Part shown: positions 1-64,000 of the stretch, in pieces | How positions within the stretch are numbered: position 1 is the stretch's first letter | Layout: each line of letters starts with the position of its first letter | NCBI GenBank assembly: GCA_040752835.1 | Contig: JBFMGG010000007.1 | Span: 624,286-688,285 of the forward strand | Length of the DNA: 64,000 bases | Direction of reading: 5' to 3' | Source of the DNA: Campylobacterota bacterium | Lineage (GTDB): Bacteria; Campylobacterota; Campylobacteria; Campylobacterales; Sulfurimonadaceae | Notes under the pieces: model-generated | What the model was told of the DNA's origin: nothing | Database searches by the model: none | The model's input: the letters and a program-made list of their open reading frames with translations, nothing else | Translations under genes and position numbers: made by a program

Positions 1-1
1 A

Positions 2-122
2 CCGCCATTTTGTCCGATTGAATCCGCCATTTTGTCGGTTTCGATTTTTCAGTTACCGCCATTTTGTCCGATTGAATCCGCCATTTTGTCGGTTTCGATT
101 TTTCAGTTACCGCCATTTTGTC
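2..122 (+). repeat. Five-copy 13-bp iteron array
   Basis: CCGCCATTTTGTC occurs exactly at 2-14, 24-36, 56-68, 78-90 and 110-122, with start-to-start spacing of 22, 32, 22 and 32 bp. This amounts to two full 54-bp tandem units plus part of a third. The spacing is close to two and three helical turns, so a bound protein would sit on one face of the DNA. Such arrays are typical of plasmid replication origins or partition and operator sites. The array touches the window edge and may continue leftwards. The ORFs across it only translate the repeat and are not genes. Confidence 0.85.
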
Positions 123-755
123 GGTTTCGCTCCGCGCCCCATTTGCGCAAAATTTTCCCATATCATTACCCCATCCAACCTCTTCGATCAGAGCAGTGGA
201 ACCACCCTAAAAATTTTTAGAAATTTTTTGTGGGTATAGTGCATTTGCACTGATGGGATGCTGGGGCGGGTCGGGGCTGGGGGATTGACCCCCCTCGAAT
301 CTCGAAAAAACCCACCCCCCTGCCGAGAGCCAAACCGACTCGAATCGGTAGTAAACCCCCGTGAAAATTGACACATTTTGGCACACTTGGCACACACTCA
401 ACACCAAAAGCCCTATATTGCACGGTTACATTGTCTATCTCGTCGGGCTGTATACCCGTGCAGTACCGATTTTGGCACACTTGGTCTGATCCGATCCGCC
501 GGCGGATTTGCTCCGATGATGGTGATCGGTACGTTTTGGAATTTTGGACGAGTCGAATTTTTGGTGACCGTAGTGCATTTTCGTCCAAAAAAAGCCAAAA
601 ATCGCCGGAGGCTCTCATTCAAAGAGAAAAATAACGCCCTAAAAGGTACTAAAATCAGGAAAAAAAATCGCAAATGGGGCGCGTTTCGGAGGAGGACGAG
701 AGGGGCATGTGGGCAATTTTGCACAAATGGGGCGGCGGGATGAGCATGGGAAAGT
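123..755. other. Non-coding, repeat-dense origin-like region
   Basis: I see no credible gene here. CGCGCCCCATTTGCG lies at 133-147 and again, inverted and exact, at 669-683. A third inverted relative (CCGCCCCATTTGTGC core) lies at 711-735. TTTTGGCACACTTGG is directly repeated at 376-390 and 470-484. An AGTGCA-TT-TGCACT palindrome is at 237-250, and a GGGG/CCCC hairpin near 280-296. With the iterons to the left and the palindrome at 493-508, this resembles a plasmid or phage-plasmid origin or centromere. No replication initiator gene is recognised nearby, so that function is inferred. Confidence 0.55.
493..508. promoter_or_regulatory. 16-bp palindromic site, copy 1 (candidate parS)
   Basis: GATCCGCCGGCGGATT contains a perfect 14-bp palindrome. 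The same 16-mer occurs in opposite orientation at 7051-7066. The two copies bracket the plus-strand operon that carries parA and parB, which makes them candidates for the ParB-binding centromere. No binding evidence is available. Confidence 0.4.
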
Positions 756-791
756 GTGGTAAAATATATCAAACAACTGCGTGAGGGAATG

Positions 792-1364
792 ATGCAATAC
801 CTACATACGCTCGCCGTAATGTCCGCTGCTGTGCTGTTGGCCGGATGCGCTGCAACAAAGCCAACTACCCCGATCGAACAAACGATCCCGATACGCACCG
901 GCGACACCTCGGTAACGATCATCGCCCCGCAGGAGCAGTATCTCCCGGCTCAAGCATTCTCTACGTTCACCGATTACGAATACTTCCTCGACTGCCCGGA
1001 TGAGCGCTGCAAAATCGGGCGCATGCACATGCTCCAGTACATCACGATCTCCCCTGCCGCCGGCAAACATACTCTCTGGGTCAAGCTTGCCCCCGAAGGC
1101 GTGGTCAACACCATCGCTATCACCGGCACCGATCCGCTCTCCGTTGTATTTGAAGCCGTGCCAGATAAGCGCATTTTCATATCCCACGCATTCGAGGCAT
1201 CACTTAGCTCTCTCCTGATCCCTATCGCGGCGCCTACCTCTTCGCTGTCGATCGTTGACGATACCGCTGGTCACGCAAAGGTTCAAAAAGTCCTCGATAC
1301 CACATCGATCTTCGGGGATAAAATGGCGGGATTCGGTGAAAAGGGGATCGTATACGACAAATGA
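792..1364 (+). CDS. Predicted lipoprotein, unknown function
   Basis: A 190-residue protein starting with a signal peptide and lipobox LLAG-C (Cys at residue 19), so it should be lipid-anchored after signal peptidase II cleavage. The mature part is Pro/Thr-rich at first and then probably beta-rich. I do not recognise the family. In-frame ATG codons lie at 789 and 792, and a GTG at 756. I chose 792 because GAGGG at 783-787 then has workable spacing. The next gene starts inside its stop codon (ATGA overlap), so the two are probably co-translated. It is the first gene after the origin-like region. Confidence 0.7.
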   Translation: MQYLHTLAVMSAAVLLAGCAATKPTTPIEQTIPIRTGDTSVTIIAPQEQYLPAQAFSTFTDYEYFLDCPDERCKIGRMHMLQYITISPAAGKHTLWVKLAPEGVVNTIAITGTDPLSVVFEAVPDKRIFISHAFEASLSSLLIPIAAPTSSLSIVDDTAGHAKVQKVLDTTSIFGDKMAGFGEKGIVYDK

Positions 1365-1789
1365 CCCGCATAGCGATCTGTATCCTCATCCTCACTCTAT
1401 CGGCATCAGCATCCGACAAAACCTACGTCGATACGACCGGATGGGAGATCGATGAAAAAGCACCGAGCGATGCAGCACTCCGAGAGTTTGTCGATCATGC
1501 AAAAAAGGCCTGCTTCAAAGGTCACGCCATGAGCTGCCAACTCGTAGGCGAATCGTTCTCCGTCTCCGATCAGCCCAAAGACTACCATGAAGCTCTCAAA
1601 TACTTCTCGCAAGGATGCACCCTAAAACTCCCGATCTCATGCCTGCACGCAGGGTACCTATATGAAAACGGCTACGGAGTCCGCCAAGACATCGCCGAAG
1701 CATGGGAACTCTACGGAAAATCATGCGACTACGGCATGCAAGAGGGATGCGATCAATACGCTCGGATCAATAGGAGATACCAAAAGTAA
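1361..1789 (+). CDS. Secreted Sel1-repeat protein
   Basis: A 142-residue protein with an N-terminal signal peptide ending near ASAS (residues 1-18). At least two Sel1-like repeats follow, recognisable by A-x-x-Y-x-x-G-C and L-x-G-Y-L-Y-E-N-G-Y-G-V patterns and by regularly spaced cysteines. This resembles the cysteine-rich Hcp-type proteins of Helicobacter and relatives. Sel1 repeats are alpha-helical scaffolds for protein-protein contacts, and this one should act in the periplasm or outside the cell. It overlaps the upstream lipoprotein gene by 4 bp, so the pair may function together at the envelope. The specific role is unknown. Confidence 0.75.
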   Translation: MTRIAICILILTLSASASDKTYVDTTGWEIDEKAPSDAALREFVDHAKKACFKGHAMSCQLVGESFSVSDQPKDYHEALKYFSQGCTLKLPISCLHAGYLYENGYGVRQDIAEAWELYGKSCDYGMQEGCDQYARINRRYQK

Positions 1790-1869
1790 CTCCTACTTTC
1801 TTCTCTTCCATCGAATCCATAAAAATTCTGTAGTGCATATCATACACCTCCAGACACGTAGATCATAGA

Positions 1870-1970
1870 TATAATCAGTTAAATCGCTCTATAACGCTAT
1901 AATTCTTTTTATCGAAAATGATATTTTTATTTATATTGCTGAAAATATCGCTATGCTTATCGCTAAATGG
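1870..1970 (+). promoter_or_regulatory. AT-rich promoter region with short repeats
   Basis: The gap upstream of the HTH-like gene has TATAAT at 1870-1875 and 1898-1903, and repeated CGCT/ATCGCT words (near 1884, 1895, 1949 and 1960). It could be a promoter with operator half-sites for the downstream regulator. No convincing -35 is visible. Confidence 0.35.
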
Positions 1971-1981
1971 AGCTACCACCC

Positions 1982-2515
1982 ATGCCAACCAATGAATTAT
2001 ACCTAAGCGACAACGGGTTCGTGAACACAAAAGCAGAGGCCGTACCCATCCGCAACTTGGAGATGGTAGAGATGGTCGAAGAGTGGCTAAAAGAGAACGC
2101 AGTCCCCTCGAAGCGCAAATATAAACACTCATCCTACAAGCTTAAACACGACGCAGAAGCGGATCTGCACACCTATGTCACCAACGGAGCATTTATCCAA
2201 GCATGTCTAAATCTTGGGTATCGAGTAGACCGCATCGAGGGTGGGCCAAACGGTCACGTATACGCCGACTTTATCGGCACCAACCCAATCAAAAAGATTT
2301 GCAAAGATCTCGGCATCGGGTACGAAGAGCTCTCCGAGCTGATCGGATACGGTATCGACGCGATCAAAAAGTCAGCGGCATCCGGAGAGATCAGCCGACA
2401 GATGGAAGTGGCCATCTCCCTACTCAGAGAAAATGTGGAGCTAAAATCGCGGGAAAACAGCGATGATCAGCTCCGCCAACTTCTCAAAGACTTCATTTTC
2501 AAAAAACAGCACTAA
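1982..2515 (+). CDS. Hypothetical protein with C-terminal HTH-like segment
   Basis: A 177-residue soluble protein. Start 1982 has GGAG nine bases upstream; an upstream in-frame ATG at 1967 lacks a comparable site. Residues ~95-140 contain an XRE-like pattern (IKKICKDLGIGYEELSELIG, then DAIKKSA) that reads as a helix-turn-helix, and the C-terminus is charged and helical. It could regulate the adjacent operons or initiate replication from the origin-like region. Neither can be decided from sequence, and I do not recognise the family. It is a single-gene unit with AT-rich gaps on both sides. Confidence 0.6.
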   Translation: MPTNELYLSDNGFVNTKAEAVPIRNLEMVEMVEEWLKENAVPSKRKYKHSSYKLKHDAEADLHTYVTNGAFIQACLNLGYRVDRIEGGPNGHVYADFIGTNPIKKICKDLGIGYEELSELIGYGIDAIKKSAASGEISRQMEVAISLLRENVELKSRENSDDQLRQLLKDFIFKKQH

Positions 2516-2637
2516 CTCTTCCCCTGTCCTCTCCGTAGAGGATCCTCATACTTCATAAATCCTACACCTCTACTCATACTAAAGTGCAATATCTACACCT
2601 ATTTTTTAACTCTTATGTATTTTATACACTTTTACTA

Positions 2638-2692
2638 TTGACAAATGCATATAAAATAAACTAAAATTGCTTTTGAAGTGTACTAAATACAC
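2638..2692 (+). promoter_or_regulatory. Promoter plus palindromic operator for the par operon
   Basis: TTGACA at 2638-2643 is followed by a 17-18 bp spacer and CTAAAA/TAAAAT at 2661-2667, a good sigma70-type promoter. Just downstream, GTGTA-CTAAA-TACAC (2678-2692) is a perfect inverted repeat in the 5' leader. It is a plausible operator for an autoregulated plasmid-type operon. Confidence 0.6.
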
Positions 2693-2706
2693 CAAAAGGA
2701 GTTCAA

Positions 2707-2910
2707 ATGGCAGACTCACGCAAACGTATCGAACGCTCTCTCACGCTCGTCGAATTCGTAGCGACATCTCTAGCGAATTATCGTCGGGGGGATTTGTTGT
2801 GTACCGATGGGATGTACACGGTATTGGAAGAAGTGATCACAGAGATCAACGAGGCAATGGACGGACTTGTAGAGAAGCCCGTCTTCACACCGCTGAACAA
2901 AACAGCATAA
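2707..2910 (+). CDS. Small hypothetical protein
   Basis: 67 residues, soluble, predicted helical, without a recognised domain. The start is well supported by AAGGAG seven bases upstream and by the promoter at 2638. It is the first gene of the run leading to parA and parB. A small DNA-binding accessory or repressor acting on the upstream palindrome is possible but not shown. Confidence 0.6.
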   Translation: MADSRKRIERSLTLVEFVATSLANYRRGDLLCTDGMYTVLEEVITEINEAMDGLVEKPVFTPLNKTA

Positions 2911-2920
2911 AGGAGAAGTT

Positions 2921-3256
2921 ATGACACTAGAACCAGTTGCGGACACTTACGGGGTCTCTCACCACCCCGTAAAAAAACGCTATCACACATACACACGTAA
3001 CGACATCGTAAAATCCGTAGTCCACAGTATCATCCTCCCGCTCATCATCGGTATATTCGCATCGAAGATTGCAGGAGCCTTATACCTTGTCCTCGCGGCG
3101 ATTGCGTATTCTACCGTATTCAGAGATCGAAGTGCTTATTTTTGGGCGATTATGAAGGTCACCGGTGCAGTCATGGCAGTGCTATTGGCATACGTCGGGG
3201 CGATACTCTCACTCGGTGCGATTGGAGCGATGCTCTCTACCGGAGTATTCGCATGA
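2921..3256 (+). CDS. Small inner-membrane protein
   Basis: 111 residues with about three hydrophobic helices (approximately residues 32-60, 65-72 and 85-110) and a polar N-terminal tail containing HHPVKKRYH. RBS AGGAG lies upstream. The gene overlaps the next by ATGA. No family is recognised. Small multi-spanning proteins like this are common in plasmid and conjugative modules, but nothing here ties it to a transfer apparatus. Confidence 0.6.
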   Translation: MTLEPVADTYGVSHHPVKKRYHTYTRNDIVKSVVHSIILPLIIGIFASKIAGALYLVLAAIAYSTVFRDRSAYFWAIMKVTGAVMAVLLAYVGAILSLGAIGAMLSTGVFA

Positions 3257-3513
3257 GAGGTTCCAAAGGATCACCGGTGACCGCAAAGACCCAGCAACGC
3301 TTTGAGGAGCTATATGATCTGCTCACCGAACACATGAGCGAACACCGCTTGGCCGTTCTGATCTCAGAACAGATCGACAAGGCCAAAAATACCGTACTCA
3401 TGTATATCCGGGAACGGCACTACGGCGGCAGCGAAGAGGTAAAACGCCCCTATGTCACAGCGATGGAGATCATCGCAGCACCATACCTACCGAAAGAAGA
3501 GGAAGTAGCATGA
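3253..3513 (+). CDS. Hypothetical protein, possibly DNA-binding
   Basis: 86 residues, basic N-terminus, amphipathic helices, unknown family. The start is the ATG at 3253 that overlaps the previous stop. An upstream reading frame is open but out of context. The segment QRFEELYDLLTEHMSEHRLA followed by ISEQIDKAKNTVLMYIRER looks like a compact helical bundle or HTH. It sits directly before the small gene preceding parA. Confidence 0.55.
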   Translation: MRGSKGSPVTAKTQQRFEELYDLLTEHMSEHRLAVLISEQIDKAKNTVLMYIRERHYGGSEEVKRPYVTAMEIIAAPYLPKEEEVA

Positions 3514-3671
3514 AACAGCAAACCGACCTGAAAACACTGGCAGCATACGCAAAACGTCACGGCTACACCGTAGAGATCAAACACGATCATATCGTAGCGG
3601 CAAACAACAACGGAGTGATCCGAACCGGATCGTTGGCGACATTGAAAAAAGTTGCGGGGGGTGTGAAGTGA
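3510..3671 (+). CDS. Very small protein upstream of parA
   Basis: 53 residues. The ATGA overlap at 3510 links it to the preceding gene, and a GTGA overlap at 3668 to parA. The sequence (MKQQTDLKTLAAYAKRHGYT, then a beta-like VEIKHDHIVAANNNGVIRTG) resembles a small alpha/beta fold without a known name. The overlaps on both sides and the normal codon use argue that it is a real gene. Co-translation with parA suggests a partition-related or regulatory role, which is inference. Confidence 0.55.
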   Translation: MKQQTDLKTLAAYAKRHGYTVEIKHDHIVAANNNGVIRTGSLATLKKVAGGVK

Positions 3672-4318
3672 AAACCATCACCATCGCCCACTCCAAAGGC
3701 GGAGTATCCAAATCCACCCTTGCATGGAATCTCGCCATCGCATTGCAGATGAGCGGGTTGCGCGTAGCCCTTGCCGACATCGACGGCCAACAGCTCACGA
3801 TCAGCAAAACAGCTCAGGCGCGTATCGCTTCGGGGTACGCTCCGATCCATGTTTATACCGCTGTTACCATCGAGGAACTCACCGCGATCACGCAGAGCAC
3901 CGATCATGACATCACCATCATCGATGCGGGAGGGTATGACTACGACCTCGGACGGGTTGCGATCAGCATCGCCGATCGCGTCGTTGTACCAATCTCCGAA
4001 GATCCCACGGAGCTGCTCGGATTCGCATCGTTTCTCGGTGCATTGCGCGACGTATCCGAATACGCCCCTATCCCTCCGGTGATGATCGTGATTACCCGCG
4101 CTCATGCTCGGTCGAAATCGTTTATCGGGATCCGACAGGTAGCATCACTTTGGCCATCAGCGATTATCGCCGATACGGTTATGAGACGGCGCGCGGTGTA
4201 CTCCGCATCGATGGGGCACGGATTCGGAGTGACCGAACTCTCCGAACGACATCCGGATGCAGCAGATGAGATGTATCGACTCGCACGGGAGATTGTGGGT
4301 GGGGAGGTGGAGAGATGA
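3668..4318 (+). CDS. parA: ParA-type partition ATPase
   Basis: 216 residues. The deviant Walker A motif HSKGGVSKST (residues 8-17) carries both the signature and the catalytic lysine. DIDGQQ follows at ~37-42, and DITIIDAGGYD forms the Walker B region. This is the short ParA/MinD-superfamily form without an N-terminal HTH. It would bind ATP, coat the nucleoid and move ParB-bound DNA. The GTG start is supported by the GTGA overlap. Unusually, three genes separate it from parB at 5767, although all are linked by 4-bp overlaps. Its presence points to plasmid or phage-plasmid ancestry. Confidence 0.88.
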   Translation: MKTITIAHSKGGVSKSTLAWNLAIALQMSGLRVALADIDGQQLTISKTAQARIASGYAPIHVYTAVTIEELTAITQSTDHDITIIDAGGYDYDLGRVAISIADRVVVPISEDPTELLGFASFLGALRDVSEYAPIPPVMIVITRAHARSKSFIGIRQVASLWPSAIIADTVMRRRAVYSASMGHGFGVTELSERHPDAADEMYRLAREIVGGEVER

Positions 4319-4689
4319 AAACATCTTCACCCGATTATAAAAAGCTTTTTTACGAAGCTTGCAAAATACATACAGAGTTTTGGGTGCATCGGTATCTAAT
4401 GTCTAATGCAGAGGGCAGATGGGATGGATCAGAGAAAGCGGAAAAACATATCGCACTATGTGAATTTTATTTATCTTGTTTCGGGATCGACAAAGTTGAG
4501 GAATACGAAATTTTTGAGGCGGTGCATGACGCTACTCAGGAGCTAACAGATAGCCTTGATGAGCAAATCGGATTTCCGCTTAAAGGTCGTCCCGATTACG
4601 ACACCTTAGCGCCTAAGTTTTTCGATATTTTCCATGAGATAGCCATTAAAACTTTATTAAATATCAACACTGAGGAGCCACAATCATGA
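4315..4689 (+). CDS. Hypothetical acidic protein
   Basis: 124 residues, helical, with several aromatic residues and no recognised domain. It overlaps parA upstream and the DUF2786 gene downstream by 4 bp, so it is an integral member of the operon. No signal peptide or membrane segment is visible. Confidence 0.6.
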   Translation: MKTSSPDYKKLFYEACKIHTEFWVHRYLMSNAEGRWDGSEKAEKHIALCEFYLSCFGIDKVEEYEIFEAVHDATQELTDSLDEQIGFPLKGRPDYDTLAPKFFDIFHEIAIKTLLNINTEEPQS

Positions 4690-5408
4690 GCGATCCCAAA
4701 ATCATCGAACGGATAAAAAAGTTACTGGCTCTCAGCCTGAGCGATAACCCCTATGAGGCTAAATTAGCAGCACAAAAAGCGGTAGAGTTGATGGCATCAT
4801 ACGGTATCTCTGAAACGGATCTCGATAATAACCCGTTTGTCAGCGAGACATTCTGCTCACGACACTACTATAAACTCCCCGTATGGGTATCGACTCTTTG
4901 GGGGCAGTTAGGATGGGCGAGTGGATGTTTCGTTGTATATCAGCACGGAGCCAAATGTCGGGGCAAAAAAGCATCCGTAACCGTTGCCGGAAGAAAAGCA
5001 GATGTGGAGATTATGCGATACATGGGCGAGTACTTCGAGGATGAAATATACAAAAAAAGCGAAGAGTTCAAAAAGCAGTATAAGCGGCTAAAACCATCCG
5101 TCTATAATGAATACAAGCAAGGGCTTGGTATTGGCATATCACATCTAATCAAAAAGAGTCAGGACGAATTTTTCAAACATCACTCTGAAACAATGGGTAA
5201 AAGTCTTGTGCCTGTTGACACAAAACATGAAGAGGCACGAGAATATTTTGAAGAGTCAAATATGAAACCCCGCACGATCAAAAGGGATATGGATTCTCCA
5301 GCTCTATTAAAAGGGGTGATCGATGCAAGTGAGATCAGCATCAATAAAGGCGTTACCGGATCAAACCATAATACTCTCGCGTTAGAGCATAAGGAGCCAC
5401 AACCATGA
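4686..5408 (+). CDS. DUF2786 domain protein
   Basis: 240 residues. Residues ~5-45 match the DUF2786 pattern: I-x-R-I-K-K-L-L-A-L, then N-P-Y-E-A-x-L-A-x-x-K-A, then L-M-x-x-Y-G-I. The rest resembles the accompanying C-terminal domain (DUF7168 type) found in many phage and plasmid proteins. The biochemical function is unknown. It belongs to the parA-parB operon by ATGA overlaps on both sides. Confidence 0.75.
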   Translation: MSDPKIIERIKKLLALSLSDNPYEAKLAAQKAVELMASYGISETDLDNNPFVSETFCSRHYYKLPVWVSTLWGQLGWASGCFVVYQHGAKCRGKKASVTVAGRKADVEIMRYMGEYFEDEIYKKSEEFKKQYKRLKPSVYNEYKQGLGIGISHLIKKSQDEFFKHHSETMGKSLVPVDTKHEEAREYFEESNMKPRTIKRDMDSPALLKGVIDASEISINKGVTGSNHNTLALEHKEPQP

Positions 5409-5770
5409 ACCTAAATCTAAACAACGCAAACAAAAAAATGCTATCAACGCTTAACTATCTAAAAATGGATATTCAATCTCTCAATGACATCGAGGATCTC
5501 AGCGAAAACGATCGCGAATCGATTACCCGAATTTTAGAGAACGTCGATTCCATTATCGATACGGCAACAGAGCAAAGAGTATTCACTAAAAGAGAGGTCG
5601 TAGAGATCCTCGTGGCGAATAATAACAAGGTATTGAAATTGGTAGATCCTGATAAATATTTTGTCATTGAAGAGGAAAATGTACTCTGCAAACGTAAAAG
5701 TTTATTTACACGGGACAAAGTTATCAACGAATATACCTTTGATTACGTGATAGAGGAGGCGATGTCATGA
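5405..5770 (+). CDS. Hypothetical helical protein
   Basis: 121 residues. The N-terminal half is predicted alpha-helical and Asn/Leu/Ser-rich, possibly a short coiled coil. The C-terminal half is alpha/beta and charged. Family not recognised. It is coupled to both neighbours by ATGA overlaps and sits immediately before parB. Confidence 0.55.
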   Translation: MNLNLNNANKKMLSTLNYLKMDIQSLNDIEDLSENDRESITRILENVDSIIDTATEQRVFTKREVVEILVANNNKVLKLVDPDKYFVIEEENVLCKRKSLFTRDKVINEYTFDYVIEEAMS

Positions 5771-6621
5771 AAAAACCACCCATCAACCCCGACCTCCTCG
5801 CTTCCATAGCATCAGGAGCGGCACTGAAAACATCCGGTACTCAGTCCGGATCTTCTGATATCTCTTTAGATATCATTGATCCCAACCCGCATCAGCCCCG
5901 CATGGATTACGATCCTGAAAAGCTCAGAGCACTGGCCGACTCTATCGAACAGCATGGGCTGCTCCAGCCTATTGCTCTGCGACGAAACGGTGATCGATAC
6001 ACCATCATCGCCGGTCATACCCGCTTTGAGGCGCACAAGCTCCTCGGACGCGATACGATCCGCGCCAACATCATCGAAGCCTCCGACGATGATCTCGCCA
6101 TCCTTGCCATGATCGAGAACGTACAGCGTACCGATCTTCACCCTATCGAGATCCAGATCGCTATATCGCGCGAACCGTTCACATCGATGAGTGACGAAGA
6201 GATCGCGCAGATCCTCGGATACTCCAACGTAACAAAGGTGCGGAATATCCGCTCCATCAGCCGACTCATTCCGGAGGTACGTGAGCACCTGATCGCCAAC
6301 CGCCCAAAGATCGGAGTGGATCTCCTCGTCGAACTCCAAAAGTACCCTGAGCGGTTCCAGCTCGAAGTGTACCATGAGGTATTACGTGGGGAGAAAAACC
6401 GCTCCGATCTGCGTTCTACACTTTCGCAGTGGAATAAAATACAGCGGGATAAAGAGGCGCGGGAGCAATCCCAAAAACCGATCATGCCATTCAAGCGCGA
6501 CGATGAGGGCTACCATATCGAATGCGGTAAACTGCCCAAAAAAACCGTTAATGCTTTTGAGAAAGACCTCCTTGATCTTATGGTGCGTCACGGTATCCGT
6601 CCCGCTAAAAACCCACCCTAA
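5767..6621 (+). CDS. parB: ParB/Spo0J-type partition protein
   Basis: 284 residues. The ParB N-domain starts around residue 33 (LDIIDPNPHQPR), with the nucleotide-binding box GHTRFEAH at 83-90 and ENVQRTDLHPIE at 117-128. A helix-turn-helix follows (MSDEEIAQILGYS-N at 141-154). It should bind a centromere and work with the ParA encoded at 3668. The first arginine-box position is GHTR rather than the common GERR. Candidate targets are the 16-bp palindromes at 493-508 and 7051-7066 or the iterons at 2-122. Confidence 0.88.
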   Translation: MKKPPINPDLLASIASGAALKTSGTQSGSSDISLDIIDPNPHQPRMDYDPEKLRALADSIEQHGLLQPIALRRNGDRYTIIAGHTRFEAHKLLGRDTIRANIIEASDDDLAILAMIENVQRTDLHPIEIQIAISREPFTSMSDEEIAQILGYSNVTKVRNIRSISRLIPEVREHLIANRPKIGVDLLVELQKYPERFQLEVYHEVLRGEKNRSDLRSTLSQWNKIQRDKEAREQSQKPIMPFKRDDEGYHIECGKLPKKTVNAFEKDLLDLMVRHGIRPAKNPP

Positions 6622-7039
6622 ATTCGATTACGCATGTGCCGGTGATATTTTAGGGTTTACCTTTGCATCACCTCCGGAGATTCAGGAGATCCCATATCAT
6701 TTTGATTGCGGAGCGGTGATGTGTCCGGGTGATTTTCTTTTAGAAATACGCTCTATAAATACATCGGCTATGTACTCTTTTGGGTACAAGATATATGCAC
6801 CATCTGATCTTTGCTATCTCGGTATTGTAGAGATAGAAGGCAAACGGATCATACTGTTTGAAGCATACGTTGACGGAGTTAAAAAAGAACTCCCTTACCT
6901 TTGGTACTATGGTTATATCATCCATTCGTATGACGATGGAGATGAGTTTTTCTATCTTCTTGATAACCATACACCACGGGTAATTCGACATGACAAATCG
7001 GTGGTTATCCGCCGAAAAGATGAAAATACGTTAAAATAG
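6551..7039 (+). CDS. Hypothetical protein, start uncertain
   Basis: The reading frame downstream of parB encodes about 140 unambiguous residues rich in aromatic and acidic positions (for example WYYGYIIHSYDDGDEFFYLL), with no recognised domain. ATG 6551 lies inside the 3' end of parB and has no good ribosome-binding site. A GTG/ATG pair near 6716-6719 is the alternative, and an ATG at 6374 would overlap parB by 248 bp. The downstream portion is the reliable part. Confidence 0.5.
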   Translation: MLLRKTSLILWCVTVSVPLKTHPKFDYACAGDILGFTFASPPEIQEIPYHFDCGAVMCPGDFLLEIRSINTSAMYSFGYKIYAPSDLCYLGIVEIEGKRIILFEAYVDGVKKELPYLWYYGYIIHSYDDGDEFFYLLDNHTPRVIRHDKSVVIRRKDENTLK

Positions 7040-7050
7040 CCGGTAGATAA

Positions 7051-7066
7051 AATCCGCCGGCGGATC
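7051..7066. promoter_or_regulatory. 16-bp palindromic site, copy 2 (candidate parS)
   Basis: AATCCGCCGGCGGATC is the exact reverse complement of the 16-mer at 493-508. It lies in the short gap between the parB-distal gene and the membrane-protein cluster, ten bases before the next start codon. The position also fits an operator. Confidence 0.4.
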
Positions 7067-7075
7067 GGAGACAAA

Positions 7076-7648
7076 ATGACCCAAGATCAAAAAGACGAAG
7101 AACTCTACAAAGCATCACTGGAAGCTTTTTTCAATAATGAACTGGAAGCAGACAAAACGATCCTTGGACTATCGGTTGCGGCCATCGGATTCTTTATGGC
7201 ACTCTTTCTTAATAAAGATTTTCAGATCACAGAAATCATGTTCATCACTATCATCATAGCACTCATCTCTTTCCTTGCCGTTTCTTCCATGATTATGTTG
7301 ATTTTTATCCGAAATAAAAAGCAGATTCTACATATCATAGAAACCACAGGAGGGCTCAAAGAAGATCTTTTTCTTGACTTCTTGGATAAATGGAAATACT
7401 TGCCGTTTATCATAGGAATTATATGCAGTATAATTTTTACGCTATCATTGATATATGGAAAAATCAGCACAAAAGAGACCCCCATGGCAAAAGAAAAGAT
7501 AGAGAGACCTTCTCCAAAAGTTGAACGTGTGATATCAAAAGCACAGGAAAACAATAGCAGCGCCGGCATAAGCGGCCTTCAAGAAGCGAACAAAACGCCT
7601 CCTCCACCAACAGACTCAAATAAATCAGGAGAAACCGATGGCAAGTGA
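7076..7648 (+). CDS. Membrane protein with disordered SG-motif tail
   Basis: 190 residues. The N-terminus is acidic and cytoplasmic-looking (1-30), with three hydrophobic segments at about 30-45, 52-77 and 110-128. A Pro/Ser/Lys-rich disordered tail follows, ending SGETDGK. Within the tail, AGISGLQEANK matches a motif repeated twice in each of the next two small proteins. Its stop codon overlaps the next start (ATGGCAAGTGA). No known family is recognised. The shared motif suggests the proteins assemble with each other or with a common partner. Confidence 0.65.
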   Translation: MTQDQKDEELYKASLEAFFNNELEADKTILGLSVAAIGFFMALFLNKDFQITEIMFITIIIALISFLAVSSMIMLIFIRNKKQILHIIETTGGLKEDLFLDFLDKWKYLPFIIGIICSIIFTLSLIYGKISTKETPMAKEKIERPSPKVERVISKAQENNSSAGISGLQEANKTPPPPTDSNKSGETDGK

Positions 7649-7808
7649 CAACAGTAATAAACCGACCAATATAAATGAAGGAGTAAGCGGTATCGGTAAA
7701 TCCAACCGCCCTGATCCGCAAACAGGGTTTAGCGGCGTTGGAAGTGCTAACAAAGGCGGATCAGGCCAACAAACGACTAATCAATCAGGATCTAAAGATG
7801 GCAAATGA
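7638..7808 (+). CDS. Small disordered protein, SG-motif paralogue 1
   Basis: 56 residues, almost entirely Asn/Ser/Gly/Lys/Gln with no hydrophobic core, so probably unstructured. It carries two copies of a motif: GVSGIGKSN and GFSGVGSAN. It overlaps the end of the upstream membrane protein by 11 bp and overlaps its paralogue at 7798 in the same way. The junction sequence GATGGCAA(G/A)TGA is duplicated at both overlaps, which shows tandem duplication. Its function is unknown. Confidence 0.6.
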   Translation: MASDNSNKPTNINEGVSGIGKSNRPDPQTGFSGVGSANKGGSGQQTTNQSGSKDGK

Positions 7809-7947
7809 TAACAGCAAAAAAGGCACAAATACCAATGACGGGATGAGTGGAATCACTAAAGCCAACCTCGAACGCGGTATGAGCGGAGTAACCAAATCAA
7901 ACCAATCCGGAAATCAAAACCATTCCGGAGAAAAACCAAAATCATAG
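7798..7947 (+). CDS. Small disordered protein, SG-motif paralogue 2
   Basis: 49 residues, a diverged duplicate of the preceding gene. MANDNSKKGTN resembles MASDNSNKPTN, and the motif appears as GMSGITKAN and GMSGVTKSN. Translation is coupled to the upstream paralogue through ATGGCAAATGA. The paired conservation of start region, motif and gene overlap supports both as real protein-coding genes despite their length. Confidence 0.6.
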   Translation: MANDNSKKGTNTNDGMSGITKANLERGMSGVTKSNQSGNQNHSGEKPKS

Positions 7948-7955
7948 GAACCGGC

Positions 7956-8291
7956 ATGAGCAGAGTCATCAGAACCATACGCTATCATAACGAGCTTGTT
8001 GTGGCCTATATTGTATCGATGATTACGGCTGTAAGCACATCCGCCTACTATGGTCTATTCCCTATCGACATTGATACGGTTACAGGGGTAATGAAAACAT
8101 TTATGATTGGCGGAGTTTTTTTTATCCCGTTTATCATAACCGCTATTATTTCATCAGAAATGAGATCCCGAAATAGTCTTACCGACTATATGCAGGCATG
8201 GGCTGATATCTCGATGTTTTGGATTTTATTCTTGGGGCTCACCCAGACGATCCTGAGCAAGTCCCCCAATTTTTTTGCCATGCTGTCGTAG
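7956..8291 (+). CDS. Small membrane protein of the SG-motif cluster
   Basis: 111 residues with three predicted transmembrane helices (about 16-34, 47-65 and 84-103) and a short basic N-terminus. It starts eight bases after the second SG-motif gene and is the last plus-strand gene before a terminator hairpin. No known family. A holin-like or small channel role is conceivable but unsupported. Confidence 0.6.
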   Translation: MSRVIRTIRYHNELVVAYIVSMITAVSTSAYYGLFPIDIDTVTGVMKTFMIGGVFFIPFIITAIISSEMRSRNSLTDYMQAWADISMFWILFLGLTQTILSKSPNFFAMLS

Positions 8292-8305
8292 CCTATACGC
8301 TACGA
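8286..8305. terminator. Hairpin between convergent genes
   Basis: TCGTAGC-CTATAC-GCTACGA forms a perfect 7-bp stem overlapping the stop of the upstream plus-strand gene. T-rich sequence follows on the plus strand. It separates the plus-strand operon from the minus-strand phage genes. Confidence 0.6.
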
Positions 8306-8311
8306 CTTTAA

Positions 8312-8659
8312 TTATATGTCTAACAATTCAACACTTTGCCCTACAAGCTCATGAGAACAATCATGCAAAAATTCTACTTTGCCATCATTTACAAATGAAT
8401 GGCATCTATGTATGGTTCGATCCTCCCCCCATGGAAACTCGGTTAGTATGCTTGGTTTAAGAGTCGGTTTTTCTGTATCTCCATTCCATGACCAATTATT
8501 CGTGTTTTGTCGTGATCCTGATAATTGAACAGGGATATACCGATCTTGTAACGCCTTAAATTCCAATGGAAATTTTAATCGCACATGGGTTGCATCATGG
8601 ACTTCGCATTGAATAAACCCGATATCATTGGGATTTTTTTTAAGAGGTATTGCCTTCAT
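8312..8659 (-). CDS. DUF6527 family protein
   Basis: 115 residues. The C-terminal half shows the family pattern: W-S-W-N-G-D, then P-T-L-K-P-S-I-L, then C-H-S-F-V-N-D-G-K-V-E-F-L-H-D-C-S-H. His/Cys positions could bind a metal. Such proteins are common in phage structural regions, but their role is unknown. It overlaps the portal gene upstream by 4 bp, so it belongs to the same phage transcript. Confidence 0.7.
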   Translation of the reverse strand: MKAIPLKKNPNDIGFIQCEVHDATHVRLKFPLEFKALQDRYIPVQLSGSRQNTNNWSWNGDTEKPTLKPSILTEFPWGEDRTIHRCHSFVNDGKVEFLHDCSHELVGQSVELLDI

Positions 8660-10491
8660 GCTACGACCTCCCCCTGCACCGCCTGCCCCATCTCATCCCC
8701 TTGCTCCACAGCATTCCCATACTGCCCTAGGATGTTCTGAGTCTTAGCTGCGTTGATCATCGCTTTGGACTCCAGCTCTTTGATCTTCGCTTGCATCTGC
8801 TGCATCTGTAGCTGTACCGTCTGCTCTTGCATCTGCGCCTGAGGGCTATCCCCCATCCCTTCCAGATGCTTCGCCACCAGCTCCCGCATCTTCTCGGCAC
8901 TCGGAGCATCCACATCGGCGAGCAGCTCAGGGAGAAACTCCAGCCCGATACGCCCAGTCGGATCGAGAGCACGCACCTCTTTCATCAGCTCGACGTTTTG
9001 TTTGTACCGCTCGGCGATTGCACCCTGATTGCGCGGAACCATCGTGAGCGTGATATCATAGCGCCCCGTTTGGAGGATGTTCTTGCGCTTCATCGACCCA
9101 TCGCTATTTCGCACCGCCGCCGTATACTCGTCCCGCTCGATCTCGTTGATCGTCACGAGCCGGTCTTTCTCGTTCGGCTCCACGATCCGCAGCACCTGTT
9201 CCGCATCGAAAAAATCCTGAGCGATAGAGATCGCCATCTTGTAAAAATCTTTCTCCCCGTCCATCGACGCATCGAGATACTGAGCCAACCCGATCATCCC
9301 GACGTTTTGACGCTGCTCGATCGCATAGCCGCTGAGACGGTTGACCGCCGCACCCATCGCCTCATCATTCAGCCCGGCGATCTCTTTGGCACGACGGCGC
9401 GCATCGACGATCTGCTGCATCAGATACTGGATCTCCGCACCGTGTTTGATCTCTTTGATCTTGCCCCCGCTGATCGCTCCGGGGCGTACACCCACGACCG
9501 CGTCATCTTTGCTGTACTCATCCGCAAACGCATCGGGATCATCCACCGCATCAGATTCATAGAGGATCTTGACCGAACCGAGGAGATTCGCGATACGGAG
9601 CAGTTTAAAATTGATACTGTCTTGGATCGGCTTGATGTCATGGAACAGCCCGCGAAGTACCCCGTCTTTGTAGTAGAGCCGTCGCACGACAAACGGGATC
9701 CGCTTGAAACTGTACGGACTGTCCCCGTGACTGAGGATCGTATCGCCGCTCCAAATGTACCATCGGATCTTCATCTCCCGCTTCTCTTTGTCCCACTCAC
9801 GCACCCATGAGACGGTGACAAGCACCCGATCGCGTCCGGGATCTTTCATCCCCGCTTTTTGACGGTACTCGTTGAGATTCCACGCATTCGTGTAGTTGTA
9901 ATTCGCGGTGAGCCGATCGACTAATGCCGCATCAAAATACTGATACAGATCCTCCCGATCCATCCAGCGCGGACGGTGAAAATACCGTGCATCGCTATAA
10001 TCGGGTGCTTTGGCATACGGATCGGTGAACGACTCTTCAAACGGTACATGATAGCCGAGGATCTCTTTCTCGGCTCTCCCCTCCAAATCTCTACCTTCGA
10101 GGACGTTGAGAGTGATCTCCATCACCCCCTGCCCCGTGATCATCAGGTCCTCATCACACAGCTTTTTGTGCGAATCGTATTCGGTACTGTCAGGGATACT
10201 CAGACAGATATCGGTGAGGAGGCGGGCGATGTCCGCATCGTTGCGCTGACGGCCTCCCACTTTGAGCTGTTTGCGCGCCGTCGCCTTGTATCCGAGGATC
10301 TTATTCCCGATCTCTTTGTAGGTGTTCTCCCACTGGATCGGCTGAGATCGCGATTGCAGTACCGCGAGCACATCGGGTGGGAGCTGATCCCCCTCATAGT
10401 ATCGGCGATGCTCTGCGGCTTCGCGTCGGGCTTGGATTGATAGCTCATAGCTCTCTTGGAGCATCAGCCGTAATTCGTGGGGTGTTTTCAT
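8656..10491 (-). CDS. Phage portal protein (podovirus P22-like type)
   Basis: 611 residues, the usual length for podovirus-type portals. The order is typical: a helical N-terminus with an RREAAEHRRYYEGDQLP segment, a long alpha/beta core, and a C-terminal Gln/Met-rich coiled coil (TVQLQMQQMQAKIKELES). The portal forms the dodecameric ring through which DNA enters and leaves the capsid. It is unrelated to the Mu-type portal at 18775-20160, so it comes from a different phage. No terminase, capsid or tail gene of that phage remains in the window, so it is an orphan remnant. Confidence 0.8.
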   Translation of the reverse strand: MKTPHELRLMLQESYELSIQARREAAEHRRYYEGDQLPPDVLAVLQSRSQPIQWENTYKEIGNKILGYKATARKQLKVGGRQRNDADIARLLTDICLSIPDSTEYDSHKKLCDEDLMITGQGVMEITLNVLEGRDLEGRAEKEILGYHVPFEESFTDPYAKAPDYSDARYFHRPRWMDREDLYQYFDAALVDRLTANYNYTNAWNLNEYRQKAGMKDPGRDRVLVTVSWVREWDKEKREMKIRWYIWSGDTILSHGDSPYSFKRIPFVVRRLYYKDGVLRGLFHDIKPIQDSINFKLLRIANLLGSVKILYESDAVDDPDAFADEYSKDDAVVGVRPGAISGGKIKEIKHGAEIQYLMQQIVDARRRAKEIAGLNDEAMGAAVNRLSGYAIEQRQNVGMIGLAQYLDASMDGEKDFYKMAISIAQDFFDAEQVLRIVEPNEKDRLVTINEIERDEYTAAVRNSDGSMKRKNILQTGRYDITLTMVPRNQGAIAERYKQNVELMKEVRALDPTGRIGLEFLPELLADVDAPSAEKMRELVAKHLEGMGDSPQAQMQEQTVQLQMQQMQAKIKELESKAMINAAKTQNILGQYGNAVEQGDEMGQAVQGEVVA

Positions 10492-11466
10492 TGAAAGATC
10501 CTTTCCATTTTTCTCATTGCTTCATCCGTCTTTTTGTCCCATTTTTTATCGTTGCGCTTAGAGGTGGCCTTATCCTTTCGCATCCGCTCCCGATTATTGC
10601 TCACGTCATACGTTTGCAGATTGACGAAAAACGATGCCGCCTCCTGAGCGGGAGTGCGCGGCTCAAACACACGATCCCGTCTACGCGTCTCTTTGTCGAG
10701 GAGCTTGCTCTCCGCGAGGTTGTACGCCTTGTCGATCACGTCGGGGGATGGGAGGGCATTTTGCACCGCATCTTTCACCCGATGATACGCGCCCTCTCCC
10801 CCCTCTTTCGTCGTGATCGGTTTGCGGAAGTAGAAGTTATAGTTTGTCGCCTCCCCCAGCATCGTCTGAGGGATCCCGCTCGTGAGCGGTTCGAGAAACG
10901 TATTGGCAGGGTTTACGAGCTGGATATGCGGGATCATAGAACTGACCCGCAGCCCAGTCACCTTGTCCCCCTCTCTGCCTACCGCTACCCGTTGCTCCGC
11001 GAATCCTTTTGGCATACTCTCATCATCATACGGATCGACCCCGAACAACCGATCCAGCCCATACCACGCAGCCGCGATAGCCATGACCCGCGTCGGGTGC
11101 TCAGATAGCTGTTTGATGAGGATCGGAGTGGAGTAATACGTCCATGACATAAACGGCACCACCCCGCTATCGCGCAGCGTGAGGGCGAGCTGTGACATCG
11201 GCTTGGAGTAATCGGGTACGATGGTGTCGTTCACATGCTTCATCGCCTCTTCGATCTCCATCCGACGTTTTAGTATCTTGCCCTCAGCACTCTCCCATAT
11301 CCCGTCGTTCATGAGCTGTTTCACCGCCGCGAACCGCATCACGTCATCTTCGGCCTGATAGAGCGCCTTTGCCCCATCTGCTACCTTATGCACCGCAGAT
11401 CCCGCCGTTGTATCGACATGAGGAGACATATAGGTGCGGAGCATCTCATTGAGCTGTGAACGCCCG
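10488..11466 (-). pseudogene. C-terminal remnant of a large phage virion protein
   Basis: About 325 codons overlap the portal start by 4 bp. The sequence (PFMSWTYYSTPILIKQLSEH, then long helical basic segments) resembles the C-terminal part of very large internal virion proteins of podovirus-like phages. The frame is open upstream of the first ATG (11444) and reads GRSQLNE straight into it, so the true start is missing. The open frame is cut at about 11466, which coincides with the proposed left end of the Mu-like prophage. I read it as a gene truncated by that insertion. Family assignment is moderate. Confidence 0.6.
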
Positions 11467-11492
11467 TGTGAGGGGTAGGATGAAATGACAGT
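11467..11492 (+). repeat. Proposed left end of Mu-like prophage with transposase-type site
   Basis: The segment begins TGTGAGG and ends TGAAATGACAGT (11481-11492), the same 12-base core as one of the right-end repeats. It has the orientation expected of the opposite end and the same 26-nt distance to the terminus. It marks the point where the flanking phage gene is cut. Confidence 0.55.
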
Positions 11493-11856
11493 GATCCAAA
11501 AAGAGCGCGAATCCCTAAAATAGGGAGTTTTAAGCGCGAATCACTGATGTTTCATTATCAAAACCACTCGCTCATTCTGCACTATTGCGCTTTTTTGCGA
11601 AAACTGCCGTCTATTTAACGAAAAAACCGCCGAAACGATACACGGTATTCCAATGACTAAAACTCGACGGTATAGGCGTTTATGGCCTGAATAACGCCAT
11701 GAAAATTTACGCGAAAGCGCGATGCCGCACCCGACCTCATCACGTGTGGTCGAAAGTGTGGTAAAAGTGCGACTTAGGGACACGACAAAGGGACACTTAG
11801 GGACACAGACAAAGGGACAAAATAAAAGGACAAACTTTTATTTTAAAATCAAAAAT
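11493..11856. other. Non-coding left-end region of the prophage
   Basis: No gene is seen in this 364-bp stretch. AGCGCGAATC is directly repeated at 11504-11513 and 11533-11542 around the hairpin CCCTAAAATAGGG (11513-11525). A weak inverted end-type site (TTTCATTATCAAAA) lies near 11550. Four AGGGACA words follow at 11776, 11789, 11799 and 11813, and a palindromic ATTTTAAAAT near 11839. This is the density expected of a transposable-phage left end with transposase, repressor or enhancer sites. Confidence 0.5.
11776..11820 (+). repeat. Four AGGGACA repeats
   Basis: AGGGACA starts at 11776, 11789, 11799 and 11813 (spacing 13, 10 and 14 bp), with a degenerate fifth copy near 11827. Three copies extend to AGGGACAC. 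Located inside the left end of the prophage, it could be a protein-binding cluster. Confidence 0.6.
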
Positions 11857-12573
11857 CTATTTTGTGCCGTTTGTTTCATCTGCTTTCCATTCTCCATCTT
11901 TAAAAGAGAGTTTGTATGCTGATGCAACTGCCATTATTTGACCTACGGCTCCAATAATCGTCGATTGGGCGTTATTCGATTTTTCTTCCGCTTCTACTAC
12001 TAATGATGGCTTTTGAGTATCTATGAATTCTTGTACGGTTTCACAATACCCTTTTTTAATATAGTAACCAAGAGATAAATCTTGAATAGCCTTTTCCAAT
12101 TTATCAGTATTTTCCTCATTGTTAAGCTCGATTGGTTTTAGCTGATCTTTACTTGATAGATCAAGCTGAACAACATTGGCGGCATCAATACATTTTGACG
12201 CAGAGCTTGAAGCCAAATATACATCACCGTTCGTCAAATGGCGTCCCAAATCCTGGATAATAGAATCAACATATCCGGTTTCTCTGTTTACCGCGTTGAG
12301 ATAAGTTTTTAATGCATTACGATCAGCTTCAAATTGCTGGGCTGGATTCACTTCTGCTTCTGTGGTTATTTCAGCAGATGAAGCAGTATTTTGATTAGGC
12401 TCAAATATCGCTACACCAATCAGCATAGCAAAAAACCAAACAGCGAATCCAGCTATAATCCCTGCCCCATGGGATACGTATTTATTATGACCCTTTTCAA
12501 TATAGTTTTTTGAAAGCTTTTTCCATGCAAAAAAAGCTCCTACTAACCCAAGAATGAAAAACAATGCAACCAT
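11857..12573 (-). CDS. Two-helix membrane protein, prophage accessory gene
   Basis: 238 residues with two N-terminal transmembrane helices (about 2-16 and 34-57). A ~170-residue soluble domain rich in Asn/Glu/Ala follows, ending in KDGEWKADE. AAGGGG before the ATG supports the start. Family not recognised. Its position between the left end and the repressor, transcribed with the repressor, is where transposable phages often carry lysogenic cargo, so expression in the lysogen is plausible. A superinfection or defence role is speculative. Confidence 0.6.
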   Translation of the reverse strand: MVALFFILGLVGAFFAWKKLSKNYIEKGHNKYVSHGAGIIAGFAVWFFAMLIGVAIFEPNQNTASSAEITTEAEVNPAQQFEADRNALKTYLNAVNRETGYVDSIIQDLGRHLTNGDVYLASSSASKCIDAANVVQLDLSSKDQLKPIELNNEENTDKLEKAIQDLSLGYYIKKGYCETVQEFIDTQKPSLVVEAEEKSNNAQSTIIGAVGQIMAVASAYKLSFKDGEWKADETNGTK

Positions 12574-12600
12574 CTGAAACCCCTTTACTTTAAATTTAAA

Positions 12601-12912
12601 TCAAAACGGCCTGATCTTCGCCCGGACGATCCCGATGATCGTGACGTGTTCCAGGTCTTTTCCTTTTAGCTCGATCTCGTCGTATTCGTTGTTGTCGCTG
12701 AGGAATTTTACCCATCGGTTGAGGGGGTCTTTTTTGATCCTCTTTATATAAATATCGCCGTTGATGTTTGCGATGACCGTCTCACCGTTGCGGGCGTCGT
12801 CGGTCCGTTCCAGGATAACCGTTTCGCCATTACTGACGAACGGCTCCATCGAATTTCCGAATACGGCGCTGATCGCCGAAACGGTTCTGGTCGTGATCAT
12901 CGGGACGAACAA
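12601..12912 (-). pseudogene. S24/LexA-type phage repressor, N-terminally truncated
   Basis: The frame encodes the peptidase-like half of a C-type repressor: FGNSMEPF with the catalytic serine (residue 21 of this frame) and YIKRIK with the catalytic lysine (residue 57), ending in GIVRAKIRPF. The usual N-terminal HTH is absent, and upstream the frame runs into unrelated sequence that codes on the opposite strand. The true homologous part ends near 12870-12890. Without an HTH it is unlikely to repress. This is one side of a deletion joint. Confidence 0.75.
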
Positions 12913-13057
12913 CGTCTATACGACGAATGCGAACCGTGATCTGGAAAAACAGGCAGACACCAAAGAGGCCAAGGCCAAATACTGGGAAGGACGCTATCGG
13001 GACCTGACCGAAAGTGGGACGTGCCTGGAGCGTGATCCCGCGATGGAAACAACATGA
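12870..13057 (+). pseudogene. 3' remnant of a small membrane-anchored early gene
   Basis: The plus-strand frame gives a hydrophobic stretch (ETVLVVIIG), then NNVYTTNANRDLEKQADTKE and a charged helical tail ending at 13057. This looks like the C-terminal ~55 residues of a small phage protein with one membrane helix. Its 5' part is missing because the antisense repressor fragment occupies the space. The open frame back to 12761 reads through antisense repressor sequence and is not a credible N-terminus. Confidence 0.55.
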
Positions 13058-13070
13058 CAAAGGAGGAAAT

Positions 13071-13259
13071 GTGAAGCCGATCAATATGAAATCAGAACCC
13101 ATAAAGGAGGACAGCTGGGTATATGTGGGGCTGTTCAAAGGACGTGTGGTAAGGGTGCGGGAATTTCAGGGGGAGACGTGGTACGACGTCGAAATATCCG
13201 GAGTGATCAACCCATACAGGAGGTGCGAATTAGAAATCTGCGAATTCGAACCGGAGTGA
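13071..13259 (+). CDS. Small prophage early protein
   Basis: 62 residues starting at GTG 13071 behind a strong AAGGAGG site; an in-frame ATG at 13014 lacks such a signal. The core (SWVYVGLFKGRVVRVREF, then WYDVEISGVINPYRR) predicts a small beta-barrel. Family unknown. It is part of the early operon leading to gam. Confidence 0.55.
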   Translation: MKPINMKSEPIKEDSWVYVGLFKGRVVRVREFQGETWYDVEISGVINPYRRCELEICEFEPE

Positions 13260-13398
13260 GTGTTTCTCAAGATCGCCGACGGGCGGTCTGATGGAGGACT
13301 CCAATAACTTTTAGGTGGTTCCGATGGGACTTAGAATCAAGAAAAAAGCGCGTGTCGCGGTAGCTACGCGGTACGGCTTTGTATATTGGGAGAAATGC

Positions 13399-13905
13399 AT
13401 GGCAAAACGAAGCAAACCTCAAACCGAAATCCAGAAAATCACGTCGCTTTCAGACGCGGACAGCGTACTGCACCAGATCGCCGACCTCAAAGCAAATGTC
13501 CGGAAAGCCCAGGCCGATGCCGATATCGAGGTCAATGCGGTCAAGGAGAAGCTTGCCGATCAGGTCCGTCCGATGCTGGAGCAGATCGAATCGCTCGAAA
13601 AATCGCTCAACGTCTACAGCGAGTACAACCGCTCCGAGCTCTTCGGAGACAAGAAGACGATCGAGCTTCAGTTCGGACTATTCGGGTATCGCCAAAGCAC
13701 GAGCGTATCGGTGAAGAAAACGACGCTCGAGCTGCTGCAGAAACATGGATTCGATGAAGCGATATCGATCAAACCGACGGTCAACAAAGAGATCATGCGA
13801 AGCTGGAGCGCTGAACGTCTCGCACTGGTCGATGCGACGTTGGTGGTCGAGGACAAATTCTGGATCGAGACGAAAGAGAACGATCTCGAAGGGAGTGCGG
13901 CATGA
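13399..13905 (+). CDS. gam: Mu Gam-like host-nuclease inhibitor
   Basis: 168 residues, close to Mu Gam (174). The N-terminal helical region (residues ~12-70) forms the dimerising coiled coil. The following YRQSTSVSVKK and SIKPTVNKEIM segments fit the DNA-end-binding, Ku-like core. Gam binds double-strand ends and blocks exonuclease. I chose ATG 13399 because GGGAGAA lies just upstream. An in-frame extension to 13324 (MGLRIKKKARVAVATRYGF) is possible and may be a separate short gene fused in frame. Confidence 0.85.
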   Translation: MAKRSKPQTEIQKITSLSDADSVLHQIADLKANVRKAQADADIEVNAVKEKLADQVRPMLEQIESLEKSLNVYSEYNRSELFGDKKTIELQFGLFGYRQSTSVSVKKTTLELLQKHGFDEAISIKPTVNKEIMRSWSAERLALVDATLVVEDKFWIETKENDLEGSAA

Positions 13906-14153
13906 GTGCCGTACCAGCCTATGCGCCGATCATCCGGCGGGTAAAAGATGGCGGCATCGAGTTCAATGGACAACGCTATACCCATGAATCACTGGATCGA
14001 TACAGCGGAAGTGATGTGTTCTGCGATATGGAGGTGGATGTCGATACAGAAAAGAGCTGCTATCGCATTTATGATGCATGGGAAAACGAAATCTGCGTGA
14101 TCGAGCTGGATCATGTCGAAACTATCGGGGAGGCGTCCAATGGCAAAGGATGA
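13902..14153 (+). CDS. Small protein resembling the MuA C-terminal beta-barrel
   Basis: 83 residues coupled to gam by ATGA. The pattern VKDGGIEFNGQRYTHESLDR, then YSGSDVFCDMEVDVD and ENEICVIELD, resembles the Mu-transposase C-terminal barrel domain (I-x-F-x-G-x-x-Y, then L-x-x-Y-x-G-x-x-V, then x-x-x-I-C). It stands alone, without a catalytic core. It could be a decayed or independent accessory domain. The resemblance is by eye only. Confidence 0.45.
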   Translation: MSAVPAYAPIIRRVKDGGIEFNGQRYTHESLDRYSGSDVFCDMEVDVDTEKSCYRIYDAWENEICVIELDHVETIGEASNGKG

Positions 14154-14808
14154 GAAAATCTGGATACCAGACAACTATTACAACGGGTTCCTCAAGGGAT
14201 GCATGCCCAACGAAGCGATCGAGACGACCCCGTCGAAAACCGCACTCGAAAATGCCGGTTGTGAGATCAGCGCGCTGTGCTATCTGATCCTTCCAAACGG
14301 TGACCAGCATAATCCTCGCTTCATGAAACCGAACGAGTTTCCGTCATCGATCCGGGCGTTGTTCGAGATTGCTCCTGATGAGGGTGACCCGGATGAAGAA
14401 CCAGCTCCTGTAGATACGGTCGGGCAAGAGATCAAAGACATGCTCCATGAGGCGACGTACCAGGTCTGTGATACGTGCGGCGAAAACAAGCCGATGGAGG
14501 CGTTCAAGAAAAAACCGGGTCGCGGAGTGCTGCGGAAAAGCACCTGCATCGAATGCGAAGCGAAGGCCAAAGAGCAGATGCCTCAGTTCAAAAAGGACGC
14601 CCCCCCTGCTCCGGAGCCTGATACAGTTCCAAAATCGGAAGCAGTAGAGGGTACCGTGGTGGTACCTTCACGACCGCCAGTTACGGTAACACTCGATTAT
14701 CTGAAACGAATCGCAACCGAAGCGTTCGAGCGCGGTCGGGAGTACGAGCGTAACAACGTCGAAACGGTAGAGCTGTCGCTCGATGAGCTGCTGGGGATCG
14801 GGGCATGA
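14140..14808 (+). CDS. Early protein with zinc-ribbon segment
   Basis: 222 residues. The start is at ATG 14140 behind GGGGAGG, overlapping the previous gene by 14 bp. The central region has CDTCGENKPMEAFKKKPG followed by C-I-E-C, a CxxC...CxxC zinc ribbon of the kind that precedes phage HNH/endonuclease VII-type domains. No nuclease core follows. The flanks are Pro/Glu-rich linkers and a C-terminal helix (ATEAFERGREYERN). It is probably a DNA- or protein-binding accessory. Confidence 0.6.
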   Translation: MAKDEKIWIPDNYYNGFLKGCMPNEAIETTPSKTALENAGCEISALCYLILPNGDQHNPRFMKPNEFPSSIRALFEIAPDEGDPDEEPAPVDTVGQEIKDMLHEATYQVCDTCGENKPMEAFKKKPGRGVLRKSTCIECEAKAKEQMPQFKKDAPPAPEPDTVPKSEAVEGTVVVPSRPPVTVTLDYLKRIATEAFERGREYERNNVETVELSLDELLGIGA

Positions 14809-14966
14809 GTACCTTTGAACGTATCGACGCGATCGTGCGTCAGAAACGGCATGAGGGCAGATGCATGATGAGGCTGGAGCGGGTGAAGTCGGACGAGAAC
14901 ATCCGGAAACTTCGCGAAGCAAGAGCGATCATTGAAGAGAAGATGAAAGGAGTGCTCGCGCTATGA
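14805..14966 (+). CDS. Small coiled-coil protein
   Basis: 53 residues, highly charged and fully helical (KSDENIRKLREARAIIEEKM), starting at an ATGA overlap with the upstream gene. No recognised family. Tight packing in the early operon supports it being real. Confidence 0.5.
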   Translation: MSTFERIDAIVRQKRHEGRCMMRLERVKSDENIRKLREARAIIEEKMKGVLAL

Positions 14967-15010
14967 AAATTACAGAACCAACACTGCGCGTGAGACATAA
15001 GGAGAAAAAC

Positions 15011-15214
15011 ATGGGATTTGACCCAAGAACCGTATCTGCCGGAGCGATTCGAATGTTCGGAGCAAAGCAAAGTCATCCGAACCTAAAAGAGCATAACGGC
15101 CAAGAGGTACTCGTCGATGCCACCCGCGATGAAAACGGACGAACCGTGATCGTCGTCATGACACAGTACTGTGGGAAACCGGAACGGCTGATCTGTGCGA
15201 TGAGCCAAAGATGA
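15011..15214 (+). CDS. Small prophage early protein
   Basis: 67 residues starting at ATG 15011 after AAGGAG. An in-frame ATG at 14963 overlapping the previous stop would add 16 residues. The C-terminal half (GQEVLVDATRDENGRTVIVV) is beta-rich. Function unknown. Confidence 0.5.
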   Translation: MGFDPRTVSAGAIRMFGAKQSHPNLKEHNGQEVLVDATRDENGRTVIVVMTQYCGKPERLICAMSQR

Positions 15215-15289
15215 CGTGGATTTAACAGCCTCCAGTGAGCTGGGGGCGATTGAATCAACTTACATTTTATTTTCAAAAAGGTGATTACT

Positions 15290-16192
15290 ATGAATCCGTT
15301 CAGAGGCAAAGGGCTCAAACCCGAACACTTCAACCATGACGTCCGCTACATCATCGACAACTTTCTGGTCGAGCAGGCGATCACAATCTACTTTGCGCCT
15401 CCAAAACACGGAAAGAGCCGGTTCAGTCTCGGTCTCACAAAGTACTTGCATGATAACACCGACAAGATCGTCCAGTATTTCGACTTCGACAACCCACTCT
15501 CTGCCCTGAAAGAGCGCGGGGCATCGGACGTGATCGAGCAACTGATCGATCGGCTCGATTACGTTCACCCGGAGACGGTGGCCATGATGTCGCACGAAGC
15601 GCTCAAACTGCTCGCAGACGGTGCGGTAGGCAATGCTTATCGCGATTACGTCATGATCTTCGACTCGATCACCGACTTTGTGCGCGACGTTCAGAACGAG
15701 GCGATGGCCAAAGGTTTCATGAACGTCATGAAGCGGCTGCGTAACGCCGGAGCGACGATCATACTACTGCATCACACCAATAAGAACGAGAAGAACTATC
15801 AGGGGTCAGGGGTGTTCAAGAGCGCAGCAGACAATATCTACTTCATGCGCTCCGGAAACGGTACTGAACAGCACGATATCTTTTTGCTCGACGTTGAAGC
15901 TGGACGGTTCCATGTGGATAACACAGCGTTCCGCCTGGACAAGATCAGCTACGACCTTCAGATCGTCGCCTACGATCAGGCGGTGATCCGACCGGAAGAG
16001 CAGAGTTTCATCGATGCGATCAAGGAAGTGCTCAAGAAGAACCCGGACGGGATCGGGCAAAGCCAGCTGCTCTCCGAGATCGGCAAAGCCAAGGACGATA
16101 AGCTCGCCCGCAATAACCTCGCCAAATATACGGGGCGGTTTTGGGAGATCAAAGATGGGAAAGGTAAACTAAAGCTCTACTTTCTCCTATAA
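15290..16192 (+). CDS. RepA-like AAA (RecA-fold) ATPase / replicative helicase
   Basis: 300 residues. The Walker A variant APPKHGKSRFS is at ~34-44, the Walker B-like YVMIFDSITDF at ~120-130, and TIILLHHTNKNEKNYQGSGV carries the conserved His/Asn sensor. This is the AAA_25/RepA hexameric helicase fold seen in plasmids and phages. A C-terminal winged-helix-like region follows (PDGIGQSQLLSEIGKAK). The start at 15290 has AAGGTGA upstream. Its place in a Mu-like early region, where Mu itself has MuB and no such gene, is notable. It could support replication from the repeat array directly downstream. Confidence 0.75.
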   Translation: MNPFRGKGLKPEHFNHDVRYIIDNFLVEQAITIYFAPPKHGKSRFSLGLTKYLHDNTDKIVQYFDFDNPLSALKERGASDVIEQLIDRLDYVHPETVAMMSHEALKLLADGAVGNAYRDYVMIFDSITDFVRDVQNEAMAKGFMNVMKRLRNAGATIILLHHTNKNEKNYQGSGVFKSAADNIYFMRSGNGTEQHDIFLLDVEAGRFHVDNTAFRLDKISYDLQIVAYDQAVIRPEEQSFIDAIKEVLKKNPDGIGQSQLLSEIGKAKDDKLARNNLAKYTGRFWEIKDGKGKLKLYFLL

Positions 16193-16195
16193 CCT

Positions 16196-16295
16196 ACCAC
16201 ACGCACCACACGACCACTTACCACTTAAAAAGCCCATGAATGCGAACTTTATGAGATGTATGTGTGTGGTCGAGTGGTTAAGTGGTTTATGTGGT
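16196..16295. repeat. Symmetric ACCAC / GTGGT arrays
   Basis: ACCAC occurs at 16196, 16205, 16213 and 16220, and GTGGT at 16266, 16274, 16282 and 16291, about one copy per 7-9 bp on each side of a 41-bp centre. The two halves are inverted relative to each other. This could be an iteron origin, an operator, or a large imperfect hairpin. It lies in the only sizeable gap between the helicase gene and the gp16 gene. Confidence 0.65.
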
Positions 16296-16320
16296 ACATA
16301 CCTGAAAAAAGGACCATACC

Positions 16321-16725
16321 ATGACCAAAAAACAACGAGAAGCACACGCTTCGCTCGTCAAACAGGTGCATACGTCGATCCGATACCAGAACTACTACCG
16401 CGACAACCGGGAAGAGTACGTGAGGATGATCGAGGATGCGTTCGGCAAAAAATCATCGCGCGACCTGAGCGTGTCGGACCTGATCGCCCTGGTCGATTAT
16501 CTGAATATGCGCAGGGACTGGCTCCCGACGTTCAAGCCCAGACAGGCGACGCCCGCGCAGGTATGGAAGATCATGCAAACGTGGGACGCCAAAGCGCGGG
16601 ACAAAAGCGATACGGCGCTGCTGAATTTTTGCAGGCGGATCATCAAAAAAGAGTACGAATCTCCGGATCAGATGACGTTTAACGAAGCTCAGAAGGTGAT
16701 TTTGGCGCTGGAGAACATGAAGTGA
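16321..16725 (+). CDS. Mu gp16-like protein (DUF1018)
   Basis: 134 residues. The family features are present: a helical N-terminus, SVSDLIALVDYL, then RQATPAQVWKIMQ and a C-terminal helix (NEAQKVILALENM). The gene lies just before mor, as in Mu-like phages. The molecular role of gp16 is unknown. Confidence 0.8.
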   Translation: MTKKQREAHASLVKQVHTSIRYQNYYRDNREEYVRMIEDAFGKKSSRDLSVSDLIALVDYLNMRRDWLPTFKPRQATPAQVWKIMQTWDAKARDKSDTALLNFCRRIIKKEYESPDQMTFNEAQKVILALENMK

Positions 16726-16733
16726 GAGTCGCG

Positions 16734-16798
16734 CCCCCTGCGAGAGAGAGACGCATAATTCGACCTAAGCAACCGAATTATACATCATCGCAGAGGGG
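16734..16798. promoter_or_regulatory. Nested inverted repeats upstream of mor
   Basis: Inner arms ATAATTCG (16755-16762) and CGAATTAT (16774-16781) are a perfect pair. Outer arms CCCCCTGCGA (16734-16743) and TCGCAGAGGGG (16788-16798) are near-perfect. The whole could act as a terminator for the early operon or as a dyad operator controlling mor. Confidence 0.6.
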
Positions 16799-16804
16799 TT
16801 TGCA

Positions 16805-17071
16805 ATGGCTGTTACCAATTTTGATATTTTTACCGAGTTCTGCCGACGCATTCGCGAAGACGGAGCCACCAACGAAGAGCTGATGCAAGAGTACGGCGGG
16901 ATGCCGATATATGTCCCGTCGTGGCAGCTCAACGGACGCAACGACGTCATCATCCACGACTACACCGAAAAAGGACTCTCGCCCAAAGAGCTGGCGATGA
17001 AGTACTCCCTCAGCCTGAGCCGGATCTACGAGATCATCGGCGACGTGCGCAACCCCTCCCTATTCTCCTAA
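16805..17071 (+). CDS. mor: Mor-family middle/late transcription activator
   Basis: 88 residues, shorter than Mu Mor (129) but with both hallmarks. The dimerisation strand region is EELMQEYGGMPIYVPS (residues ~24-39), and the helix-turn-helix is GLSPKELAMKYSLSLSRIYE (~59-78). It activates phage middle or late promoters with host RNA polymerase. It converges on the head operon, overlapping gpG by 12 bp at the 3' ends. Its likely target here is the divergent late promoter region at 25569-25724. Confidence 0.8.
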   Translation: MAVTNFDIFTEFCRRIREDGATNEELMQEYGGMPIYVPSWQLNGRNDVIIHDYTEKGLSPKELAMKYSLSLSRIYEIIGDVRNPSLFS

Positions 17072-17524
17072 AAACTCCATAATAATCTCCAGCACTTCCT
17101 CCCTCGCCCCATCAATCAACTCGCCATCATGCGTGATCGGAAAGAACGGTCGCGCCTTCAATCTTCCATCTTCGGTTCCAAACTGATGTGCGATCGGGTA
17201 CGGGTACCCCTTTGCACTGTAGGCGTTTACTCCCACGATAACGCTCGCATCGGTAGCATCGTGCGTGATGCTCTCCCGCAGATTCCGGTCTTTTGACTGG
17301 AGGATTTTATGGCCTCCGTATTTGGCCTTATATGCCCGTGTGGACTCGGCCAGCGGATGCCATGCGTCGCCCTCTGGAGATCGCTCGTTATCGAAACTCT
17401 CCTCGGTGATGTTGGTCAGATATATCCCTATCCGTTCCATCGGCTGGGACATATCGCCGATCTTTCGGTGCAGCTGCTCGATCGCACCGAGGACGTCGGC
17501 GCTCTGAATCTCGATTTGTATCAT
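17060..17524 (-). CDS. Phage virion morphogenesis protein (Mu gpG-like)
   Basis: 154 residues. The family pattern is present: FDNERSPEGDAWHPLAEST, then LQSKDRNLRESITHDA, then AHQFGTE and RPFFPIT, matching pfam Phage_tail_S/gpG-type assembly proteins. Mu gpG acts in head-tail joining or tail completion. ATG 17524 has GGAG six bases upstream; the annotated frame extends to 17596 without support. It is the last gene of the minus-strand head operon. Confidence 0.8.
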   Translation of the reverse strand: MIQIEIQSADVLGAIEQLHRKIGDMSQPMERIGIYLTNITEESFDNERSPEGDAWHPLAESTRAYKAKYGGHKILQSKDRNLRESITHDATDASVIVGVNAYSAKGYPYPIAHQFGTEDGRLKARPFFPITHDGELIDGAREEVLEIIMEFLGE

Positions 17525-17614
17525 CATTCGCTCCGTTTTATGGTATGATTTTGGAAAGAAGGGATTGGCCGACATAATAAGGTGAGCAGGCTCCACCCCG
17601 GTAAAAAGAAGGCT

Positions 17615-18778
17615 TCACTCCTGCCCCTTCTTGTAAATCAGTTTTTCGATCCGCTTTTTCTCAACTCCCCCCGAACTATCGATCACATGGGCACTGACCC
17701 CCTGAGTTTTATCCGGCAGATACTCGAACAGCACGATGATCGCACGCTTAGACCCCCCGTCCCCCTTGAAATACCGCAGCATTTTTTTAACGAGGCGCTT
17801 GGCCTTGTCGTCGAATTCGAGATAGATTTCGTCCGGATCGGATACGGTAGCGGCGATTTCGTCGATATAGTAATGCCGATCTCGTTTGGTCAGCTTGCTG
17901 TGACCGCTTCCGGCGGTGAAGAGGCTGTCATCGACGACCATCGGGTCGCCCACCCTGTCCACGTAGGTATCACCGGCTTTAACCCCCAGCGCTCCGTAGA
18001 ACCGTTTTTTGAGCTGCTCTTCGCTGAGACCGGCGAATTCTTTGCGCCGGGCATCGGAGAGTTTCGGAAGCGACGACAGGCTTGCGTTCAGATCGATCTT
18101 CGAGAGTTTGGAGACGCGATTCCCGGCTCCGGGATTGTAGGACCAGTCCGGGGTCGCGATGTTGTCGCCCGGAGGTTCGGAGACTTTCCAGCCCCGACGC
18201 TCGATCTGGGCGCGGCTCCAGGCCCGTGCCTGGCATTGACACCCCCATGCGTTCGGCGGGTAGTTGGTCTGCCACCACGGATCGGTACGGGGCAATACGG
18301 TGCCGTTTTTGGCCAGATGGTTCATGCGCGGGTGTTCCGACAGTCCTCCGACGTACTGCAGATATTCCAGACCGCTGCGCGTCTGCTGCTCATAACGGGC
18401 GGTAGCATGGGCGACACGGGTATTGGTTTTGAAGATCGTTCGGAGCCGGTTGCCGTCGATGATCGTCTCCTTGACCTCTCCGGTTTTCGGATTGACGATC
18501 TCCTGACGTCCCCACCACCCTTTTTTCTCCAGTGTCGGGATGATCTGCTTCTTCCAGTCCTCAAAGCGGGTCCCGTTCGCCATCGCTTCGGTGATCGATG
18601 AGTGGATGTCGCTGAGCAGATCGAGACGGGTGACTTTGGCCACTGTGAAGGCTTTGTGGTGCGCGTCATGCATCATCTCGTTATAATCGAACGAGAGCTT
18701 GTACCCTTTGGAACGGAGGTACTCGATCGCTTCGCGCGGTTTCAGGCCGAATGCGAACGATGGTTTGGGGAGGCTCAT
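17615..18778 (-). CDS. Head morphogenesis protein (Mu gpF / MuF) fused to a PBECR-type nuclease domain
   Basis: 387 residues. Residues ~1-230 are a MuF minor head protein: RVAHATARYEQQT, then YVGGLSEHPRMNHLAKNGTV, then W-W-Q-T-N-Y-P-P-N-A-W-G-C-Q-C. Residues ~255-387 are an extra domain with KRDRHYYIDEIAATVSDPDE and a beta-rich end, resembling the phage barnase-EndoU-colicin-RelE (PBECR2) fold. MuF proteins enter the virion, so the tail domain could be an ejected or scaffold-associated RNase. The gene overlaps the portal gene by ATGA. Confidence 0.75.
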   Translation of the reverse strand: MSLPKPSFAFGLKPREAIEYLRSKGYKLSFDYNEMMHDAHHKAFTVAKVTRLDLLSDIHSSITEAMANGTRFEDWKKQIIPTLEKKGWWGRQEIVNPKTGEVKETIIDGNRLRTIFKTNTRVAHATARYEQQTRSGLEYLQYVGGLSEHPRMNHLAKNGTVLPRTDPWWQTNYPPNAWGCQCQARAWSRAQIERRGWKVSEPPGDNIATPDWSYNPGAGNRVSKLSKIDLNASLSSLPKLSDARRKEFAGLSEEQLKKRFYGALGVKAGDTYVDRVGDPMVVDDSLFTAGSGHSKLTKRDRHYYIDEIAATVSDPDEIYLEFDDKAKRLVKKMLRYFKGDGGSKRAIIVLFEYLPDKTQGVSAHVIDSSGGVEKKRIEKLIYKKGQE

Positions 18779-20160
18779 TCCTCTTCCTCTTCAAACTCCG
18801 CTTCGGCGGTGCCGAGGATATAGGAGCTTTGGAGCGCAATGTCCATCGTCTCCTGGAGCTCGGAGATATCCATCTGCGGATAGGCGGCATGGAGGCGGTC
18901 GATAGCCTCTTCGAAACTTTCCGCGCCGTCTATGATTTCGGCGATTTGAGTTTGAAATGACAGTGCGATCGTTTTGAGATCGATCAGACCGGAAAGCGTA
19001 TCGGTATCGGAGATCGGCCGGGTAGCACTGAGCGAGATCAGCTTTTGCGCGAATGACCGGTTGGCGAGCGGTGCAGGAGACGAAGCCTCTTCGACAGTGA
19101 TGTTGTAGGTCTTTTCGATGTACTCTTTGGTCGGGCGGTATCCCATGTTCGCTATCTTCTCGTCGCGCTCGGCCAGCTTGTAATTCGGGTCGTCCTTGTC
19201 CTTGAGCGATACCTCTACGGTGTCAGGGAGGTGGTTTATCTCGACGAACATCTGAACGACTTTTTCGATCAGGGAGATGGTCATGTTTTCGTCCGCCATC
19301 GCAATGTCCTCGCGCACATCGTTATGCACCTCTGCGGCGGCGTAGCTCCCGCCTTTGACGTTGCCGGTCAGATTCCCGCCGAGGACCGCTTCGCGGATCT
19401 GGTCATCGAGGTATGCCGTGATCTTGTCGAAATCCCCCGTTTTATCCGCAGTCTTTATCTCGATCTCTTCGTCATGATCGATCACCGCAGCGTCTCCGGA
19501 AAGCATCGCGTAGATCTCGTCCGCCATCGTGTCCTTGTCACCGTCGGTCTTACCGATCGCCCAGGGGACGCCGTATTTTTCGAGAAATTTGACCCAGAAC
19601 TCCAGCGAAGCGTTTTTGAACTTGACGTACCAGAAGAGCGATTCGGCCAAAGGTTTCCCCATCGGTCGATGGTATTTGTCCTCGTAGAGCGCCGCGACTG
19701 CTTTATACGGTGGAATATTCTCCGGGGCTCCGTGTGGGGCGAAGTAAAGGATCTGATTCTTAACAACGAACTGCTCGTAAGGGCGTTCAATGAGCCGTGG
19801 CAACAGTAGCGAGTCCTTCTCGATCCAGTTGATCTCGAAAACGCTTGCACCCTGGAACGGGGCATCGAGGATCTTTCTCATCGTACCGTGGTCGAACGTA
19901 TCGTAAAGCAGATCGGCTTTCCCCTGATCCTTGCCTGTGAAAAAAATCTCCTTCTTCAGAGTAGCCGCCTTACGGCTTCCGAGCGCACTTATCACGGTGG
20001 CATCGCGTTCGATCCGGTCAAGCTCTTCGCGCTCCAGCCACTCCTTGCGAACCGGAAGATCATCCATGACGCTTTGGAGTAGGTCCACGGCCGGAGCGGC
20101 GGCGGAGGCTCTGGGCTTTGTCTGTTTTGCTGCAAAGAGGTTCTTAAATAGTCGTTTCAT
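18775..20160 (-). CDS. Mu-type portal protein (gp29-like, DUF935)
   Basis: 461 residues with features of the Mu portal family: DLLYDTFDHGTMRKILDAPF, QGASVFEINW, and the GNLTGNVKGGSYAAAEVHND region preceding VREDIAMADE. It forms the ring at the head vertex. ATG 20160 has GGAG at correct spacing; ATG 20166 abuts the SD. The C-terminal third, where a helper sequence encodes ALSFQTQIAE, contains a 20/21 match to the prophage end repeat. Translation is coupled to terL and the MuF gene. Confidence 0.88.
   Translation of the reverse strand: MKRLFKNLFAAKQTKPRASAAAPAVDLLQSVMDDLPVRKEWLEREELDRIERDATVISALGSRKAATLKKEIFFTGKDQGKADLLYDTFDHGTMRKILDAPFQGASVFEINWIEKDSLLLPRLIERPYEQFVVKNQILYFAPHGAPENIPPYKAVAALYEDKYHRPMGKPLAESLFWYVKFKNASLEFWVKFLEKYGVPWAIGKTDGDKDTMADEIYAMLSGDAAVIDHDEEIEIKTADKTGDFDKITAYLDDQIREAVLGGNLTGNVKGGSYAAAEVHNDVREDIAMADENMTISLIEKVVQMFVEINHLPDTVEVSLKDKDDPNYKLAERDEKIANMGYRPTKEYIEKTYNITVEEASSPAPLANRSFAQKLISLSATRPISDTDTLSGLIDLKTIALSFQTQIAEIIDGAESFEEAIDRLHAAYPQMDISELQETMDIALQSSYILGTAEAEFEEEEE
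18944..18964 (+). repeat. Internal copy of the prophage end repeat
   Basis: Within the portal gene the plus strand reads ATTTGAG-TTTGAAATGACAGT, identical at 20 of 21 positions to the right-end repeat at 37642-37662. A second transposase-type or regulatory binding site inside the element is possible. The coding strand still reads a normal portal sequence. Confidence 0.6.
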
Positions 20161-20162
20161 TA

Positions 20163-21911
20163 TCATCTCCTTCGGGGTGCGTGCCGTGCCGCATGGTTGC
20201 GCCGGTTGGTTCGAGGCGCGGACACTTTCTGTTTTTTGGCGAGTTTGCTGAGACGGTAGGCTCCGATCAGTCCATCTGGCGCGTCATCGTTATTCCCTTC
20301 CGGGAACTCCTCGAGCTGGTCAATCAGCGTCACCTGATCCTCGTGCAGCAGGATCTGTCCGTTTTCGATCGGGAGTTCCAACTCCTCGATGCGAAGCTCC
20401 TTGTTGTCGCTGTTGTGAATACCGCGCAGCGGCATGTGGACCCCCTGCTCGAACGCCTCCTTGAGAATGAACGCCTTGAGGTGGAACTGTCCTCCGTTGG
20501 TTTCCACGCCGAACACGGCACATCGGTAGCGCTGCTGGTACTCGACGATTTTACGGACGATATCGAGCGATCCGATCACCTCGTTATACGACTCGATGAC
20601 GTACCCTTTCATCGCTTGCTCGTCGACGCCGAAGATCGTGATATTCGTGAAATCGCTTTTTTTGCCGTTTCCGGCCGGATCGCACCATCCGAAAATACGC
20701 AGCTTTCTATGCGATGGCAGCGACCGGTAAAAGTGGATGGACTCGCGTTTGAATTTCTGGGTTTCCGAACTGGGGTTGTTTTGGAATTCTTTGGAAAACG
20801 ATCTCGGCGCTTCGGAGCGCTTGCGCATCAGCGTCTCGATCGGCACCGCATCGGGCCACAGTACGCGTGCTCCGGCGTCCATATCGGGCTTGTTGGCCAG
20901 ATAGTGGTCGTGCGCCGCTTCGAGGCCGTGGCGCTTGTAGATCACAGCGTACTGATCCCATAGATCCATCCGCTCTGGGAATGTGACGATCGCCCGGAAC
21001 GTTTTGGGGTTCCAGAACCCCATTTTCAGTTTGCGCGCGAGAACCGAATCGCGATGGAGAACGGTGCCGATGTAGAGGATATCAAGGCTACCGTCGACCG
21101 CGCCCAGGTTGGCGACCGCCTCGTCCAGCCACGCTTCGAGCTTGTCCCGCTGATCCCGGCTTCGGACGTTTTCATCGTTTTCGAGATCGTCGATGATCGA
21201 TAGATCCGGACGCCATACGCCGTGCTTGATACCCCGCACCCGTTTACCGGATCCGAAACCCTTGACCCGGATTCCGTTACAGGTAACGATATCTCCGACG
21301 CGCCATACCCGCCCTATTCCGGTCGCGTGCGGGAAGTCGGCTTTGAGGTTGTCGTTTTCGGTGAGCTCGGCCTTGATCGCTTCGATCAACGTCTCGGTCA
21401 GCTCGATCGCATCGGAGAAGATCGTGATGAAGTGCTTGAGGTCGTTGACGATACACCAGATAACGAATACAACGGAGACATCGGTCGATTTACCGTGACC
21501 GCGCGGTGCGGCAATGGCGAACTTTTCTCCGACCAGCGTACCGCCTCCGTTTGCAAGCGGAATGTCGACCGAAGCGGTGAGCCGTTTGTCACAAATACGG
21601 TGGTAGACTGATTCGAGCTGCTCCTGGAGCTCGGATTTGCCCGGAAGGTAGTAATAATGCGGAAAGTAGGTCGTCCGGAAATAGTGGAAGTCGCAGCGCT
21701 GACGCTGGATCCGCTCATCGCGCTGCTCGACCGGGAGAGTCGAGTTGGATCGTATCGTATCGCGCAGATCCTCGGTAAAACCGTTTAGCCATTTGATGTA
21801 TTCACGGCGAGTAAGGCGCTGCGCCATCCGCTCGCTGTGGCCATCATCCAACAGCTCCGCCTTGGTATCGGCTAAGAGGCGGCGGAGTTCTTCTTTGTCA
21901 AATAGCGACAT
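20163..21911 (-). CDS. terL: Terminase large subunit (Mu gp28-like)
   Basis: 582 residues. The ATPase Walker A is AAPRGHGKSTDVS, a Walker B-type DLSIIDDLENDE follows, and the C-terminal nuclease half has the acidic residues in FGWCDPAGNGKKSDF and VFGVETNGGQF. It powers headful DNA packaging into the procapsid. The start overlaps the end of terS, and the C-terminus is unusually basic (Arg-rich, ending near PRRR). Confidence 0.9.
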   Translation of the reverse strand: MSLFDKEELRRLLADTKAELLDDGHSERMAQRLTRREYIKWLNGFTEDLRDTIRSNSTLPVEQRDERIQRQRCDFHYFRTTYFPHYYYLPGKSELQEQLESVYHRICDKRLTASVDIPLANGGGTLVGEKFAIAAPRGHGKSTDVSVVFVIWCIVNDLKHFITIFSDAIELTETLIEAIKAELTENDNLKADFPHATGIGRVWRVGDIVTCNGIRVKGFGSGKRVRGIKHGVWRPDLSIIDDLENDENVRSRDQRDKLEAWLDEAVANLGAVDGSLDILYIGTVLHRDSVLARKLKMGFWNPKTFRAIVTFPERMDLWDQYAVIYKRHGLEAAHDHYLANKPDMDAGARVLWPDAVPIETLMRKRSEAPRSFSKEFQNNPSSETQKFKRESIHFYRSLPSHRKLRIFGWCDPAGNGKKSDFTNITIFGVDEQAMKGYVIESYNEVIGSLDIVRKIVEYQQRYRCAVFGVETNGGQFHLKAFILKEAFEQGVHMPLRGIHNSDNKELRIEELELPIENGQILLHEDQVTLIDQLEEFPEGNNDDAPDGLIGAYRLSKLAKKQKVSAPRTNRRNHAARHAPRRR

Positions 21912-22389
21912 CGAGGCGCTCCCCTATCCGCTCGATAATCTCGATGAAACGCTCCAGCATCGCTTTATCCCCCGACGCCTTTACCTCTTCGGCAATGGTG
22001 TGGATAACATGTTTGATGATACCGTGCTTGTAGGCGATAGGGTCCTCGTGCCGGACGATCGCTTTCATCTTGGCGAACGCATCGGCGAGCTTGACGATCT
22101 TGTCTGCCTTCTCCTCCGGTTTGAGCGATTCGGAATCGCGCACTTCTTTGAGGGTGTCATGCATATAGCCTACGAAGTCGCTGTAAAGGTGCTCCCGGCG
22201 CGGCGAATCGGCGGCGATATGCTTTTCGGCGCGCAGAACGTCCCAGTCGTACCCGGCCCCGCCGTCGGCGGATTTGTAATTCTGGACGGTCCGTTTGGAG
22301 ACCTCCATGATCGCGGCGATCTCCTCCTCGTTACGTCCGGCGATATAGAGGGCGCGGGCGATCTCGACTTTTTGTTCTTTAGTGGCCAT
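21898..22389 (-). CDS. terS: Terminase small subunit (Mu gp27-like, DUF1804)
   Basis: 163 residues from ATG 22389, which has AAGGA eight bases upstream; the longer frame to 22449 overlaps the gp36 gene. The N-terminal HTH (EQKVEIARALYIAGRNEEEI, then VSKRTVQNYK) recognises DNA, and a helical oligomerisation region follows. It precedes terL directly, the normal arrangement. Confidence 0.82.
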   Translation of the reverse strand: MATKEQKVEIARALYIAGRNEEEIAAIMEVSKRTVQNYKSADGGAGYDWDVLRAEKHIAADSPRREHLYSDFVGYMHDTLKEVRDSESLKPEEKADKIVKLADAFAKMKAIVRHEDPIAYKHGIIKHVIHTIAEEVKASGDKAMLERFIEIIERIGERLDVAI

Positions 22390-22771
22390 CGCTGAATCCT
22401 TCGAAGCTGATGCGGCGTCTTCCGTGCCGGAACGATGCGGCCGAGGCATTTTGTTTTTGGGACGTATCGGTCGTGGTCGGGATCGAACCCTTGGCCATGC
22501 GTACCAGTTTGGCTTCCAGCTCCTTCATCACCTCCCGATCGTGGAGATCGTGCAATTTTCGCAGCTCGTATACCGCGATCTCCACGGCGATGCTTTTGAG
22601 GTAGGGAGTCGGATTGATCGGGATAGGGATGAATGAGGAGACGAATGCCAGCGCGTCGTCGATCGCGTCCTGGACGATGACGTTATCGATCGCTCCTGTG
22701 GCGTTCAGATCGCTTAGCTGTCTGAGCTCCGCGACGCTGAGTTCGTTTTCGATATCTGCGATTGTAATCAT
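22379..22771 (-). CDS. Mu gp36-like head protein (DUF1320)
   Basis: 130 residues. The family pattern is visible: ITIADIENELSVAELRQLSD, then DAIDDALAFVSSFIPIPI, and IAVEIAVYELRKLHD. DUF1320 proteins are head-tail adaptor components. The C-terminus overlaps the terS coding region by about 11 bp. Confidence 0.85.
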   Translation of the reverse strand: MITIADIENELSVAELRQLSDLNATGAIDNVIVQDAIDDALAFVSSFIPIPINPTPYLKSIAVEIAVYELRKLHDLHDREVMKELEAKLVRMAKGSIPTTTDTSQKQNASAASFRHGRRRISFEGFSDGH

Positions 22772-22891
22772 TGACCGTCCTGTGATAGTGTTTAATTGGT
22801 GTTTAAAATCGCGTAAAAACGATTTAAAACTTTTCCGCGATAAATGAGTAGGATTAAGTCTTAAATCGTTTTTAGAGCTGTTTTCGTGCCG

Positions 22892-22907
22892 TCCCCGAAA
22901 AGGGGAG
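22892..22907 (-). terminator. Hairpin after the capsid gene
   Basis: On the minus strand CTCCCC-TTTT-CGGGGA forms a stem-loop just downstream of the capsid stop (22913). The 141-bp gap after it holds repeated AAATCGTTTTTA / CGATTTAAAA words. It may attenuate transcription so that capsid is made in excess over packaging proteins. Confidence 0.55.
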
Positions 22908-22912
22908 CGGAA

Positions 22913-23887
22913 TCAGGCGATAGCCTGAGCCTTGACCATCGCTTTGACAACTGGGATCGGAAGCGGCTTGGATTGCCCCATGATCTTCCAACCGGATGGA
23001 TCGTCCACCTTTTTGGGATTGATGAAAATCGGCATCGCCTGAAGGCCGGCATCGAGATCGTCGATCGCAAGATATTTGAACCCGAACGCGGCGTCTTTGC
23101 CCACCGCCTGGACGAACTTGTCGTCGATCGCTTTTTTGTAGGTTTTCGTTTTCGGATCGTAGTACGTCGCTGCCATGCGGGTGATGGTGTATCCTCCCAG
23201 CTTGATGACGTTGCCGTCGACTTTGGCCTCGATTCGGGTGTCGTTGCCCAGGGCAATTACCAGCGCAGCTACTTTGGAAAACGCCGTTTTACCCGCATAG
23301 AACTCGACGTTGCTGCCGAATCCTGCCGTCTCGATCGTTTCGGCCATATCCATCAGGTGGGTCAAAATGTGATCAAGTTTTGTCGTACTGGCATCCCACT
23401 TCTCCGTAATCGTTGCGGTTGCGACGGCTCCGAAATCGACCTCATAGGTGTCCATCCCCGCTTCGGTTTTCATCGCGTAGCTGATCTTTCCGCTGAGCGA
23501 CTGGGCACAGAGCGCTTCGCTTGTAGCGCGGACCGTTTTGCGGATGAAGTCGATTTTTGCATTGACATAGGCCTGTTGCCCAGCACTGTCGAGCAGCTTG
23601 AGATCGTTCAGGTCTTTGGCCCCTGCGAAACTGTTGACGTCGATCGGCTGCGGCTCGATATAGCTTTGGGAGCGTGATCCGCCCCCGACGCTGATACTGG
23701 CCGTTCCGCGTCGGACGACCGGCACCGCTTTGACCGTCTCGGAGATCTCGTCGATCCCGATCATCGAAAACGGGTGCGTCGTGCGCGACGCCGCCGGATA
23801 GAATGTGTCCATGACCGGGGACTTGATCTCCGGCAATGTTTTGATCGCATGGGCGATCGCCGTCTGGGTAAAAAGTTTTTTCAGCAT
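22913..23887 (-). CDS. Major capsid protein (lambda gpE-like family)
   Basis: 324 residues, the usual size for the Phage_cap_E family. Typical segments are VKAVPVVRRGTASISVGGG near residue 55, the N-terminal LPEIKSPVMDTFYP, and the late AAFGFKYLAIDDLD. It forms the HK97-fold shell. It follows decoration and protease genes on the same strand, the lambda/Mu-hybrid order protease-decoration-capsid. Confidence 0.85.
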   Translation of the reverse strand: MLKKLFTQTAIAHAIKTLPEIKSPVMDTFYPAASRTTHPFSMIGIDEISETVKAVPVVRRGTASISVGGGSRSQSYIEPQPIDVNSFAGAKDLNDLKLLDSAGQQAYVNAKIDFIRKTVRATSEALCAQSLSGKISYAMKTEAGMDTYEVDFGAVATATITEKWDASTTKLDHILTHLMDMAETIETAGFGSNVEFYAGKTAFSKVAALVIALGNDTRIEAKVDGNVIKLGGYTITRMAATYYDPKTKTYKKAIDDKFVQAVGKDAAFGFKYLAIDDLDAGLQAMPIFINPKKVDDPSGWKIMGQSKPLPIPVVKAMVKAQAIA

Positions 23888-23896
23888 GTTGCCCCC

Positions 23897-24262
23897 TTAA
23901 ATGGCATAGATCGTGATGTCGGCAAGCGCCGAGATATCTGCAGCGGCGGCCGCAGCAGTGGCAGTGGCATCACCTACGAGAAGGTTTTCGGCCACGACGG
24001 TTCCATGCCGAACGACACCGGCGACGGTGGTTTCGGCGGTATCGATCTCCTCAACCAGAACCCCTTTGGGAACTTTGGTCGTATCCGTTGCGGCTGGATC
24101 ATATGGAACATACGCCCCCGCGCCGTCAAGCGCTACGATTAGCCCCTTGGGAAGTAGGCCCTGAGCTGCGGCAAACGATCCCGCCACGACGACACCCGGA
24201 TGGGTGCGGTCGATGATCGGTTTGTCGTCGAAAGTGTTGGTACCGAGATTTGCTTTGAACAT
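23897..24262 (-). CDS. Head decoration protein (lambda gpD-like)
   Basis: 121 residues. The family pattern appears as GVVVAGSFAAAQGLLPKGLI and PKGVLVEEIDT, with an Ala-rich linker near the C-terminus. Decoration trimers stabilise the expanded capsid. It lies directly upstream of the capsid gene on the minus strand. Confidence 0.8.
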   Translation of the reverse strand: MFKANLGTNTFDDKPIIDRTHPGVVVAGSFAAAQGLLPKGLIVALDGAGAYVPYDPAATDTTKVPKGVLVEEIDTAETTVAGVVRHGTVVAENLLVGDATATAAAAAADISALADITIYAI

Positions 24263-24276
24263 CTCCTATCCTTTTT

Positions 24277-24594
24277 TTAGAATTTTGTCGGATCGATATA
24301 GGTATCGTTTCCGTTTGAACCGTGCTGCTTGTTATCGAACATGTCGTCTTCGGGCTTCTGGATCATCGGCTTTGCCGAAGCGATAAACGCGTCAAACCCC
24401 TCCGGGTCGCTTTTGCACATTTTCAGCGCGTGATCCTTTTGATCCGGGTGCAGTTTTTTGGCGGCGATCGCCGCTTCCACTTTTCCTTCCGCCTGAGCGT
24501 CAGCATGTTTTTCGTTTTCGGCTTTGAGCGCTTCGTTGTCGGCCTTGAGCTTTTCGTTCTCCGCCTTGAGCGCCTCCTCTTCTTCTTTTGTCAT
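24277..24594 (-). CDS. Nested scaffold protein (internal start of the protease gene)
   Basis: An in-frame ATG at 24594 is preceded by the very strong site AAAAGGAGGGACC. Initiation there gives a 105-residue coiled-coil scaffold without the protease, as in lambda C/Nu3 and Mu I/Z. Starting just where the coiled coil begins, it is a convincing nested gene. Confidence 0.7.
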   Translation of the reverse strand: MTKEEEEALKAENEKLKADNEALKAENEKHADAQAEGKVEAAIAAKKLHPDQKDHALKMCKSDPEGFDAFIASAKPMIQKPEDDMFDNKQHGSNGNDTYIDPTKF

Positions 24595-25131
24595 GGTCCC
24601 TTCCTCCTTTTCGTGGTTGGTCTGTGTGAGTTTGTTGAGCCGCACCTCTCCGAGCTCTTCGAGAAACGGCTTGTTCGTCAGCGCGATCGAATGGAGCGTC
24701 CACCCGATGTTGCTGCCGTCCGTCTGCGCGAGCGTGTTCGGAGCGAACACCGGGGAGAGGTAGCGGTATTCCTTGGCCGCGATGTGTGCGGCCGCTTTTT
24801 CGGTCCACTCGATCTTTGCCCAGAGCTCTCCGTTCTCGGCCTTGAGCGATACGGGGTCTTTTTTGACCCATCCGGATGCCGGAGCGGTAACGCCACAGAG
24901 GGTCTGGTGTTCGTAGTCGACGACGATATCGATCGCCGCACGTTCGTAGTTGGAGACCATCTGCTCGAAAATGTTCTGGTTCATCTCGAACGTTCCGCTG
25001 CTGTGGCCGTCCCATTTTCCGGTCACGCCGATTTTAATCCACGGCGAATCGGAGGTAATTTCCAGTGATTTTTTCAGGACGACCAGGTTTTCGGTCGGAC
25101 CCGACAGTACGATCAGCACGGGGGTGTTCAT
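24277..25131 (-). CDS. Mu gpI-like prohead protease/scaffold
   Basis: 284 residues. The N-terminal protease domain contains DIVVDYEHQT and APASGWVKK, typical of Mu-like I proteins, and the region HIAAKEYRYLSPVFAP. From residue ~180 the protein is a Glu/Lys/Ala coiled coil (KAENEKLKADNEALKAENEK) acting as scaffold. A second start for the scaffold alone lies at 24594. Confidence 0.85.
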   Translation of the reverse strand: MNTPVLIVLSGPTENLVVLKKSLEITSDSPWIKIGVTGKWDGHSSGTFEMNQNIFEQMVSNYERAAIDIVVDYEHQTLCGVTAPASGWVKKDPVSLKAENGELWAKIEWTEKAAAHIAAKEYRYLSPVFAPNTLAQTDGSNIGWTLHSIALTNKPFLEELGEVRLNKLTQTNHEKEEGTMTKEEEEALKAENEKLKADNEALKAENEKHADAQAEGKVEAAIAAKKLHPDQKDHALKMCKSDPEGFDAFIASAKPMIQKPEDDMFDNKQHGSNGNDTYIDPTKF

Positions 25132-25568
25132 GCAATCTCCTCGTTTATGGTTTGGTTGTACAGGGTGGCGGTGATCGTCATGAGGTAGACGTTCAGGTAG
25201 GCGGAATCTTTGGCGGCATCGAATATTTTTTTGTACTTGATCACGTTAATGGGATCGGAGCCCCCTACCGACACGCGCATCAGCGACTGGCGGATCCCGA
25301 AGATGTAGTCCAGGAGCGAGACGTTCGTTTCGCTGCGCAGCTGCTCCTGCGCCGAATAGGTGACGTGCGCTATATATAAAGAAAAAGTGACGTTTTCGCG
25401 GTAAAGCTCATCGGGTTTGGCCTCGACGAAATCGACCATGACTCCGGGCAGGAACGTTTTGAATATCTTGGCCTGTTCGGGACGGTCGAATTCTCCGAAG
25501 TACTCTTTGACATTAAGACCGGTGGCCTGCAGATGTTCAATCAGTGCCGACTGGAACGTAGCGATCAC
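25128..25568 (-). CDS. Mu gp37-like protein (DUF1834)
   Basis: 146 residues with the family layout: an N-terminal helix (FQSALIEHLQATGLNVKE), then a FLPGVMVDFVEAKPDE strand pair, then helices. It is thought to be a head-tail connector or tail-completion component. It is the first gene of the minus-strand head operon and overlaps the protease start by 4 bp. In Mu it sits after gp36, so its place here is shuffled. Confidence 0.65.
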   Translation of the reverse strand: MIATFQSALIEHLQATGLNVKEYFGEFDRPEQAKIFKTFLPGVMVDFVEAKPDELYRENVTFSLYIAHVTYSAQEQLRSETNVSLLDYIFGIRQSLMRVSVGGSDPINVIKYKKIFDAAKDSAYLNVYLMTITATLYNQTINEEIA

Positions 25569-25724
25569 GTGCGCCCTTTTTCTGAAATGATGGCGTATCG
25601 TACCTCCTGTGCGTCACGCTGCGCGACTCACGTACCGGAGCACGGTTCCTGAAAAAAGGAGTTGAATAGAAAAGCGGAAAGGTTTAGGGGCATCATTGCA
25701 GCGACCATAAAAAAAGGTGCGTGA
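25569..25724. promoter_or_regulatory. Divergent late promoter region
   Basis: This 156-bp gap separates the minus-strand head operon from the plus-strand tail operon, so promoters for both must lie here or nearby. It contains the inverted words GCGTCACGC, GTGCGTCACGCTGCG and ACGTACC, and a short SD-like AAAAAAGGAG. No clear -10/-35 is visible, as expected of an activator-dependent (Mor/C-type) promoter. Confidence 0.5.
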
Positions 25725-25958
25725 ATGGAACTCCTGAGTCAGATGATGCCGTTGCTCAATTTCGCGATGGTATTCATCGTGATCCCTCTTTATAAAACGA
25801 TCCGAAATCAGGAGACCCAGATCGGGCAGCTCAAGACGATCATCACTGACCAGCAAAAACAGATCGAGCTGCTCGAAGCGATCGTATTCGAATCGGCCAG
25901 CGCCGAAGTCGTCCGGAAGCACCTGCTCAGACGGGGGAACCATGTCCAACGAGACTGA
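25725..25958 (+). CDS. Small membrane-anchored coiled-coil protein
   Basis: 77 residues: one hydrophobic helix (about 5-25) followed by a coiled coil (NQETQIGQLKTIITDQQKQI). AAGGTG precedes the start, and the 3' end overlaps the spike gene by 17 bp. Family unknown. Its place at the head of the tail operon is typical of small accessory genes. Confidence 0.55.
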   Translation: MELLSQMMPLLNFAMVFIVIPLYKTIRNQETQIGQLKTIITDQQKQIELLEAIVFESASAEVVRKHLLRRGNHVQRD

Positions 25959-26418
25959 AAACCTGATCCAATACGGAACCATCGTATCGGTAGATCCGCA
26001 AGGCCGTGCGCTTGTACGTGTCGAGATCGACGAGCGCATTACCGACTGGATCCCTTACAAGATGAAGGCATCGTCTTACATCAAAATATGGATCCCGCCG
26101 CAGATCGGCGAGCAGGTCGAGGTCGTTTCTCCTTTCGGTGAGGGAGACAGCGGCCATGCCGAGGGATCGATCTACAACAAATCGTGCAAAGAACCCGACG
26201 GTGCCAACTCCCATACGACGATCATCGAGTGGCACAACGGAGCACGGGTGGCGGTCGATACCCAAGCAGGGACGATGGACATATCGAACCCGGGGGATGT
26301 TTCGATCACGGCTCCTATTGTAAAAATTAACGGCAACCTCGCCGTCAGCGGCATGATCACCGACTCCAGAGGTGATTTGACCAACTTCACTACAACAGAT
26401 GGGGCGGCACGAGCATGA
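25942..26418 (+). CDS. Baseplate spike protein (P2 gpV-like)
   Basis: 158 residues. The N-terminal OB-fold carries the family motif GTIVSVDPQGRALVRVEID and WIPPQIGEQVEVVSPFGEGD. The C-terminal repeats (DISNPGDVSITAPIVKINGN) build the beta-helical spike tip. It punctures the outer membrane on tail contraction. ATGA coupling joins it to the gpW gene. Confidence 0.88.
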   Translation: MSNETENLIQYGTIVSVDPQGRALVRVEIDERITDWIPYKMKASSYIKIWIPPQIGEQVEVVSPFGEGDSGHAEGSIYNKSCKEPDGANSHTTIIEWHNGARVAVDTQAGTMDISNPGDVSITAPIVKINGNLAVSGMITDSRGDLTNFTTTDGAARA

Positions 26419-26696
26419 ATCTCGCACAGCGCATCACCCGTATTTTGACGACACGGCTCGGCGAACGGGTAGGTATGCCGACGTATGGATCGGAACTCTA
26501 CCGGCTGCGCGATCGCGGTCTCACTCAGGAAACGCGGCTGCTGTTTGCAAAATACTGCAAAGAGGCGATCGAGAAGTGGGAAAACGTCAAAGTTACGAAA
26601 GCAGAGCTGACATCTCTCGATGCGGTCAACGGGGTATTCGGATTTACACTGACGCTATCAAACGGTGACGCGCTCACCGGGGAGGCTGTGGCATGA
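26415..26696 (+). CDS. Baseplate wedge protein (P2 gpW / GP25-like)
   Basis: 93 residues with the gp25 lysozyme-like family signature: AQRITRILTTRLGERVGMPTYGSELY. It forms the baseplate wedge with gpJ and gpI. ATGA overlaps link it on both sides. Confidence 0.85.
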   Translation: MNLAQRITRILTTRLGERVGMPTYGSELYRLRDRGLTQETRLLFAKYCKEAIEKWENVKVTKAELTSLDAVNGVFGFTLTLSNGDALTGEAVA

Positions 26697-27760
26697 ACAT
26701 CCCTCCGATGTGTGAGATCAAAACTTTCGATCAGATCAAAAGCGAGCTGGTGGCAATCCACCAGACAAACGTGCCAGAGTACATTCCGAACGAATCGGAT
26801 GACACGATGCCGCTCATCGGTACGTTCAGCTACCGGGAACTGCAGCTTCGCACCCATGTAAACGAACTGGTGCGCCAGAGTTTCTGGCAGACGGCGACGG
26901 GAGAGTACCTGGACTTCCACGCTGCCGAATTTTTTATTAAGCGGGACAAAGGGGCCAAGCCTACCGCTACGGTCAAGTTCACGCTGAACACGACGCTTCC
27001 ATCCGCCTATGTGTTCGAAGCCGGTCTTGTCCTGGTCAATACCGACGGGTCCACGGCCGAACTACTCGCGGATGTCACGATCGGCGCCGGGATGACTGAG
27101 GCAGACGGGATTGTCGAACTGCAGATCTATACGGCAGGATCGGATGCGACCGTGGTGTCTACGATGGTGCCGAAGGCGTATTTGTCATCGACCACACAGC
27201 TCACCCCCTACGCCAACGGTTCAAACCCTATGGAAGATGAAGCGCTAAGAGCCCTGATCGCCCTGGCGGACGAGCAGTTTACTACGGCAGGAAGCATTCA
27301 GAGCTACAAGTACTGGGCGCGCCAGTCCGATGCGCGAATCGACGACGTCCATGTCTACCGGATCACGCCCGGAGAGGTCGAAGTCGTAGTCCATAGTCTT
27401 GTCGGTGTGGATGCGGCGATGCTCAGTAGGGTCGAATCGTCAGTTTCTGCAGAAATCCACAGACCGCTGAACGATACGGTCAATGTCCGTGCGGCTACGA
27501 TCATCAACTACACGGTGGCTGTGGTGATTTCCGTATCGCCGGATGTCGACGCCGCAACAACTCTGGCCGAGGCGAAATCCAGACTCGAAGAGCGGCTATC
27601 GGCGATCGGGATCGGCAAGAGTGTCACGATCGGGATGATTATCGCGGCCCTTTCGGTGGACGGGGTCGAGGATGTCAGCGTAAGCTCACCGGCGGCAACC
27701 GTCGGATGCGGAGAGGACGAGGTCGCCATCCCGACCACCGTGGAGGTGTCCGTTGGCTAA
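26693..27760 (+). CDS. Baseplate J-like protein (P2 gpJ)
   Basis: 355 residues, the usual length. Family segments include QSFWQTATGEYLDFHAAEFF and GSIQSYKYWARQSDARIDDV, then YTVAVVISVSPDVDAA in the C-terminal part. It is a structural baseplate wedge component and overlaps the gpI gene by 8 bp. Confidence 0.88.
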   Translation: MNIPPMCEIKTFDQIKSELVAIHQTNVPEYIPNESDDTMPLIGTFSYRELQLRTHVNELVRQSFWQTATGEYLDFHAAEFFIKRDKGAKPTATVKFTLNTTLPSAYVFEAGLVLVNTDGSTAELLADVTIGAGMTEADGIVELQIYTAGSDATVVSTMVPKAYLSSTTQLTPYANGSNPMEDEALRALIALADEQFTTAGSIQSYKYWARQSDARIDDVHVYRITPGEVEVVVHSLVGVDAAMLSRVESSVSAEIHRPLNDTVNVRAATIINYTVAVVISVSPDVDAATTLAEAKSRLEERLSAIGIGKSVTIGMIIAALSVDGVEDVSVSSPAATVGCGEDEVAIPTTVEVSVG

Positions 27761-28319
27761 TCTGATCCCCCAACACTACACCGACCGGGAGAGAAAGCTC
27801 GACCTGATATGCGAGGCGGTATTTGAGCGGATCATGGGCAGTCTATGGACCGGACGTCTGCACGATCCCATGACATGCGACGCTCGGTTCTTGTTTGCGG
27901 TCGGGAAATACTACGGCGTAGAGTACTGGTGGCAGAACATCACCGAAGAAGAACACCGAGCGATCATCGCGGCATTCCCGATGATCAAACGCAGACGCGG
28001 AACGCTGTGGTCTGTCAAGCAGGCACTCAACGTTATCGACAAATATGGCCGTATCACAGAAGGGGATTTCCAATATAAACATGACGGTATTGTATTCAGA
28101 GACGGGAGTGTGCAGCGCGGCTATGCTTCACACTGGGCCGAGTTTGTCATTGTTGCAAGCCGGGCAATATCCAATGCCCAGGGGCTTCAGCTTCGCAAAC
28201 TGATGGAGAGTGTAGCCCCTGCCAGATCGAGATTGATCCGTATCGACTATACGATCGCAGCGCTTACACGCAACGGAACTTTTTTCCGTAATGGAACTTA
28301 TAACAGAGGAGCTGCATAA
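27753..28319 (+). CDS. Tail protein I (P2 gpI-like)
   Basis: 188 residues. The family pattern is LDPMT/CDARFLFAVGKYYGVEYWWQ near 45-65, and IIAAFPMIKRRRGTLWSVKQ follows. It connects the baseplate to tail fibres. The GTG-type downstream junction is tight: the next gene begins at 28320, directly after its stop. Confidence 0.85.
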   Translation: MANLIPQHYTDRERKLDLICEAVFERIMGSLWTGRLHDPMTCDARFLFAVGKYYGVEYWWQNITEEEHRAIIAAFPMIKRRRGTLWSVKQALNVIDKYGRITEGDFQYKHDGIVFRDGSVQRGYASHWAEFVIVASRAISNAQGLQLRKLMESVAPARSRLIRIDYTIAALTRNGTFFRNGTYNRGAA

Positions 28320-29024
28320 ATGGCCTATTTAGATGAAGCAGAAGTATGGGAAGAAGGCATTTACCAATGGGAAACAACCGATCCGCTAATCGGAGGCCCG
28401 AATGGTATCGATAACGTTCCGACGAAACAACTGGCAAATCGTACCGCATGGCTGAAAAAACTATTCACAGACCTGTTCAACGGGGAGGTATCTGCCTTGA
28501 AGGCAGACACGCTTACCACAGCGCGGAAGATCAATGGGGTCAACTTCGACGGATCATCTGATATTACGATCACAGCTGAACCAACTGAGCATACTCACAA
28601 TGAGATTGTGCCTGCCGGTACTGTTTGCTATTTTGCTCAGAGCACTCCTCCTGGCGGTTGGATCAAAGCCAATGGAGCGTTGGTATCGAGAACTGCTTAT
28701 GCGGCTTTGTTTGCTGCTATCGGTACTACATTCGGTGCTGGAGATGGGTCGACTACATTCAAACTGCCTGATTTGCGTGGAGAGTTTCTGCGCGGATGGG
28801 ATGATGGCAGAGGCGTGGATAGCGGTCGTGCATTTGGTAGTTCACAATCAGGAGATATCCAGTCGCACTCACACAACCTTGGGCTATACGGTAACGTACC
28901 AGCTGTTACCAGTGTAGCTGCTTCATCTGGATCATCATTGGGTGCGTGGGCTACAACTACATCATCAGGCGGTTCAGAAACGCGCCCACGCAATATCGCC
29001 ATGCTTGCATGCATCAAATATTAA
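28320..29024 (+). CDS. Tail fibre with tail-collar domain
   Basis: 234 residues. An N-terminal adhesin/anchor region (AYLDEAEVWEEGIYQWET) is followed by a T4-type collar domain (PPGGWIKANGALVSRTAYAA, then TTFKLPDLRGEFLRGWDDGR) ending ETRPRNIAMLACIKY. It mediates host recognition. It is short for a fibre, so the host-binding tip may be minimal. Confidence 0.85.
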   Translation: MAYLDEAEVWEEGIYQWETTDPLIGGPNGIDNVPTKQLANRTAWLKKLFTDLFNGEVSALKADTLTTARKINGVNFDGSSDITITAEPTEHTHNEIVPAGTVCYFAQSTPPGGWIKANGALVSRTAYAALFAAIGTTFGAGDGSTTFKLPDLRGEFLRGWDDGRGVDSGRAFGSSQSGDIQSHSHNLGLYGNVPAVTSVAASSGSSLGAWATTTSSGGSETRPRNIAMLACIKY

Positions 29025-29033
29025 GGAGTTCCT

Positions 29034-29564
29034 ATGGAAATCTACAATTATGAAGAAAACGGAAAATTCGCAGGGATCTCAAAAGCTGATCCATCCCCAC
29101 TCGAACCAGATACGTACCTGATCCCGGCCCTAGCGACGGATAAGGCACCGCCTATCGCCAAGGACGGCTTTGAAATCTACTGGAACGGAACAGCATGGGA
29201 GTACCGTGAGGCTCCCAAAGAAAAACCGGAACAGCCAAACGAATACAGCTTATGGAATGAAGCTTCGTGGGTGTGGGTCGAGGATGCCGAACTGAAAGCC
29301 GCATTTGATCGGAATGTGTTTAAATCCGCCCGTCAGGCATTGGTTGATGCGATCAAAGTCACTACGGCATCCGGCAACACGTTCGATGGCGACGAAACCA
29401 GCCAGACACGGATGAGCCGTGCGATCCTTGGCATGACAGACACCGATACGATCCCGTGGATACTCGCCGACAATAGCGTCATCGAGGCCACCCGCGCAGA
29501 ACTGACTGAAGCGATGCGGCTTGCCGGGATGGAGCAGGCCCGGATCTGGGTGATGCCGTCATGA
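29034..29564 (+). CDS. Tail-fibre-associated protein with DUF4376-type C-terminus
   Basis: 176 residues. The N-terminal half resembles tail-fibre assembly or attachment proteins (YLIPALATDKAPPIAKDGFE, then WEYREAPKEKPEQPNEYS). The C-terminal half (ALVDAIKVTTASGNTFDGDE, then RMSRAILGM) fits DUF4376. It probably acts as a fibre chaperone or accessory and follows the fibre gene directly. Confidence 0.75.
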   Translation: MEIYNYEENGKFAGISKADPSPLEPDTYLIPALATDKAPPIAKDGFEIYWNGTAWEYREAPKEKPEQPNEYSLWNEASWVWVEDAELKAAFDRNVFKSARQALVDAIKVTTASGNTFDGDETSQTRMSRAILGMTDTDTIPWILADNSVIEATRAELTEAMRLAGMEQARIWVMPS

Positions 29565-29935
29565 TCCGCCCACTTTTTCTGATGTTGTTGTCACTGTCCG
29601 TCGTAGGGATTGTAACTCTGCCCGCGATCGCGGCCAACACGGTCCGGAAACTCTACCGCCGCGAATCCATCCGGGAGTACTTCCATACGATCGCGATCGG
29701 GTTTGACCAGGCGGGAGGATCGATACTGTACGCTAAAGAAGACTGGACCGTGAGCAGCTGGACGTATGTATTGCACACGACCGGCAACCGGCACGCCACG
29801 GTGTTCATGCGATTTATCGATCTTTTGTTCGGGAAGAACCACTGCAAACAAAGCTGGGAGTGGGAATCGCAAAAACACCGATCGGAAGCATGTGAAGAAA
29901 AAAATTACCAAATCAAAGGGGGTAACAAACAATGA
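29561..29935 (+). CDS. Phage protein of unknown function with signal-like N-terminus
   Basis: 124 residues with a hydrophobic N-terminal segment (1-24) that could be a signal or membrane anchor. A conserved-looking core follows (IAIGFDQAGGSILYAKEDWT, then FMRFIDLLFGKNHCKQSWEW). Similar small proteins occur near tail genes of Mu-like phages, but their function is not known to me. It overlaps both neighbours by ATGA. Confidence 0.6.
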   Translation: MIRPLFLMLLSLSVVGIVTLPAIAANTVRKLYRRESIREYFHTIAIGFDQAGGSILYAKEDWTVSSWTYVLHTTGNRHATVFMRFIDLLFGKNHCKQSWEWESQKHRSEACEEKNYQIKGGNKQ

Positions 29936-31035
29936 GTCTCAACTATGGAATTAACGGGGATATCAGCGTCGCTGCGGCACGTGCGATCACGGTCGCTTCG
30001 TCGACTCCGATCGCGATCGTAGCGACTACCGATTCCGGACCGCAGGGGATGAACTTTTACGGCTCTGCCGAAACGGCCATTACGGCGTATGCGGGTGCAA
30101 CGGAGGGAACGCTTCTGGACGCCCTCAAAGATATCGATGCGCAGGCTACCACCTGCCCGATCATCGTCTACGCGATCGATTCGGTGACGGCTGATGCCGC
30201 TGCCATGATCGCTGGGGTGGATGCACTCAGAAATGCCTACAGTGTGACGGGATACCGCCCCGATCTGATCGTATGCCCGGAATGGTCCGGCACCCTCACC
30301 GTTGCGACGGCTATGGATGCGATGGCTACTCGCCTTTGGGCGACGGCGATCGTGGATGTAACTGCGGCCAACGAAACCGAAGCTTTGGCGTTCAAGGCCA
30401 ACTTCGGGACCCGGTTCGTGTTGCTGGTCGGTCCCGAAGAGGTCACCATCAACGGCAGATCGGTGGCAGGTTCTGCCGGATGGGCCGGTCTGATCGCCTA
30501 CTATGACGGCGCGAGTGCTTTCGGGTGGGCAGAGTCGCATTCAAACCGCGTCATGAAAGGGGTCAGCTCCACGACCCGCCTGATCGATTACGCGGACGGA
30601 CAGGATTGTGAGGCTCGCCGGTTGCGCCAAGCGGGTATCGCCTCGGTCGTGCGCGACGAGGGATGGCGAACCTACGGATTCGAAACGACCGATATCGACC
30701 CAATCTGGCAGCCGCTCAACCGCGTCCGGACGTTCTACAAAATGCTCCGGGCCATGATGCAGGCTGCCAAATGGGCACGCGACCGTCAGGCTGACGAGCT
30801 GCTGTATGTCAAAAAATCGATCGAAGAGTTCATGCGCGGCCTCAAAGGTGCAGGTGTCGCTCTGGGATTCGAGGTTTTCTTCGATACCGAGAAGAACACG
30901 AAAGCCACCGTTACAAACGGTCAGTTTTTTCTCACGGTCCGGTTCCAGGATATGCCAACGATCCGCGAACTCAACATCGAGCTGGTCTACGTCGACGATT
31001 ACAGCGACGTCCTGCTCACCATCATCAACGGGTAA
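29932..31035 (+). CDS. Contractile tail sheath (P2 gpFI-like)
   Basis: 367 residues. Family features are GINGDISVAAARAI, then SVTADAAAMIAGVDALRNAY, RPDLIVCPEW, and the C-terminal RDRQADELLYVKKSIEEFM and DMPTIRELNIELVYVDDY. The sheath contracts to drive the tube through the cell envelope. Confidence 0.88.
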   Translation: MSLNYGINGDISVAAARAITVASSTPIAIVATTDSGPQGMNFYGSAETAITAYAGATEGTLLDALKDIDAQATTCPIIVYAIDSVTADAAAMIAGVDALRNAYSVTGYRPDLIVCPEWSGTLTVATAMDAMATRLWATAIVDVTAANETEALAFKANFGTRFVLLVGPEEVTINGRSVAGSAGWAGLIAYYDGASAFGWAESHSNRVMKGVSSTTRLIDYADGQDCEARRLRQAGIASVVRDEGWRTYGFETTDIDPIWQPLNRVRTFYKMLRAMMQAAKWARDRQADELLYVKKSIEEFMRGLKGAGVALGFEVFFDTEKNTKATVTNGQFFLTVRFQDMPTIRELNIELVYVDDYSDVLLTIING

Positions 31036-31045
31036 GGAGTAAAGT

Positions 31046-31549
31046 ATGGCATCAGTCAAAGAGCGCCAGGTATGGCGTGACATGAACATCCTGATCGAAG
31101 GGATCGGGAATCTCGGAGTCAGCAAAACGATGGAAGAACCAAAAATCGAGTTTCTGACCAATGAACGCGACGGAGCGATCGCTATGGAAGAAGTCGTTCC
31201 GCTGATCAAGGCGATGAGCTCGAAAATTACGCTGAACGAGTACAACTCCGAAGCGTATGCCGCCGCCGCGAAACAGTTCGGGAGTGCCCCGACATTCTTT
31301 TGCAAAGGTTCCATCGTACAGGGCTCGGAAAAGATCCCTGTGCTGATCACCATCAAAGGCAAAGTCAAAGTCCTGGAGGACAAGATCCCCGATCGCGGCA
31401 AAGAGGTGGAGCAAACGCTCGAAATCGCAGTCGAAGCCTACAGCAAAGAAATCGGCGGCAAAAAAGTGGTTGATATCGATGTCAAAAACCTGATGTGCGA
31501 AATCGACGGAGTAGATCTTTTCGCAGAGCTTCGCGCTCATATTCAGTAA
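31046..31549 (+). CDS. Tail tube protein (P2 gpFII-like)
   Basis: 167 residues with the family start QVWRDMNILIEGIGNLGVSK and the beta-barrel region ending VVDIDVKNLMCEIDG. It polymerises inside the sheath. RBS AAGGAG lies upstream. Confidence 0.87.
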   Translation: MASVKERQVWRDMNILIEGIGNLGVSKTMEEPKIEFLTNERDGAIAMEEVVPLIKAMSSKITLNEYNSEAYAAAAKQFGSAPTFFCKGSIVQGSEKIPVLITIKGKVKVLEDKIPDRGKEVEQTLEIAVEAYSKEIGGKKVVDIDVKNLMCEIDGVDLFAELRAHIQ

Positions 31550-31560
31550 AGGGGTGATCA

Positions 31561-31833
31561 ATGTTTAATGAAGAGCATTTCAAAAAATACGATGAGTTTA
31601 TCGAAACGCTTCCGGACGGGGGCAAAGAGGTAACTCTTTCAGGCGGAGAAAAAGTAGTCATGCGTGAGCCGACGGTTCAGGATCAAATCACTGCAAGCAA
31701 GATGGGTAGTGCTGCCGAGAACGAGATCACGTTCATTGCGAATCTGAGCATGAAAACGCCTGCCGAAATCAAAGGGATGAAGCTCAAAGATTACAGTCGA
31801 CTGCAGGCGGCGCTGAACCATTTTTTGTTCTAA
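31561..31833 (+). CDS. Tail assembly chaperone gpE (0-frame product)
   Basis: 90 residues with the gpE/gp41 family pattern (KEVTLSGGEKVVMREPTVQD, then EITFIANLS and LKDYSRLQAALNHFL). It chaperones the tape measure during tube assembly. Near its stop the slippery run TTTTTTG (31821-31827) is in the correct phase for a -1 shift into the next frame. Confidence 0.8.
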   Translation: MFNEEHFKKYDEFIETLPDGGKEVTLSGGEKVVMREPTVQDQITASKMGSAAENEITFIANLSMKTPAEIKGMKLKDYSRLQAALNHFLF

Positions 31834-31973
31834 GCCGGGAAGAGTGCATCTCTGGCATGGCGACACTTGGCCATTGGCTTCATTTTGGCTATGCAGATAT
31901 GCTTGGGATGGACATGACGACGTTCATGTCTTTTCTGGAAGAAACCGAACGTTTATCGAAACATAGCCTGTAA
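31827..31973 (+). CDS. Frameshift extension gpE' (-1 frame)
   Basis: After a -1 slip on T-TTT-TTG, translation would continue 48 codons (V-L-S-R-E-E-C..., HWLHFGYADMLGMDMTTFMS, ...KHSL) to TAA at 31971. The segment sits between gpE and the tape measure, exactly where P2 has E'. It has no good start of its own, which supports production only as the E+E' fusion. Confidence 0.75.
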   Translation, partial: VLSREECISGMATLGHWLHFGYADMLGMDMTTFMSFLEETERLSKHSL

Positions 31974-31996
31974 ATAAACAGAAAGGAGAATATATC

Positions 31997-33799
31997 ATGG
32001 AAAGAATGCTGTCACTGGGGCTGGTCCTTACTGCAAAAGATATGTTCTCCCCCATGTTCTCGAAATTAAATTCGGGTGTTGGACAAGTCACTTCGAAGCT
32101 CGAATCATTCAATACAACTACCTCTAAATGGGGAACAGGGCTAACTGCGATCAGTGCCTCCACGCGTGGAATGAGTGAAACCGTCATCAGCTCGTTTGCC
32201 GATCTCGAAAACGCTCGGACGCAGCTCGAAAACACCCTTATGAAATCAGACGGGAGCGTCGGCTCCTATTTCAAACAGATCGATGCACAGGCCATGCAAC
32301 TCGGAAATGCACTTCCCGGAACCACTGCCGATTTCTATCAGATGGCTTCCTCGCTTAAAGCGCTCGGAGTCGAAGAAAAAAGTATCATCGGGGGTGCCTT
32401 GCAATCAGCAGCATATCTCGGTGTCGTTCTGAAAATCCCCTATGAAGAAGCCGCAACAGCAACCGCAAAATTCAAAGAGGCCCTAGGTATCGCCGATCAG
32501 GAGTTGCTCCCTTTTATCGATGATATCCAGCGCCTCTCGCACATGGGAGTTCAGGTAGGCGAAATGAGCTTCGCATTCTCGAAGATCGGGGCCACGATGA
32601 AAGGGCTCGGGATGACAGGGCTCAAAGCGGCTCGCGACGTCGAGCCTCTGATCGGGATGCTGATCAAGTCCGGTTTCTCTGGAGAGACGGTAGGTACCAA
32701 CCTGGGGAACATCATCAAAAGCGCCGTTTCCTACGAAGGAAATAAAGATCTCGATGCATTGGGCATAAAACTCAATTTTACCGATGCATCCGGAAATTTC
32801 AAAGGGACGGCCAATATGATCAAAGAGCTCGAGAAACTCAAAGCAATCAAAAGCGATACTGCTCGGCTGAACATTATCGAATCCATTTTCGGTAAAGGTG
32901 AAGCATCAGGGATGGCCAATGTTCTTATCCAAAACGGAACATCGGGGTTGCAGGCATTCAATAAAAAGATGCAGGAGCAGGCAGACCTAAATACGCGTGT
33001 AGCCAATTCGTCAAAAACGCTCGGGAATATGTGGGAAGCGTTCCAAGGTACGATGAGCAACCTCTTTGCAATCATGGGAGAGAGCGTTGCTCCAGGCTTA
33101 AAGAGTATGACCGGTTGGCTCAATAACGCCACCTCATCAATATCCGACTTTTCAAAAGAACACCCCATATTGACACAGGGTCTGTCATGGATCGTCGTAG
33201 GGCTTACTGCAGTTACATTCGCAGCAGGTAGTACGCTGATCGCGGTAAGCGTTTTGGGTAGATCCTTTGCCATGACAAAAGCATTGTTTCTTACTACAGC
33301 TGGTGAAGCGACCCTGTTGAGTAAAGCGATTTTATTTGTAGGAGGAGCCGTAAAAACAGTAGGGCTTTTTTTGCTCACTAACCCAATAGGCTTGGCAATC
33401 ACCGGGATTGCAACGGCAGCATTCCTGATTTACAAATACTGGGGCCCTATCAAAGCGTTCTTTGCGGATATGATCAACTCGATCGGAAGTTGGTTCAATA
33501 ATCTGTTTGCGTGGTTTGACAAAAAGATCCAAACCGTCGGATCAACGATTCAAAAAGTTAAAAGTTTTTTCGGAGAAAATGACGCTGCCCCCATTCAAAG
33601 AACACCGAATCCAAGGGTAGCAGCGGTGCGTGGAGTGGCACAAAAAGCCGGAACAAGCAACACGGTGAACGTCAATATCACAAACCCGAATTTTACTTCC
33701 AAAGAACACGCCGCAGCCACCCAGAAGCAGATCGATGAGCAGGTGCGCAAAGCGATGGCCCGACAAGCGAATGACAAAAAAGACCGGAGCTACTCATGA
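31997..33799 (+). CDS. Tail tape measure protein
   Basis: 600 residues. The TP901-type core is early (QLENTLMKSDGSVGSYFKQI, then LPGTTADFYQMASSLKALGV). Two strongly hydrophobic segments lie at about 395-420 and 440-475, and a basic C-terminus follows. Its length sets tail length. The RBS is AAAGGAG, and the stop overlaps gpU (ATGA). Confidence 0.87.
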   Translation: MERMLSLGLVLTAKDMFSPMFSKLNSGVGQVTSKLESFNTTTSKWGTGLTAISASTRGMSETVISSFADLENARTQLENTLMKSDGSVGSYFKQIDAQAMQLGNALPGTTADFYQMASSLKALGVEEKSIIGGALQSAAYLGVVLKIPYEEAATATAKFKEALGIADQELLPFIDDIQRLSHMGVQVGEMSFAFSKIGATMKGLGMTGLKAARDVEPLIGMLIKSGFSGETVGTNLGNIIKSAVSYEGNKDLDALGIKLNFTDASGNFKGTANMIKELEKLKAIKSDTARLNIIESIFGKGEASGMANVLIQNGTSGLQAFNKKMQEQADLNTRVANSSKTLGNMWEAFQGTMSNLFAIMGESVAPGLKSMTGWLNNATSSISDFSKEHPILTQGLSWIVVGLTAVTFAAGSTLIAVSVLGRSFAMTKALFLTTAGEATLLSKAILFVGGAVKTVGLFLLTNPIGLAITGIATAAFLIYKYWGPIKAFFADMINSIGSWFNNLFAWFDKKIQTVGSTIQKVKSFFGENDAAPIQRTPNPRVAAVRGVAQKAGTSNTVNVNITNPNFTSKEHAAATQKQIDEQVRKAMARQANDKKDRSYS

Positions 33800-34170
33800 T
33801 GGCAATGATCGGCGATTTCGCCTTTGATATCCGGACGAATGATTTCGACCGGCTGAGCCGCTCTCTCAGCTATAGCTTCGCGGAGATCCCGAAGGCGCAG
33901 AACTATGAAGGATCGCAGAGCGTCGGTAAGGATACGGAGGAGATCAGCCTATCGGGAAGCCATATCACCCTCCGAAGCGGACTCAAGCCGCTGGCCGCTC
34001 TCGAAGCGATCGCCAATAAAAAACAGGCGGTTCCCTTTATCATGGGGTACGGCGACGTTCTTGGAGACTTCAAGATCACAAAGATCAGCGAAGACCGATC
34101 GGTATTCCTCGAAGACGGAAAATCTCTGCGCGTCGAATTTTCGATCGATCTCAAAAGGGTCCGGTCATGA
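33796..34170 (+). CDS. Tail protein U (P2 gpU-like)
   Basis: 124 residues with the family pattern SYSFAEIPKAQNYEGSQSVG and FIMGYGDVLGDFKITKISED. It is a tail terminator or completion factor. An alternative start is the second ATG at 33799. Confidence 0.83.
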   Translation: MMAMIGDFAFDIRTNDFDRLSRSLSYSFAEIPKAQNYEGSQSVGKDTEEISLSGSHITLRSGLKPLAALEAIANKKQAVPFIMGYGDVLGDFKITKISEDRSVFLEDGKSLRVEFSIDLKRVRS

Positions 34171-34367
34171 AACACACCGTAGCGACTCATGGCGACCGTC
34201 TCGACCGCATCATTTACGCTTACTACGGTACTTTGGATGTGATGAACGAAGTGATGATGGCCAATGTACATCTCATGAAAAAAACGATCCTGGATGATGG
34301 AGACAAAGTCTATCTGCCGGATATCGAAACGGCCACCCCGGAAGAGAAAGGGGTAAGTCTATGGTAA
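34167..34367 (+). CDS. Tail protein X (P2 gpX-like)
   Basis: 66 residues, LysM-like: ATHGDRLDRIIYAYYGTLDV, then DGDKVYLPDIE. It is found between gpU and gpD in P2-type tails and is probably a baseplate hub peptidoglycan-contact protein. Confidence 0.83.
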   Translation: MKHTVATHGDRLDRIIYAYYGTLDVMNEVMMANVHLMKKTILDDGDKVYLPDIETATPEEKGVSLW

Positions 34368-35305
34368 AAATCCCCGATTTTCGCATTACGGCCAACGGCA
34401 AAGATGTGACCGAACAGCTGAGGAAGTATCTGATCGGTATCGACTATACCGATGACATCGACAACGAGGCAGACGGATTTTCGATCAAATTCCAGGGAGA
34501 AAGTTTCACCCCCCCATCATTCAAAGACGTGCTGAAGGTGTGGCTCGGGTATGCCCACGACCTCTGGTATATCGGGTCATTCAGCGTCCTCAAGTCCCGC
34601 CTCGATTACGAGACGATGGAGATAGAGGTGACGGCGACTCCGGTCGATTTCGGAAGCGATATCAAAGAGAAACGCACGACCGCATACGACAACGCCACGC
34701 TCCAGCAGATACTCGGGAAAATCGCGGCCAGACACGGCCTGAGCGTAAAGAACAGCTTCCCGAAACACACCTATACCCACAAGGCTCAGACGAACGAAAG
34801 CGATCTGGTATTCATGCGCCGCCTTGCACGTGAGCTGGGGGCAACGTTCGCGATCAAAAACAACACGATTCTCTTCCGACCGAAAAAAGGGGGAGATCAG
34901 GAATCGGAGCTTCCGGTGCTCACTATCGATGCCAAACAGACCAAAGGGCTCTGGCTCGAGACGCTGGACAAGACCGTTTACCGATCGGCGGTAGCGTCGT
35001 GGCACAGTACGAAGGAAAACAAGACCAAGCGGGTCACTGTGGGCTCCGGGAAACCGGTATTGAAGGTTCGGGGGTCGTTCAAAGATGAGGCGGATGCACG
35101 GATTAAGGCAAAAGCCAAACTCGAAGGTTCCAACCGTGGCAACGTTCGCGGGGGGTTCGAGCATGAAGGGATCAACGTGATCGCCGGGGCGAAGATCGAT
35201 CTGCCCAACCTGCCACCGGGGTGGCCGACGTCGTTCGGGGTCAAGCAGGTGCGCCACTCATGGGGGGATGGCGGGTACACGGTCAACGTGGAATTTGAAA
35301 ATTAA
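34361..35305 (+). CDS. Baseplate hub protein D (P2 gpD-like)
   Basis: 314 residues. The family pattern is KIPDFRITANGKDVTEQLRK, then DEADGFSIKF-type strand, GYAHDLWYIGSFSV, and FMRRLARELGATFAIKNNTI. It forms the hub above the spike. Its start overlaps gpX by 7 bp. Confidence 0.86.
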   Translation: MVKIPDFRITANGKDVTEQLRKYLIGIDYTDDIDNEADGFSIKFQGESFTPPSFKDVLKVWLGYAHDLWYIGSFSVLKSRLDYETMEIEVTATPVDFGSDIKEKRTTAYDNATLQQILGKIAARHGLSVKNSFPKHTYTHKAQTNESDLVFMRRLARELGATFAIKNNTILFRPKKGGDQESELPVLTIDAKQTKGLWLETLDKTVYRSAVASWHSTKENKTKRVTVGSGKPVLKVRGSFKDEADARIKAKAKLEGSNRGNVRGGFEHEGINVIAGAKIDLPNLPPGWPTSFGVKQVRHSWGDGGYTVNVEFEN

Positions 35306-35314
35306 GGAGAAACA

Positions 35315-35584
35315 ATGAAACAAATCAAACGAATCGCCCCGGAGATACTGATCTCGATCGCACTGCTCTGGGTATTTTTCAGCGGGGTCTATATGGCCAT
35401 GCCTCCGGCGATGCAGCTGCTCGGAGTAAAAATCGTCCTGGTATCTGTCGGTATCCTGCACGCGCATGCCGCCGGAAAGATCCTTTTTAAACCGGTGGAC
35501 TGGAAAGATCCGTTTCGTCCGGAACACATCGTGAGAATCGTCCTCTATGCGGTCATTCCTCTTTGTTACGCTTTTGGCGGTTGA
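35315..35584 (+). CDS. Small membrane protein, candidate holin
   Basis: 89 residues with three hydrophobic segments (about 12-33, 38-55 and 72-88). It lies immediately before the endolysin gene, overlapping it by 38 bp, the normal holin position. No holin family is recognised from sequence alone. Confidence 0.6.
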   Translation: MKQIKRIAPEILISIALLWVFFSGVYMAMPPAMQLLGVKIVLVSVGILHAHAAGKILFKPVDWKDPFRPEHIVRIVLYAVIPLCYAFGG

Positions 35585-36137
35585 GCTGTTCGCCGGGGGT
35601 TCGATCTCTCGGTGCCAGTCCTACGTCCAGGAAGTGCGCCGGGCGCACTGGACTCAGTTCGGAGTCGACTACCCGTACCAGTACGGCGTCGGCCAACTGG
35701 TGCAGGAGTCCGGGTGCCGCAACGTCCTGAGCTATGACGGGGTTGGGTCGCATGGTCTGCCCCAGATCACATGGCGGTGGCATAAGGCCACCCTGCAAAA
35801 GCACGGCATCCGCTCACTCGATGCAATCGGCGATCAGCTCAAAGCGCAGGCGATCCTGATGCGGCAGATGTGGGTTCCGAAGTATGGGCTGTGGGTGACA
35901 TACCAGGTCTACAACGGCGGCGGTCTGGTGCTCAAAGAGATTAACCGCGCCGGGGGCGAGAACTGGGAAAAAGCAAAGGCAAGTTGCAAACGCGGCCAGA
36001 GCTGCTTCACCTATCCGTCCGGTAAAAAAGAATGTGTCTCGAACTGCGAGATCAACTACGACTATTCGGTCAAAATTTGGAAATACGGAGGACAATATGG
36101 GGGCGTTAAATCAGCTGGCCGGTACCGCTATTGGTAA
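35547..36137 (+). CDS. Secreted lytic transglycosylase-like endolysin
   Basis: 196 residues with a signal peptide (1-20). The SLT-like core is VGQLVQESGCRNVLSYDGVG followed by S-H-G-L-P-Q-I-T, where the Glu in QESG would be catalytic. YQVYNGGGLVLKEI matches a later conserved region. It degrades peptidoglycan at lysis. The signal could make export Sec-dependent, making holin action a timing rather than an export step. Confidence 0.75.
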   Translation: MRSFLFVTLLAVELFAGGSISRCQSYVQEVRRAHWTQFGVDYPYQYGVGQLVQESGCRNVLSYDGVGSHGLPQITWRWHKATLQKHGIRSLDAIGDQLKAQAILMRQMWVPKYGLWVTYQVYNGGGLVLKEINRAGGENWEKAKASCKRGQSCFTYPSGKKECVSNCEINYDYSVKIWKYGGQYGGVKSAGRYRYW

Positions 36138-36474
36138 AGCCGTTTTATGGCTATGTGCGTTTCTGGCGATCGCCGTGGCGGTCATGGCGGTGTTGGTGTT
36201 TCTGCTCAAAGCGGAACTGCGTCTGAAGGATGCGGAGATGGCCACGGAGGTGGAGACCCGCAAAGGGATCGAAACGGCCCTGTCGTTTCAGTCTCAAATG
36301 ATCGATACAAACCGTGTCGACCATGAAAACAATCTCAAGATCGCCCAGGACAAAAACAGCCGGGTGCAGATCCGGTACCACGACCGGGTGATGGCGATCT
36401 ACCAATGGAAACAAGGAGAAAGCAATGTTACGTGTGACGATCTTGTCGATGCTCTTGATAGCTATCAGTATTAG
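36097..36474 (+). CDS. Inner-membrane spanin (i-spanin, Rz-like)
   Basis: 125 residues: an N-terminal transmembrane helix (about 15-38), then a long charged coiled coil to the C-terminus. ATG 36097 has GGAGG upstream; the open frame to 36034 lies in the endolysin gene. The 3' end overlaps the o-spanin gene in another frame, the classic Rz/Rz1 arrangement. Confidence 0.78.
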   Translation: MGALNQLAGTAIGKAVLWLCAFLAIAVAVMAVLVFLLKAELRLKDAEMATEVETRKGIETALSFQSQMIDTNRVDHENNLKIAQDKNSRVQIRYHDRVMAIYQWKQGESNVTCDDLVDALDSYQY

Positions 36475-36682
36475 CGGGTGTGCCGATCCAAAGCCGATCG
36501 TTCCAGTTCCGCAGCGGTGCGTACCTCCCTATACACCGGAGCCGGTGATGGACAACGCCCCATGCCCGAAAGACGATAAAGCAAAGCGGTACAAATGCGT
36601 ACATAACAAGGTACTCAAAAACATCGAAGCGAAAAACAAGTATGCGGAAGAGCTGAAGAATAACGGCGAAGTCTGCAGATAA
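36425..36682 (+). CDS. Outer-membrane spanin lipoprotein (o-spanin, Rz1-like)
   Basis: 85 residues with a signal peptide and lipobox ISG-C at ~19, then a Pro-rich segment (PKPIVPVPQRCVPPYTPEPV). It starts inside the i-spanin gene in the +1 frame, overlapping by 50 bp. It pairs with the i-spanin to fuse inner and outer membranes during lysis. Confidence 0.78.
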   Translation: MLRVTILSMLLIAISISGCADPKPIVPVPQRCVPPYTPEPVMDNAPCPKDDKAKRYKCVHNKVLKNIEAKNKYAEELKNNGEVCR

Positions 36683-36707
36683 AAAAGACCGCCCCTACCC
36701 CCTCAAG

Positions 36708-36742
36708 ATAGCTGCGGTACCGGAATTATGTCCGGTATCTTA
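36708..36742. terminator. Hairpin after the lysis cassette
   Basis: TACCGGA-ATTATG-TCCGGTA is a perfect 7-bp stem-loop between the lysis genes and the methylase, with a T-containing tail (ATCTTAGATTG). It is a plausible terminator or attenuator. Confidence 0.45.
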
Positions 36743-36781
36743 GATTGGCCGTGAAAATATGACACGGCGCAAAGGAATCTT

Positions 36782-37558
36782 ATGCAGCGTCTCAAAGCCC
36801 CGTTCGCTTGGATTGGGGGCAAATCCAAACTTGCCGACGATATCGTGGCCATGTTCCCAGAGCATCGCCTCTACGTCGAAGTGTTCGGAGGAGCCCTCAA
36901 CGTCCTCTACCGAAAACCCTCCCCCGCCTCATCCCGCATAGCCGAAGTGGTCAACGACATCAACGGCGAGCTGATCAATCTCCATCGGATCATACGGACA
37001 AATCCGCAATCCTTGTCGACGTGTCTCAACCGGCTGCTGATCAGCCGAGAGGTCTTCGCCGATATTCTCTCCGGGCGCATGAAACCGACCAACAACATCG
37101 AGCGCGCAGCATTCTACTATTACCTGCTCACCCAGAGCTTCGGAGCCAAAGGGACGACGTTCGCCATGAGCGCCAAGAGCAGACGTCCCAAAGACATCTA
37201 CAAGGACTTCGGCCAATGGTCGCGCCGGTTGAAATTTGTCACGATCGAGCACATGAGCTTCGACCGGCTGGTCCGGACGTATGATGCCGATGATGCCTTC
37301 TTCTACTGCGACCCTCCCTACGTGTCGACCGAGAGCTACTATCAGCATACCGGAGGGTTCGGCGAAGCGGAACACCGGCAACTGTCCGAGCTGCTTCACG
37401 GTATCAAAGGTAAGTTTCTCTTGAGCTACAACGACTGCGATCTGGTGCTGGGACTCTATGCTGACATGAACATCCGATCGAGCAAGCCGATCGATTACAC
37501 CCTTCGAGGAGCACATCAGAAGAAAGAGGTTCGGGAGGTGTTTATTTCGAATTATTAG
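36782..37558 (+). CDS. dam: D12-class DNA adenine methyltransferase
   Basis: 258 residues. The SAM-binding motif is PFAWIGGKSKLADDI (residues ~8-22) with F-G-G-A near 39-42, and the catalytic motif is DPPY (FFYCDPPYVS) near residue 175. These mark a Dam/MethyltransfD12 N6-adenine methylase, with GATC the usual target. At the far right of the prophage it is probably cargo that modifies phage DNA against restriction, a role Mu fills with Mom. Confidence 0.85.
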   Translation: MQRLKAPFAWIGGKSKLADDIVAMFPEHRLYVEVFGGALNVLYRKPSPASSRIAEVVNDINGELINLHRIIRTNPQSLSTCLNRLLISREVFADILSGRMKPTNNIERAAFYYYLLTQSFGAKGTTFAMSAKSRRPKDIYKDFGQWSRRLKFVTIEHMSFDRLVRTYDADDAFFYCDPPYVSTESYYQHTGGFGEAEHRQLSELLHGIKGKFLLSYNDCDLVLGLYADMNIRSSKPIDYTLRGAHQKKEVREVFISNY

Positions 37559-37583
37559 GGGGAACGCCCTCTAATAATTTACG

Positions 37584-37744
37584 ATTTGAATTTGAAATGA
37601 AAGTGTTTTGATCTCAAAAGGCTGTCATTATAGTTTTTGTTATTTGAATTTGAAATGACAGTAAAAATAGTCTAAAAAGCGGTTTTATGTGCGCGTACTT
37701 TCATTTTAAATTCAAATTACTATCATTTTAAAATCGGTTGTACA
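37584..37744. repeat. Right-end repeat array of the Mu-like prophage
   Basis: Four 21-bp sites share the core TTTRAAATGAHAGT. Direct copies are at 37584-37604 and 37642-37662, and inverted copies at 37697-37717 and 37719-37739. The two inverted copies are 22 bp apart and run to a TGTACA end at 37744, like MuA sites R1/R2. A weaker inverted copy (CTGTCATTATAG) lies at 37622. No gene is present. Confidence 0.75.
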
Positions 37745-37836
37745 GGTTGTACAAAAAATCGAGGAAAAATATGATCCGTTTGGGCTCGATTTGGGCACAA
37801 GGAAAAAAGAAGTTGTTCGGGAAGCCCACAAAATAG
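37745..37836 (+). pseudogene. 3' remnant of an unknown gene cut at the prophage end
   Basis: Starting right after the proposed right end, an open frame reads VVQKIEEKYDPFGLDLGTRK, then KEVVREAHKIG, and stops at 37836. The codon use looks real and no start exists. I read it as the last ~31 codons of a gene interrupted by the element. Its stop is about 10 bp from the 3' end of tRNA-Leu. Product unknown. Confidence 0.45.
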
Positions 37837-37846
37837 GCTGAATCAG

Positions 37847-37932
37847 TGGTACCAGTGGGCGGACTCGAACCGCCACGACATCGCTGCCAACGGATTTTGA
37901 ATCCGTCGTGTCTACCATTTCACCACACTGGC
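37847..37932 (-). tRNA. tRNA-Leu(CAA)
   Basis: 86 nt with a long variable arm, as in class II tRNAs. The acceptor GCCAGTG pairs with CACTGGT. The anticodon stem ACGGA/TCCGT encloses loop TTCAAAA with anticodon CAA, decoding UUG. GGTTCGAGTCC forms the T-loop, and CCA is genome-encoded. Its 3' end faces the foreign DNA on the left, a common integration target arrangement. Confidence 0.9.
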
Positions 37933-38003
37933 ATGCTGTGAAGAGGTGGAATTATAGGTTTGCTTTGCTTAAACCTGAGTAAAAAACTATTTGGGACACT
38001 CCC

Positions 38004-38030
38004 TAATCCGATTTGCGTTTTTGCCGATAT
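38004..38030 (+). promoter_or_regulatory. Possible sigma28 promoter for flgL
   Basis: TAAT, 15 bases, then GCCGATAT (38023-38030) matches the FliA-type pattern TAAA-N15-GCCGATAA with one change in each half. It overlaps the same leader as the sigma54 candidate and sits 60 bp from the flgL start. Confidence 0.5.
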
Positions 38031-38037
38031 TGGTAAA

Positions 38038-38052
38038 TGGAACTTTTGTTGC
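38038..38052 (+). promoter_or_regulatory. Sigma54 promoter for flgL
   Basis: TGGAACTTTTGTTGC carries GG and GC separated by exactly the -24/-12 distance, matching TGGCAC-N5-TTGC with one change. The RBS AAGGAG and the flgL ATG follow 38 bases later. Flagellar class 2 genes in Campylobacterota use sigma54. Confidence 0.65.
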
Positions 38053-38089
38053 TTAAGGGCAGAAGCAGATCCAATCAAGGAGTATTCAA

Positions 38090-40156
38090 ATGCGCGTTAC
38101 ATCTTCTTCGTTCTACAATAATATTTACGGTGAGCACAATAAAGCCAATCGTCAGATGTTCGATGTAACGAAACAGATTTCCTCCGGTCTGAAAATTCAA
38201 TACGCGCATGAAGATCCTACGATATTCGTCGATACATTACGTCTGGACAGTGAAATCACGACGTTGGTCCAGGTTCAAAAGAGTGTCGATAACGGTTATA
38301 AATTTTCGAGCCAGACCGACTCGACGATCGGGCAGATCGTCGAAAAACTCGAACAAGTAAAAGTAAAGATGCTTCACGCGGCCAATGAAATCCATTCCGA
38401 CATCAGTTTGCAGGCTATTGCCAAAGAGCTTCGGGGGCTCCAGACCAATCTGATTTCGCTGGCGAACAGTTCTATCGGTGGTCAGTTTCTCTTTTCCGGA
38501 AGCGCGACGACGACTCAGCCTATCAGTCAGGACGGAACGTATCAGGGTAATGACGAGAATCTTGAATCGTTTATGGGAACCGGTTTGACACAAAAATACA
38601 ACTTGACCGGGGCACAGCTGTTTCTCGGAGAAGAGAAATACGTCAACCGGACGGTTGTGACCAACATGGAACAGCTGCTCGCCGCGGATCAAAGTGCGAT
38701 CACTCCTTCCAGTACCATTGCCGATTTAATGGGAGATACCACCGGGGCGATGAGCCAACCCTCTTATTTTTACATCAACGGAACACGAAGCGACGGAACC
38801 GCATTCAAGTCGGCGATCGAAATGGATGCGAACGAAACGGTCGATGACCTGCTGAAACGAATTGCTCTCGCATACGATCCCAATCAGACCAACCCGCAGG
38901 GTGACCAGGTAGAGATAACTCTCAATTCCGGTGGACAGATCCAAATCGTCGACCGTTTCAAAGGTTCCAGCCAACTCGATTTTCACATGGTCGGGGCGGT
39001 CGATTTAAGCGGAAGCGGTGCCGCCGATGTTACCGATATCGACGCATTGCAGCTTGGAACGACCGATTTCGCTGCTGCGGCAGCCGCAGGTGGACCGCCA
39101 AACAGTATTTTTGTAAAAGAATTTACCCGCAGCGGTTTTTCCACCCCTACCGGAACGGCCAACACCATCGAAGGGATTAATTACGACCGTACCAACTTTG
39201 TCAAAGACGGTGCGAGCCTGATTTCCAACGTCCCGCAAATCGTCAAATCGGATAATTCCGTAGCGCAGCCGACGACCAAGCTACTCGATGTCGCCGGGGT
39301 CGATTCCGCTACGAATACGCTTATCGGAACGACGCTGAACCTGCAGGGGAAAAATATCTACGGCGTAGCATACGACCTTCAAATCAATCTAACCGCCGCC
39401 TCTTCGGTAAGCGGAACGGTTGGAGGGGTTCCCATCACCGGATTCAATATTTACAACGCGGATACGGCACGAACGGCGGCAGACGCCGATACGATGAGTT
39501 ATCAGCAGCTTCTCGATGTTGTCAATATGGCCGTCAGCGGCTCGTTACCCGCTGCCAATACCGCAGCAGCCTACGATGCGGCGATCACTACCGCAAACTT
39601 ACGATCATCGACCACTCTCGACTATGCCGGACGGATGGTGGTCAAGGATAAAATCTATACCGATACGCAGGCGGCAGTTTCGCTGTACGACAATACTTCC
39701 GACACCTATCCCGCCACCGACACCACAACCAACAGTGGTTCTTCTTTGGTTTTTAACGCCAACAGCGCCCTGACGGTACGTGATCCGAGAACCGATTTTT
39801 TTGCCCGCTTAGAAGAGATCATCCAGTCTGTCGAACAGGGCAAATACCGATCGGACGGCACGGACGGCCTTGATCCCCGAAACGTAGGGATCGAGGAAGC
39901 GATCGCCATGCTTGATGACATTACCGAACATACGACCCGGATGCAAACGGAGGCAGGAACTTACTCGCAAACCTTGCTCGGAGCGTCTGAACGGACCGAA
40001 ATTCTGATCATGAGCGCGACAACGCTCCGTTCCGATGTCATCGATACCGACATCGCCGAAGCGCATCTGCGGATGCAACAGTTGCAGCTCAATTACCAGG
40101 CGATGCTCTCGAGTATCTCGAAAGTCTCCGAACTCTCGCTCGTCAACTATCTCTAA
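38090..40156 (+). CDS. flgL: Flagellar hook-associated protein FlgL (HAP3)
   Basis: 688 residues, the long epsilonproteobacterial type. The conserved helical N-terminus (MRVTSSSFYNNIYGEHNKAN, then QISSGLKIQYAHEDP) and the C-terminal helix (IDTDIAEAHLRMQQLQLNYQ) are the flagellin-like coiled-coil ends. The middle is a variable, Ala/Thr-rich exposed domain. It joins hook to filament. It is followed by a strong terminator. Confidence 0.88.
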   Translation: MRVTSSSFYNNIYGEHNKANRQMFDVTKQISSGLKIQYAHEDPTIFVDTLRLDSEITTLVQVQKSVDNGYKFSSQTDSTIGQIVEKLEQVKVKMLHAANEIHSDISLQAIAKELRGLQTNLISLANSSIGGQFLFSGSATTTQPISQDGTYQGNDENLESFMGTGLTQKYNLTGAQLFLGEEKYVNRTVVTNMEQLLAADQSAITPSSTIADLMGDTTGAMSQPSYFYINGTRSDGTAFKSAIEMDANETVDDLLKRIALAYDPNQTNPQGDQVEITLNSGGQIQIVDRFKGSSQLDFHMVGAVDLSGSGAADVTDIDALQLGTTDFAAAAAAGGPPNSIFVKEFTRSGFSTPTGTANTIEGINYDRTNFVKDGASLISNVPQIVKSDNSVAQPTTKLLDVAGVDSATNTLIGTTLNLQGKNIYGVAYDLQINLTAASSVSGTVGGVPITGFNIYNADTARTAADADTMSYQQLLDVVNMAVSGSLPAANTAAAYDAAITTANLRSSTTLDYAGRMVVKDKIYTDTQAAVSLYDNTSDTYPATDTTTNSGSSLVFNANSALTVRDPRTDFFARLEEIIQSVEQGKYRSDGTDGLDPRNVGIEEAIAMLDDITEHTTRMQTEAGTYSQTLLGASERTEILIMSATTLRSDVIDTDIAEAHLRMQQLQLNYQAMLSSISKVSELSLVNYL

Positions 40157-40164
40157 ACTATGTC

Positions 40165-40191
40165 AAAAAAGCGGGGTTTCTCCCCTTTTTT
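40165..40191 (+). terminator. Intrinsic terminator after flgL
   Basis: AAAAAAGCGGGG-TTTC-TCCCCTTTTTT: a GGGG/CCCC stem extended by A/T pairs and a T-run directly after the flgL stop. A TATAAT follows at 40194-40199, a likely -10 for ftsK. Confidence 0.8.
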
Positions 40192-40235
40192 GCTATAATC
40201 AGCCTACTTTTCAGATCCTCGGTAAGGAACATCCC

Positions 40236-42500
<2,265 letters not shown>

Positions 42501-42696
42501 TCCCTTGCGGGATCGCTTCCTGCTCTCTTACTCTCCACATCAGATGTAACTTTTTTACCTACTTTCAACGAATCGTTTTATAGGCCGACCTTTTTTGTCG
42601 AATCAATGTGTTACCTAAATAAACACAATAAAGAGCATTTTTCAAAATAAATGGGTATATTTGTAACATTTGCAAAAAACCGATTTTTTTTCCTGA

Positions 42697-42702
42697 TATA
42701 AT
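42697..42702 (+). promoter_or_regulatory. acnB promoter -10 element
   Basis: TATAAT with a T-rich block upstream, as usual in Campylobacterota where -35 sites are weak. CAGGAG lies before the acnB ATG. Confidence 0.6.
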
Positions 42703-42732
42703 GACTCAAAATTAACAGACACAGGAGTCACC

Positions 42733-45342
42733 ATGGCTTTTATGGACGAATACAAAGCGCACGTTGCGGAGCGTGCCGCACAGGGTATCCCCCCTCTTCC
42801 ACTCACAAAAGAGCAGGTAACCGCACTGATCGAACTGATCAAAGCGGAAACATCAAAAAACGCCGAGCTGGTCGATATGCTGGCCAACCGTGTCAATCCC
42901 GGCGTTGACGACGGTGCTCACGTCAAAGCGGCGTTCCTCCACCAGGTCGTTCAGGGGCAGGAAAAAGCGTTTCTTGCCGATTCGGGCGACATCGACAGCG
43001 TAGATCATAAAATCGCCGCCATCCGTATCCTTGGGAAAATGGTGGGCGGATACAACGTCAAACCTCTGATCGATGCCCTTTCCATCGACGCCCTGGCACA
43101 GGAAGCGGCCGACCAGCTCAAACACACGCTCCTCGTGTACGATGCGTTCAACGACGTCGTCGAACTTTCCAAAACGAACAAATACGCCAAAGAAGTTCTC
43201 CAGTCATGGGCGGATGCCGAGTGGTTCACCAGCAAAAAACCGCTGGCCGAAAAATTCAGCGTCGTCGTCTTCAAATTCCCGGGCGAAACCAATACCGATG
43301 ACCTCTCACCGGCAAGCGCGGCATTCACCCGTTCCGACATCCCGCTTCACGCGACAACGATGCTCTCGGCCAAAATGCCTGAAGGTATCGCCAAAATCGC
43401 CGAACTGAAACAAAAAGGGATGCAAATCGCTTACGTCGGTGACGTCGTCGGAACCGGATCAAGCCGTAAATCGGCAGCCAACTCGGTCCAGTGGCACATG
43501 GGTGACGATATCCCGGGTATCCCGAACAAACGTACCGGGGGCGTCGTCATCGGCGGCATCATCGCACCGATCTTCTTTGCAACCTGTGAAGACTCCGGCG
43601 CATTGCCGATCGAAGCCGATGTAACCCAAATGGAGACGGGAGATGTCCTCGACATCGACACCAAAGCGGGAACCATTACGAAAAACGGTACCCAAATCGC
43701 TACGTTCAGCCTCCGTCCGAACACCATCGAAGACGAAGTGCGTGCAGGGGGACGTATCCCGCTCATCATCGGTCGCGGACTGACCGCTAAAGCACGTGCG
43801 GCGCTGGGCCTTGCACCCGCTACCATTTTCGCTCAACCGATCCAACCGGCCGATACCGGCAAAGGGTATACCCTTGCTCAGAAAATGGTGGGTAAAGCGT
43901 GCGGCATGGAGGGTGTACGCCCGGGTATGTACTGTGAGCCGATCACCAGCACCGTAGGGAGCCAAGACACCACCGGACCGATGACGCGCGACGAGATCAA
44001 AGAGCTCTCGGCTCTCGGGTTCTCAGCCGATTTCGTGTTGCAGTCTTTCTGTCACACGGCAGCCTATCCGAAACCATCCGACGTGAAACTTCACGCTACC
44101 CTTCCGGCGTTCATCTCTACCCGCAGCGGTGTAGCACTGCGTCCGGGTGATGGGGTTATCCACAGCTGGTTGAACCGTATGGTTCTCCCTGACACGGTCG
44201 GGACGGGCGGTGACTCTCACACCCGTTTCCCGATCGGTGTGAGCTTCCCCGCGGGTTCAGGTCTCGTTGCGTTTGCAGCGGTTACCGGCTCTATGCCGCT
44301 TGAAATGCCTGAGTCTGTTTTGGTCCGCTTCAAAGGGGAGATGCAGCCGGGTATCACCCTGCGCGACCTTGTTAATGCGATCCCGTACTACGCGATCAAG
44401 CAAGGGCTCTTGACCGTCGAGAAAAAAGGGAAGAAAAACATTTTCAACGGACGTGTTCTGGAGATCGAAGGTCTGCCCAATATGAAAGTCGAACAGGCGT
44501 TCGAGCTCTCCGACGCATCGGCGGAGCGTTCGGCGGCGGCATGTACCGTCCGTTTGAACAAAGAGCCGGTAATCGAGTACCTAAAATCAAACGTCACCCT
44601 CATCGAAGCGATGATCAAAGACGGATACGAAGATGCGCGCACCCTGCAGCGCCGTGCGGACAAAATGAAAGAGTGGCTCGCCAATCCGACATTGATGGAA
44701 CCGGATGCCGATGCGGAATACGCGGCGATCATCGAAATCGATCTGAACGAAGTGAAAGAGCCGATTTTGGCATGCCCGAACGATCCGGACAACGTCAAAT
44801 TGCTCTCTGAAGTAGCGGGTGAAGCAATTCATGAAGTATTCCTCGGAAGCTGTATGACCAACATCGGTCACTACCGCGCGGCGGGTGAAGTGATGCGCGG
44901 CGAAAGCAAAATCGCCGTTGAAAAATTCTGGATCGTACCGCCGACCCGTATGGATGAGCAACAGCTGATCAACGAAGGATACTACGATGTCTATAAAGCG
45001 GTAGCGGCTACTACGGAAGTTCCGGGATGTTCACTCTGTATGGGTAACCAAGCATCCAGCCGTGAGGGATCGACCGTATTCTCGACCTCTACCCGTAACT
45101 TTGACAACCGCCTTGGAAAAGGGACACAGGTTTACCTCGGTTCGGCAGAGCTGGCAGCCGTTTGTGCCGCTCTTGGACGTATCCCGACCGTAGCGGAGTA
45201 CATGAGCATCGTTCCTCAAAAATTGGCTGGAAAAGCAGACGATGTCTACAAATATCTCAACTTCAACGAGATCAACAACTACCACCTCGAAGCGCGTAAC
45301 GTTGCTGAGGAAAAATACGGCGTCACCATCAAAGCCGTTTAA
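42733..45342 (+). CDS. acnB: Aconitate hydratase B
   Basis: 869 residues, the AcnB length and domain order (N-terminal HEAT-like domain, swivel domain, then catalytic domains). The Fe-S ligands are visible in [16 protein letters not shown] and [20 protein letters not shown]. The swivel domain contains [20 protein letters not shown]. It interconverts citrate and isocitrate in the oxidative or reductive TCA cycle. A GC-rich hairpin follows. Confidence 0.95.
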
Positions 45343-45353
45343 TCCTCGTGTTT

Positions 45354-45372
45354 CCTCTCCCGAAAGGGGAGG
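45354..45372 (+). terminator. Hairpin after acnB
   Basis: CCTCTCCC-GAAA-GGGGAGG, a GNRA-type tetraloop stem, ends transcription of acnB or insulates it. A T-run is weak. A -10 for the next gene (TATAAT, 45383-45388) follows. Confidence 0.6.
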
Positions 45373-45415
45373 CCGCATGTGCTATAATGGCGTATCTAGT
45401 ACGCAAAGCACACCT

Positions 45416-46762
45416 ATGTCCCCTTTTGATTCCCTTCCCTTACGCCCCCAGCTCTTCAAAGCCCTTGCACGTCTCGGTTTTACCGCCATGACACCGATCC
45501 AGAACGATGCCCTTCCCCCCATCCTGGCAGGAAAAAACGTTATCGCCCGTTCCGCGACCGGAAGCGGAAAAACCCTTGCGTTCTCTTTGGGGGTGCTGGA
45601 GAAAATCGATCCCAAACGGTTCGAAATCCAGTCCCTTTTACTCTGTCCTACCCGCGAACTCGCCGAACAGGTCGCCAAAACCGTCCGCTCCCTCGCCAGT
45701 GAAATCGGTAACGTCAAAGTCCTGAGTCTCTGCGGCGGGGTGCCGATGCGGGGCCAGATCCATTCTCTCAAGCACGGTGCCCATATTATCGTGGGAACGC
45801 CGGGTCGGGTTTTGAAGCTGTTGCAGATCGACGCCCTCTCGCTGTCGGCGGTCAAGACGACAGTACTGGATGAAGCCGACCACATGATCGACATGGGATT
45901 TATCGAGGATATCGGCGCGATTTTGGAATACGTTCCGCGCAATGCGCAGCATCTTCTTTTTTCGGCGACCTATCCGGACGAAATCCTCTCGCTGGCCTCG
46001 TCGATCATCAGCGATCCCGTTTTTATCCGTTCCGAAAGCCCCGTTCAGGTTCCCAGAATCGAAGAGATCGCCTACCGCTGTACCGACAAGCCCACTGCGA
46101 TCGCTTCGATCATGGCGACCCACGATCTGGACGGCGTCATGATTTTTTGCAACACGAAAATCCAGACCGATGCGCTGTGTACGGCGCTGAACGCGATGGG
46201 AATCCACGCGCTCGCCCTGCACGGAGACATGGAACAGTTCGACCGTAACGAAGCGATCATCCAGTTTCGCAACGGCAGCGCGACCGCCCTCGTGGCGACC
46301 GATGTAGCCGGGCGCGGCATCGACATCGACGGCCTCGACGCCATTATCAATTACGACGTACCGACCCAGAAAGAACGTTACCTTCACCGCATCGGACGTA
46401 CGGGACGCGCTGGGAAAAGCGGCCTTGCGATCACCCTCTGCGACGACGAAACCCCTTTGAGGGCGATCGATGTCGATCTCCCGCTCCGTCCCCTGATCGA
46501 TGCGTCGCCCAAACGGCTCCTACGTACCTCCTTGCAAACCCTCTGCATCGATGCCGGACGCAAAGAAAAACTCCGTCCCGGCGACATCGTCGGAGCTCTC
46601 ATCCACGAATGCGGCCTCACCAAAGATCAGATTGGAAAGATCGATCAGCTCGATCACCTGAGCTACGTCGCCCTTCCCCGCTCCCTCGGGGAAAAAATTT
46701 ACCAAAATCTCAAAAATCGTCCCATAAAAGGGAGAAATTTCAGGTTATGGCTGTTAGACTGA
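45416..46762 (+). CDS. dbpA: DEAD-box RNA helicase, DbpA type
   Basis: 448 residues. Motifs: Q region MTPIQ, Walker A ATGSGKT, PTRELAEQ, VLDEADHM, SAT, and HRIGRTGRAGK. The C-terminal domain (KLRPGDIVGALIHECGLTKD, then GRNFRLWLLD) resembles the DbpA RNA-binding domain that targets 23S rRNA hairpin 92 for ribosome assembly. ATG 45416 is the start; upstream frame overlaps acnB. Confidence 0.87.
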   Translation: MSPFDSLPLRPQLFKALARLGFTAMTPIQNDALPPILAGKNVIARSATGSGKTLAFSLGVLEKIDPKRFEIQSLLLCPTRELAEQVAKTVRSLASEIGNVKVLSLCGGVPMRGQIHSLKHGAHIIVGTPGRVLKLLQIDALSLSAVKTTVLDEADHMIDMGFIEDIGAILEYVPRNAQHLLFSATYPDEILSLASSIISDPVFIRSESPVQVPRIEEIAYRCTDKPTAIASIMATHDLDGVMIFCNTKIQTDALCTALNAMGIHALALHGDMEQFDRNEAIIQFRNGSATALVATDVAGRGIDIDGLDAIINYDVPTQKERYLHRIGRTGRAGKSGLAITLCDDETPLRAIDVDLPLRPLIDASPKRLLRTSLQTLCIDAGRKEKLRPGDIVGALIHECGLTKDQIGKIDQLDHLSYVALPRSLGEKIYQNLKNRPIKGRNFRLWLLD

Positions 46763-46805
46763 TAAAGACAATTATGATAATTTATAATGCTTAAGAAGGA
46801 TTTTT

Positions 46806-47294
46806 ATGGCCAATCAAGAGCTAACGTTCGGGGAAGACGAATTCATCGTTTCCAAGACCGATCTTAAAGGCAAAATTACCTACGGTAATGCCCTGTTCAT
46901 CAAAATGTCGGGCTATACGGAGCATGAGCTCATGCACAAGCCCCATAACATCCTCCGCCACGAAGAGATGCCCGCCGTCGTCTTCAAACTGCTCTGGAGC
47001 CGTATCCAGGCGGGGAAAGAGATTTTCGCCTACGTCAAAAACAAAACGAAAAACGGCGATTACTACTGGGTTTTCGCCCACGTCACCCCTTCGTTCGACG
47101 CCGGCCGCCAAATCAGCAATTACCACTCTGTACGCCGCAAACCGACCCAAAAAGCGCTTGACGCGATCAAACCTCTTTACGCGGCTCTTCTTCAAAAGGA
47201 AAAAAGCGGAGGGATCGCCGCATCCGAAGCGGCACTGAACCAAATCCTCAAAGACAAAGGAATGTCGTATGACGAATTTATCCTCTCTCTCTAA
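46806..47294 (+). CDS. PAS-domain sensor protein (Aer-like)
   Basis: 162 residues. An Aer-type PAS core fills residues ~10-115: [20 protein letters not shown], then [13 protein letters not shown], and [11 protein letters not shown] ~45-residue helical tail follows. No membrane or signaling domain is present. Its 3' end overlaps the MCP gene by 26 bp, so it probably supplies redox/energy sensing to that receptor, a split Aer. Confidence 0.85.
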
Positions 47295-48726
47295 AGTCCA
47301 GTACGCCAATATCGCGTCGATCGCCCTCTTTATCGTCGCGCTGGTATTGGAAATGGTATTGTACGGCTGGAGCTGGGTCCGCCTGCTCAACTTTTTCAAC
47401 TTTGCCCTCGCCTGGTTCGTCTTCATCAATATCCGCAAAGCGCAGGAAACCATCCATGAAGTAGCGGCCGTCATCAAAAGCGCCGAGAAAGGAGACCTCG
47501 AAAACCGGATCACGGGTATCCACGACCAGGGCGAACTTAACGACCTGTGCTGGAACACCAACAACATGCTCGACCAGACCGAAGTATTCATCCGTGAAAT
47601 CCGCGCCAGCGTCGAAGCCTCCAGCCGCGACGAGTTCCACCGCCGTATCCTCGTCCAGGGATTGCAGGGCGAGTTCAAAGAGGCGAGCGCCTTCGTCAAC
47701 AAAGCGATCGACGCGATGCACAGCAACTACCTCCACGTCCAGAAATCGATCCTCAACAGCGCGCTGGGCAAAATCGGCTCCGGCGTCGGCGGCGGGCTCG
47801 AAGTGATTCAGCACGATTTGCAAAACACGATTTTGCGCCTCCACAAAATCACCGAGATCAGTCAGGCTACCTCAAACAACTCATCGCAGACGGTGCATGA
47901 ACTCGAAGAGATCATCAGCAAACTCAGCCGTCTGATCGAACTGGTCCAGACCTCTGCCGACGCGATCCACTCGCTGAACGAAAAAACGAGCGAAATCAGC
48001 TCGGTCGTCAACCTGATCAAAGACATCGCCGACCAGACCAACCTACTCGCCCTCAATGCCGCCATCGAAGCGGCACGCGCCGGGGAACACGGACGCGGAT
48101 TCGCCGTCGTCGCCGACGAAGTGCGCAAACTGGCCGAACGGACCCAGAAAGCGACCGGAGAGATTGCCATCGCCGTTCAGACCCTACAGCAGGATACCAC
48201 CGAGATCTATTCGAACTCCGAAGACATGAACGAAATCGCCAACGAATCCAGCCACGCGATCGAATCGTTCCGCCAGACGCTCCACACGTTCAACCGCGAC
48301 GCCCAAAGCACGGCGATTCAGGCCACCGCGATCGAAAATACGACGTTCGTCACGCTTGCCAAAATCGACCACATCATCTTCAAATCCAACGCCTACAAAT
48401 CGATCGTCAACGGAGTTGCGGAAACGGAGTTCGCCGATCATCACAATTGCCGGCTGGGGCAATGGTACGACGGCGGCGTAGGACACGACCGTTTCGGGCA
48501 TCTGGGCAGCTTCAAGCCGATGGAAAAGCCGCATGAAGTGGTACACACAATGGTTCATACGAACATGGTTTTCATCGAAGGCGAAGACCGCTCGATCGAG
48601 CATCAAGAAGAAGTACTGAACAATTTCAAAACAATGGAAGTGGCAAGCCACGAGCTTTTCGACCTGCTGGACAATCTGATCAAAGAATCCGAAGACGACC
48701 TGATGAAACACGCGAATCTGGCCTAA
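47269..48726 (+). CDS. Methyl-accepting chemotaxis protein with CZB domain
   Basis: 485 residues. Two short transmembrane helices (about 12-50) with almost no periplasmic loop come first, then a HAMP-like region ([20 protein letters not shown]). The signaling hairpin contains [20 protein letters not shown]. The C-terminal CZB zinc-binding domain is [13 protein letters not shown] with a later [11 protein letters not shown]. It signals to CheA/CheW. With no ligand domain it likely depends on the overlapping PAS protein. Confidence 0.9.
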
Positions 48727-48738
48727 GGCCTCTTCGCG

Positions 48739-49977
48739 TCACCCCCTGAAATATCCTTCCAGAATCTGTTTCCCCAACTCCACTCCGGGCTGATCGTACG
48801 TGTTGATCTCCAGCAGCGCTCCACTGGCGGACGTGAGCAGTTCGTAATAGATGATCATCCCGCCGACAGAATGTTCATCGATTTTTTTCCACTCGATGTC
48901 ATCGACGCTGACGTCGCTTTCGATGACGCTTTTCATCGTCGCCATGCACTGCGCGTTGATCAGTTCGTTAAACGAATGGCCGTTGACGAAATCGCTTTTC
49001 TCCAAATAGCGCAGCGAAAGTTCGGGAATCATCAGCGATTCTTCGGATTCGGCGATGTGCATGAAGGTGACCGTTTTGTTCAGCGGCCCCTGCACGATCA
49101 GCTGTAAAAACGAATGCTGATCGACCGAACCGATCAGAGCGATCGGCGTCAACCCTACCCGTTCGCCGCGACGATTCCGTTTTCCGAGCGATTCGCCCCA
49201 CAGTTGCACCATCCATTTTCCGAACTCCTCGAAGGTGTCGGAATAGGCGAAAAGGACGTTCATCGGAAAGCGCTGCGCATGGGTGACGTAATAAGCCGCC
49301 TTTTGCAGCAGGTGATCCTCTTTGCGTTCCCAGAAACGCTCCAGGAACGCCTCGGCTCCCTTGAGGACTTCGAGGGTGTCGAACCCCGCGAGGGTCAGGG
49401 GGACGATCCCGACCGCGCTGAGGACCGAAAAACGCCCTCCGACGTTGGAAGGGATCACGAAACGGCGCAATCCGTTTTCGTCCGCATAGCGCGAAAGGAC
49501 CGATCCCTCATCGCTGATCACCATTACCTGGTCGGAATGTTCCACTTTCAGATCGAATGCGACAATGACCCGCTTGAAAATCGAGAGGGTCTCGACGGTG
49601 CTGCCCGATTTGGAGATAACGATGAAAAGGGTGCGGGGTTTGTCGATCTGCGAAATTACCTGGCTGACGCTGATCGGATCGGAGTTTTCGAGGTAAACGA
49701 TTTTTTTGGCGTTCGGGGTGCCGGGACGCAATAGACGTTCGATCGCTTTGATCCCCAGCGACGATCCCCCGATCCCGATGACGGCGATCGTGTTGTATTT
49801 TTTGTCGATTGCGGGGCGAAGAGCCTCCACTTCTGCTACCAGCGGTTGCGAAGCGCGCGGAAGATCATAATACCCTACTTCGCCGCTTTGGGCTTCAAAA
49901 CGCAGAGCTTCGTACCCTTTTTCGATGGTGAAAGGGTCGATGTTCTTCGTGCTGAAGTGGTTGACGAAGCGGAGCAT
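48739..49977 (-). CDS. pgi: Glucose-6-phosphate isomerase
   Basis: 412 residues, the short epsilonproteobacterial form. Motifs: VIGIGGSSLG, LFIVISKSGSTVETL, and FSVLSAVGIVPL (PGI signature region). It interconverts glucose-6-P and fructose-6-P in gluconeogenesis. Start overlaps the gap stop (TGATG), so it is the second gene of a gap-pgi operon. Confidence 0.93.
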   Translation of the reverse strand: MLRFVNHFSTKNIDPFTIEKGYEALRFEAQSGEVGYYDLPRASQPLVAEVEALRPAIDKKYNTIAVIGIGGSSLGIKAIERLLRPGTPNAKKIVYLENSDPISVSQVISQIDKPRTLFIVISKSGSTVETLSIFKRVIVAFDLKVEHSDQVMVISDEGSVLSRYADENGLRRFVIPSNVGGRFSVLSAVGIVPLTLAGFDTLEVLKGAEAFLERFWERKEDHLLQKAAYYVTHAQRFPMNVLFAYSDTFEEFGKWMVQLWGESLGKRNRRGERVGLTPIALIGSVDQHSFLQLIVQGPLNKTVTFMHIAESEESLMIPELSLRYLEKSDFVNGHSFNELINAQCMATMKSVIESDVSVDDIEWKKIDEHSVGGMIIYYELLTSASGALLEINTYDQPGVELGKQILEGYFRG

Positions 49978-50972
49978 CAGCGGTTACCGATGAGAACCGT
50001 CATGTCCACAAGCCGGCTGCTGTACCCCCATTCGTTATCGTACCATGCCAGTACTTTGACGGTATTGCCGTCCACGACGCTCGTCATGTCCGGAACGTAG
50101 GTCGAGCTGTAGGTGCTTCCGATAAAATCGGAGGAGACCCGTTTGTCGTTGTCGATCTCGATCAACCCTTTGAAAGCCCCTTCCGCCGCCGCGTTGAACG
50201 CCGCATGGACTTCCTCTTTGGTCACCTCTTTTTTCAGGTTGACGGTCAGGTCGACGACCGAAACGTCCGGTGTCGGAACCCGCATCGCGTATCCGTTGAG
50301 TTTTCCCTGCAGATGCGGCATGACTTTGCCGATCGCCTTGGCCGCCCCGGTAGAGGTCGGGATCATGTTCATCGCCGCTGCGCGCGCGCGGCGGGGATCT
50401 TTGGAGTGTTTGACGTCGAGGATGTTCTGATCGTTCGTGTACGAATGGATCGTCGTCATCAGACCGTTTTCGATTCCGAACGCGTCGTCGAGAACTTTCG
50501 TGATCGGTCCAAGACAGTTGGTCGTACAGCTGGCGTTGGAGATGATGGCTTCCCCTTTGTACTGATCCGAATTGACCCCGAAAACGTACGTCGGGCTGTC
50601 GTCTTTGGCCGGTGCCGACATGATTACTTTCTTGACACCGTTTTTGAGGTGTTTGGCACAGCTTTCCTGATCCAGGAATTTACCCGTACATTCGATGACC
50701 ACTTCGGCGCCCGCACCGCCGAAATCGACGTTGTCGATATTGCGGTCGTTGAACATGCGGACGTTTTTCCCGCCGATTTGGATCGTCTGTTCGTCGATCA
50801 CTTTCGCGTCGATACCGCGGTGGACGCTGTCGAATTTCAACAGATACTCAAGCATTTCGGGTTTTGCGGTCGTATTAAGCGCGACCAGCTCGATGTCACT
50901 GCGTTCTGCGATGATTTTAGCTACGATAATTCCGATTCTTCCTGTGCCGTTAATCGCCACTTTGAGTGCCAT
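49977..50972 (-). CDS. gap: Glyceraldehyde-3-phosphate dehydrogenase
   Basis: 331 residues from ATG 50972 (AGGAG upstream; six extra residues to 50990 are unsupported). NAD-binding motif INGTGRIG, catalytic Cys in SNASCTTNCLGP, and the late WYDNEWGYSSR match. It acts in central carbon metabolism, probably mainly gluconeogenic here. First gene of the operon with pgi. Confidence 0.94.
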   Translation of the reverse strand: MALKVAINGTGRIGIIVAKIIAERSDIELVALNTTAKPEMLEYLLKFDSVHRGIDAKVIDEQTIQIGGKNVRMFNDRNIDNVDFGGAGAEVVIECTGKFLDQESCAKHLKNGVKKVIMSAPAKDDSPTYVFGVNSDQYKGEAIISNASCTTNCLGPITKVLDDAFGIENGLMTTIHSYTNDQNILDVKHSKDPRRARAAAMNMIPTSTGAAKAIGKVMPHLQGKLNGYAMRVPTPDVSVVDLTVNLKKEVTKEEVHAAFNAAAEGAFKGLIEIDNDKRVSSDFIGSTYSSTYVPDMTSVVDGNTVKVLAWYDNEWGYSSRLVDMTVLIGNR

Positions 50973-51040
50973 AGAGACTCCTGATTTCAAAGAAAATAAT
51001 GCTTTATTGTAACAAAAAAAGTTTAAAGAGAGCGTTAGAA

Positions 51041-51056
51041 GGGGGTCGAAGCCCCC
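51041..51056 (-). terminator. Hairpin between gap and glycine-zipper genes
   Basis: GGGGG-TCGAAG-CCCCC forms a stem downstream of the minus-strand gene at 51072. A T-run follows only after ~20 bases (CTTTTTTTG), so it is a weak or extended terminator. Confidence 0.5.
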
Positions 51057-51071
51057 GGTAAAGGGGAAAAG

Positions 51072-51590
51072 TCAGTAACTGTAGGTGACCGTCACGGGAA
51101 TCTCTTTGAGAGGTTGATCGCTCTCCACGCTGATCGATTTTCCTTTGAACACGGCAGTGTTGGTGTAGCCGCTGAGCACCTGGCGCGATTTGTAGGTTTT
51201 TTGGGTCTCGCATTTGCGTACCGTGCGATAAGATGGGGTATTTCCCCCGCCGTAGCTTCCGGCCACTTTCTGTCCCGCCAGCGTCCCCAGAACGGCGCCC
51301 CCGACGGTCGCAACGGTTTTCCCTGTTCCGCCGCCGATCTGGTGGCCCAAAACGCCGCCCAGTGCGCCGCCGGCAACGGCACCGACTACATTGTTCATCC
51401 CGCCGCCGGTTTCGACCGCTTCCTGGACGTCGTAGCACCGTTCTTCGGGAATCTCTTCCTGGATCGTCGCATAGACCGGAGAAGAACGCGTCACCTTGAC
51501 GTATTCGACGGTCGAAAAACTCTCCGCGCTAAGCAACGTTCCGCAAAAAAGGATCGGAAAAGAGAATTTAGAAAGGGGTGTGATGGACAT
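51072..51590 (-). CDS. Glycine-zipper 2TM envelope protein
   Basis: 172 residues with a signal peptide (to about residue 22). A glycine-zipper 2TM domain follows (NNVVGAVAGGALGGVLGHQI, then GGAVLGTLAGQKV), flanked by Tyr/Thr-rich strands. These are outer-membrane or periplasmic proteins of the Rick_17kDa family. Function is unknown; it is a single gene at the end of the minus-strand group. Confidence 0.8.
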   Translation of the reverse strand: MSITPLSKFSFPILFCGTLLSAESFSTVEYVKVTRSSPVYATIQEEIPEERCYDVQEAVETGGGMNNVVGAVAGGALGGVLGHQIGGGTGKTVATVGGAVLGTLAGQKVAGSYGGGNTPSYRTVRKCETQKTYKSRQVLSGYTNTAVFKGKSISVESDQPLKEIPVTVTYSY

Positions 51591-51654
51591 GCATAATTCC
51601 TTCGGTTCGATTTGTCGGGCAATTGTACGGCCCGATTGTTAACCGATAGTGAAT

Positions 51655-52275
51655 TTACCGACTGCCGTAAAGGAGCGTATTGATTTTTTCGTAGATGTCG
51701 AGGATTTCGTCTTTTTTCTCGAAAAAACTGTTTTTGTTGGCGATCAGGTGGGTGGAAGATTCCATGATCGTTTCCACCACTTCCAGGCCGTTTTGTTTCA
51801 TCGTACTTCCCGTTTCGACAACGTCGACGATCATGTCGGCCAATCCGACAAGCGGGGCGAGTTCGATCGAACCGTAGAGTTTGATGATGTCCGCAGCGAC
51901 GGCCCGTTCGGCAAAGTAGCGTTTCGTGATGTTGACCATTTTGGTCGCGACTTTGATCTCGCTCTTGGTGAAATCGGGCTTTTCACCCGCCCGCATCCCG
52001 ATGGCGATGCGGCATTTCCCTTTTTGAAGATCAAGCAGACGGATGACGTCCAGCCCCTGCTCTTCGAGCGTATCGAGTCCGACGACGCCGATATCGGCGG
52101 CCTGGTGATAGACGTACGTCGCGACGTCCTGGTTGCGCACCAGCAAGAACTTGAAATTCTCGGTCTGGAGAATCAGTTTTCGATCGTCGAATTTGAACCC
52201 GCTGCCGAAAATCGATTCAAAAATCTCCAGCGTTTCATCGGCGATCCGCCCTTTGGGGAGTGCGACACTTAGCAT
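51655..52275 (-). CDS. hisG: ATP phosphoribosyltransferase, short form
   Basis: 206 residues, the HisG_S length without the regulatory domain. Segments: SVALPKGRIADETLEIFE, ADIGVVGLDTLEEQGLDVIR, and DMIVDVVETGSTMKQNGLE, the PRPP-binding loop. It makes the first step of histidine synthesis. Short forms generally need HisZ, which is not in the window. It overlaps coaX by 7 bp. Confidence 0.92.
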   Translation of the reverse strand: MLSVALPKGRIADETLEIFESIFGSGFKFDDRKLILQTENFKFLLVRNQDVATYVYHQAADIGVVGLDTLEEQGLDVIRLLDLQKGKCRIAIGMRAGEKPDFTKSEIKVATKMVNITKRYFAERAVAADIIKLYGSIELAPLVGLADMIVDVVETGSTMKQNGLEVVETIMESSTHLIANKNSFFEKKDEILDIYEKINTLLYGSR

Positions 52276-52886
52276 ACTCTACCTTTTTCGATTAACTTTT
52301 TCATTCCCTTGAAGATCAGCTCTTCGTCCACGACCGAATCGGGGAGAAAACGGCTTAAGACCGGTGCGTCGCCGCCACACAGATAGATCGGTTTTCCGAT
52401 CTTGCCGATCTGCGCGACCAGAGGGGCCAGAAACCCGGCCGTGACGGCGTCTTGGGTATTTTTCGCCATTTTAGCCAAATCAACCTCAAAGTTCCATGAC
52501 ACGTCCAGCGCGGGAGAGAGGCGCGCGTATGCATCGCCGGCGGCACGAAGCCCCAAAGCGATGAATCCCCCCCGATAGACTCCATCGTCCATAATATCGA
52601 CGGTGATCGCGCTCCCCGCATCGACGACGACCCCGTCTTCGATCGCTTCGCACGCCATAATCCGGTCGATTCCCATCGTCGGGTAATATTTTTCCCACTC
52701 GACCTGCCCGCGAAGATCGTACCAGTTCGCCAGACCCGCAACGCGCTGACTGAACCGGGCATTGACGCTGATAAAACAGACCGTCCCGGTGATGGAAGCG
52801 GGATCAAAATCCCCGGCACCGATTTTGGTCCGTTTCCCTTCCTTGTACAAATCAACCGATGTGTTGCCGACGTCGCATAAAATCAT
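52269..52886 (-). CDS. coaX: Type III pantothenate kinase
   Basis: 205 residues starting MILCDVGNTSVDLYKEG at 52886; the longer frame to 52928 is unsupported. The DVGNT phosphate motif, and GSAITVDIMDDGVYRGGFIA, which carries the nucleotide-binding residues, are clear. It phosphorylates pantothenate in CoA synthesis. Translationally coupled with hisG. Confidence 0.9.
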   Translation of the reverse strand: MILCDVGNTSVDLYKEGKRTKIGAGDFDPASITGTVCFISVNARFSQRVAGLANWYDLRGQVEWEKYYPTMGIDRIMACEAIEDGVVVDAGSAITVDIMDDGVYRGGFIALGLRAAGDAYARLSPALDVSWNFEVDLAKMAKNTQDAVTAGFLAPLVAQIGKIGKPIYLCGGDAPVLSRFLPDSVVDEELIFKGMKKLIEKGRVC

Positions 52887-52893
52887 GCCGACA

Positions 52894-53235
52894 TTATAAC
52901 TTAAGTACGGAATTGACCCTCGCGACACTGTCGCCTTTGTGCAGGCTCAATCGGACAACCGAATCTTCCAGTGCGTTCAGGTCATGCATGACGTTTCCTT
53001 CCAGCGCGATCACATCCCCCGTGTTGAGCGTAAAACGTTCCTCGCCCACCCCGAAATCGATACTGCCCGATACGATCATTACCGTAATCGGAAACGACGT
53101 TTTATGGGCTTTCATCGATTGACCCGTACGAAAAACGATCCGGATCTCTTTGGTAAAGCCGCTATCGATGAGAGGGGTAATGACGGGTTGGGCGTCGCCG
53201 TAAACGATGTCGGACGTAAATGAAGCCTGATGCAT
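52894..53235 (-). CDS. Small cupin-domain protein
   Basis: 113 residues: a single cupin barrel (KAHKTSFPITVMIVSGSIDF, then GDVIALEGNVMHDLNALEDS). Metal ligands of the cupin are partly present (one His in each half). Such proteins bind small ligands or act as stress or regulatory factors; substrate unknown. It precedes coaX on the same strand. Confidence 0.78.
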   Translation of the reverse strand: MHQASFTSDIVYGDAQPVITPLIDSGFTKEIRIVFRTGQSMKAHKTSFPITVMIVSGSIDFGVGEERFTLNTGDVIALEGNVMHDLNALEDSVVRLSLHKGDSVARVNSVLKL

Positions 53236-53294
53236 GGAAACTCCTTTTTAACGAAGATCATACCGGAGCCGCTGCGATTTTCTCTTGATGAAAA

Positions 53295-54116
53295 TCAATC
53301 CCGCGCCATCGGATGGCACTCTCTGACCGTCTCCTGAAGATTCTGTTTCTGAACGTGGGTATAGATCTGCGTGGTGAGCAGCGACGCGTGCCCCAGCAGC
53401 TCCTGCACAACCCGCAAATCGGCGCCGCCGAGGATCAGGGCCGTCGCGTACGAGTGGCGCAGGGCGTGGGGAGAGGTGTCCAGATACTTCTGCGTTACCT
53501 TGAAAGCCGAAACGCGGCTGAGCGGTTCTCCGCGGTAATTGAGCCATAACAGCGGGCGGCTATACGGACATGCCTCGCGGTAAGCGCGCAGCGCCCTCAT
53601 CGCTTCTTCGGCGATCGGAACGTAGCGCTCTTTTTCCCCTTTTCCGTGGCGGATACGGAGCCACTCCCCTTCGATGTCCCCTTCCTGCGCCTCGAGGCAT
53701 TCGCTGATCCGCGTCCCCGTCGCGTACAGAAAAAGGATCAGCGCGTAGTCGCGAAGCCCGAGCCAGTCGCTGCGATCGATCCGGGCGAGTCCGGACTGGA
53801 TCGTCTCATAGGTGAGGTATTTGGGAAGATTTTTCGGGATTTTGGAAAGGGAAAACTTCGAGGAGATCGAATCGAACCGGCTCCGATGACAAAAATCGAG
53901 AAAGGAATTGAAAGAGGAAAGTTTTCGGTTGAGGGTCCGTTTGTTGGGAATCGATCCCCACAGCGCGAAAACATCGGCCGGATCGATCCGGGTCAGGCTT
54001 TTGCCCGTCGCTTTTTCGATCTCATCGAGATCGCTCGCATACGCGTCGACCGTCCGCGGGCTCAGCGCTTTGATGACCGTGATGTATTCGATAAAAGCGT
54101 CAAGCTCTCCCGACAT
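53295..54116 (-). CDS. xerC: XerC/XerD-type tyrosine recombinase
   Basis: 273 residues. A SAM-like N-terminal domain (FIEYITVIKALSPRTVDAYA) is followed by the catalytic domain: Arg in ATGTRISEC, Lys in RHGKGEKERYVPI, H-x-x-R in HALRHSYAT, His in LLGHASLLTTQ, and Tyr in IYTHVQ. It could resolve chromosome dimers with FtsK. Epsilonproteobacteria often use the single XerH, so its identity is uncertain, but the position is chromosomal. Confidence 0.82.
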   Translation of the reverse strand: MSGELDAFIEYITVIKALSPRTVDAYASDLDEIEKATGKSLTRIDPADVFALWGSIPNKRTLNRKLSSFNSFLDFCHRSRFDSISSKFSLSKIPKNLPKYLTYETIQSGLARIDRSDWLGLRDYALILFLYATGTRISECLEAQEGDIEGEWLRIRHGKGEKERYVPIAEEAMRALRAYREACPYSRPLLWLNYRGEPLSRVSAFKVTQKYLDTSPHALRHSYATALILGGADLRVVQELLGHASLLTTQIYTHVQKQNLQETVRECHPMARD

Positions 54117-55114
54117 TACTGGATGGAGATATAGCGGTCGTCGAAATAAAAACGGCCGTCGCCGACAAAAATCTTATCCCCTTCCTGGAGATCGACGTCG
54201 TACACGTCGTACGCCAGAAGGTTTTTGGTCAGGGCGATCATATACCCCTCTTTTTCCAGCACGTAAACACGGTCGTTCTGGACGCTGATCCCCACGAAAT
54301 GGGCAAAAGGAAATTTCTTTTTGGCGCGGAACTGCAGCGCAGGCGACAGAGCGATCACCTCGCCTTGTTTGGTCGTCAGCCAGATCCCCTCATTTGTATA
54401 GGCGATATTGCGGATGTCGTATTTTTCCCGAGCCTCTTTTTGCGACAATGCCAAAACCCCATACCCGGTCGACGCGACGAGATTGTTGTCGATGACATTG
54501 AGATAGGCGATATTGTTGAAATACTCTTCGGAGCTGACGACGACCGAGCGGAGCACCTGTTTGGTCTGGGAATTAACGATGACGATTTTACCGTCAAGCG
54601 TCAGGAACAGTACCAGCTCTTTGAGAAAATAGGGGTTGGCGATGCGTGAATCTACCGCGACCGATGCGTTCGACGCCTCTTTGAAAAGTAACTTTTTCGA
54701 TTCCAGCGAATAAAGTGCCATCTCGTTGTTTGCAAACAGCACGGCCAGAATATCGTCTTGAACCGATGCGGCGGCGACTCCCCGCTTGAATTCAAACGTC
54801 ACCTTGCCTTCTCCCCCCTCCGAGGAGAAAAGGACGAGATTGCGCTCGGGGCTTTCGGTCACGATCCATTCCGAGCCGCCGTTGAGCAGACGGTATCCCT
54901 CGGGGAGTTTGACCCGTTTTTCACCGTCTTTGGCAAGGAGAACTCCGTTTTCGAGCAACGCGGCGTTCGATGTGACCTGAGCGATCGAATCGCTCAGACG
55001 CCCGGCGTTTCGCCATTCTCCCTTGACGTCATCGGGTTTGTACACCTCTTTGTGGGAACATCCGCTAAAAAATACGGCCAGGGCGGCACTCAGCGCAAGC
55101 AGGGAAAATTTCAT
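54116..55114 (-). CDS. BamB-like beta-propeller lipoprotein
   Basis: 332 residues starting MKFSLLALSAALAVFFSGCS with a lipobox Cys at 19. The rest shows repeating strand patterns typical of PQQ-like beta-propellers (LFLTLDGKIVIVNSQTKQVL, then GEVIALSPALQF). It follows the yfgM-like gene with a 1-bp overlap, as bamB follows yfgM in E. coli. A role in outer-membrane protein assembly is inferred from that order. Confidence 0.7.
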   Translation of the reverse strand: MKFSLLALSAALAVFFSGCSHKEVYKPDDVKGEWRNAGRLSDSIAQVTSNAALLENGVLLAKDGEKRVKLPEGYRLLNGGSEWIVTESPERNLVLFSSEGGEGKVTFEFKRGVAAASVQDDILAVLFANNEMALYSLESKKLLFKEASNASVAVDSRIANPYFLKELVLFLTLDGKIVIVNSQTKQVLRSVVVSSEEYFNNIAYLNVIDNNLVASTGYGVLALSQKEAREKYDIRNIAYTNEGIWLTTKQGEVIALSPALQFRAKKKFPFAHFVGISVQNDRVYVLEKEGYMIALTKNLLAYDVYDVDLQEGDKIFVGDGRFYFDDRYISIQ

Positions 55115-55710
55115 TATTTGACTCCGTAATGAGACAGCGACTGCCCCAGTTGATAAATGGGTGACTCTTCGCCGATCTGGGAGATTTTCTGATGCGCCAG
55201 CGCGGTATTGCCCTCTTCGAGAGCGTGGACGGCGAGTTCGAGCAGTGCCAGGTCTTTGTACAGCGCGCCCTGGCGCTTGGTGTAGCTCTCCAGCCCCGCG
55301 GCGTCGGATTTGATGATCGCGGCTTCGTACGAAGCGATGTCGGCGACACCGAAGGCTTCGGAGTTTTTCAGCGAAGAGAGAATGAGAGGGTCGTTCTGGG
55401 CGATTCCGCGGCTGAGCTTCCACAGGTCGTACAAAGCGGGATTGTCGTTTTTGAGCGTCGCTTCGGCGCTCTTATCCCCCGGGTTGAGCAACAGCGTATT
55501 GAGCGCCGCGTTCGAACTTTCGATTTTCGCATCGGTGTAAGCCTGATAGGCGATTGCCCCGGTCGCCGCGAACAGAAGCGATACGACTCCCGCAATCAGC
55601 GGTTTTTGGTACCGCTTGATAAAACGCTCGGTTTTGATCGCGCTTTCCAGAAACTTCTCTTCGGAATTGAGCTCCTCTTTGAGAGCGTCCATGTTTTCTT
55701 TCAGACTCAA
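55114..55710 (-). CDS. YfgM-like TPR membrane protein
   Basis: 198 residues from TTG 55710, with AGGAG five bases upstream; the next ATG is 18 bases inside. An N-terminal acidic tail, one transmembrane helix (about 36-57: KPLIAGVVSLLFAATGAIAY), then TPR-like helices (GALYKDLALLELAVHALEEG). YfgM-type proteins act as periplasmic chaperone partners of the Sec machinery. It leads the minus-strand operon. Confidence 0.75.
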   Translation of the reverse strand: MSLKENMDALKEELNSEEKFLESAIKTERFIKRYQKPLIAGVVSLLFAATGAIAYQAYTDAKIESSNAALNTLLLNPGDKSAEATLKNDNPALYDLWKLSRGIAQNDPLILSSLKNSEAFGVADIASYEAAIIKSDAAGLESYTKRQGALYKDLALLELAVHALEEGNTALAHQKISQIGEESPIYQLGQSLSHYGVK

Positions 55711-55831
55711 AATAACTCCTGATTTTTGCCTTCGCTTAAAGGGTAATGATAGCTCAGCCAATGTTAAAGTTTCGTAAACCGATTTTTTCGCTACAATTAT
55801 TTTCATAAATTTATCACGAATCAGGTTAACC

Positions 55832-56122
55832 ATGCAAATCGACGAAACCCTTTTACAGAGACTCGAAAAACTCTCCTACCTCGAAATTCCGCAGGAGCAT
55901 CGCGCCGAAATGATCGCGCAGCTGAGCGAAATCGTTTCGTTCGTCGACAACCTCGCCGAACTCGACACCGAAGGGGTGGGAGCGACGTTTGCGATGTCGG
56001 ACGCTCCGACGCGCCTTCGCGAGGATGAGGGGATCGCCGACCGCCGCGTCAACGACGACATCCTATCCCACGCACCGCAGGCACAGGACCATTTTTTCAT
56101 CGTACCGAAAATCATCGAGTAA
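55832..56122 (+). CDS. gatC: Aspartyl/glutamyl-tRNA amidotransferase subunit C
   Basis: 96 residues. The family pattern is LEKLSYLEIPQEHRAEMIAQ, then LSEIVSFVDNLAELDTEGV. GatC stabilises GatA/GatB in making Gln-tRNA and Asn-tRNA. It is divergent from the yfgM-like gene. Confidence 0.9.
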   Translation: MQIDETLLQRLEKLSYLEIPQEHRAEMIAQLSEIVSFVDNLAELDTEGVGATFAMSDAPTRLREDEGIADRRVNDDILSHAPQAQDHFFIVPKIIE

Positions 56123-56125
56123 CCG

Positions 56126-56479
56126 ATGGTTCGTGTTTTCGGCATCAAAAACTGCGACAGCGTCAAAAAAGCGCTTCATTTTTTGAACGCGCACTCGATC
56201 CCGTATGAATTCCACGATTTTAAAACCGCTCCCGTCGGCAAAGAAAAAATTGCCGAGTGGGCCCGCACCGTCCCCGTTTCAACCCTTTTGAATACCAAAG
56301 GGACGACCTACCGTGCCCTCGGGCTCAAATCGCTTACACTGGACGATTCGGGAAAAATCGGCTGGATGAGCGACCACAATCTCCTGATCAAGCGCCCGGT
56401 GATCGAATCGCCCGCCGGCCTGATCGTCGGATTCGACCTAATCCAATACGAAGGAATTTTCGCCAATGCAAGACAATAA
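56126..56479 (+). CDS. ArsC/Spx-family thioredoxin-fold protein (YffB-like)
   Basis: 117 residues. The N-terminal motif is VFGIKNCDSVKKALHFL with one Cys at residue 11 and no second in CxxC. The conserved Arg-loop pattern LLIKRPVIE occurs later. These proteins include glutathione-dependent reductases and Spx-like factors. A true arsenate reductase would need more context. It overlaps pilT. Confidence 0.8.
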   Translation: MVRVFGIKNCDSVKKALHFLNAHSIPYEFHDFKTAPVGKEKIAEWARTVPVSTLLNTKGTTYRALGLKSLTLDDSGKIGWMSDHNLLIKRPVIESPAGLIVGFDLIQYEGIFANARQ

Positions 56480-57548
56480 CGGCGCTCCGCTCGATATCCA
56501 CAAACTCCTCAAAAGCGTCGTCGCTTACAAAGCGTCCGACCTTCACCTCGTCAGCCGCTCCGAGCCCCAGATCCGTATCGACGGTCGGCTCGTTGCCCTC
56601 AATCTCCCCGTTCTGGACGGGCGCGACATCGAAGAGATGGCCTATTCACTCCTCACCGAAAAGCAGAAAAAGACCTTCGAAGAATACAACGAACTCGATT
56701 TTTCGATCGTCATCCCCGACGTCGGCCGCTTCCGTGCCAACTACTACAAAACGATGGAAGACATCGCCTGCGCGTTCCGTATCATCCCGGTGACCATCCC
56801 TTCGCTGGACGATCTCAACGCCAAAAAAATCTTCAAAAGCATCATCAAACGCGAAAAAGGGCTCATCCTCGTCACTGGTCCGACGGGGAGCGGTAAATCG
56901 ACAACCCTCGCGGCGATGCTCAACGAGATCAACATGACCGAATCGCGCCACATCATCACCGTCGAAGATCCGGTCGAGTTCGTCCACACGAACAAAAAAT
57001 CGCTCTTTTCCCACCGTAACATCGGCACCGATACCCGCAGTTTCTCCGCGGCGCTCAAATACGCCCTCCGACAGGATCCCGACGTCATCCTGATCGGTGA
57101 GATGCGGGACAAAGAGACGATCCAGGCGGCACTTACCGCCGCCGAAACCGGTCGCCTGGTCTTCGGAACGCTCCACACCAATTCCGCCCCCCAGACGATC
57201 AACCGTATCATCGACGTCTTCAGCGGCGACGAGCAGCCGCAGGTGCGGGCTCAGCTCTCAACCTCTCTGGTCGCCGTCATTTCGCAGGTTCTGATGCCCA
57301 AAATCGGCGGCGGGCGGATTGCTGCGCAGGAGGTGATGATCACCAATCCCGCGATTGCCAACCTGATTCGCGAAGACAAAGTCCATCAGCTCTATTCACA
57401 GATGCAGCTCAACCAGCAGGAGACCAATATGTCGACCCAGACGCAGGAAATCGTCGAATGCCTCCGCAAAAAGCTTATCAGCCGCGATACCGCGATCCAG
57501 TTCTCGAACAAACCCGACGAACTGCTCCGGATTATCAGGACGATGTGA
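56466..57548 (+). CDS. pilT: PilT-type retraction ATPase
   Basis: 360 residues. An N-terminal PAS-like domain (SDLHLVSRSEPQIRIDGRLV) is followed by the ATPase: GPTGSGKSTTLAAM (Walker A), Asp box ITVEDPVEF, Walker B GEMRDKETIQAALTAAETG and His box LHTNSA. It powers type IV pilus retraction. Start overlaps the arsC-like gene by 14 bp, and a terminator follows. Confidence 0.92.
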   Translation: MQDNNGAPLDIHKLLKSVVAYKASDLHLVSRSEPQIRIDGRLVALNLPVLDGRDIEEMAYSLLTEKQKKTFEEYNELDFSIVIPDVGRFRANYYKTMEDIACAFRIIPVTIPSLDDLNAKKIFKSIIKREKGLILVTGPTGSGKSTTLAAMLNEINMTESRHIITVEDPVEFVHTNKKSLFSHRNIGTDTRSFSAALKYALRQDPDVILIGEMRDKETIQAALTAAETGRLVFGTLHTNSAPQTINRIIDVFSGDEQPQVRAQLSTSLVAVISQVLMPKIGGGRIAAQEVMITNPAIANLIREDKVHQLYSQMQLNQQETNMSTQTQEIVECLRKKLISRDTAIQFSNKPDELLRIIRTM

Positions 57549-57573
57549 TTTCCCCCTTTTTCGGGGAAACCTT
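57549..57573 (+). terminator. Intrinsic terminator after pilT
   Basis: TTTCCCC-CTTTTTC-GGGGAAA, a 7-bp stem directly after the pilT stop, followed by CTTAAACTTTTTTTC. Confidence 0.75.
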
Positions 57574-57636
57574 AAACTTTTTTTCAAAAGTTTGCCCTAA
57601 CCCTCTGCTTTATCCCTTTTTTCCTTTTTTATTTTC

Positions 57637-57642
57637 TATAAT
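57637..57642 (+). promoter_or_regulatory. -10 of the Fur-family gene at 57651
   Basis: TATAAT eight bases before the ATG, preceded by a T-rich run. The very short distance suggests a leaderless or nearly leaderless transcript if this -10 is used. Confidence 0.5.
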
Positions 57643-57650
57643 CGCGGATT

Positions 57651-58058
57651 ATGAAACACCAAGAGCTCCTTAAACGTCACCGTCTCAAAGCGACGCCGCA
57701 ACGTATCGCCATCATCGAGCTAATGCATTCGGCCGGTCACATCACCATTGATGAGCTCTACCGCTCCATTCTCCAAAAATTCGCCTCCATCTCCCTTGCC
57801 ACCCTCTACAAAAACATCCACAGCATGATGGACGTGAGCCTGATACGGGAAGTCAAAGTGGCGGGGTACAAAACCCGCTACGAAATCGAAAAGGCGCAGC
57901 ATGCCCACGTCGTCTGTAAAGAGTGCGGCGAACTCAAAGACATTCCGATGAATCCCTCGTCGCTTCTGAAAGATCCGGGATTTGACATGGCAGGGTACAA
58001 AGCCGACGACGTGTCGGTCGTGATCACGGGAATCTGCCCTCACTGTCAGGCCAAATAA
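57651..58058 (+). CDS. Fur-family regulator, PerR-like
   Basis: 135 residues. The N-terminal winged helix (LLKRHRLKATPQRIAIIELM, then ISLATLYKNI) is complete. The structural zinc site appears as CKECG and CPHC (GICPHC). The central metal site lies near HAHVVC. It is shorter than Fur and resembles PerR-type peroxide sensors in Campylobacterota. It has no clear target in the window, and its own promoter overlaps its start. Confidence 0.8.
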   Translation: MKHQELLKRHRLKATPQRIAIIELMHSAGHITIDELYRSILQKFASISLATLYKNIHSMMDVSLIREVKVAGYKTRYEIEKAQHAHVVCKECGELKDIPMNPSSLLKDPGFDMAGYKADDVSVVITGICPHCQAK

Positions 58059-58139
58059 AACCGTTTTCTTCAAAAACCGTATCGGATAGCGGACAAAGGG
58101 AAAGTGCCGCAAAGCGCGGCGTCTTCGGAGGGAATGGAA

Positions 58140-59486
58140 TTAGCGATGCGCTTCTTTGAGCGTATCGGCGATGAGGAATGCAAGTTCGAGGGACTGGTCG
58201 GCGTTAAGACGCGGATCGCAGTGGGTGTGATAACGGCTTTTGAGATTCTCTTCGGTGATCTCGAACGATCCCCCCAGACATTCGGTGACGTTTTTACCGG
58301 TCATTTCGAGATGCACTCCCCCCGCGTACGTTCCTTCGGCTTTGTGTACCTGGAAAAACTGTTTCATCTCCCGCAGAACCGAATCGACCGGGCGCGTTTT
58401 GTAGCCGTTGCTCGTAATCGTGTTGCCGTGCATCGGATCGCAGCTCCAGACGACCTGTTTTCCTTCCCGCTCGATCGCGCGGATCAGCTTGGGCATTCCT
58501 TCGGCAACTTTATCGGCTCCCATCCGGACGATGATGTTCAGCCGTCCCGCTTCGTTCGAGGGGTTGAGGACGTCGCACAAGCGGACGAGGTCGTCGGGGT
58601 CCATCGACGGACCGGCCTTGACCCCGATAGGGTTCTGGATACCGCGCATGAATTCGACGTGTGCTCCGTCAAGCTGGCGGGTACGGTCACCGATCCAGAG
58701 CATGTGGGACGAAACGTCATACCACTCACCCGTCAGCGAATCCTGACGCGTAAACGCCTCCTCATAGTTGAGCAGAAGCGCTTCGTGGGAGGTATAGAAA
58801 TCGGTTTCGCGGAGCGTCCGGTAATTTTCGGAAATGATTCCGCATGCCGCCATAAAACGGAGTGAATCGTCGATCTGACGGGCCAGCTCATCGTATTTTT
58901 TGGTCATTTCGTTCTGCCCGACGAATCCGAGATTCCACGCATGTACCTGGTTCAGATCGGCCAGTCCCCCCGACGCGAACGCACGCAGAAGGTTCAGCGT
59001 GGCCGCCGACTGGTTGTAGGCCTGGACCATACGCTGCGGATCGGGAATCCGGGCTTCGGCGCTGAATTCGACGCCGTTGATGATGTCCCCGCGGTAGCTG
59101 GGAAGCGTAACACCTTCCACCGTTTCGGTATCGGACGAACGCGGTTTGGCAAACTGGCCGCCCAGACGTCCGACCTTGACGACGGGTACCCCGCCGGCAA
59201 AGGTCATGACAACCGCCATCTGCATCATCACTTTGAACGTGTCGCGGATGTTGGTGGCGTGAAATTCCGAAAAGCTTTCGGCACAGTCGCCTCCCTGCAA
59301 CAGGAACGCTTTCCCCGCACATACGTCGGCGAGGCTTTTTTTCAACATGCGCGCTTCACCGGCGAAAACAAGGGGAGGATAATTGCGCAGAACGGATTCG
59401 ACCTCTTCCAAAGCGGTCTGGTCGGGATAGACCGGCTGCTGCTTGATCGGTTTTGTTCTCCAGCTGGATCGTGTCCACGTATTCAT
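58140..59486 (-). CDS. aroH: Class II 3-deoxy-D-arabino-heptulosonate 7-phosphate synthase
   Basis: 448 residues, the plant-type (class II) DAHP synthase. Conserved segments: [36 protein letters not shown], and [12 protein letters not shown]-type ([20 protein letters not shown]). It makes the first shikimate-pathway step from PEP and erythrose-4-P. Monocistronic, divergent from the GGDEF gene. Confidence 0.93.
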
Positions 59487-59608
59487 TCGTTTATCTCCTC
59501 GTACCTGCGTTTACGCACCGCCCGGTTATTGTCTTTGTGAATTGTATCGTTTTAATCTAAAAAGGGACTGATTGGTGGAATCAAATCTTAGATTTATGTT
59601 TGAAAAAG

Positions 59609-59734
59609 TATAATGGCGGCAATTATAAAGGGGGCTTTCCCTAGACTCCCATGGGGTCTAAAAGTCCTTCTTTTTGCCAGGCCGACCCGTTCTTGCGGGA
59701 GTTGACCGATTGAATATTGCACCAAAGGCCGAGA
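59609..59734 (+). promoter_or_regulatory. Promoter and structured 5' leader of the GGDEF gene
   Basis: TATAAT (59609-59614) after TTTGAAAAAG gives a good -10. The ~110-nt leader holds two hairpin-forming stretches: AGACTCCC-ATGGGGTCT near 59651-59668, and CCCGTTCTTGCGGG near 59688-59701. I tested it against known SRP RNA and c-di-GMP riboswitch patterns by eye and found no match. Confidence 0.45.
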
Positions 59735-60664
59735 ATGGACAACAGCCGTTTCAACCCTTTCCTACTCCATTTTTGCAAAGAGCTCTCCGTTCGGCTGGAA
59801 TCCCTGAGCAACAATCAGGCTACACTCGCTTCTTCCGAATTTTCCGAACTTGCCGAAGCCGCTTTGCATGAGGTACTCGAATCGTATTCATCGGGCGAGT
59901 TCGATCTCCAGCAGTACCGCTCCGAGGGGACTTTCGAAGGGTACAAAGAACTCGCGCTGCAAAGCATCACCTCGTATTCGCAAACCAATGAAAATTTCGA
60001 AAAGATCACGGCCGACCACGGTTCGCTGCTGGCCGAAAGCCAGGAAGAAGAACTGATCAATTTCGACAAAATCACCGAAAAGTTCAACGATATCCAGTCC
60101 CATCTCAGCGACGAAGTCTCACGCGCCAACCAGGTCATAAGCGGCCTGATGGAGCAGGTCAAAACCCTCGAGATGAAAACGACCCTCGATCCGCTCACCA
60201 AGGTTTACAACCGTTATGCCCTTCAGGAACATCTCAAGCCGGTACTTGCCCGGGAAAATACCCATTTCGACATTTTCGCCCTGATGGTCGACGTCGACGA
60301 TTTCAAACGGATCAACGACCGCTTCGGCCACATCGCGGGGGACAAGGTACTCATTTTCATCGCCAAGCTTCTGAAAAAAGCGCTTCGCGAGGGGGACCGC
60401 GTCTACCGTTTCGGCGGGGAAGAGTTCATCATCCTTCTCAACCGAACCGACGAAGCGGGCGCCCGTCTCGTCGGCGAGCGCCTCCTTTCGCTGTGCCGTA
60501 ACAACAAACCTTTGTTCCAGAACCAGCAGATTGCCGTCACCCTGAGCATCGGGCTGACGCAAATCGTGCCGAACGATACGCTCGATGCGATCATCGAACG
60601 TTCCGACACGGCACTCTACCGAGCTAAAAACAACGGCAAAGACCGCTTGGAAACGGAGTTTTGA
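59735..60664 (+). CDS. GGDEF-domain protein (diguanylate cyclase)
   Basis: 309 residues. An uncharacterised helical N-terminus (~1-140) is followed by a GGDEF domain: DPLTKVYNRYAL, LMVDVDDFKRINDRFGHIAG, and active site RFGGEEFIIL. All catalytic features are intact, so it should make c-di-GMP. The N-terminal helices likely sense a signal or dimerise. No membrane segment. ATG 59735 has AAGG upstream. Confidence 0.87.
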   Translation: MDNSRFNPFLLHFCKELSVRLESLSNNQATLASSEFSELAEAALHEVLESYSSGEFDLQQYRSEGTFEGYKELALQSITSYSQTNENFEKITADHGSLLAESQEEELINFDKITEKFNDIQSHLSDEVSRANQVISGLMEQVKTLEMKTTLDPLTKVYNRYALQEHLKPVLARENTHFDIFALMVDVDDFKRINDRFGHIAGDKVLIFIAKLLKKALREGDRVYRFGGEEFIILLNRTDEAGARLVGERLLSLCRNNKPLFQNQQIAVTLSIGLTQIVPNDTLDAIIERSDTALYRAKNNGKDRLETEF

Positions 60665-61245
60665 TGGATCTGAACTATTTTGACGTCGCGGTCGGCTCGA
60701 TCGTTCTCCTGCTCGGGCTCAAAGGGCTTCTAAACGGTTTTTCCAAAGAAGTATTCGGCATGGTCGGCATCGTAGGGGGCGTTTTCGTCGCCTCGCACCT
60801 CGGCGGCATCATCGGGCACTTCCTCAGCGATACGGTTTTTCATTTCGAAACCGCTACCGCGATCAACCTGATGGGCTTTGTCTTCGCACTGGGGATTTTC
60901 TGGCTTCTGATGGTCGCCCTAGGAAGCGGCTTCAAACGCCTCAGCACCCTCAGCGGCCTGGGAACGCTCGACCAGATTCTGGGGTTCGTGGTCGGGAGCA
61001 GCAAATTCTTTTTTATCCTCTCCATCATCGTCTACGCCCTTTTCAGCGTTACGGCGATCCGCGAAAATTTCGAGGAGAAGATGGCCCACAGTTTCTTTTA
61101 CGAACCGATGATGGCGACGGGGAATTTCATCCTCCATATCGAAACCGACGATCTCAAAGCCATCCTTGACGCCAACACCAGCGACGCGAATGCCACCGAC
61201 GCCAACGCCACCCGCGATGCCAACCAAACCAACGAGGAGCGATAA
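60664..61245 (+). CDS. cvpA: CvpA-family membrane protein
   Basis: 193 residues. Four hydrophobic helices match the CvpA pattern (FDVAVGSIVLLLGLKGLLNG, then KEVFGMVGIVGGVFVA). The C-terminus has an unusual acidic tail repeating DAN(A/T) (ANTSDANATDANATRDAN). The family is linked to colicin V production and purine-gene operons, but its molecular role is not settled. It overlaps the GGDEF stop by TGATG. Confidence 0.83.
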   Translation: MDLNYFDVAVGSIVLLLGLKGLLNGFSKEVFGMVGIVGGVFVASHLGGIIGHFLSDTVFHFETATAINLMGFVFALGIFWLLMVALGSGFKRLSTLSGLGTLDQILGFVVGSSKFFFILSIIVYALFSVTAIRENFEEKMAHSFFYEPMMATGNFILHIETDDLKAILDANTSDANATDANATRDANQTNEER

Positions 61246-61247
61246 GC

Positions 61248-61730
61248 ATGGGTTCTTATACCGATTTTACCGAACGTACGGTCGAGTACAACAAGCTGCT
61301 GAGCGATTTCAAGCAGCTCCTTAAAGAAAACGGTCTGAAATTCACGATCCAGCGCGAAGTGATTCTCGAGATGCTGTACAATTCCGACGAACATCTCACT
61401 CCCGAAGCGCTGCATCATCTGATCCAGGAGAAGCATCCCGATCTCAATACCGGAATCGCGACCGTTTACCGCACTCTCTCGCTGCTGGAAGATTCGGATA
61501 TGGTTACCTCGCTCTCGTTCGGGGCACAGGGGAAAAAGTACGAACTCGGGGCCAAAGACCACCACGACCACCTGATCTGTACCCAATGCGGAACGATCAC
61601 CGAATTCGTCGACGACGAAATCGAAGAACGGCAGAAAAAAATCGCCGAAACGCTGGGTTTTAAAATGCAGGAGCATTCGATGCAGATTTACGGCATCTGC
61701 AAAACCTGCCAGGACAAATCCAAAAACTAA
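61248..61730 (+). CDS. fur: Ferric uptake regulator
   Basis: 160 residues, the Fur length. The winged helix is [20 protein letters not shown], the metal-binding core has the HDHLIC pattern ([12 protein letters not shown]), and the structural zinc pair is CTQC with CKTC near the C-terminus. It represses iron uptake genes. It sits directly before lysS, as in many Campylobacterota. Confidence 0.88.
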
Positions 61731-61743
61731 GAAAGGAATACCA

Positions 61744-63261
61744 TTGGCATTCGAAAACCAATACGTACAGCAGCGGATCGAAAAAGCCCAGGCCCTGAGG
61801 GAACTGGGGATAGATCCGTATGCGAATCACTCCGAGCGCAATACGACGATCGAAAAGTACCATAACGTCAACTCCGATCTTTTTCAGAAAGAAGAAAAAC
61901 GCGACGAGCACCGCCACTACACCGTCGCCGGACGGATCAAACTCTTCCGCCTGATGGGAAAAGCGAGCTTTTTGAAGATCGAAGACGAAAGCGGAATGCT
62001 CCAGGTCTACGTCGCACGCGACAATCTCCCCGAGGGGTTCTATAACGACGTGTTCAAAAAGCTCGTCGAAGTGGGCGACATCGTCGAAGTGAGCGGTTAT
62101 CCGTTCGTCACGCAGCAAGGCGAACTCTCCTTGCATGCGGACAGTCTCAAAATCCTGACCAAGGCGATCTCCCCGCTCCCCGAAAAGTTCCACGGGATTC
62201 AGGACAAAGAGATGCGCTACCGCCAGCGCTATCTCGATCTGATCATGAACGCCGAAGTGCGCAAAACGTTCCATATCCGTTCCAAGGTGATCAGCCTTAC
62301 CCGCCGTTTCTTCGAAGACAAAGGGTTCCTGGAAGTCGAAACGCCGATGATGCACCCCATCGCGGGCGGGGCGAACGCCAAACCGTTCGTCACCCACCAC
62401 AATGCCCTGGGGGTTGACCGTTATCTTCGGATCGCTCCGGAACTGTATCTCAAACGTCTCATCGTGGGCGGCTTCGAAGCGGTGTTTGAAATCAACCGCA
62501 ACTTCCGCAACGAAGGGATGGATGCGACCCATAATCCCGAATTCACCTCGATCGAGTTTTACTGGGCCTACAAAACCTATAAAGACCTGATCGCAATCAC
62601 CAAAGAGTATTTCGAATACCTTTTCGACCATCTTGACCTTCCCAAACGCCTCCCCTACGGCGAGCTGGAAGTCGATTTTGCACAGTTCACCGAGATCGAA
62701 CTGGTCAAAAGCCTCAGCGTCATCGGCGGCGTCCCGGAGGAGATCGTCAACGACAAAGAAGCGATTCTTTCCTACCTCAAAGCCAATAACCTCGAGGCCA
62801 ACGCCGCGATGAACCTGGGGCAGCTGCAAGGCGAGCTCTTCGATGAATTCGTCGAGCATAAGCTGATCAACCCGACGTTCATCACCCACTATCCGGTCGA
62901 AATCTCGCCGTTGGCGCGCCGCAACGACGAGCGTCCCGAACTGACCGACCGTTTCGAACTCTTTATCGCCGGGCGTGAAATTGCCAACGCATTCAGCGAA
63001 CTCAACGATCCGGTCGATCAGCTGGAACGTTTCGAAGCGCAGATGGCGGCGAAAGATTCGGGCGACGACGAAGCGCACGAAATGGACGAAGACTTCGTCA
63101 CGGCGCTCAGCTACGGCATGGCACCGACGGCGGGTCAGGGAATCGGGATCGACCGCCTCGTCATGATGCTCACCAACCAGCATTCCATCCGGGACGTACT
63201 GCTCTTCCCGGCGATGAAACCGCTGCACCACACTCAAAACCAACACGGAGAAGAAGAATGA
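61744..63261 (+). CDS. lysS: Lysyl-tRNA synthetase, class II
   Basis: 505 residues. An OB-fold anticodon domain ([20 protein letters not shown]) is followed by the class II core: motif 2 [20 protein letters not shown] and motif 3 [13 protein letters not shown]. The start is TTG with AAGGAA upstream. Co-transcribed with glyA through an ATGA overlap. Confidence 0.95.
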
Positions 63262-64000
63262 GTTTCCTCAAAGAATTTGACAACGAAATTTACGCCCTGT
63301 GCGAGCAAGAGCTCGAACGTCAGACCGATCACCTCGAGATGATCGCATCGGAAAACTTCACCCTTCCGGCCGTTATGGAAGCGATGGGATCGGTGTTTAC
63401 GAACAAATACGCCGAAGGGTATCCGGCAAAACGCTACTACGGCGGGTGCGAATTCGCCGACGGCGTAGAGCAGCTGGCGATCGACCGTGCGTGCAAACTG
63501 TTCGGTTGTAATTACGCCAACGTCCAGCCCCACTCGGGTTCTTCAGCCAACGGTGCCGTTTACGCCGCCTTGCTGCAGGCGGGCGACAAGCTGCTGGGAA
63601 TGGATCTCAGCCACGGCGGTCACCTGACCCACGGTTCCAAAGTGAGCTTTTCGGGTAAAAACTATCACAGTTTCTCGTACGGCGTCGAGCTTGACGGCCG
63701 CATCAACTACGATCGCGTCATGGACATCGCCAAGATCGTCCAGCCTAAAATCATCGTCTGCGGCGCTTCGGCCTATGCACGCGAAATCGACTTCAAAAAA
63801 TTCCGCGAAATCGCCGATGCGGTAGGAGCGATTTTGTTCGCCGACATCGCCCACATCGCGGGTCTGGTTTGTGCGGGCGAGCATCCAAGCCCCTTCCCGT
63901 ATGCCGACGTCGTCACGACCACAACGCATAAAACCCTTGCGGGTCCCCGCGGCGGTATGATCCTCACCAACGACGAAGAGATCGCCAAAAAAATCAACTC
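63258..64000 (+). CDS. glyA: Serine hydroxymethyltransferase (partial)
   Basis: The first 247 residues; the gene runs off the window. The N-terminus ([20 protein letters not shown], then [15 protein letters not shown]) and the PLP-lysine motif [18 protein letters not shown] are intact. It interconverts serine and glycine with tetrahydrofolate. Second gene of the lysS operon. Confidence 0.95.

Follow-up and report, generated by a model that had tools for sequence, protein, structure and literature searches.

The locus considered here raises the question of why a short motif is repeated in two very small proteins of disordered type and in the larger protein encoded immediately upstream of them. 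The window (the whole stretch of DNA analysed, 64,000 nucleotides) places the two small genes, S1 and S2, between two ORFs, MP1 and MP2, both of which are hydrophobic, and the original prediction viewed the four as a cluster sharing a new motif. The features on which the analysis draws are as follows.

7076 to 7648, + strand: MP1, a 190-residue protein with three predicted transmembrane (TM) helices (residues about 28-46, 60-78 and 109-127) and a 63-residue C-terminal tail carrying one motif
7484 to 7648, + strand: the tail unit of MP1, from an in-frame internal ATG (MAKEK...DGK), with AAAAGAG upstream as a weak Shine-Dalgarno sequence
7565 to 7591, + strand: motif copy 1, GISGLQEAN, within the MP1 tail
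7638 to 7808, + strand: S1, a 56-residue disordered-type protein with an AGGAG Shine-Dalgarno sequence, its start overlapping the MP1 stop
7680 to 7706 and 7725 to 7751, + strand: the S1 motifs GVSGIGKSN and GFSGVGSAN
7798 to 7947, + strand: S2, a 49-residue disordered-type protein with an AGGA Shine-Dalgarno sequence, its start overlapping the S1 stop
7840 to 7866 and 7876 to 7902, + strand: the S2 motifs GMSGITKAN and GMSGVTKSN
7956 to 8291, + strand: MP2, a 111-residue hydrophobic ORF, adjacent and in the same direction, outside the conserved module
8285 to 8306, + strand: a terminator-like hairpin at the end of the + strand gene run, from a consensus scan only and within the range of shuffled sequences

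The 2.13-Mb genome contains five matches to the pattern G-h-S-G-h-x-x-[SA]-N, all on the same strand and within 7565-7902, and none to the reversed control pattern. When the residues of the three tails were shuffled 100,000 times, the mean was 0.0016 motifs against the five observed, so that the motif is not random low-complexity sequence; it is real, and it recurs in relatives. The proposal that S1 and S2 are a tandem duplication with two motifs each was borne out (alignment score 103, reached by 0 of 2000 shuffles), as was the presence of one further copy in the tail of the upstream membrane protein, and the overlap string GATGGCAA(G/A)TGA was indeed found at both junctions, at 7637-7648 and again at 7797-7808. 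Thus, the view that membrane protein and small proteins share a conserved motif stands. What it missed is that the small genes are copies of the MP1 tail: S1 aligns with that tail, from the Met at 7484, over its whole length from first Met to final Gly-Lys (score 68, 0 of 2000 shuffles). Given this homology and that between S1 and S2, the locus holds one unit in triplicate, once fused to the membrane protein and twice free. As judged from its sequence, it is not a set of four equal genes but one three-TM protein with a disordered tail, followed by two tandem genes for free tails. The motif is indeed confined to MP1, S1 and S2. MP2 lacks it, is absent from the relatives' loci and has no credible relative among 228 genomes of the family, in which the remaining matches (E 0.005-0.009) contain internal stops; this ORF, counted as a member of the original cluster, was thus rejected as a component and is regarded as an orphan neighbour.

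That the small ORFs are conserved in relatives, a point on which the original prediction depended, is indicated by the closest pair. The segment NLERGMSGVTKSNQ is identical in S2 of the window and in the small protein of genome G067, with 7 of its 14 codons differing and 8 synonymous changes, and dN/dS for the pair is ~0.25. The profile of the small unit matches only three of the 228 family genomes, all of which hold an MP1 of the window clade, and in the genomes searched these ORFs occur only beside MP1. S1 and S2 are thus genuine genes, tied to MP1 and, by this measure, under purifying selection.

Relatives of MP1 were sought in the genomes of the family, 200 at first and then all 228. The protein is sporadic, being present in seven of the 228, and its closest relatives are in G067 (66% identity) and G011 (41%), where motif-bearing MP1 tails are followed by one or two small ORFs with the same motif. 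G129 has three small ORFs downstream with SASGL..SS-type motifs. G099, G352 (Sulfurospirillum arcachonense) and a Maribacter MAG carry two ..NG[IV]..L[NS]P motifs in the MP1 tail itself, and no separate small gene is evident at these three loci. In a remoter set, made up of G162, G180 and five genomes from a second family in the order, the motifs are DG.NIP..P, G.NIPP.P or QDGVSSP.M. Profile comparison joined the window clade to G162/G180 (A6-A5; 97%, E 1.2e-10) and G162/G180 to the other family of the order (A5-A7; 93%, E 3.4e-7), the direct comparison of the window clade with that other family (A6-A7) being weaker at 73%. The proteins of Hymenobacter and Acuticoccus plasmids are linked to MP1 through G162 only, and a Vibrio plasmid encodes a tail-less relative of the Maribacter protein. 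On these comparisons we count the window clade and the G162/G180 tier as one family and treat the remaining relatives as probable members. A search of 50,697 phage records yielded no relative, and neither did scans of 2.9 million viral contigs by pattern and by protein; tandem-motif DNA patterns were likewise absent from the viral contigs, and the MP1 of the window itself has no relative among the phages, plasmids and viral contigs searched. Matches at L012, L018-L031 and L049 were discarded as spurious, owing to weak scores, stops or partial length.

In a number of these relatives the tail is not fused to the membrane protein. MP1 stops 1-8 residues after TM3 in the split forms and a small disordered ORF starts there, such that some relatives carry the tail unit solely as a separate gene beside a tail-less MP1. 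G180, which is 52% identical to the fused G162, illustrates the transition, as its stop overlaps the ATG of the small gene at the point where G162 has an internal ATG. Indeed an in-frame ATG or GTG directly follows TM3 in all eight fused homologues, and in seven of the eight a Shine-Dalgarno core lies 3-12 nt 5' of it (for example AAAGGAAGAAAAA-ATG, AAGAAGGAACCAACA-GTG and AGAGGAAAAAACC-ATG). From the encoded residues and the codon usage nearby, such a core would be expected in 2.7 of the eight, and synonymous recoding gave P = 0.0017 for the seven observed (0.005 without one near-duplicate). At other in-frame start-like codons of the same genes the core was found in 1 of 53 cases (Fisher 1.4e-7 against the post-TM3 starts). 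The combination of Shine-Dalgarno sequence and start extends to the Bacteroidota homologue L035, and one homologue uses GTG. The exception among the eight is the MP1 of the window, whose internal ATG is preceded by AAAAGAG only and which is then followed by two free copies whose ribosome-binding sites are good. No consistent signal of an internal promoter before the tail was seen across the homologues. Most fused relatives very probably make a free tail from the internal start; neither this start, with its Shine-Dalgarno sequence within MP1, nor the existence of the tail as a separate gene only had been recognized in the original prediction.

The AlphaFold model of MP1 (mean pLDDT 59.5) contains helices at residues 3-45, 52-89 and 109-132, followed by a disordered tail (pLDDT 34-42). 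Foldseek returned no significant match and a sequence search of solved structures found none; the resemblance to the NINJ1 and DgkA folds was ignored (E > 1). Lys and Arg together reach a density of 0.06 in loop 1 against 0.20 in loop 2; with three spans, the positive-inside rule would then place loop 2 in the cytosol and the MP1 tail outside. The free tails, on inspection, have no signal peptide and should therefore be cytosolic. Thus, the tail of MP1 may be periplasmic and the free tails cytosolic, an arrangement that complicates contact between tails: either TM3 does not span the membrane, or bound and free tails occupy opposite sides of it.

The element that houses the module in the window contains head, terminase, portal, tail-sheath and baseplate genes together with ParA/ParB, from which we infer a Mu-like prophage, and the module sits between parB and a portal gene. 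In most relatives it is found isolated in chromosomes or plasmids, in many cases beside genes associated with biological conflict. A type IIG restriction-modification (R-M) gene lies about 10 nt upstream of the module, or overlaps it, in G489 and G503; a C-terminal remnant of such a gene is upstream in G359 and G264; and in Hymenobacter an MmeI-type IIG gene lies 12 nt upstream. G011 has a KAP NTPase matching PADLOC PDC-S49 20 nt downstream, plus AbiE, and G067 has TmtA-like, HEPN and AlbA_2 genes upstream. It should be emphasized, however, that the split relatives adjoining R-M genes belong to the remoter set, that no defence neighbour is evident at the loci of G099, G129, G162, G180, G352 and G593, and that no single protein is common to the neighbourhoods compared. 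The frequent proximity of the module to conflict or defence genes is suggestive only.

The closest precedent for this organization is the Rpn intragenic toxin-antitoxin system, in which an internal start also gives the variable C-terminal part of RpnL as a separate product, further copies of the small protein occur as downstream genes and the genes cluster with defence genes (PMC10327210). RpnS blocks the toxic RpnL, and RpnP2L, encoded on a plasmid, confers protection against certain phages (PMC10327210). The MP1 module shares with Rpn downstream extra copies, variants by loss or fusion, repeats in the tail, sporadic and mobile occurrence and, in several relatives, proximity to defence genes, and most fused relatives have a probable internal start for the C-terminal part as well. 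The proteins, however, are unrelated. In Rpn a PD-(D/E)XK nuclease (RpnL) is paired with a folded helical dimer (RpnS), whereas MP1 is a three-TM protein and its tail is disordered; scans of Pfam, NCBIfam, PADLOC and PHROGs revealed no Rpn nuclease domain in MP1, and no sequence relation between the two systems was found. As it lacks this domain MP1 is not a member of Rpn, and the claim is limited to 'works like'. SLATT and 2TM effectors of CBASS-like systems are also small helical membrane proteins of conflict systems, but the scores do not support membership (G099 against NCBIfam SLATT_1, 18.3 bits, under the cut-off of 41; G359 against PADLOC 2TM, E 0.0036, below the cut-off), no SLATT match was reported for the MP1 of the window, and no cyclase, SAVED or SLOG partner was seen near MP1.

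By analogy with Rpn we favour, tentatively and without claiming that it is probable, a reading in which MP1 and its tail copies form a mobile two-product module, a membrane effector under the control of free tails. The architecture, a three-TM protein whose tail also occurs as free proteins, is well supported by the comparisons above; the toxicity of MP1, the antitoxin action of the tails and the role in defence are what we infer from it. Full-length MP1 would be a membrane-active, growth-inhibiting effector. Free tails, in excess through strong translation starts, would bind MP1 and keep it inactive or, alternatively, would compete with the MP1 tail for a motif-mediated oligomer contact. Phage infection or another stress would shift the ratio of MP1 to tails, and the MP1 so released would damage the membrane and stop the infection; a resident prophage might carry the module to exclude other phages. 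No curated family matched MP1 or the S proteins above cut-off in Pfam, NCBIfam, PADLOC or PHROGs scans, and targeted literature searches turned up no described family of this kind. It is possible, but we think it doubtful, that it represents a widespread and undescribed gene-within-gene class devoted to anti-phage defence, in which a three-TM effector is accompanied by free disordered tail copies (from an internal start, a split gene or tandem duplicates) whose motif changes with the clade (SG..AN, NG..LNP, DG.NIP..P, QDGVSSP.M). If the Rpn-like reading is right, the idea of an intragenic regulator, known until now from a nuclease and its folded antitoxin, would extend to membrane proteins with disordered tails, over Campylobacterota-type genomes, Bacteroidota and perhaps Proteobacteria. 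The signature would be recognizable, namely a three-TM protein, a Shine-Dalgarno sequence and start just after TM3 and a motif-bearing tail repeated downstream, in proteins otherwise annotated as hypothetical and beside small genes that are easily missed.

It could be argued that nothing in the module is toxic and that the free tails are simply additional building blocks, the motif assembling MP1 with several tails. The motif is paired in most tails and small proteins, with two to five copies at a locus; where the MP1 tail carries two motifs (G099, G352 and Maribacter) there are no extra S genes, and where it carries one (the window, G067, G011 and G129) there are, as would suit complementary subunits. 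Cas10d/Cas11d, in which a Cascade subunit arises from an in-frame internal start within the large-subunit gene, provides a documented precedent for such a second product (cited in PMC10327210), although Cas11 is a folded subunit and both proteins and pathway differ from those of the MP1 module. As assembly alone leaves the frequent defence or mobile context unexplained, we consider this explanation unlikely, if worthy of attention. A motif of this kind, short, embedded in disordered sequence and conserved while its flanks drift, might instead, in line with the common partner proposed in the original prediction, dock a host or phage protein, with the free tails acting as soluble competitors or adaptors, and its subtypes do change with clade as if tracking different partners. 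The module, however, is seldom found and travels between hosts on its own, such that the partner would need to be a widespread protein, and the neighbourhoods share none; docking to a third partner is in our judgement rather improbable.

The position of the window module between parB and a portal gene also accommodates an accessory prophage membrane protein acting in lysis or superinfection exclusion, with no toxin-antitoxin logic. This we regard as quite improbable, as the phage records and viral contigs contain no relative and most relatives are in chromosomes or plasmids; the holin matches that might favour it are weak and not significant (phrog_4325, E 0.53 only; BFVD matches likewise), and a phage holin was rejected as an identity for MP1. 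Short repeats rich in Gly, Asn and Ser that are common to a membrane protein and its neighbours, and the KAP NTPase downstream in G011, recall functional-amyloid signalling of the BASS type, in which the tails would nucleate each other and MP1 would serve as membrane effector. What defines BASS families, however, is a motif common to Bell-domain and NLR proteins (PMC8086366), neither of which was present among the scanned neighbours; the N terminus of the G011 KAP protein is without the motif, and the tails and S proteins match no Pfam or PHROGs model. Amyloid signalling is thus very improbable indeed.

Several minor observations concern the surroundings of MP1 loci. In the window, genes for ParA-like and ParB-like proteins occupy 3668-6621, in the early region of the prophage, as in phage-plasmids, and a DUF6527 protein (phrog_3362) is encoded on the opposite strand directly after the module (8312-8659). 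There are two unlike portal genes, one P22-like (phrog_156/PF16510; 8656-10491) and the other (phrog_113; 18775-20166) near terminase and minor head genes, which suggests a mosaic or the remnant of a second phage. At the left edge (18-239) there is a short tandem repeat, which reads PPFCRFRFFSYRHFV in one of its frames. At locus L057 a protein kinase gene (5702-7120; PADLOC Stk2/PD-T4-6/mad6-like) has a type IIG R-M gene on one side and a duplicate of the C-terminal end of that gene on the other, after which come MP1 and the small gene; the arrangement looks like an insertion by recombination at the 3' end of the R-M gene. Near the MP1 loci of L056, L057 and L059 there are, in addition, proteins that end, beyond a TM segment, in FSLQKTARKNSI[VI]P tails of near-identical sequence.

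Follow-up and report, generated by a model that had tools for sequence, protein, structure and literature searches.

Mirror-image short repeats adjoining an AAA_25 ATPase gene in a Mu-like prophage: putative cognate iterons and a possible replication origin

In a Mu-like prophage of a Campylobacterota bacterium, two mirror-image sets of short repeats, four copies of ACCAC and four of GTGGT flanking a 41-bp center, start 3 nt after the stop codon of a gene for a RecA/RepA-type ATPase and precede gemA, and they appear to be the docking site, and probably a replication origin, for the product of that same gene. Binding is strongly inferred, from covariation of the repeat with part of the ATPase, whereas an origin role is a matter of inference from layout and analogy. 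Such a module is unexpected in a group of phages thought to replicate only by transposition. The initial annotation had described the paired arrays, with 7–9 bp spacing, between a RepA-like helicase gene and gp16, and that observation is borne out in full. Its interpretation, that the symmetry suits an origin or operator and that an origin would be a departure from the transposition-only replication of Mu, is supported only in part. An origin-type layout beside a RecA/RepA-type ATPase is well supported, but a departure from transposition-only replication is not shown, since relatives with the array keep full MuA and MuB where their upstream DNA could be inspected, and the module would then be an addition.

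The window, i.e. the whole 64,000-nucleotide stretch analyzed (contig JBFMGG010000007.1 of assembly GCA_040752835.1, positions 624,286 to 688,285), has the features listed in Table 1, together with those of other loci for which coordinates are pertinent (L with a number denotes a locus or contig used for comparison). The pentamer itself is not clearly over-represented in the window, with 86 occurrences against 76.5 expected and 20 of 100 shuffles reaching 86, but when all 5-mers are counted, eight copies in 100 bp is exceeded in the window only by AAAAA, with nine. With composition-corrected scoring, none of 1954 other 150-bp segments in the first 30 kb of the window, the part scored in this way, scores as high, and in the genome itself a 9-bp-step version of the pattern occurs only here. 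The spacers between repeats do not pair across the arms (TT/ACG/ACGC against CGA/TAA/TTAT) and the hairpin is weak (z −1.97, with 7 of 200 shuffles folding as well), so the array looks like a set of protein sites rather than a stem.

Table 1. Coordinates of the array, of neighboring genes and of pertinent features of other loci
Sequence	Coordinates	Strand	Feature	Remarks
Window	16196..16224	+	Left arm, four ACCAC iterons	At 16196, 16205, 16213, 16220 (steps 9, 8, 7); 3–4 copies in relatives at 83–85%
Window	16225..16265	.	41-bp center with AAAAAGCCC	AT 0.66 against 0.49 in the first 30 kb of the window
Window	16266..16295	-	Right arm, four inverted iterons GTGGT	At 16266, 16274, 16282, 16291 (steps 8, 8, 9); 4–5 copies in relatives at 83–85%
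Window	15281..16192	+	RecA/RepA-type ATPase (AAA_25 PF13481; phrog_6357)	Relatives suggest the start is ATG 15290 (300 aa)
Window	15395..15418	+	Walker A, APPKHGKS	Residues 36–43 of the 300-aa form; from alignment
Window	15992..16189	+	Predicted C-terminal winged helix	Residues 235–300; AlphaFold2 model
Window	16100..16126	+	Predicted recognition helix	Residues 271–279; its sequence tracks the iteron sequence
Window	16321..16725	+	GemA (Mu gp16) homolog	
Window	16805..17071	+	Mor activator homolog	
Window	13315..13905	+	Mu Gam homolog	
Window	12601..12912	-	C-terminal remnant (103 aa) of an S24-type repressor	Intact, 228 aa, in L006
Window	12874..13079	.	Deletion junction	About 5.4 kb present in L006 (repressor N-terminus, MuA, MuB) is missing
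Window	3668-4318		ParA-like gene	
Window	5767-6621		ParB-like gene	
Window	8656-10491	-	P22-like portal protein gene	
L061	8964-11512		Insertion of about 2.5 kb splitting the ATPase gene	Array remains after the 3′ half
L148	1303-1917		204-aa ORF, exonuclease-like by eye, between ATPase and array (also in L140)	Left arm of the array inside its 3′ end
L150	3900-4118	-	Two arrays of different repeat type after one ATPase gene	TATACA-like, then TACAAC
L239 (pATHE01)	1737-1900		Six exact 9-bp ATTCACTCT repeats with inverted copies	Inside the Prim-Pol-AAA_25-HTH gene
L240 (also L241–L243)	1008-1068		TGTCCCA/TGGGACA array	After an AAA_25-HTH gene
L246	3955-4140		AAGTGAG repeats	Just downstream of a ‘helicase RepA family protein’ gene
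L231	1184-1236		TGTAACA array	Directly after a terminase-like gene
L232	3918-3970		TGTAACA array	Directly after a terminase-like gene

Homologs of Gam, GemA, Mor and the Mu-type portal mark the prophage as Mu-like, but the stretch that L006, one of its nearest relatives, has between its repressor and the Gam region is missing, and MuA and MuB with it. A MuA query gave no match in the genome itself, whereas the same query finds a match, G133, at 67%. This copy is defective, though the reading frames of the ATPase, gemA and mor, and the array, are intact.

The absence of arrays from relatives with the same ATPase had been named beforehand as what would count against the idea, and they are present. 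The six relatives with ATPases 83–85% identical (L002, L004, L005, L006, L007 and L129) keep ACCAC/GTGGT in the same place. At 69% identity (L008, L009) the layout is kept but the repeat is AACACT/AGTGTT, with two copies on the left and five on the right, and farther out it is ACAAC, ACGAC, ACAACAC, TACCA/TACCCA or, by eye, a 9-bp TGCATCACC type, the two arms changing together. In a composition-corrected scan of 31 loci, 19 have the best inverted array of the whole locus starting between 24 nt before and 124 nt after the ATPase stop, in 14 of them 2–9 nt after it (L051 leads only marginally, 2.90 against 2.89, and for L048 it is the second array that scores). L050 is beaten by two far segments, and in L061 the best array follows the 3′ half of the interrupted ATPase gene. 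The other ten lack a two-armed array there. Five of these (L010, L054, L057, L058 and L059) keep only one arm, of two or three direct repeats, inside the end of the ATPase reading frame just after the winged-helix codons, four (L011, L060, L055 and L056) show none, and L062 has a broken ATPase gene and none. Over 24 scored arrays, from which L048 and L051 are absent for want of a score in the narrower stretch used, steps between repeats are exactly 9 bp in 61 of 90 cases, and 23 start 0–24 nt after the stop (L136 being at −5). The center, however, runs from 2 to 47 nt and is not AT-richer than the locus over these arrays (0.621 against 0.620, P 0.46), so that an AT-rich melting center is not supported as a family rule. 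The arrays of L003, L045, L051 and L136 are weak. Relatives with the array carry, in the main, MuA, MuB, Gam or DUF3164, GemA and Mor, where enough flanking sequence could be inspected.

The ATPase matches PF13481 at 29.9 bits, above the cut-off of 27, and no other Pfam family. Its PHROG hits are phrog_6357, listed there as of unknown function, and RecA/DnaB-type helicase families, and by sequence alone it has no PDB relative. The predicted structure (from 10 sequences, mean pLDDT 84.8) has a RecA-type core, for which RadA, RecA, RAD51, KaiC, DnaB and RSF1010 RepA (1g8y, Z 15.8) structures fit about equally well (Z 15.8–17.8). Hexamer formation and helicase activity of this protein are inferred only. 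The C-terminal winged helix is likewise predicted, from an H-H-H-E-E succession at residues 235–299 of the full-length model. Pfam HTH hits are found in the proteins of L137, L142 and L239 but not in that of the window, and the 72-aa domain alone, folded from one sequence (pLDDT 72.9), gave no PDB match at E ≤ 0.001.

What points to the ATPase as the probable reader of the repeats is covariation. Among 31 array-bearing ATPases below 93% identity, repeat similarity correlates with recognition-helix identity given core identity (partial Mantel r 0.46, P 0.0004) and given the rest of the winged helix (0.45, P 0.0002), with nothing left for core or rest. As that set included five loci brought in by a repeat pattern, which favors agreement, and for L150 the farther of its two arrays, the test was repeated on 26 loci, including the window, found by protein only, with AT-rich words excluded. 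It gave 0.42 and 0.45 for 5- and 6-mers (P 0.0006 and 0.0002), whereas the core given the helix adds nothing (P>0.5). The tests used only array-bearing loci, chosen by score and by eye, and left out the ten without a two-armed array, L061 and near-duplicates (93% identity or more), and Mantel tests do not fully remove shared ancestry. In sliding 13-residue windows of the protein those starting at 271 and 268 rank first and second of 96, though the one starting at 232, the start of the winged-helix domain, is nearly as good (0.40–0.41 against 0.44–0.45). Neighboring proteins do not replace the helix: given it, MuA, MuB, Mor and Gam/DUF3164 add nothing and GemA little (0.195, P 0.014), while the helix stays at 0.455–0.577 given each of them (n 18–23). 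Examples at the start of the helix are DKT with ACAAC, DKL with ACCAC, DKQ with AACACT, DNT with ACGAC and DRG with ATCAC.

Apparent natural swaps are also pertinent. L048 has a MuA 95% identical to that of L008 and a GemA 51% identical to the window's, but its ATPase is only 33% identical to the window's and 34% to that of L008. Beside that ATPase lies a TGCATCACC-type array (read by eye, and too degenerate to score), while a window-type ACCAC array is found beside gemA. The latter looks like a left-over of an earlier ATPase, though its close relative L008 itself has the AACACT type. L047 and L061 have ACGAC beside the ATPase and an ACAAC-type array farther downstream, and in L150 a TATACA-type set (by eye) lies beside the ATPase with the TACAAC array after it. 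Against a strict ATPase–array unit, in L140 and L148 a further ORF lies between ATPase and array, and the array sits about 30 nt before gemA.

A scan of a viral collection for TACAAC/GTTGTA arrays, with no reference to any protein, gave 17 contigs, of which 16 have an AAA_25 gene upstream within 600 nt. In 14 this is a relative of the ATPase considered here, on the same strand (at 428–587 nt in L140, L146 and L148), while for L144 the sequence available begins at the array, with gemA next. Some of these contigs are probably DNA already met through the protein (L151 and L124, and L153 and L127, are of equal size). The other two are unrelated phages: in L137 the array starts 7 nt after the gene for a primase (zinc finger)-AAA_25-HTH protein, and in L142 133 nt after that for a DnaB-N-AAA_25-HTH protein. 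A second probe, TGTAACA, gave 10 contigs, four with an AAA_25-HTH gene whose stop overlaps the array (L233, L234, L236 and L237), one (L230) with the array after a P-loop gene without Pfam match, two (L231 and L232) after a terminase-like gene, two (L228 and L229) of low complexity, and one (L235) unclear. An ACCAC 9-bp pattern proved unspecific, as only 4 of 74 contigs have an adjacent AAA_25 gene by a purpose-built profile (L182, L192, L201 and L212, the first, second and fourth being the contigs already known as L007, L005 and L006).

A different type of example is provided by elements that are not Mu-like. L135, a 6.6-kb contig, carries a tyrosine integrase, a primase-like gene (phrog_2135; no Pfam match), a phrog_6357 ATPase 32% identical to the window's, and two arrays. 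The 8.3-kb circular plasmid pATHE01 of Caldicellulosiruptor bescii encodes a Prim-Pol-AAA_25-HTH protein, and its best inverted array, ATTCACTCT six times at 9-bp steps with inverted copies, begins within about 45 nt after the HTH match, inside the gene. It is a candidate origin for that plasmid, for which no mapped origin was seen in the literature consulted. An identity of pATHE01 with pBAS2 was considered and is wrong, as pBAS2 is 3.7 kb and pBAL 8.3 kb (PMC3643907). Bacteroides elements (L240–L243, with one and the same array) have TGTCCCA three times and TGGGACA three times about 15 nt after the HTH match of an AAA_25-HTH gene. L240 also carries an annotated integrase and transposase, and in it a DUF6371 zinc-ribbon gene follows the array. 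Of six further AAA_25 loci, L244 has a clear two-armed array, TGACG three times and CGTCA three times, as its best, L246, an E. coli phage-like plasmid, has only direct repeats, L248 has weak ones, and L245, L247 and L249 have none.

The reading favored here, with moderate confidence, is that the array is the set of cognate iterons of the ATPase encoded just upstream, whose predicted winged helix would read the repeat. In this view the two arms would seat two oligomers of the RecA/RepA-type motor facing each other over the center, where they would open the DNA and load as helicases, the array thereby serving as a replication origin, which in these Mu-like phages would be a second replication or fork-starting route beside MuA/MuB transposition. 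ATPase and array would tend to travel as one exchangeable cassette. The analysis itself establishes the location of the array, its conservation, the covariation, and the occurrence of the same layout in elements that are not Mu-like, while binding itself, cassette exchange, oligomer loading and origin activity, including any ability to drive autonomous replication, are inferred from these. As relatives keep MuA/MuB, it is not evident why they would need an origin. A bolder version, tentative and judged somewhat less likely than not, is that transposable Mu-like phages of Campylobacterota carry a complete second replication module, a self-loading RecA-type initiator helicase that reads its own downstream iteron origin through a winged helix, with helix and iteron following a readable code and exchanged between phages as one cassette, and that the same module, fused or next to primases, runs plasmids, integrative elements and other phages in several phyla as an unnamed replicon class. 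Mu being the textbook phage that copies its genome by transposition, a conserved initiator-plus-origin cassette in many of its relatives would mean a second way to start replication, or an origin reused to help transposition. The covariation gives a direct, quantitative prediction for binding, and the occurrence outside Mu-like phages points to a widespread replicon type, easy to overlook because the arrays are short and their repeat sequence changes from element to element.

Parallels are closest with the rep-ori origins of SaPI/PICI, where the origin is immediately 3′ of the initiator helicase gene, two iteron sets flank a central segment, and the C-terminal domain of SaPI Rep recognizes the origin (PMC6092414, PMC7581432). 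The position of the array and its two oppositely oriented sets are shared, within the exceptions given above. However, SaPI Reps are related to DUF927 or D5/Primase_Cterm-type helicases (PMC7581432; an affiliation taken from that source and not from direct comparison), whereas here an AAA_25 protein with a predicted winged helix is involved, the center is not consistently AT-rich, which weakens the analogy, the host element is a transposable Mu-like phage, and origin activity is only inferred. The SCCmec helicase Cch2 also binds short (5-nt) repeats directly downstream of its own gene, but it is D5-type, there are only three direct iterons, deletion of the inverted repeats there did not affect binding, and the element is not a phage (PMC7581432). 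RSF1010 RepA and GP46 of phage F13 belong to the same RecA-fold superfamily, GP46 being related to RepA/AAA_25 and an ATP-dependent 5′–3′ helicase (PMC8965321). RSF1010 RepA is loaded at an oriV melted by a separate protein, RepC (PMC8965321), while here a predicted DNA-binding domain is fused to the motor. Phage Mu itself is not known to have an AAA_25-wHTH ATPase with a cognate array. No description of such arrays beside an AAA_25-wHTH gene was found in the literature, in a search that reached few subscription papers.

Of the alternatives, the one that survives best, though it is unlikely, is that the ATPase binds the array only to control transcription of gemA-mor or of its own operon. The array lies in the gap before gemA in the window and most Mu-like relatives, it stays beside gemA in L140 and L148, and iteron-binding initiators commonly also autoregulate. 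However, a search limited to the sigma-70 consensus showed no promoter-like match within the array, elsewhere the array stays with the ATPase when gemA is apart or not found (L013, L135, and one arm in L054), and in unrelated elements the downstream gene differs. Less likely still is a recruitment site for a RecA/RadA-like recombination or end-synapsis function during transposition. The about equal fit of the core to RadA, RecA, RAD51, KaiC and DnaB, and the MuA of Mu-like relatives whose upstream DNA could be inspected, would be compatible with this, but the same kind of cassette occurs, fused or next to primase-type genes, in elements where no MuA was seen in the DNA available (L135, L137, L142 and L239). 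That another phage or host protein (GemA, Mor or a host factor) binds the array, which would sit beside the ATPase by linkage, is improbable: the small partial correlation of GemA and the position in L140 and L148 speak for it, but the recognition helix explains the repeat given each of five neighbors, and arrays occur beside AAA_25-HTH genes in elements without a GemA hit. A neutral inverted repeat or RNA hairpin kept by template switching, for which the joint change of the arms and the slightly better fold than shuffles could be cited, can be all but dismissed given the non-pairing spacers, the absence of any Rfam match in 11500–18000 or terminator-like match in the array, and the prevalence of exact 9-bp steps.

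A counterpart of the central strong gyrase site of phage Mu was also considered, but in the contig of L004 the array is not central (about 8.0 of 32.0 kb). Elsewhere in the window, ParA-like and ParB-like genes lie upstream of the prophage, as in plasmid-type elements, and the P22-like portal protein gene next to it is perhaps what remains of a second phage.
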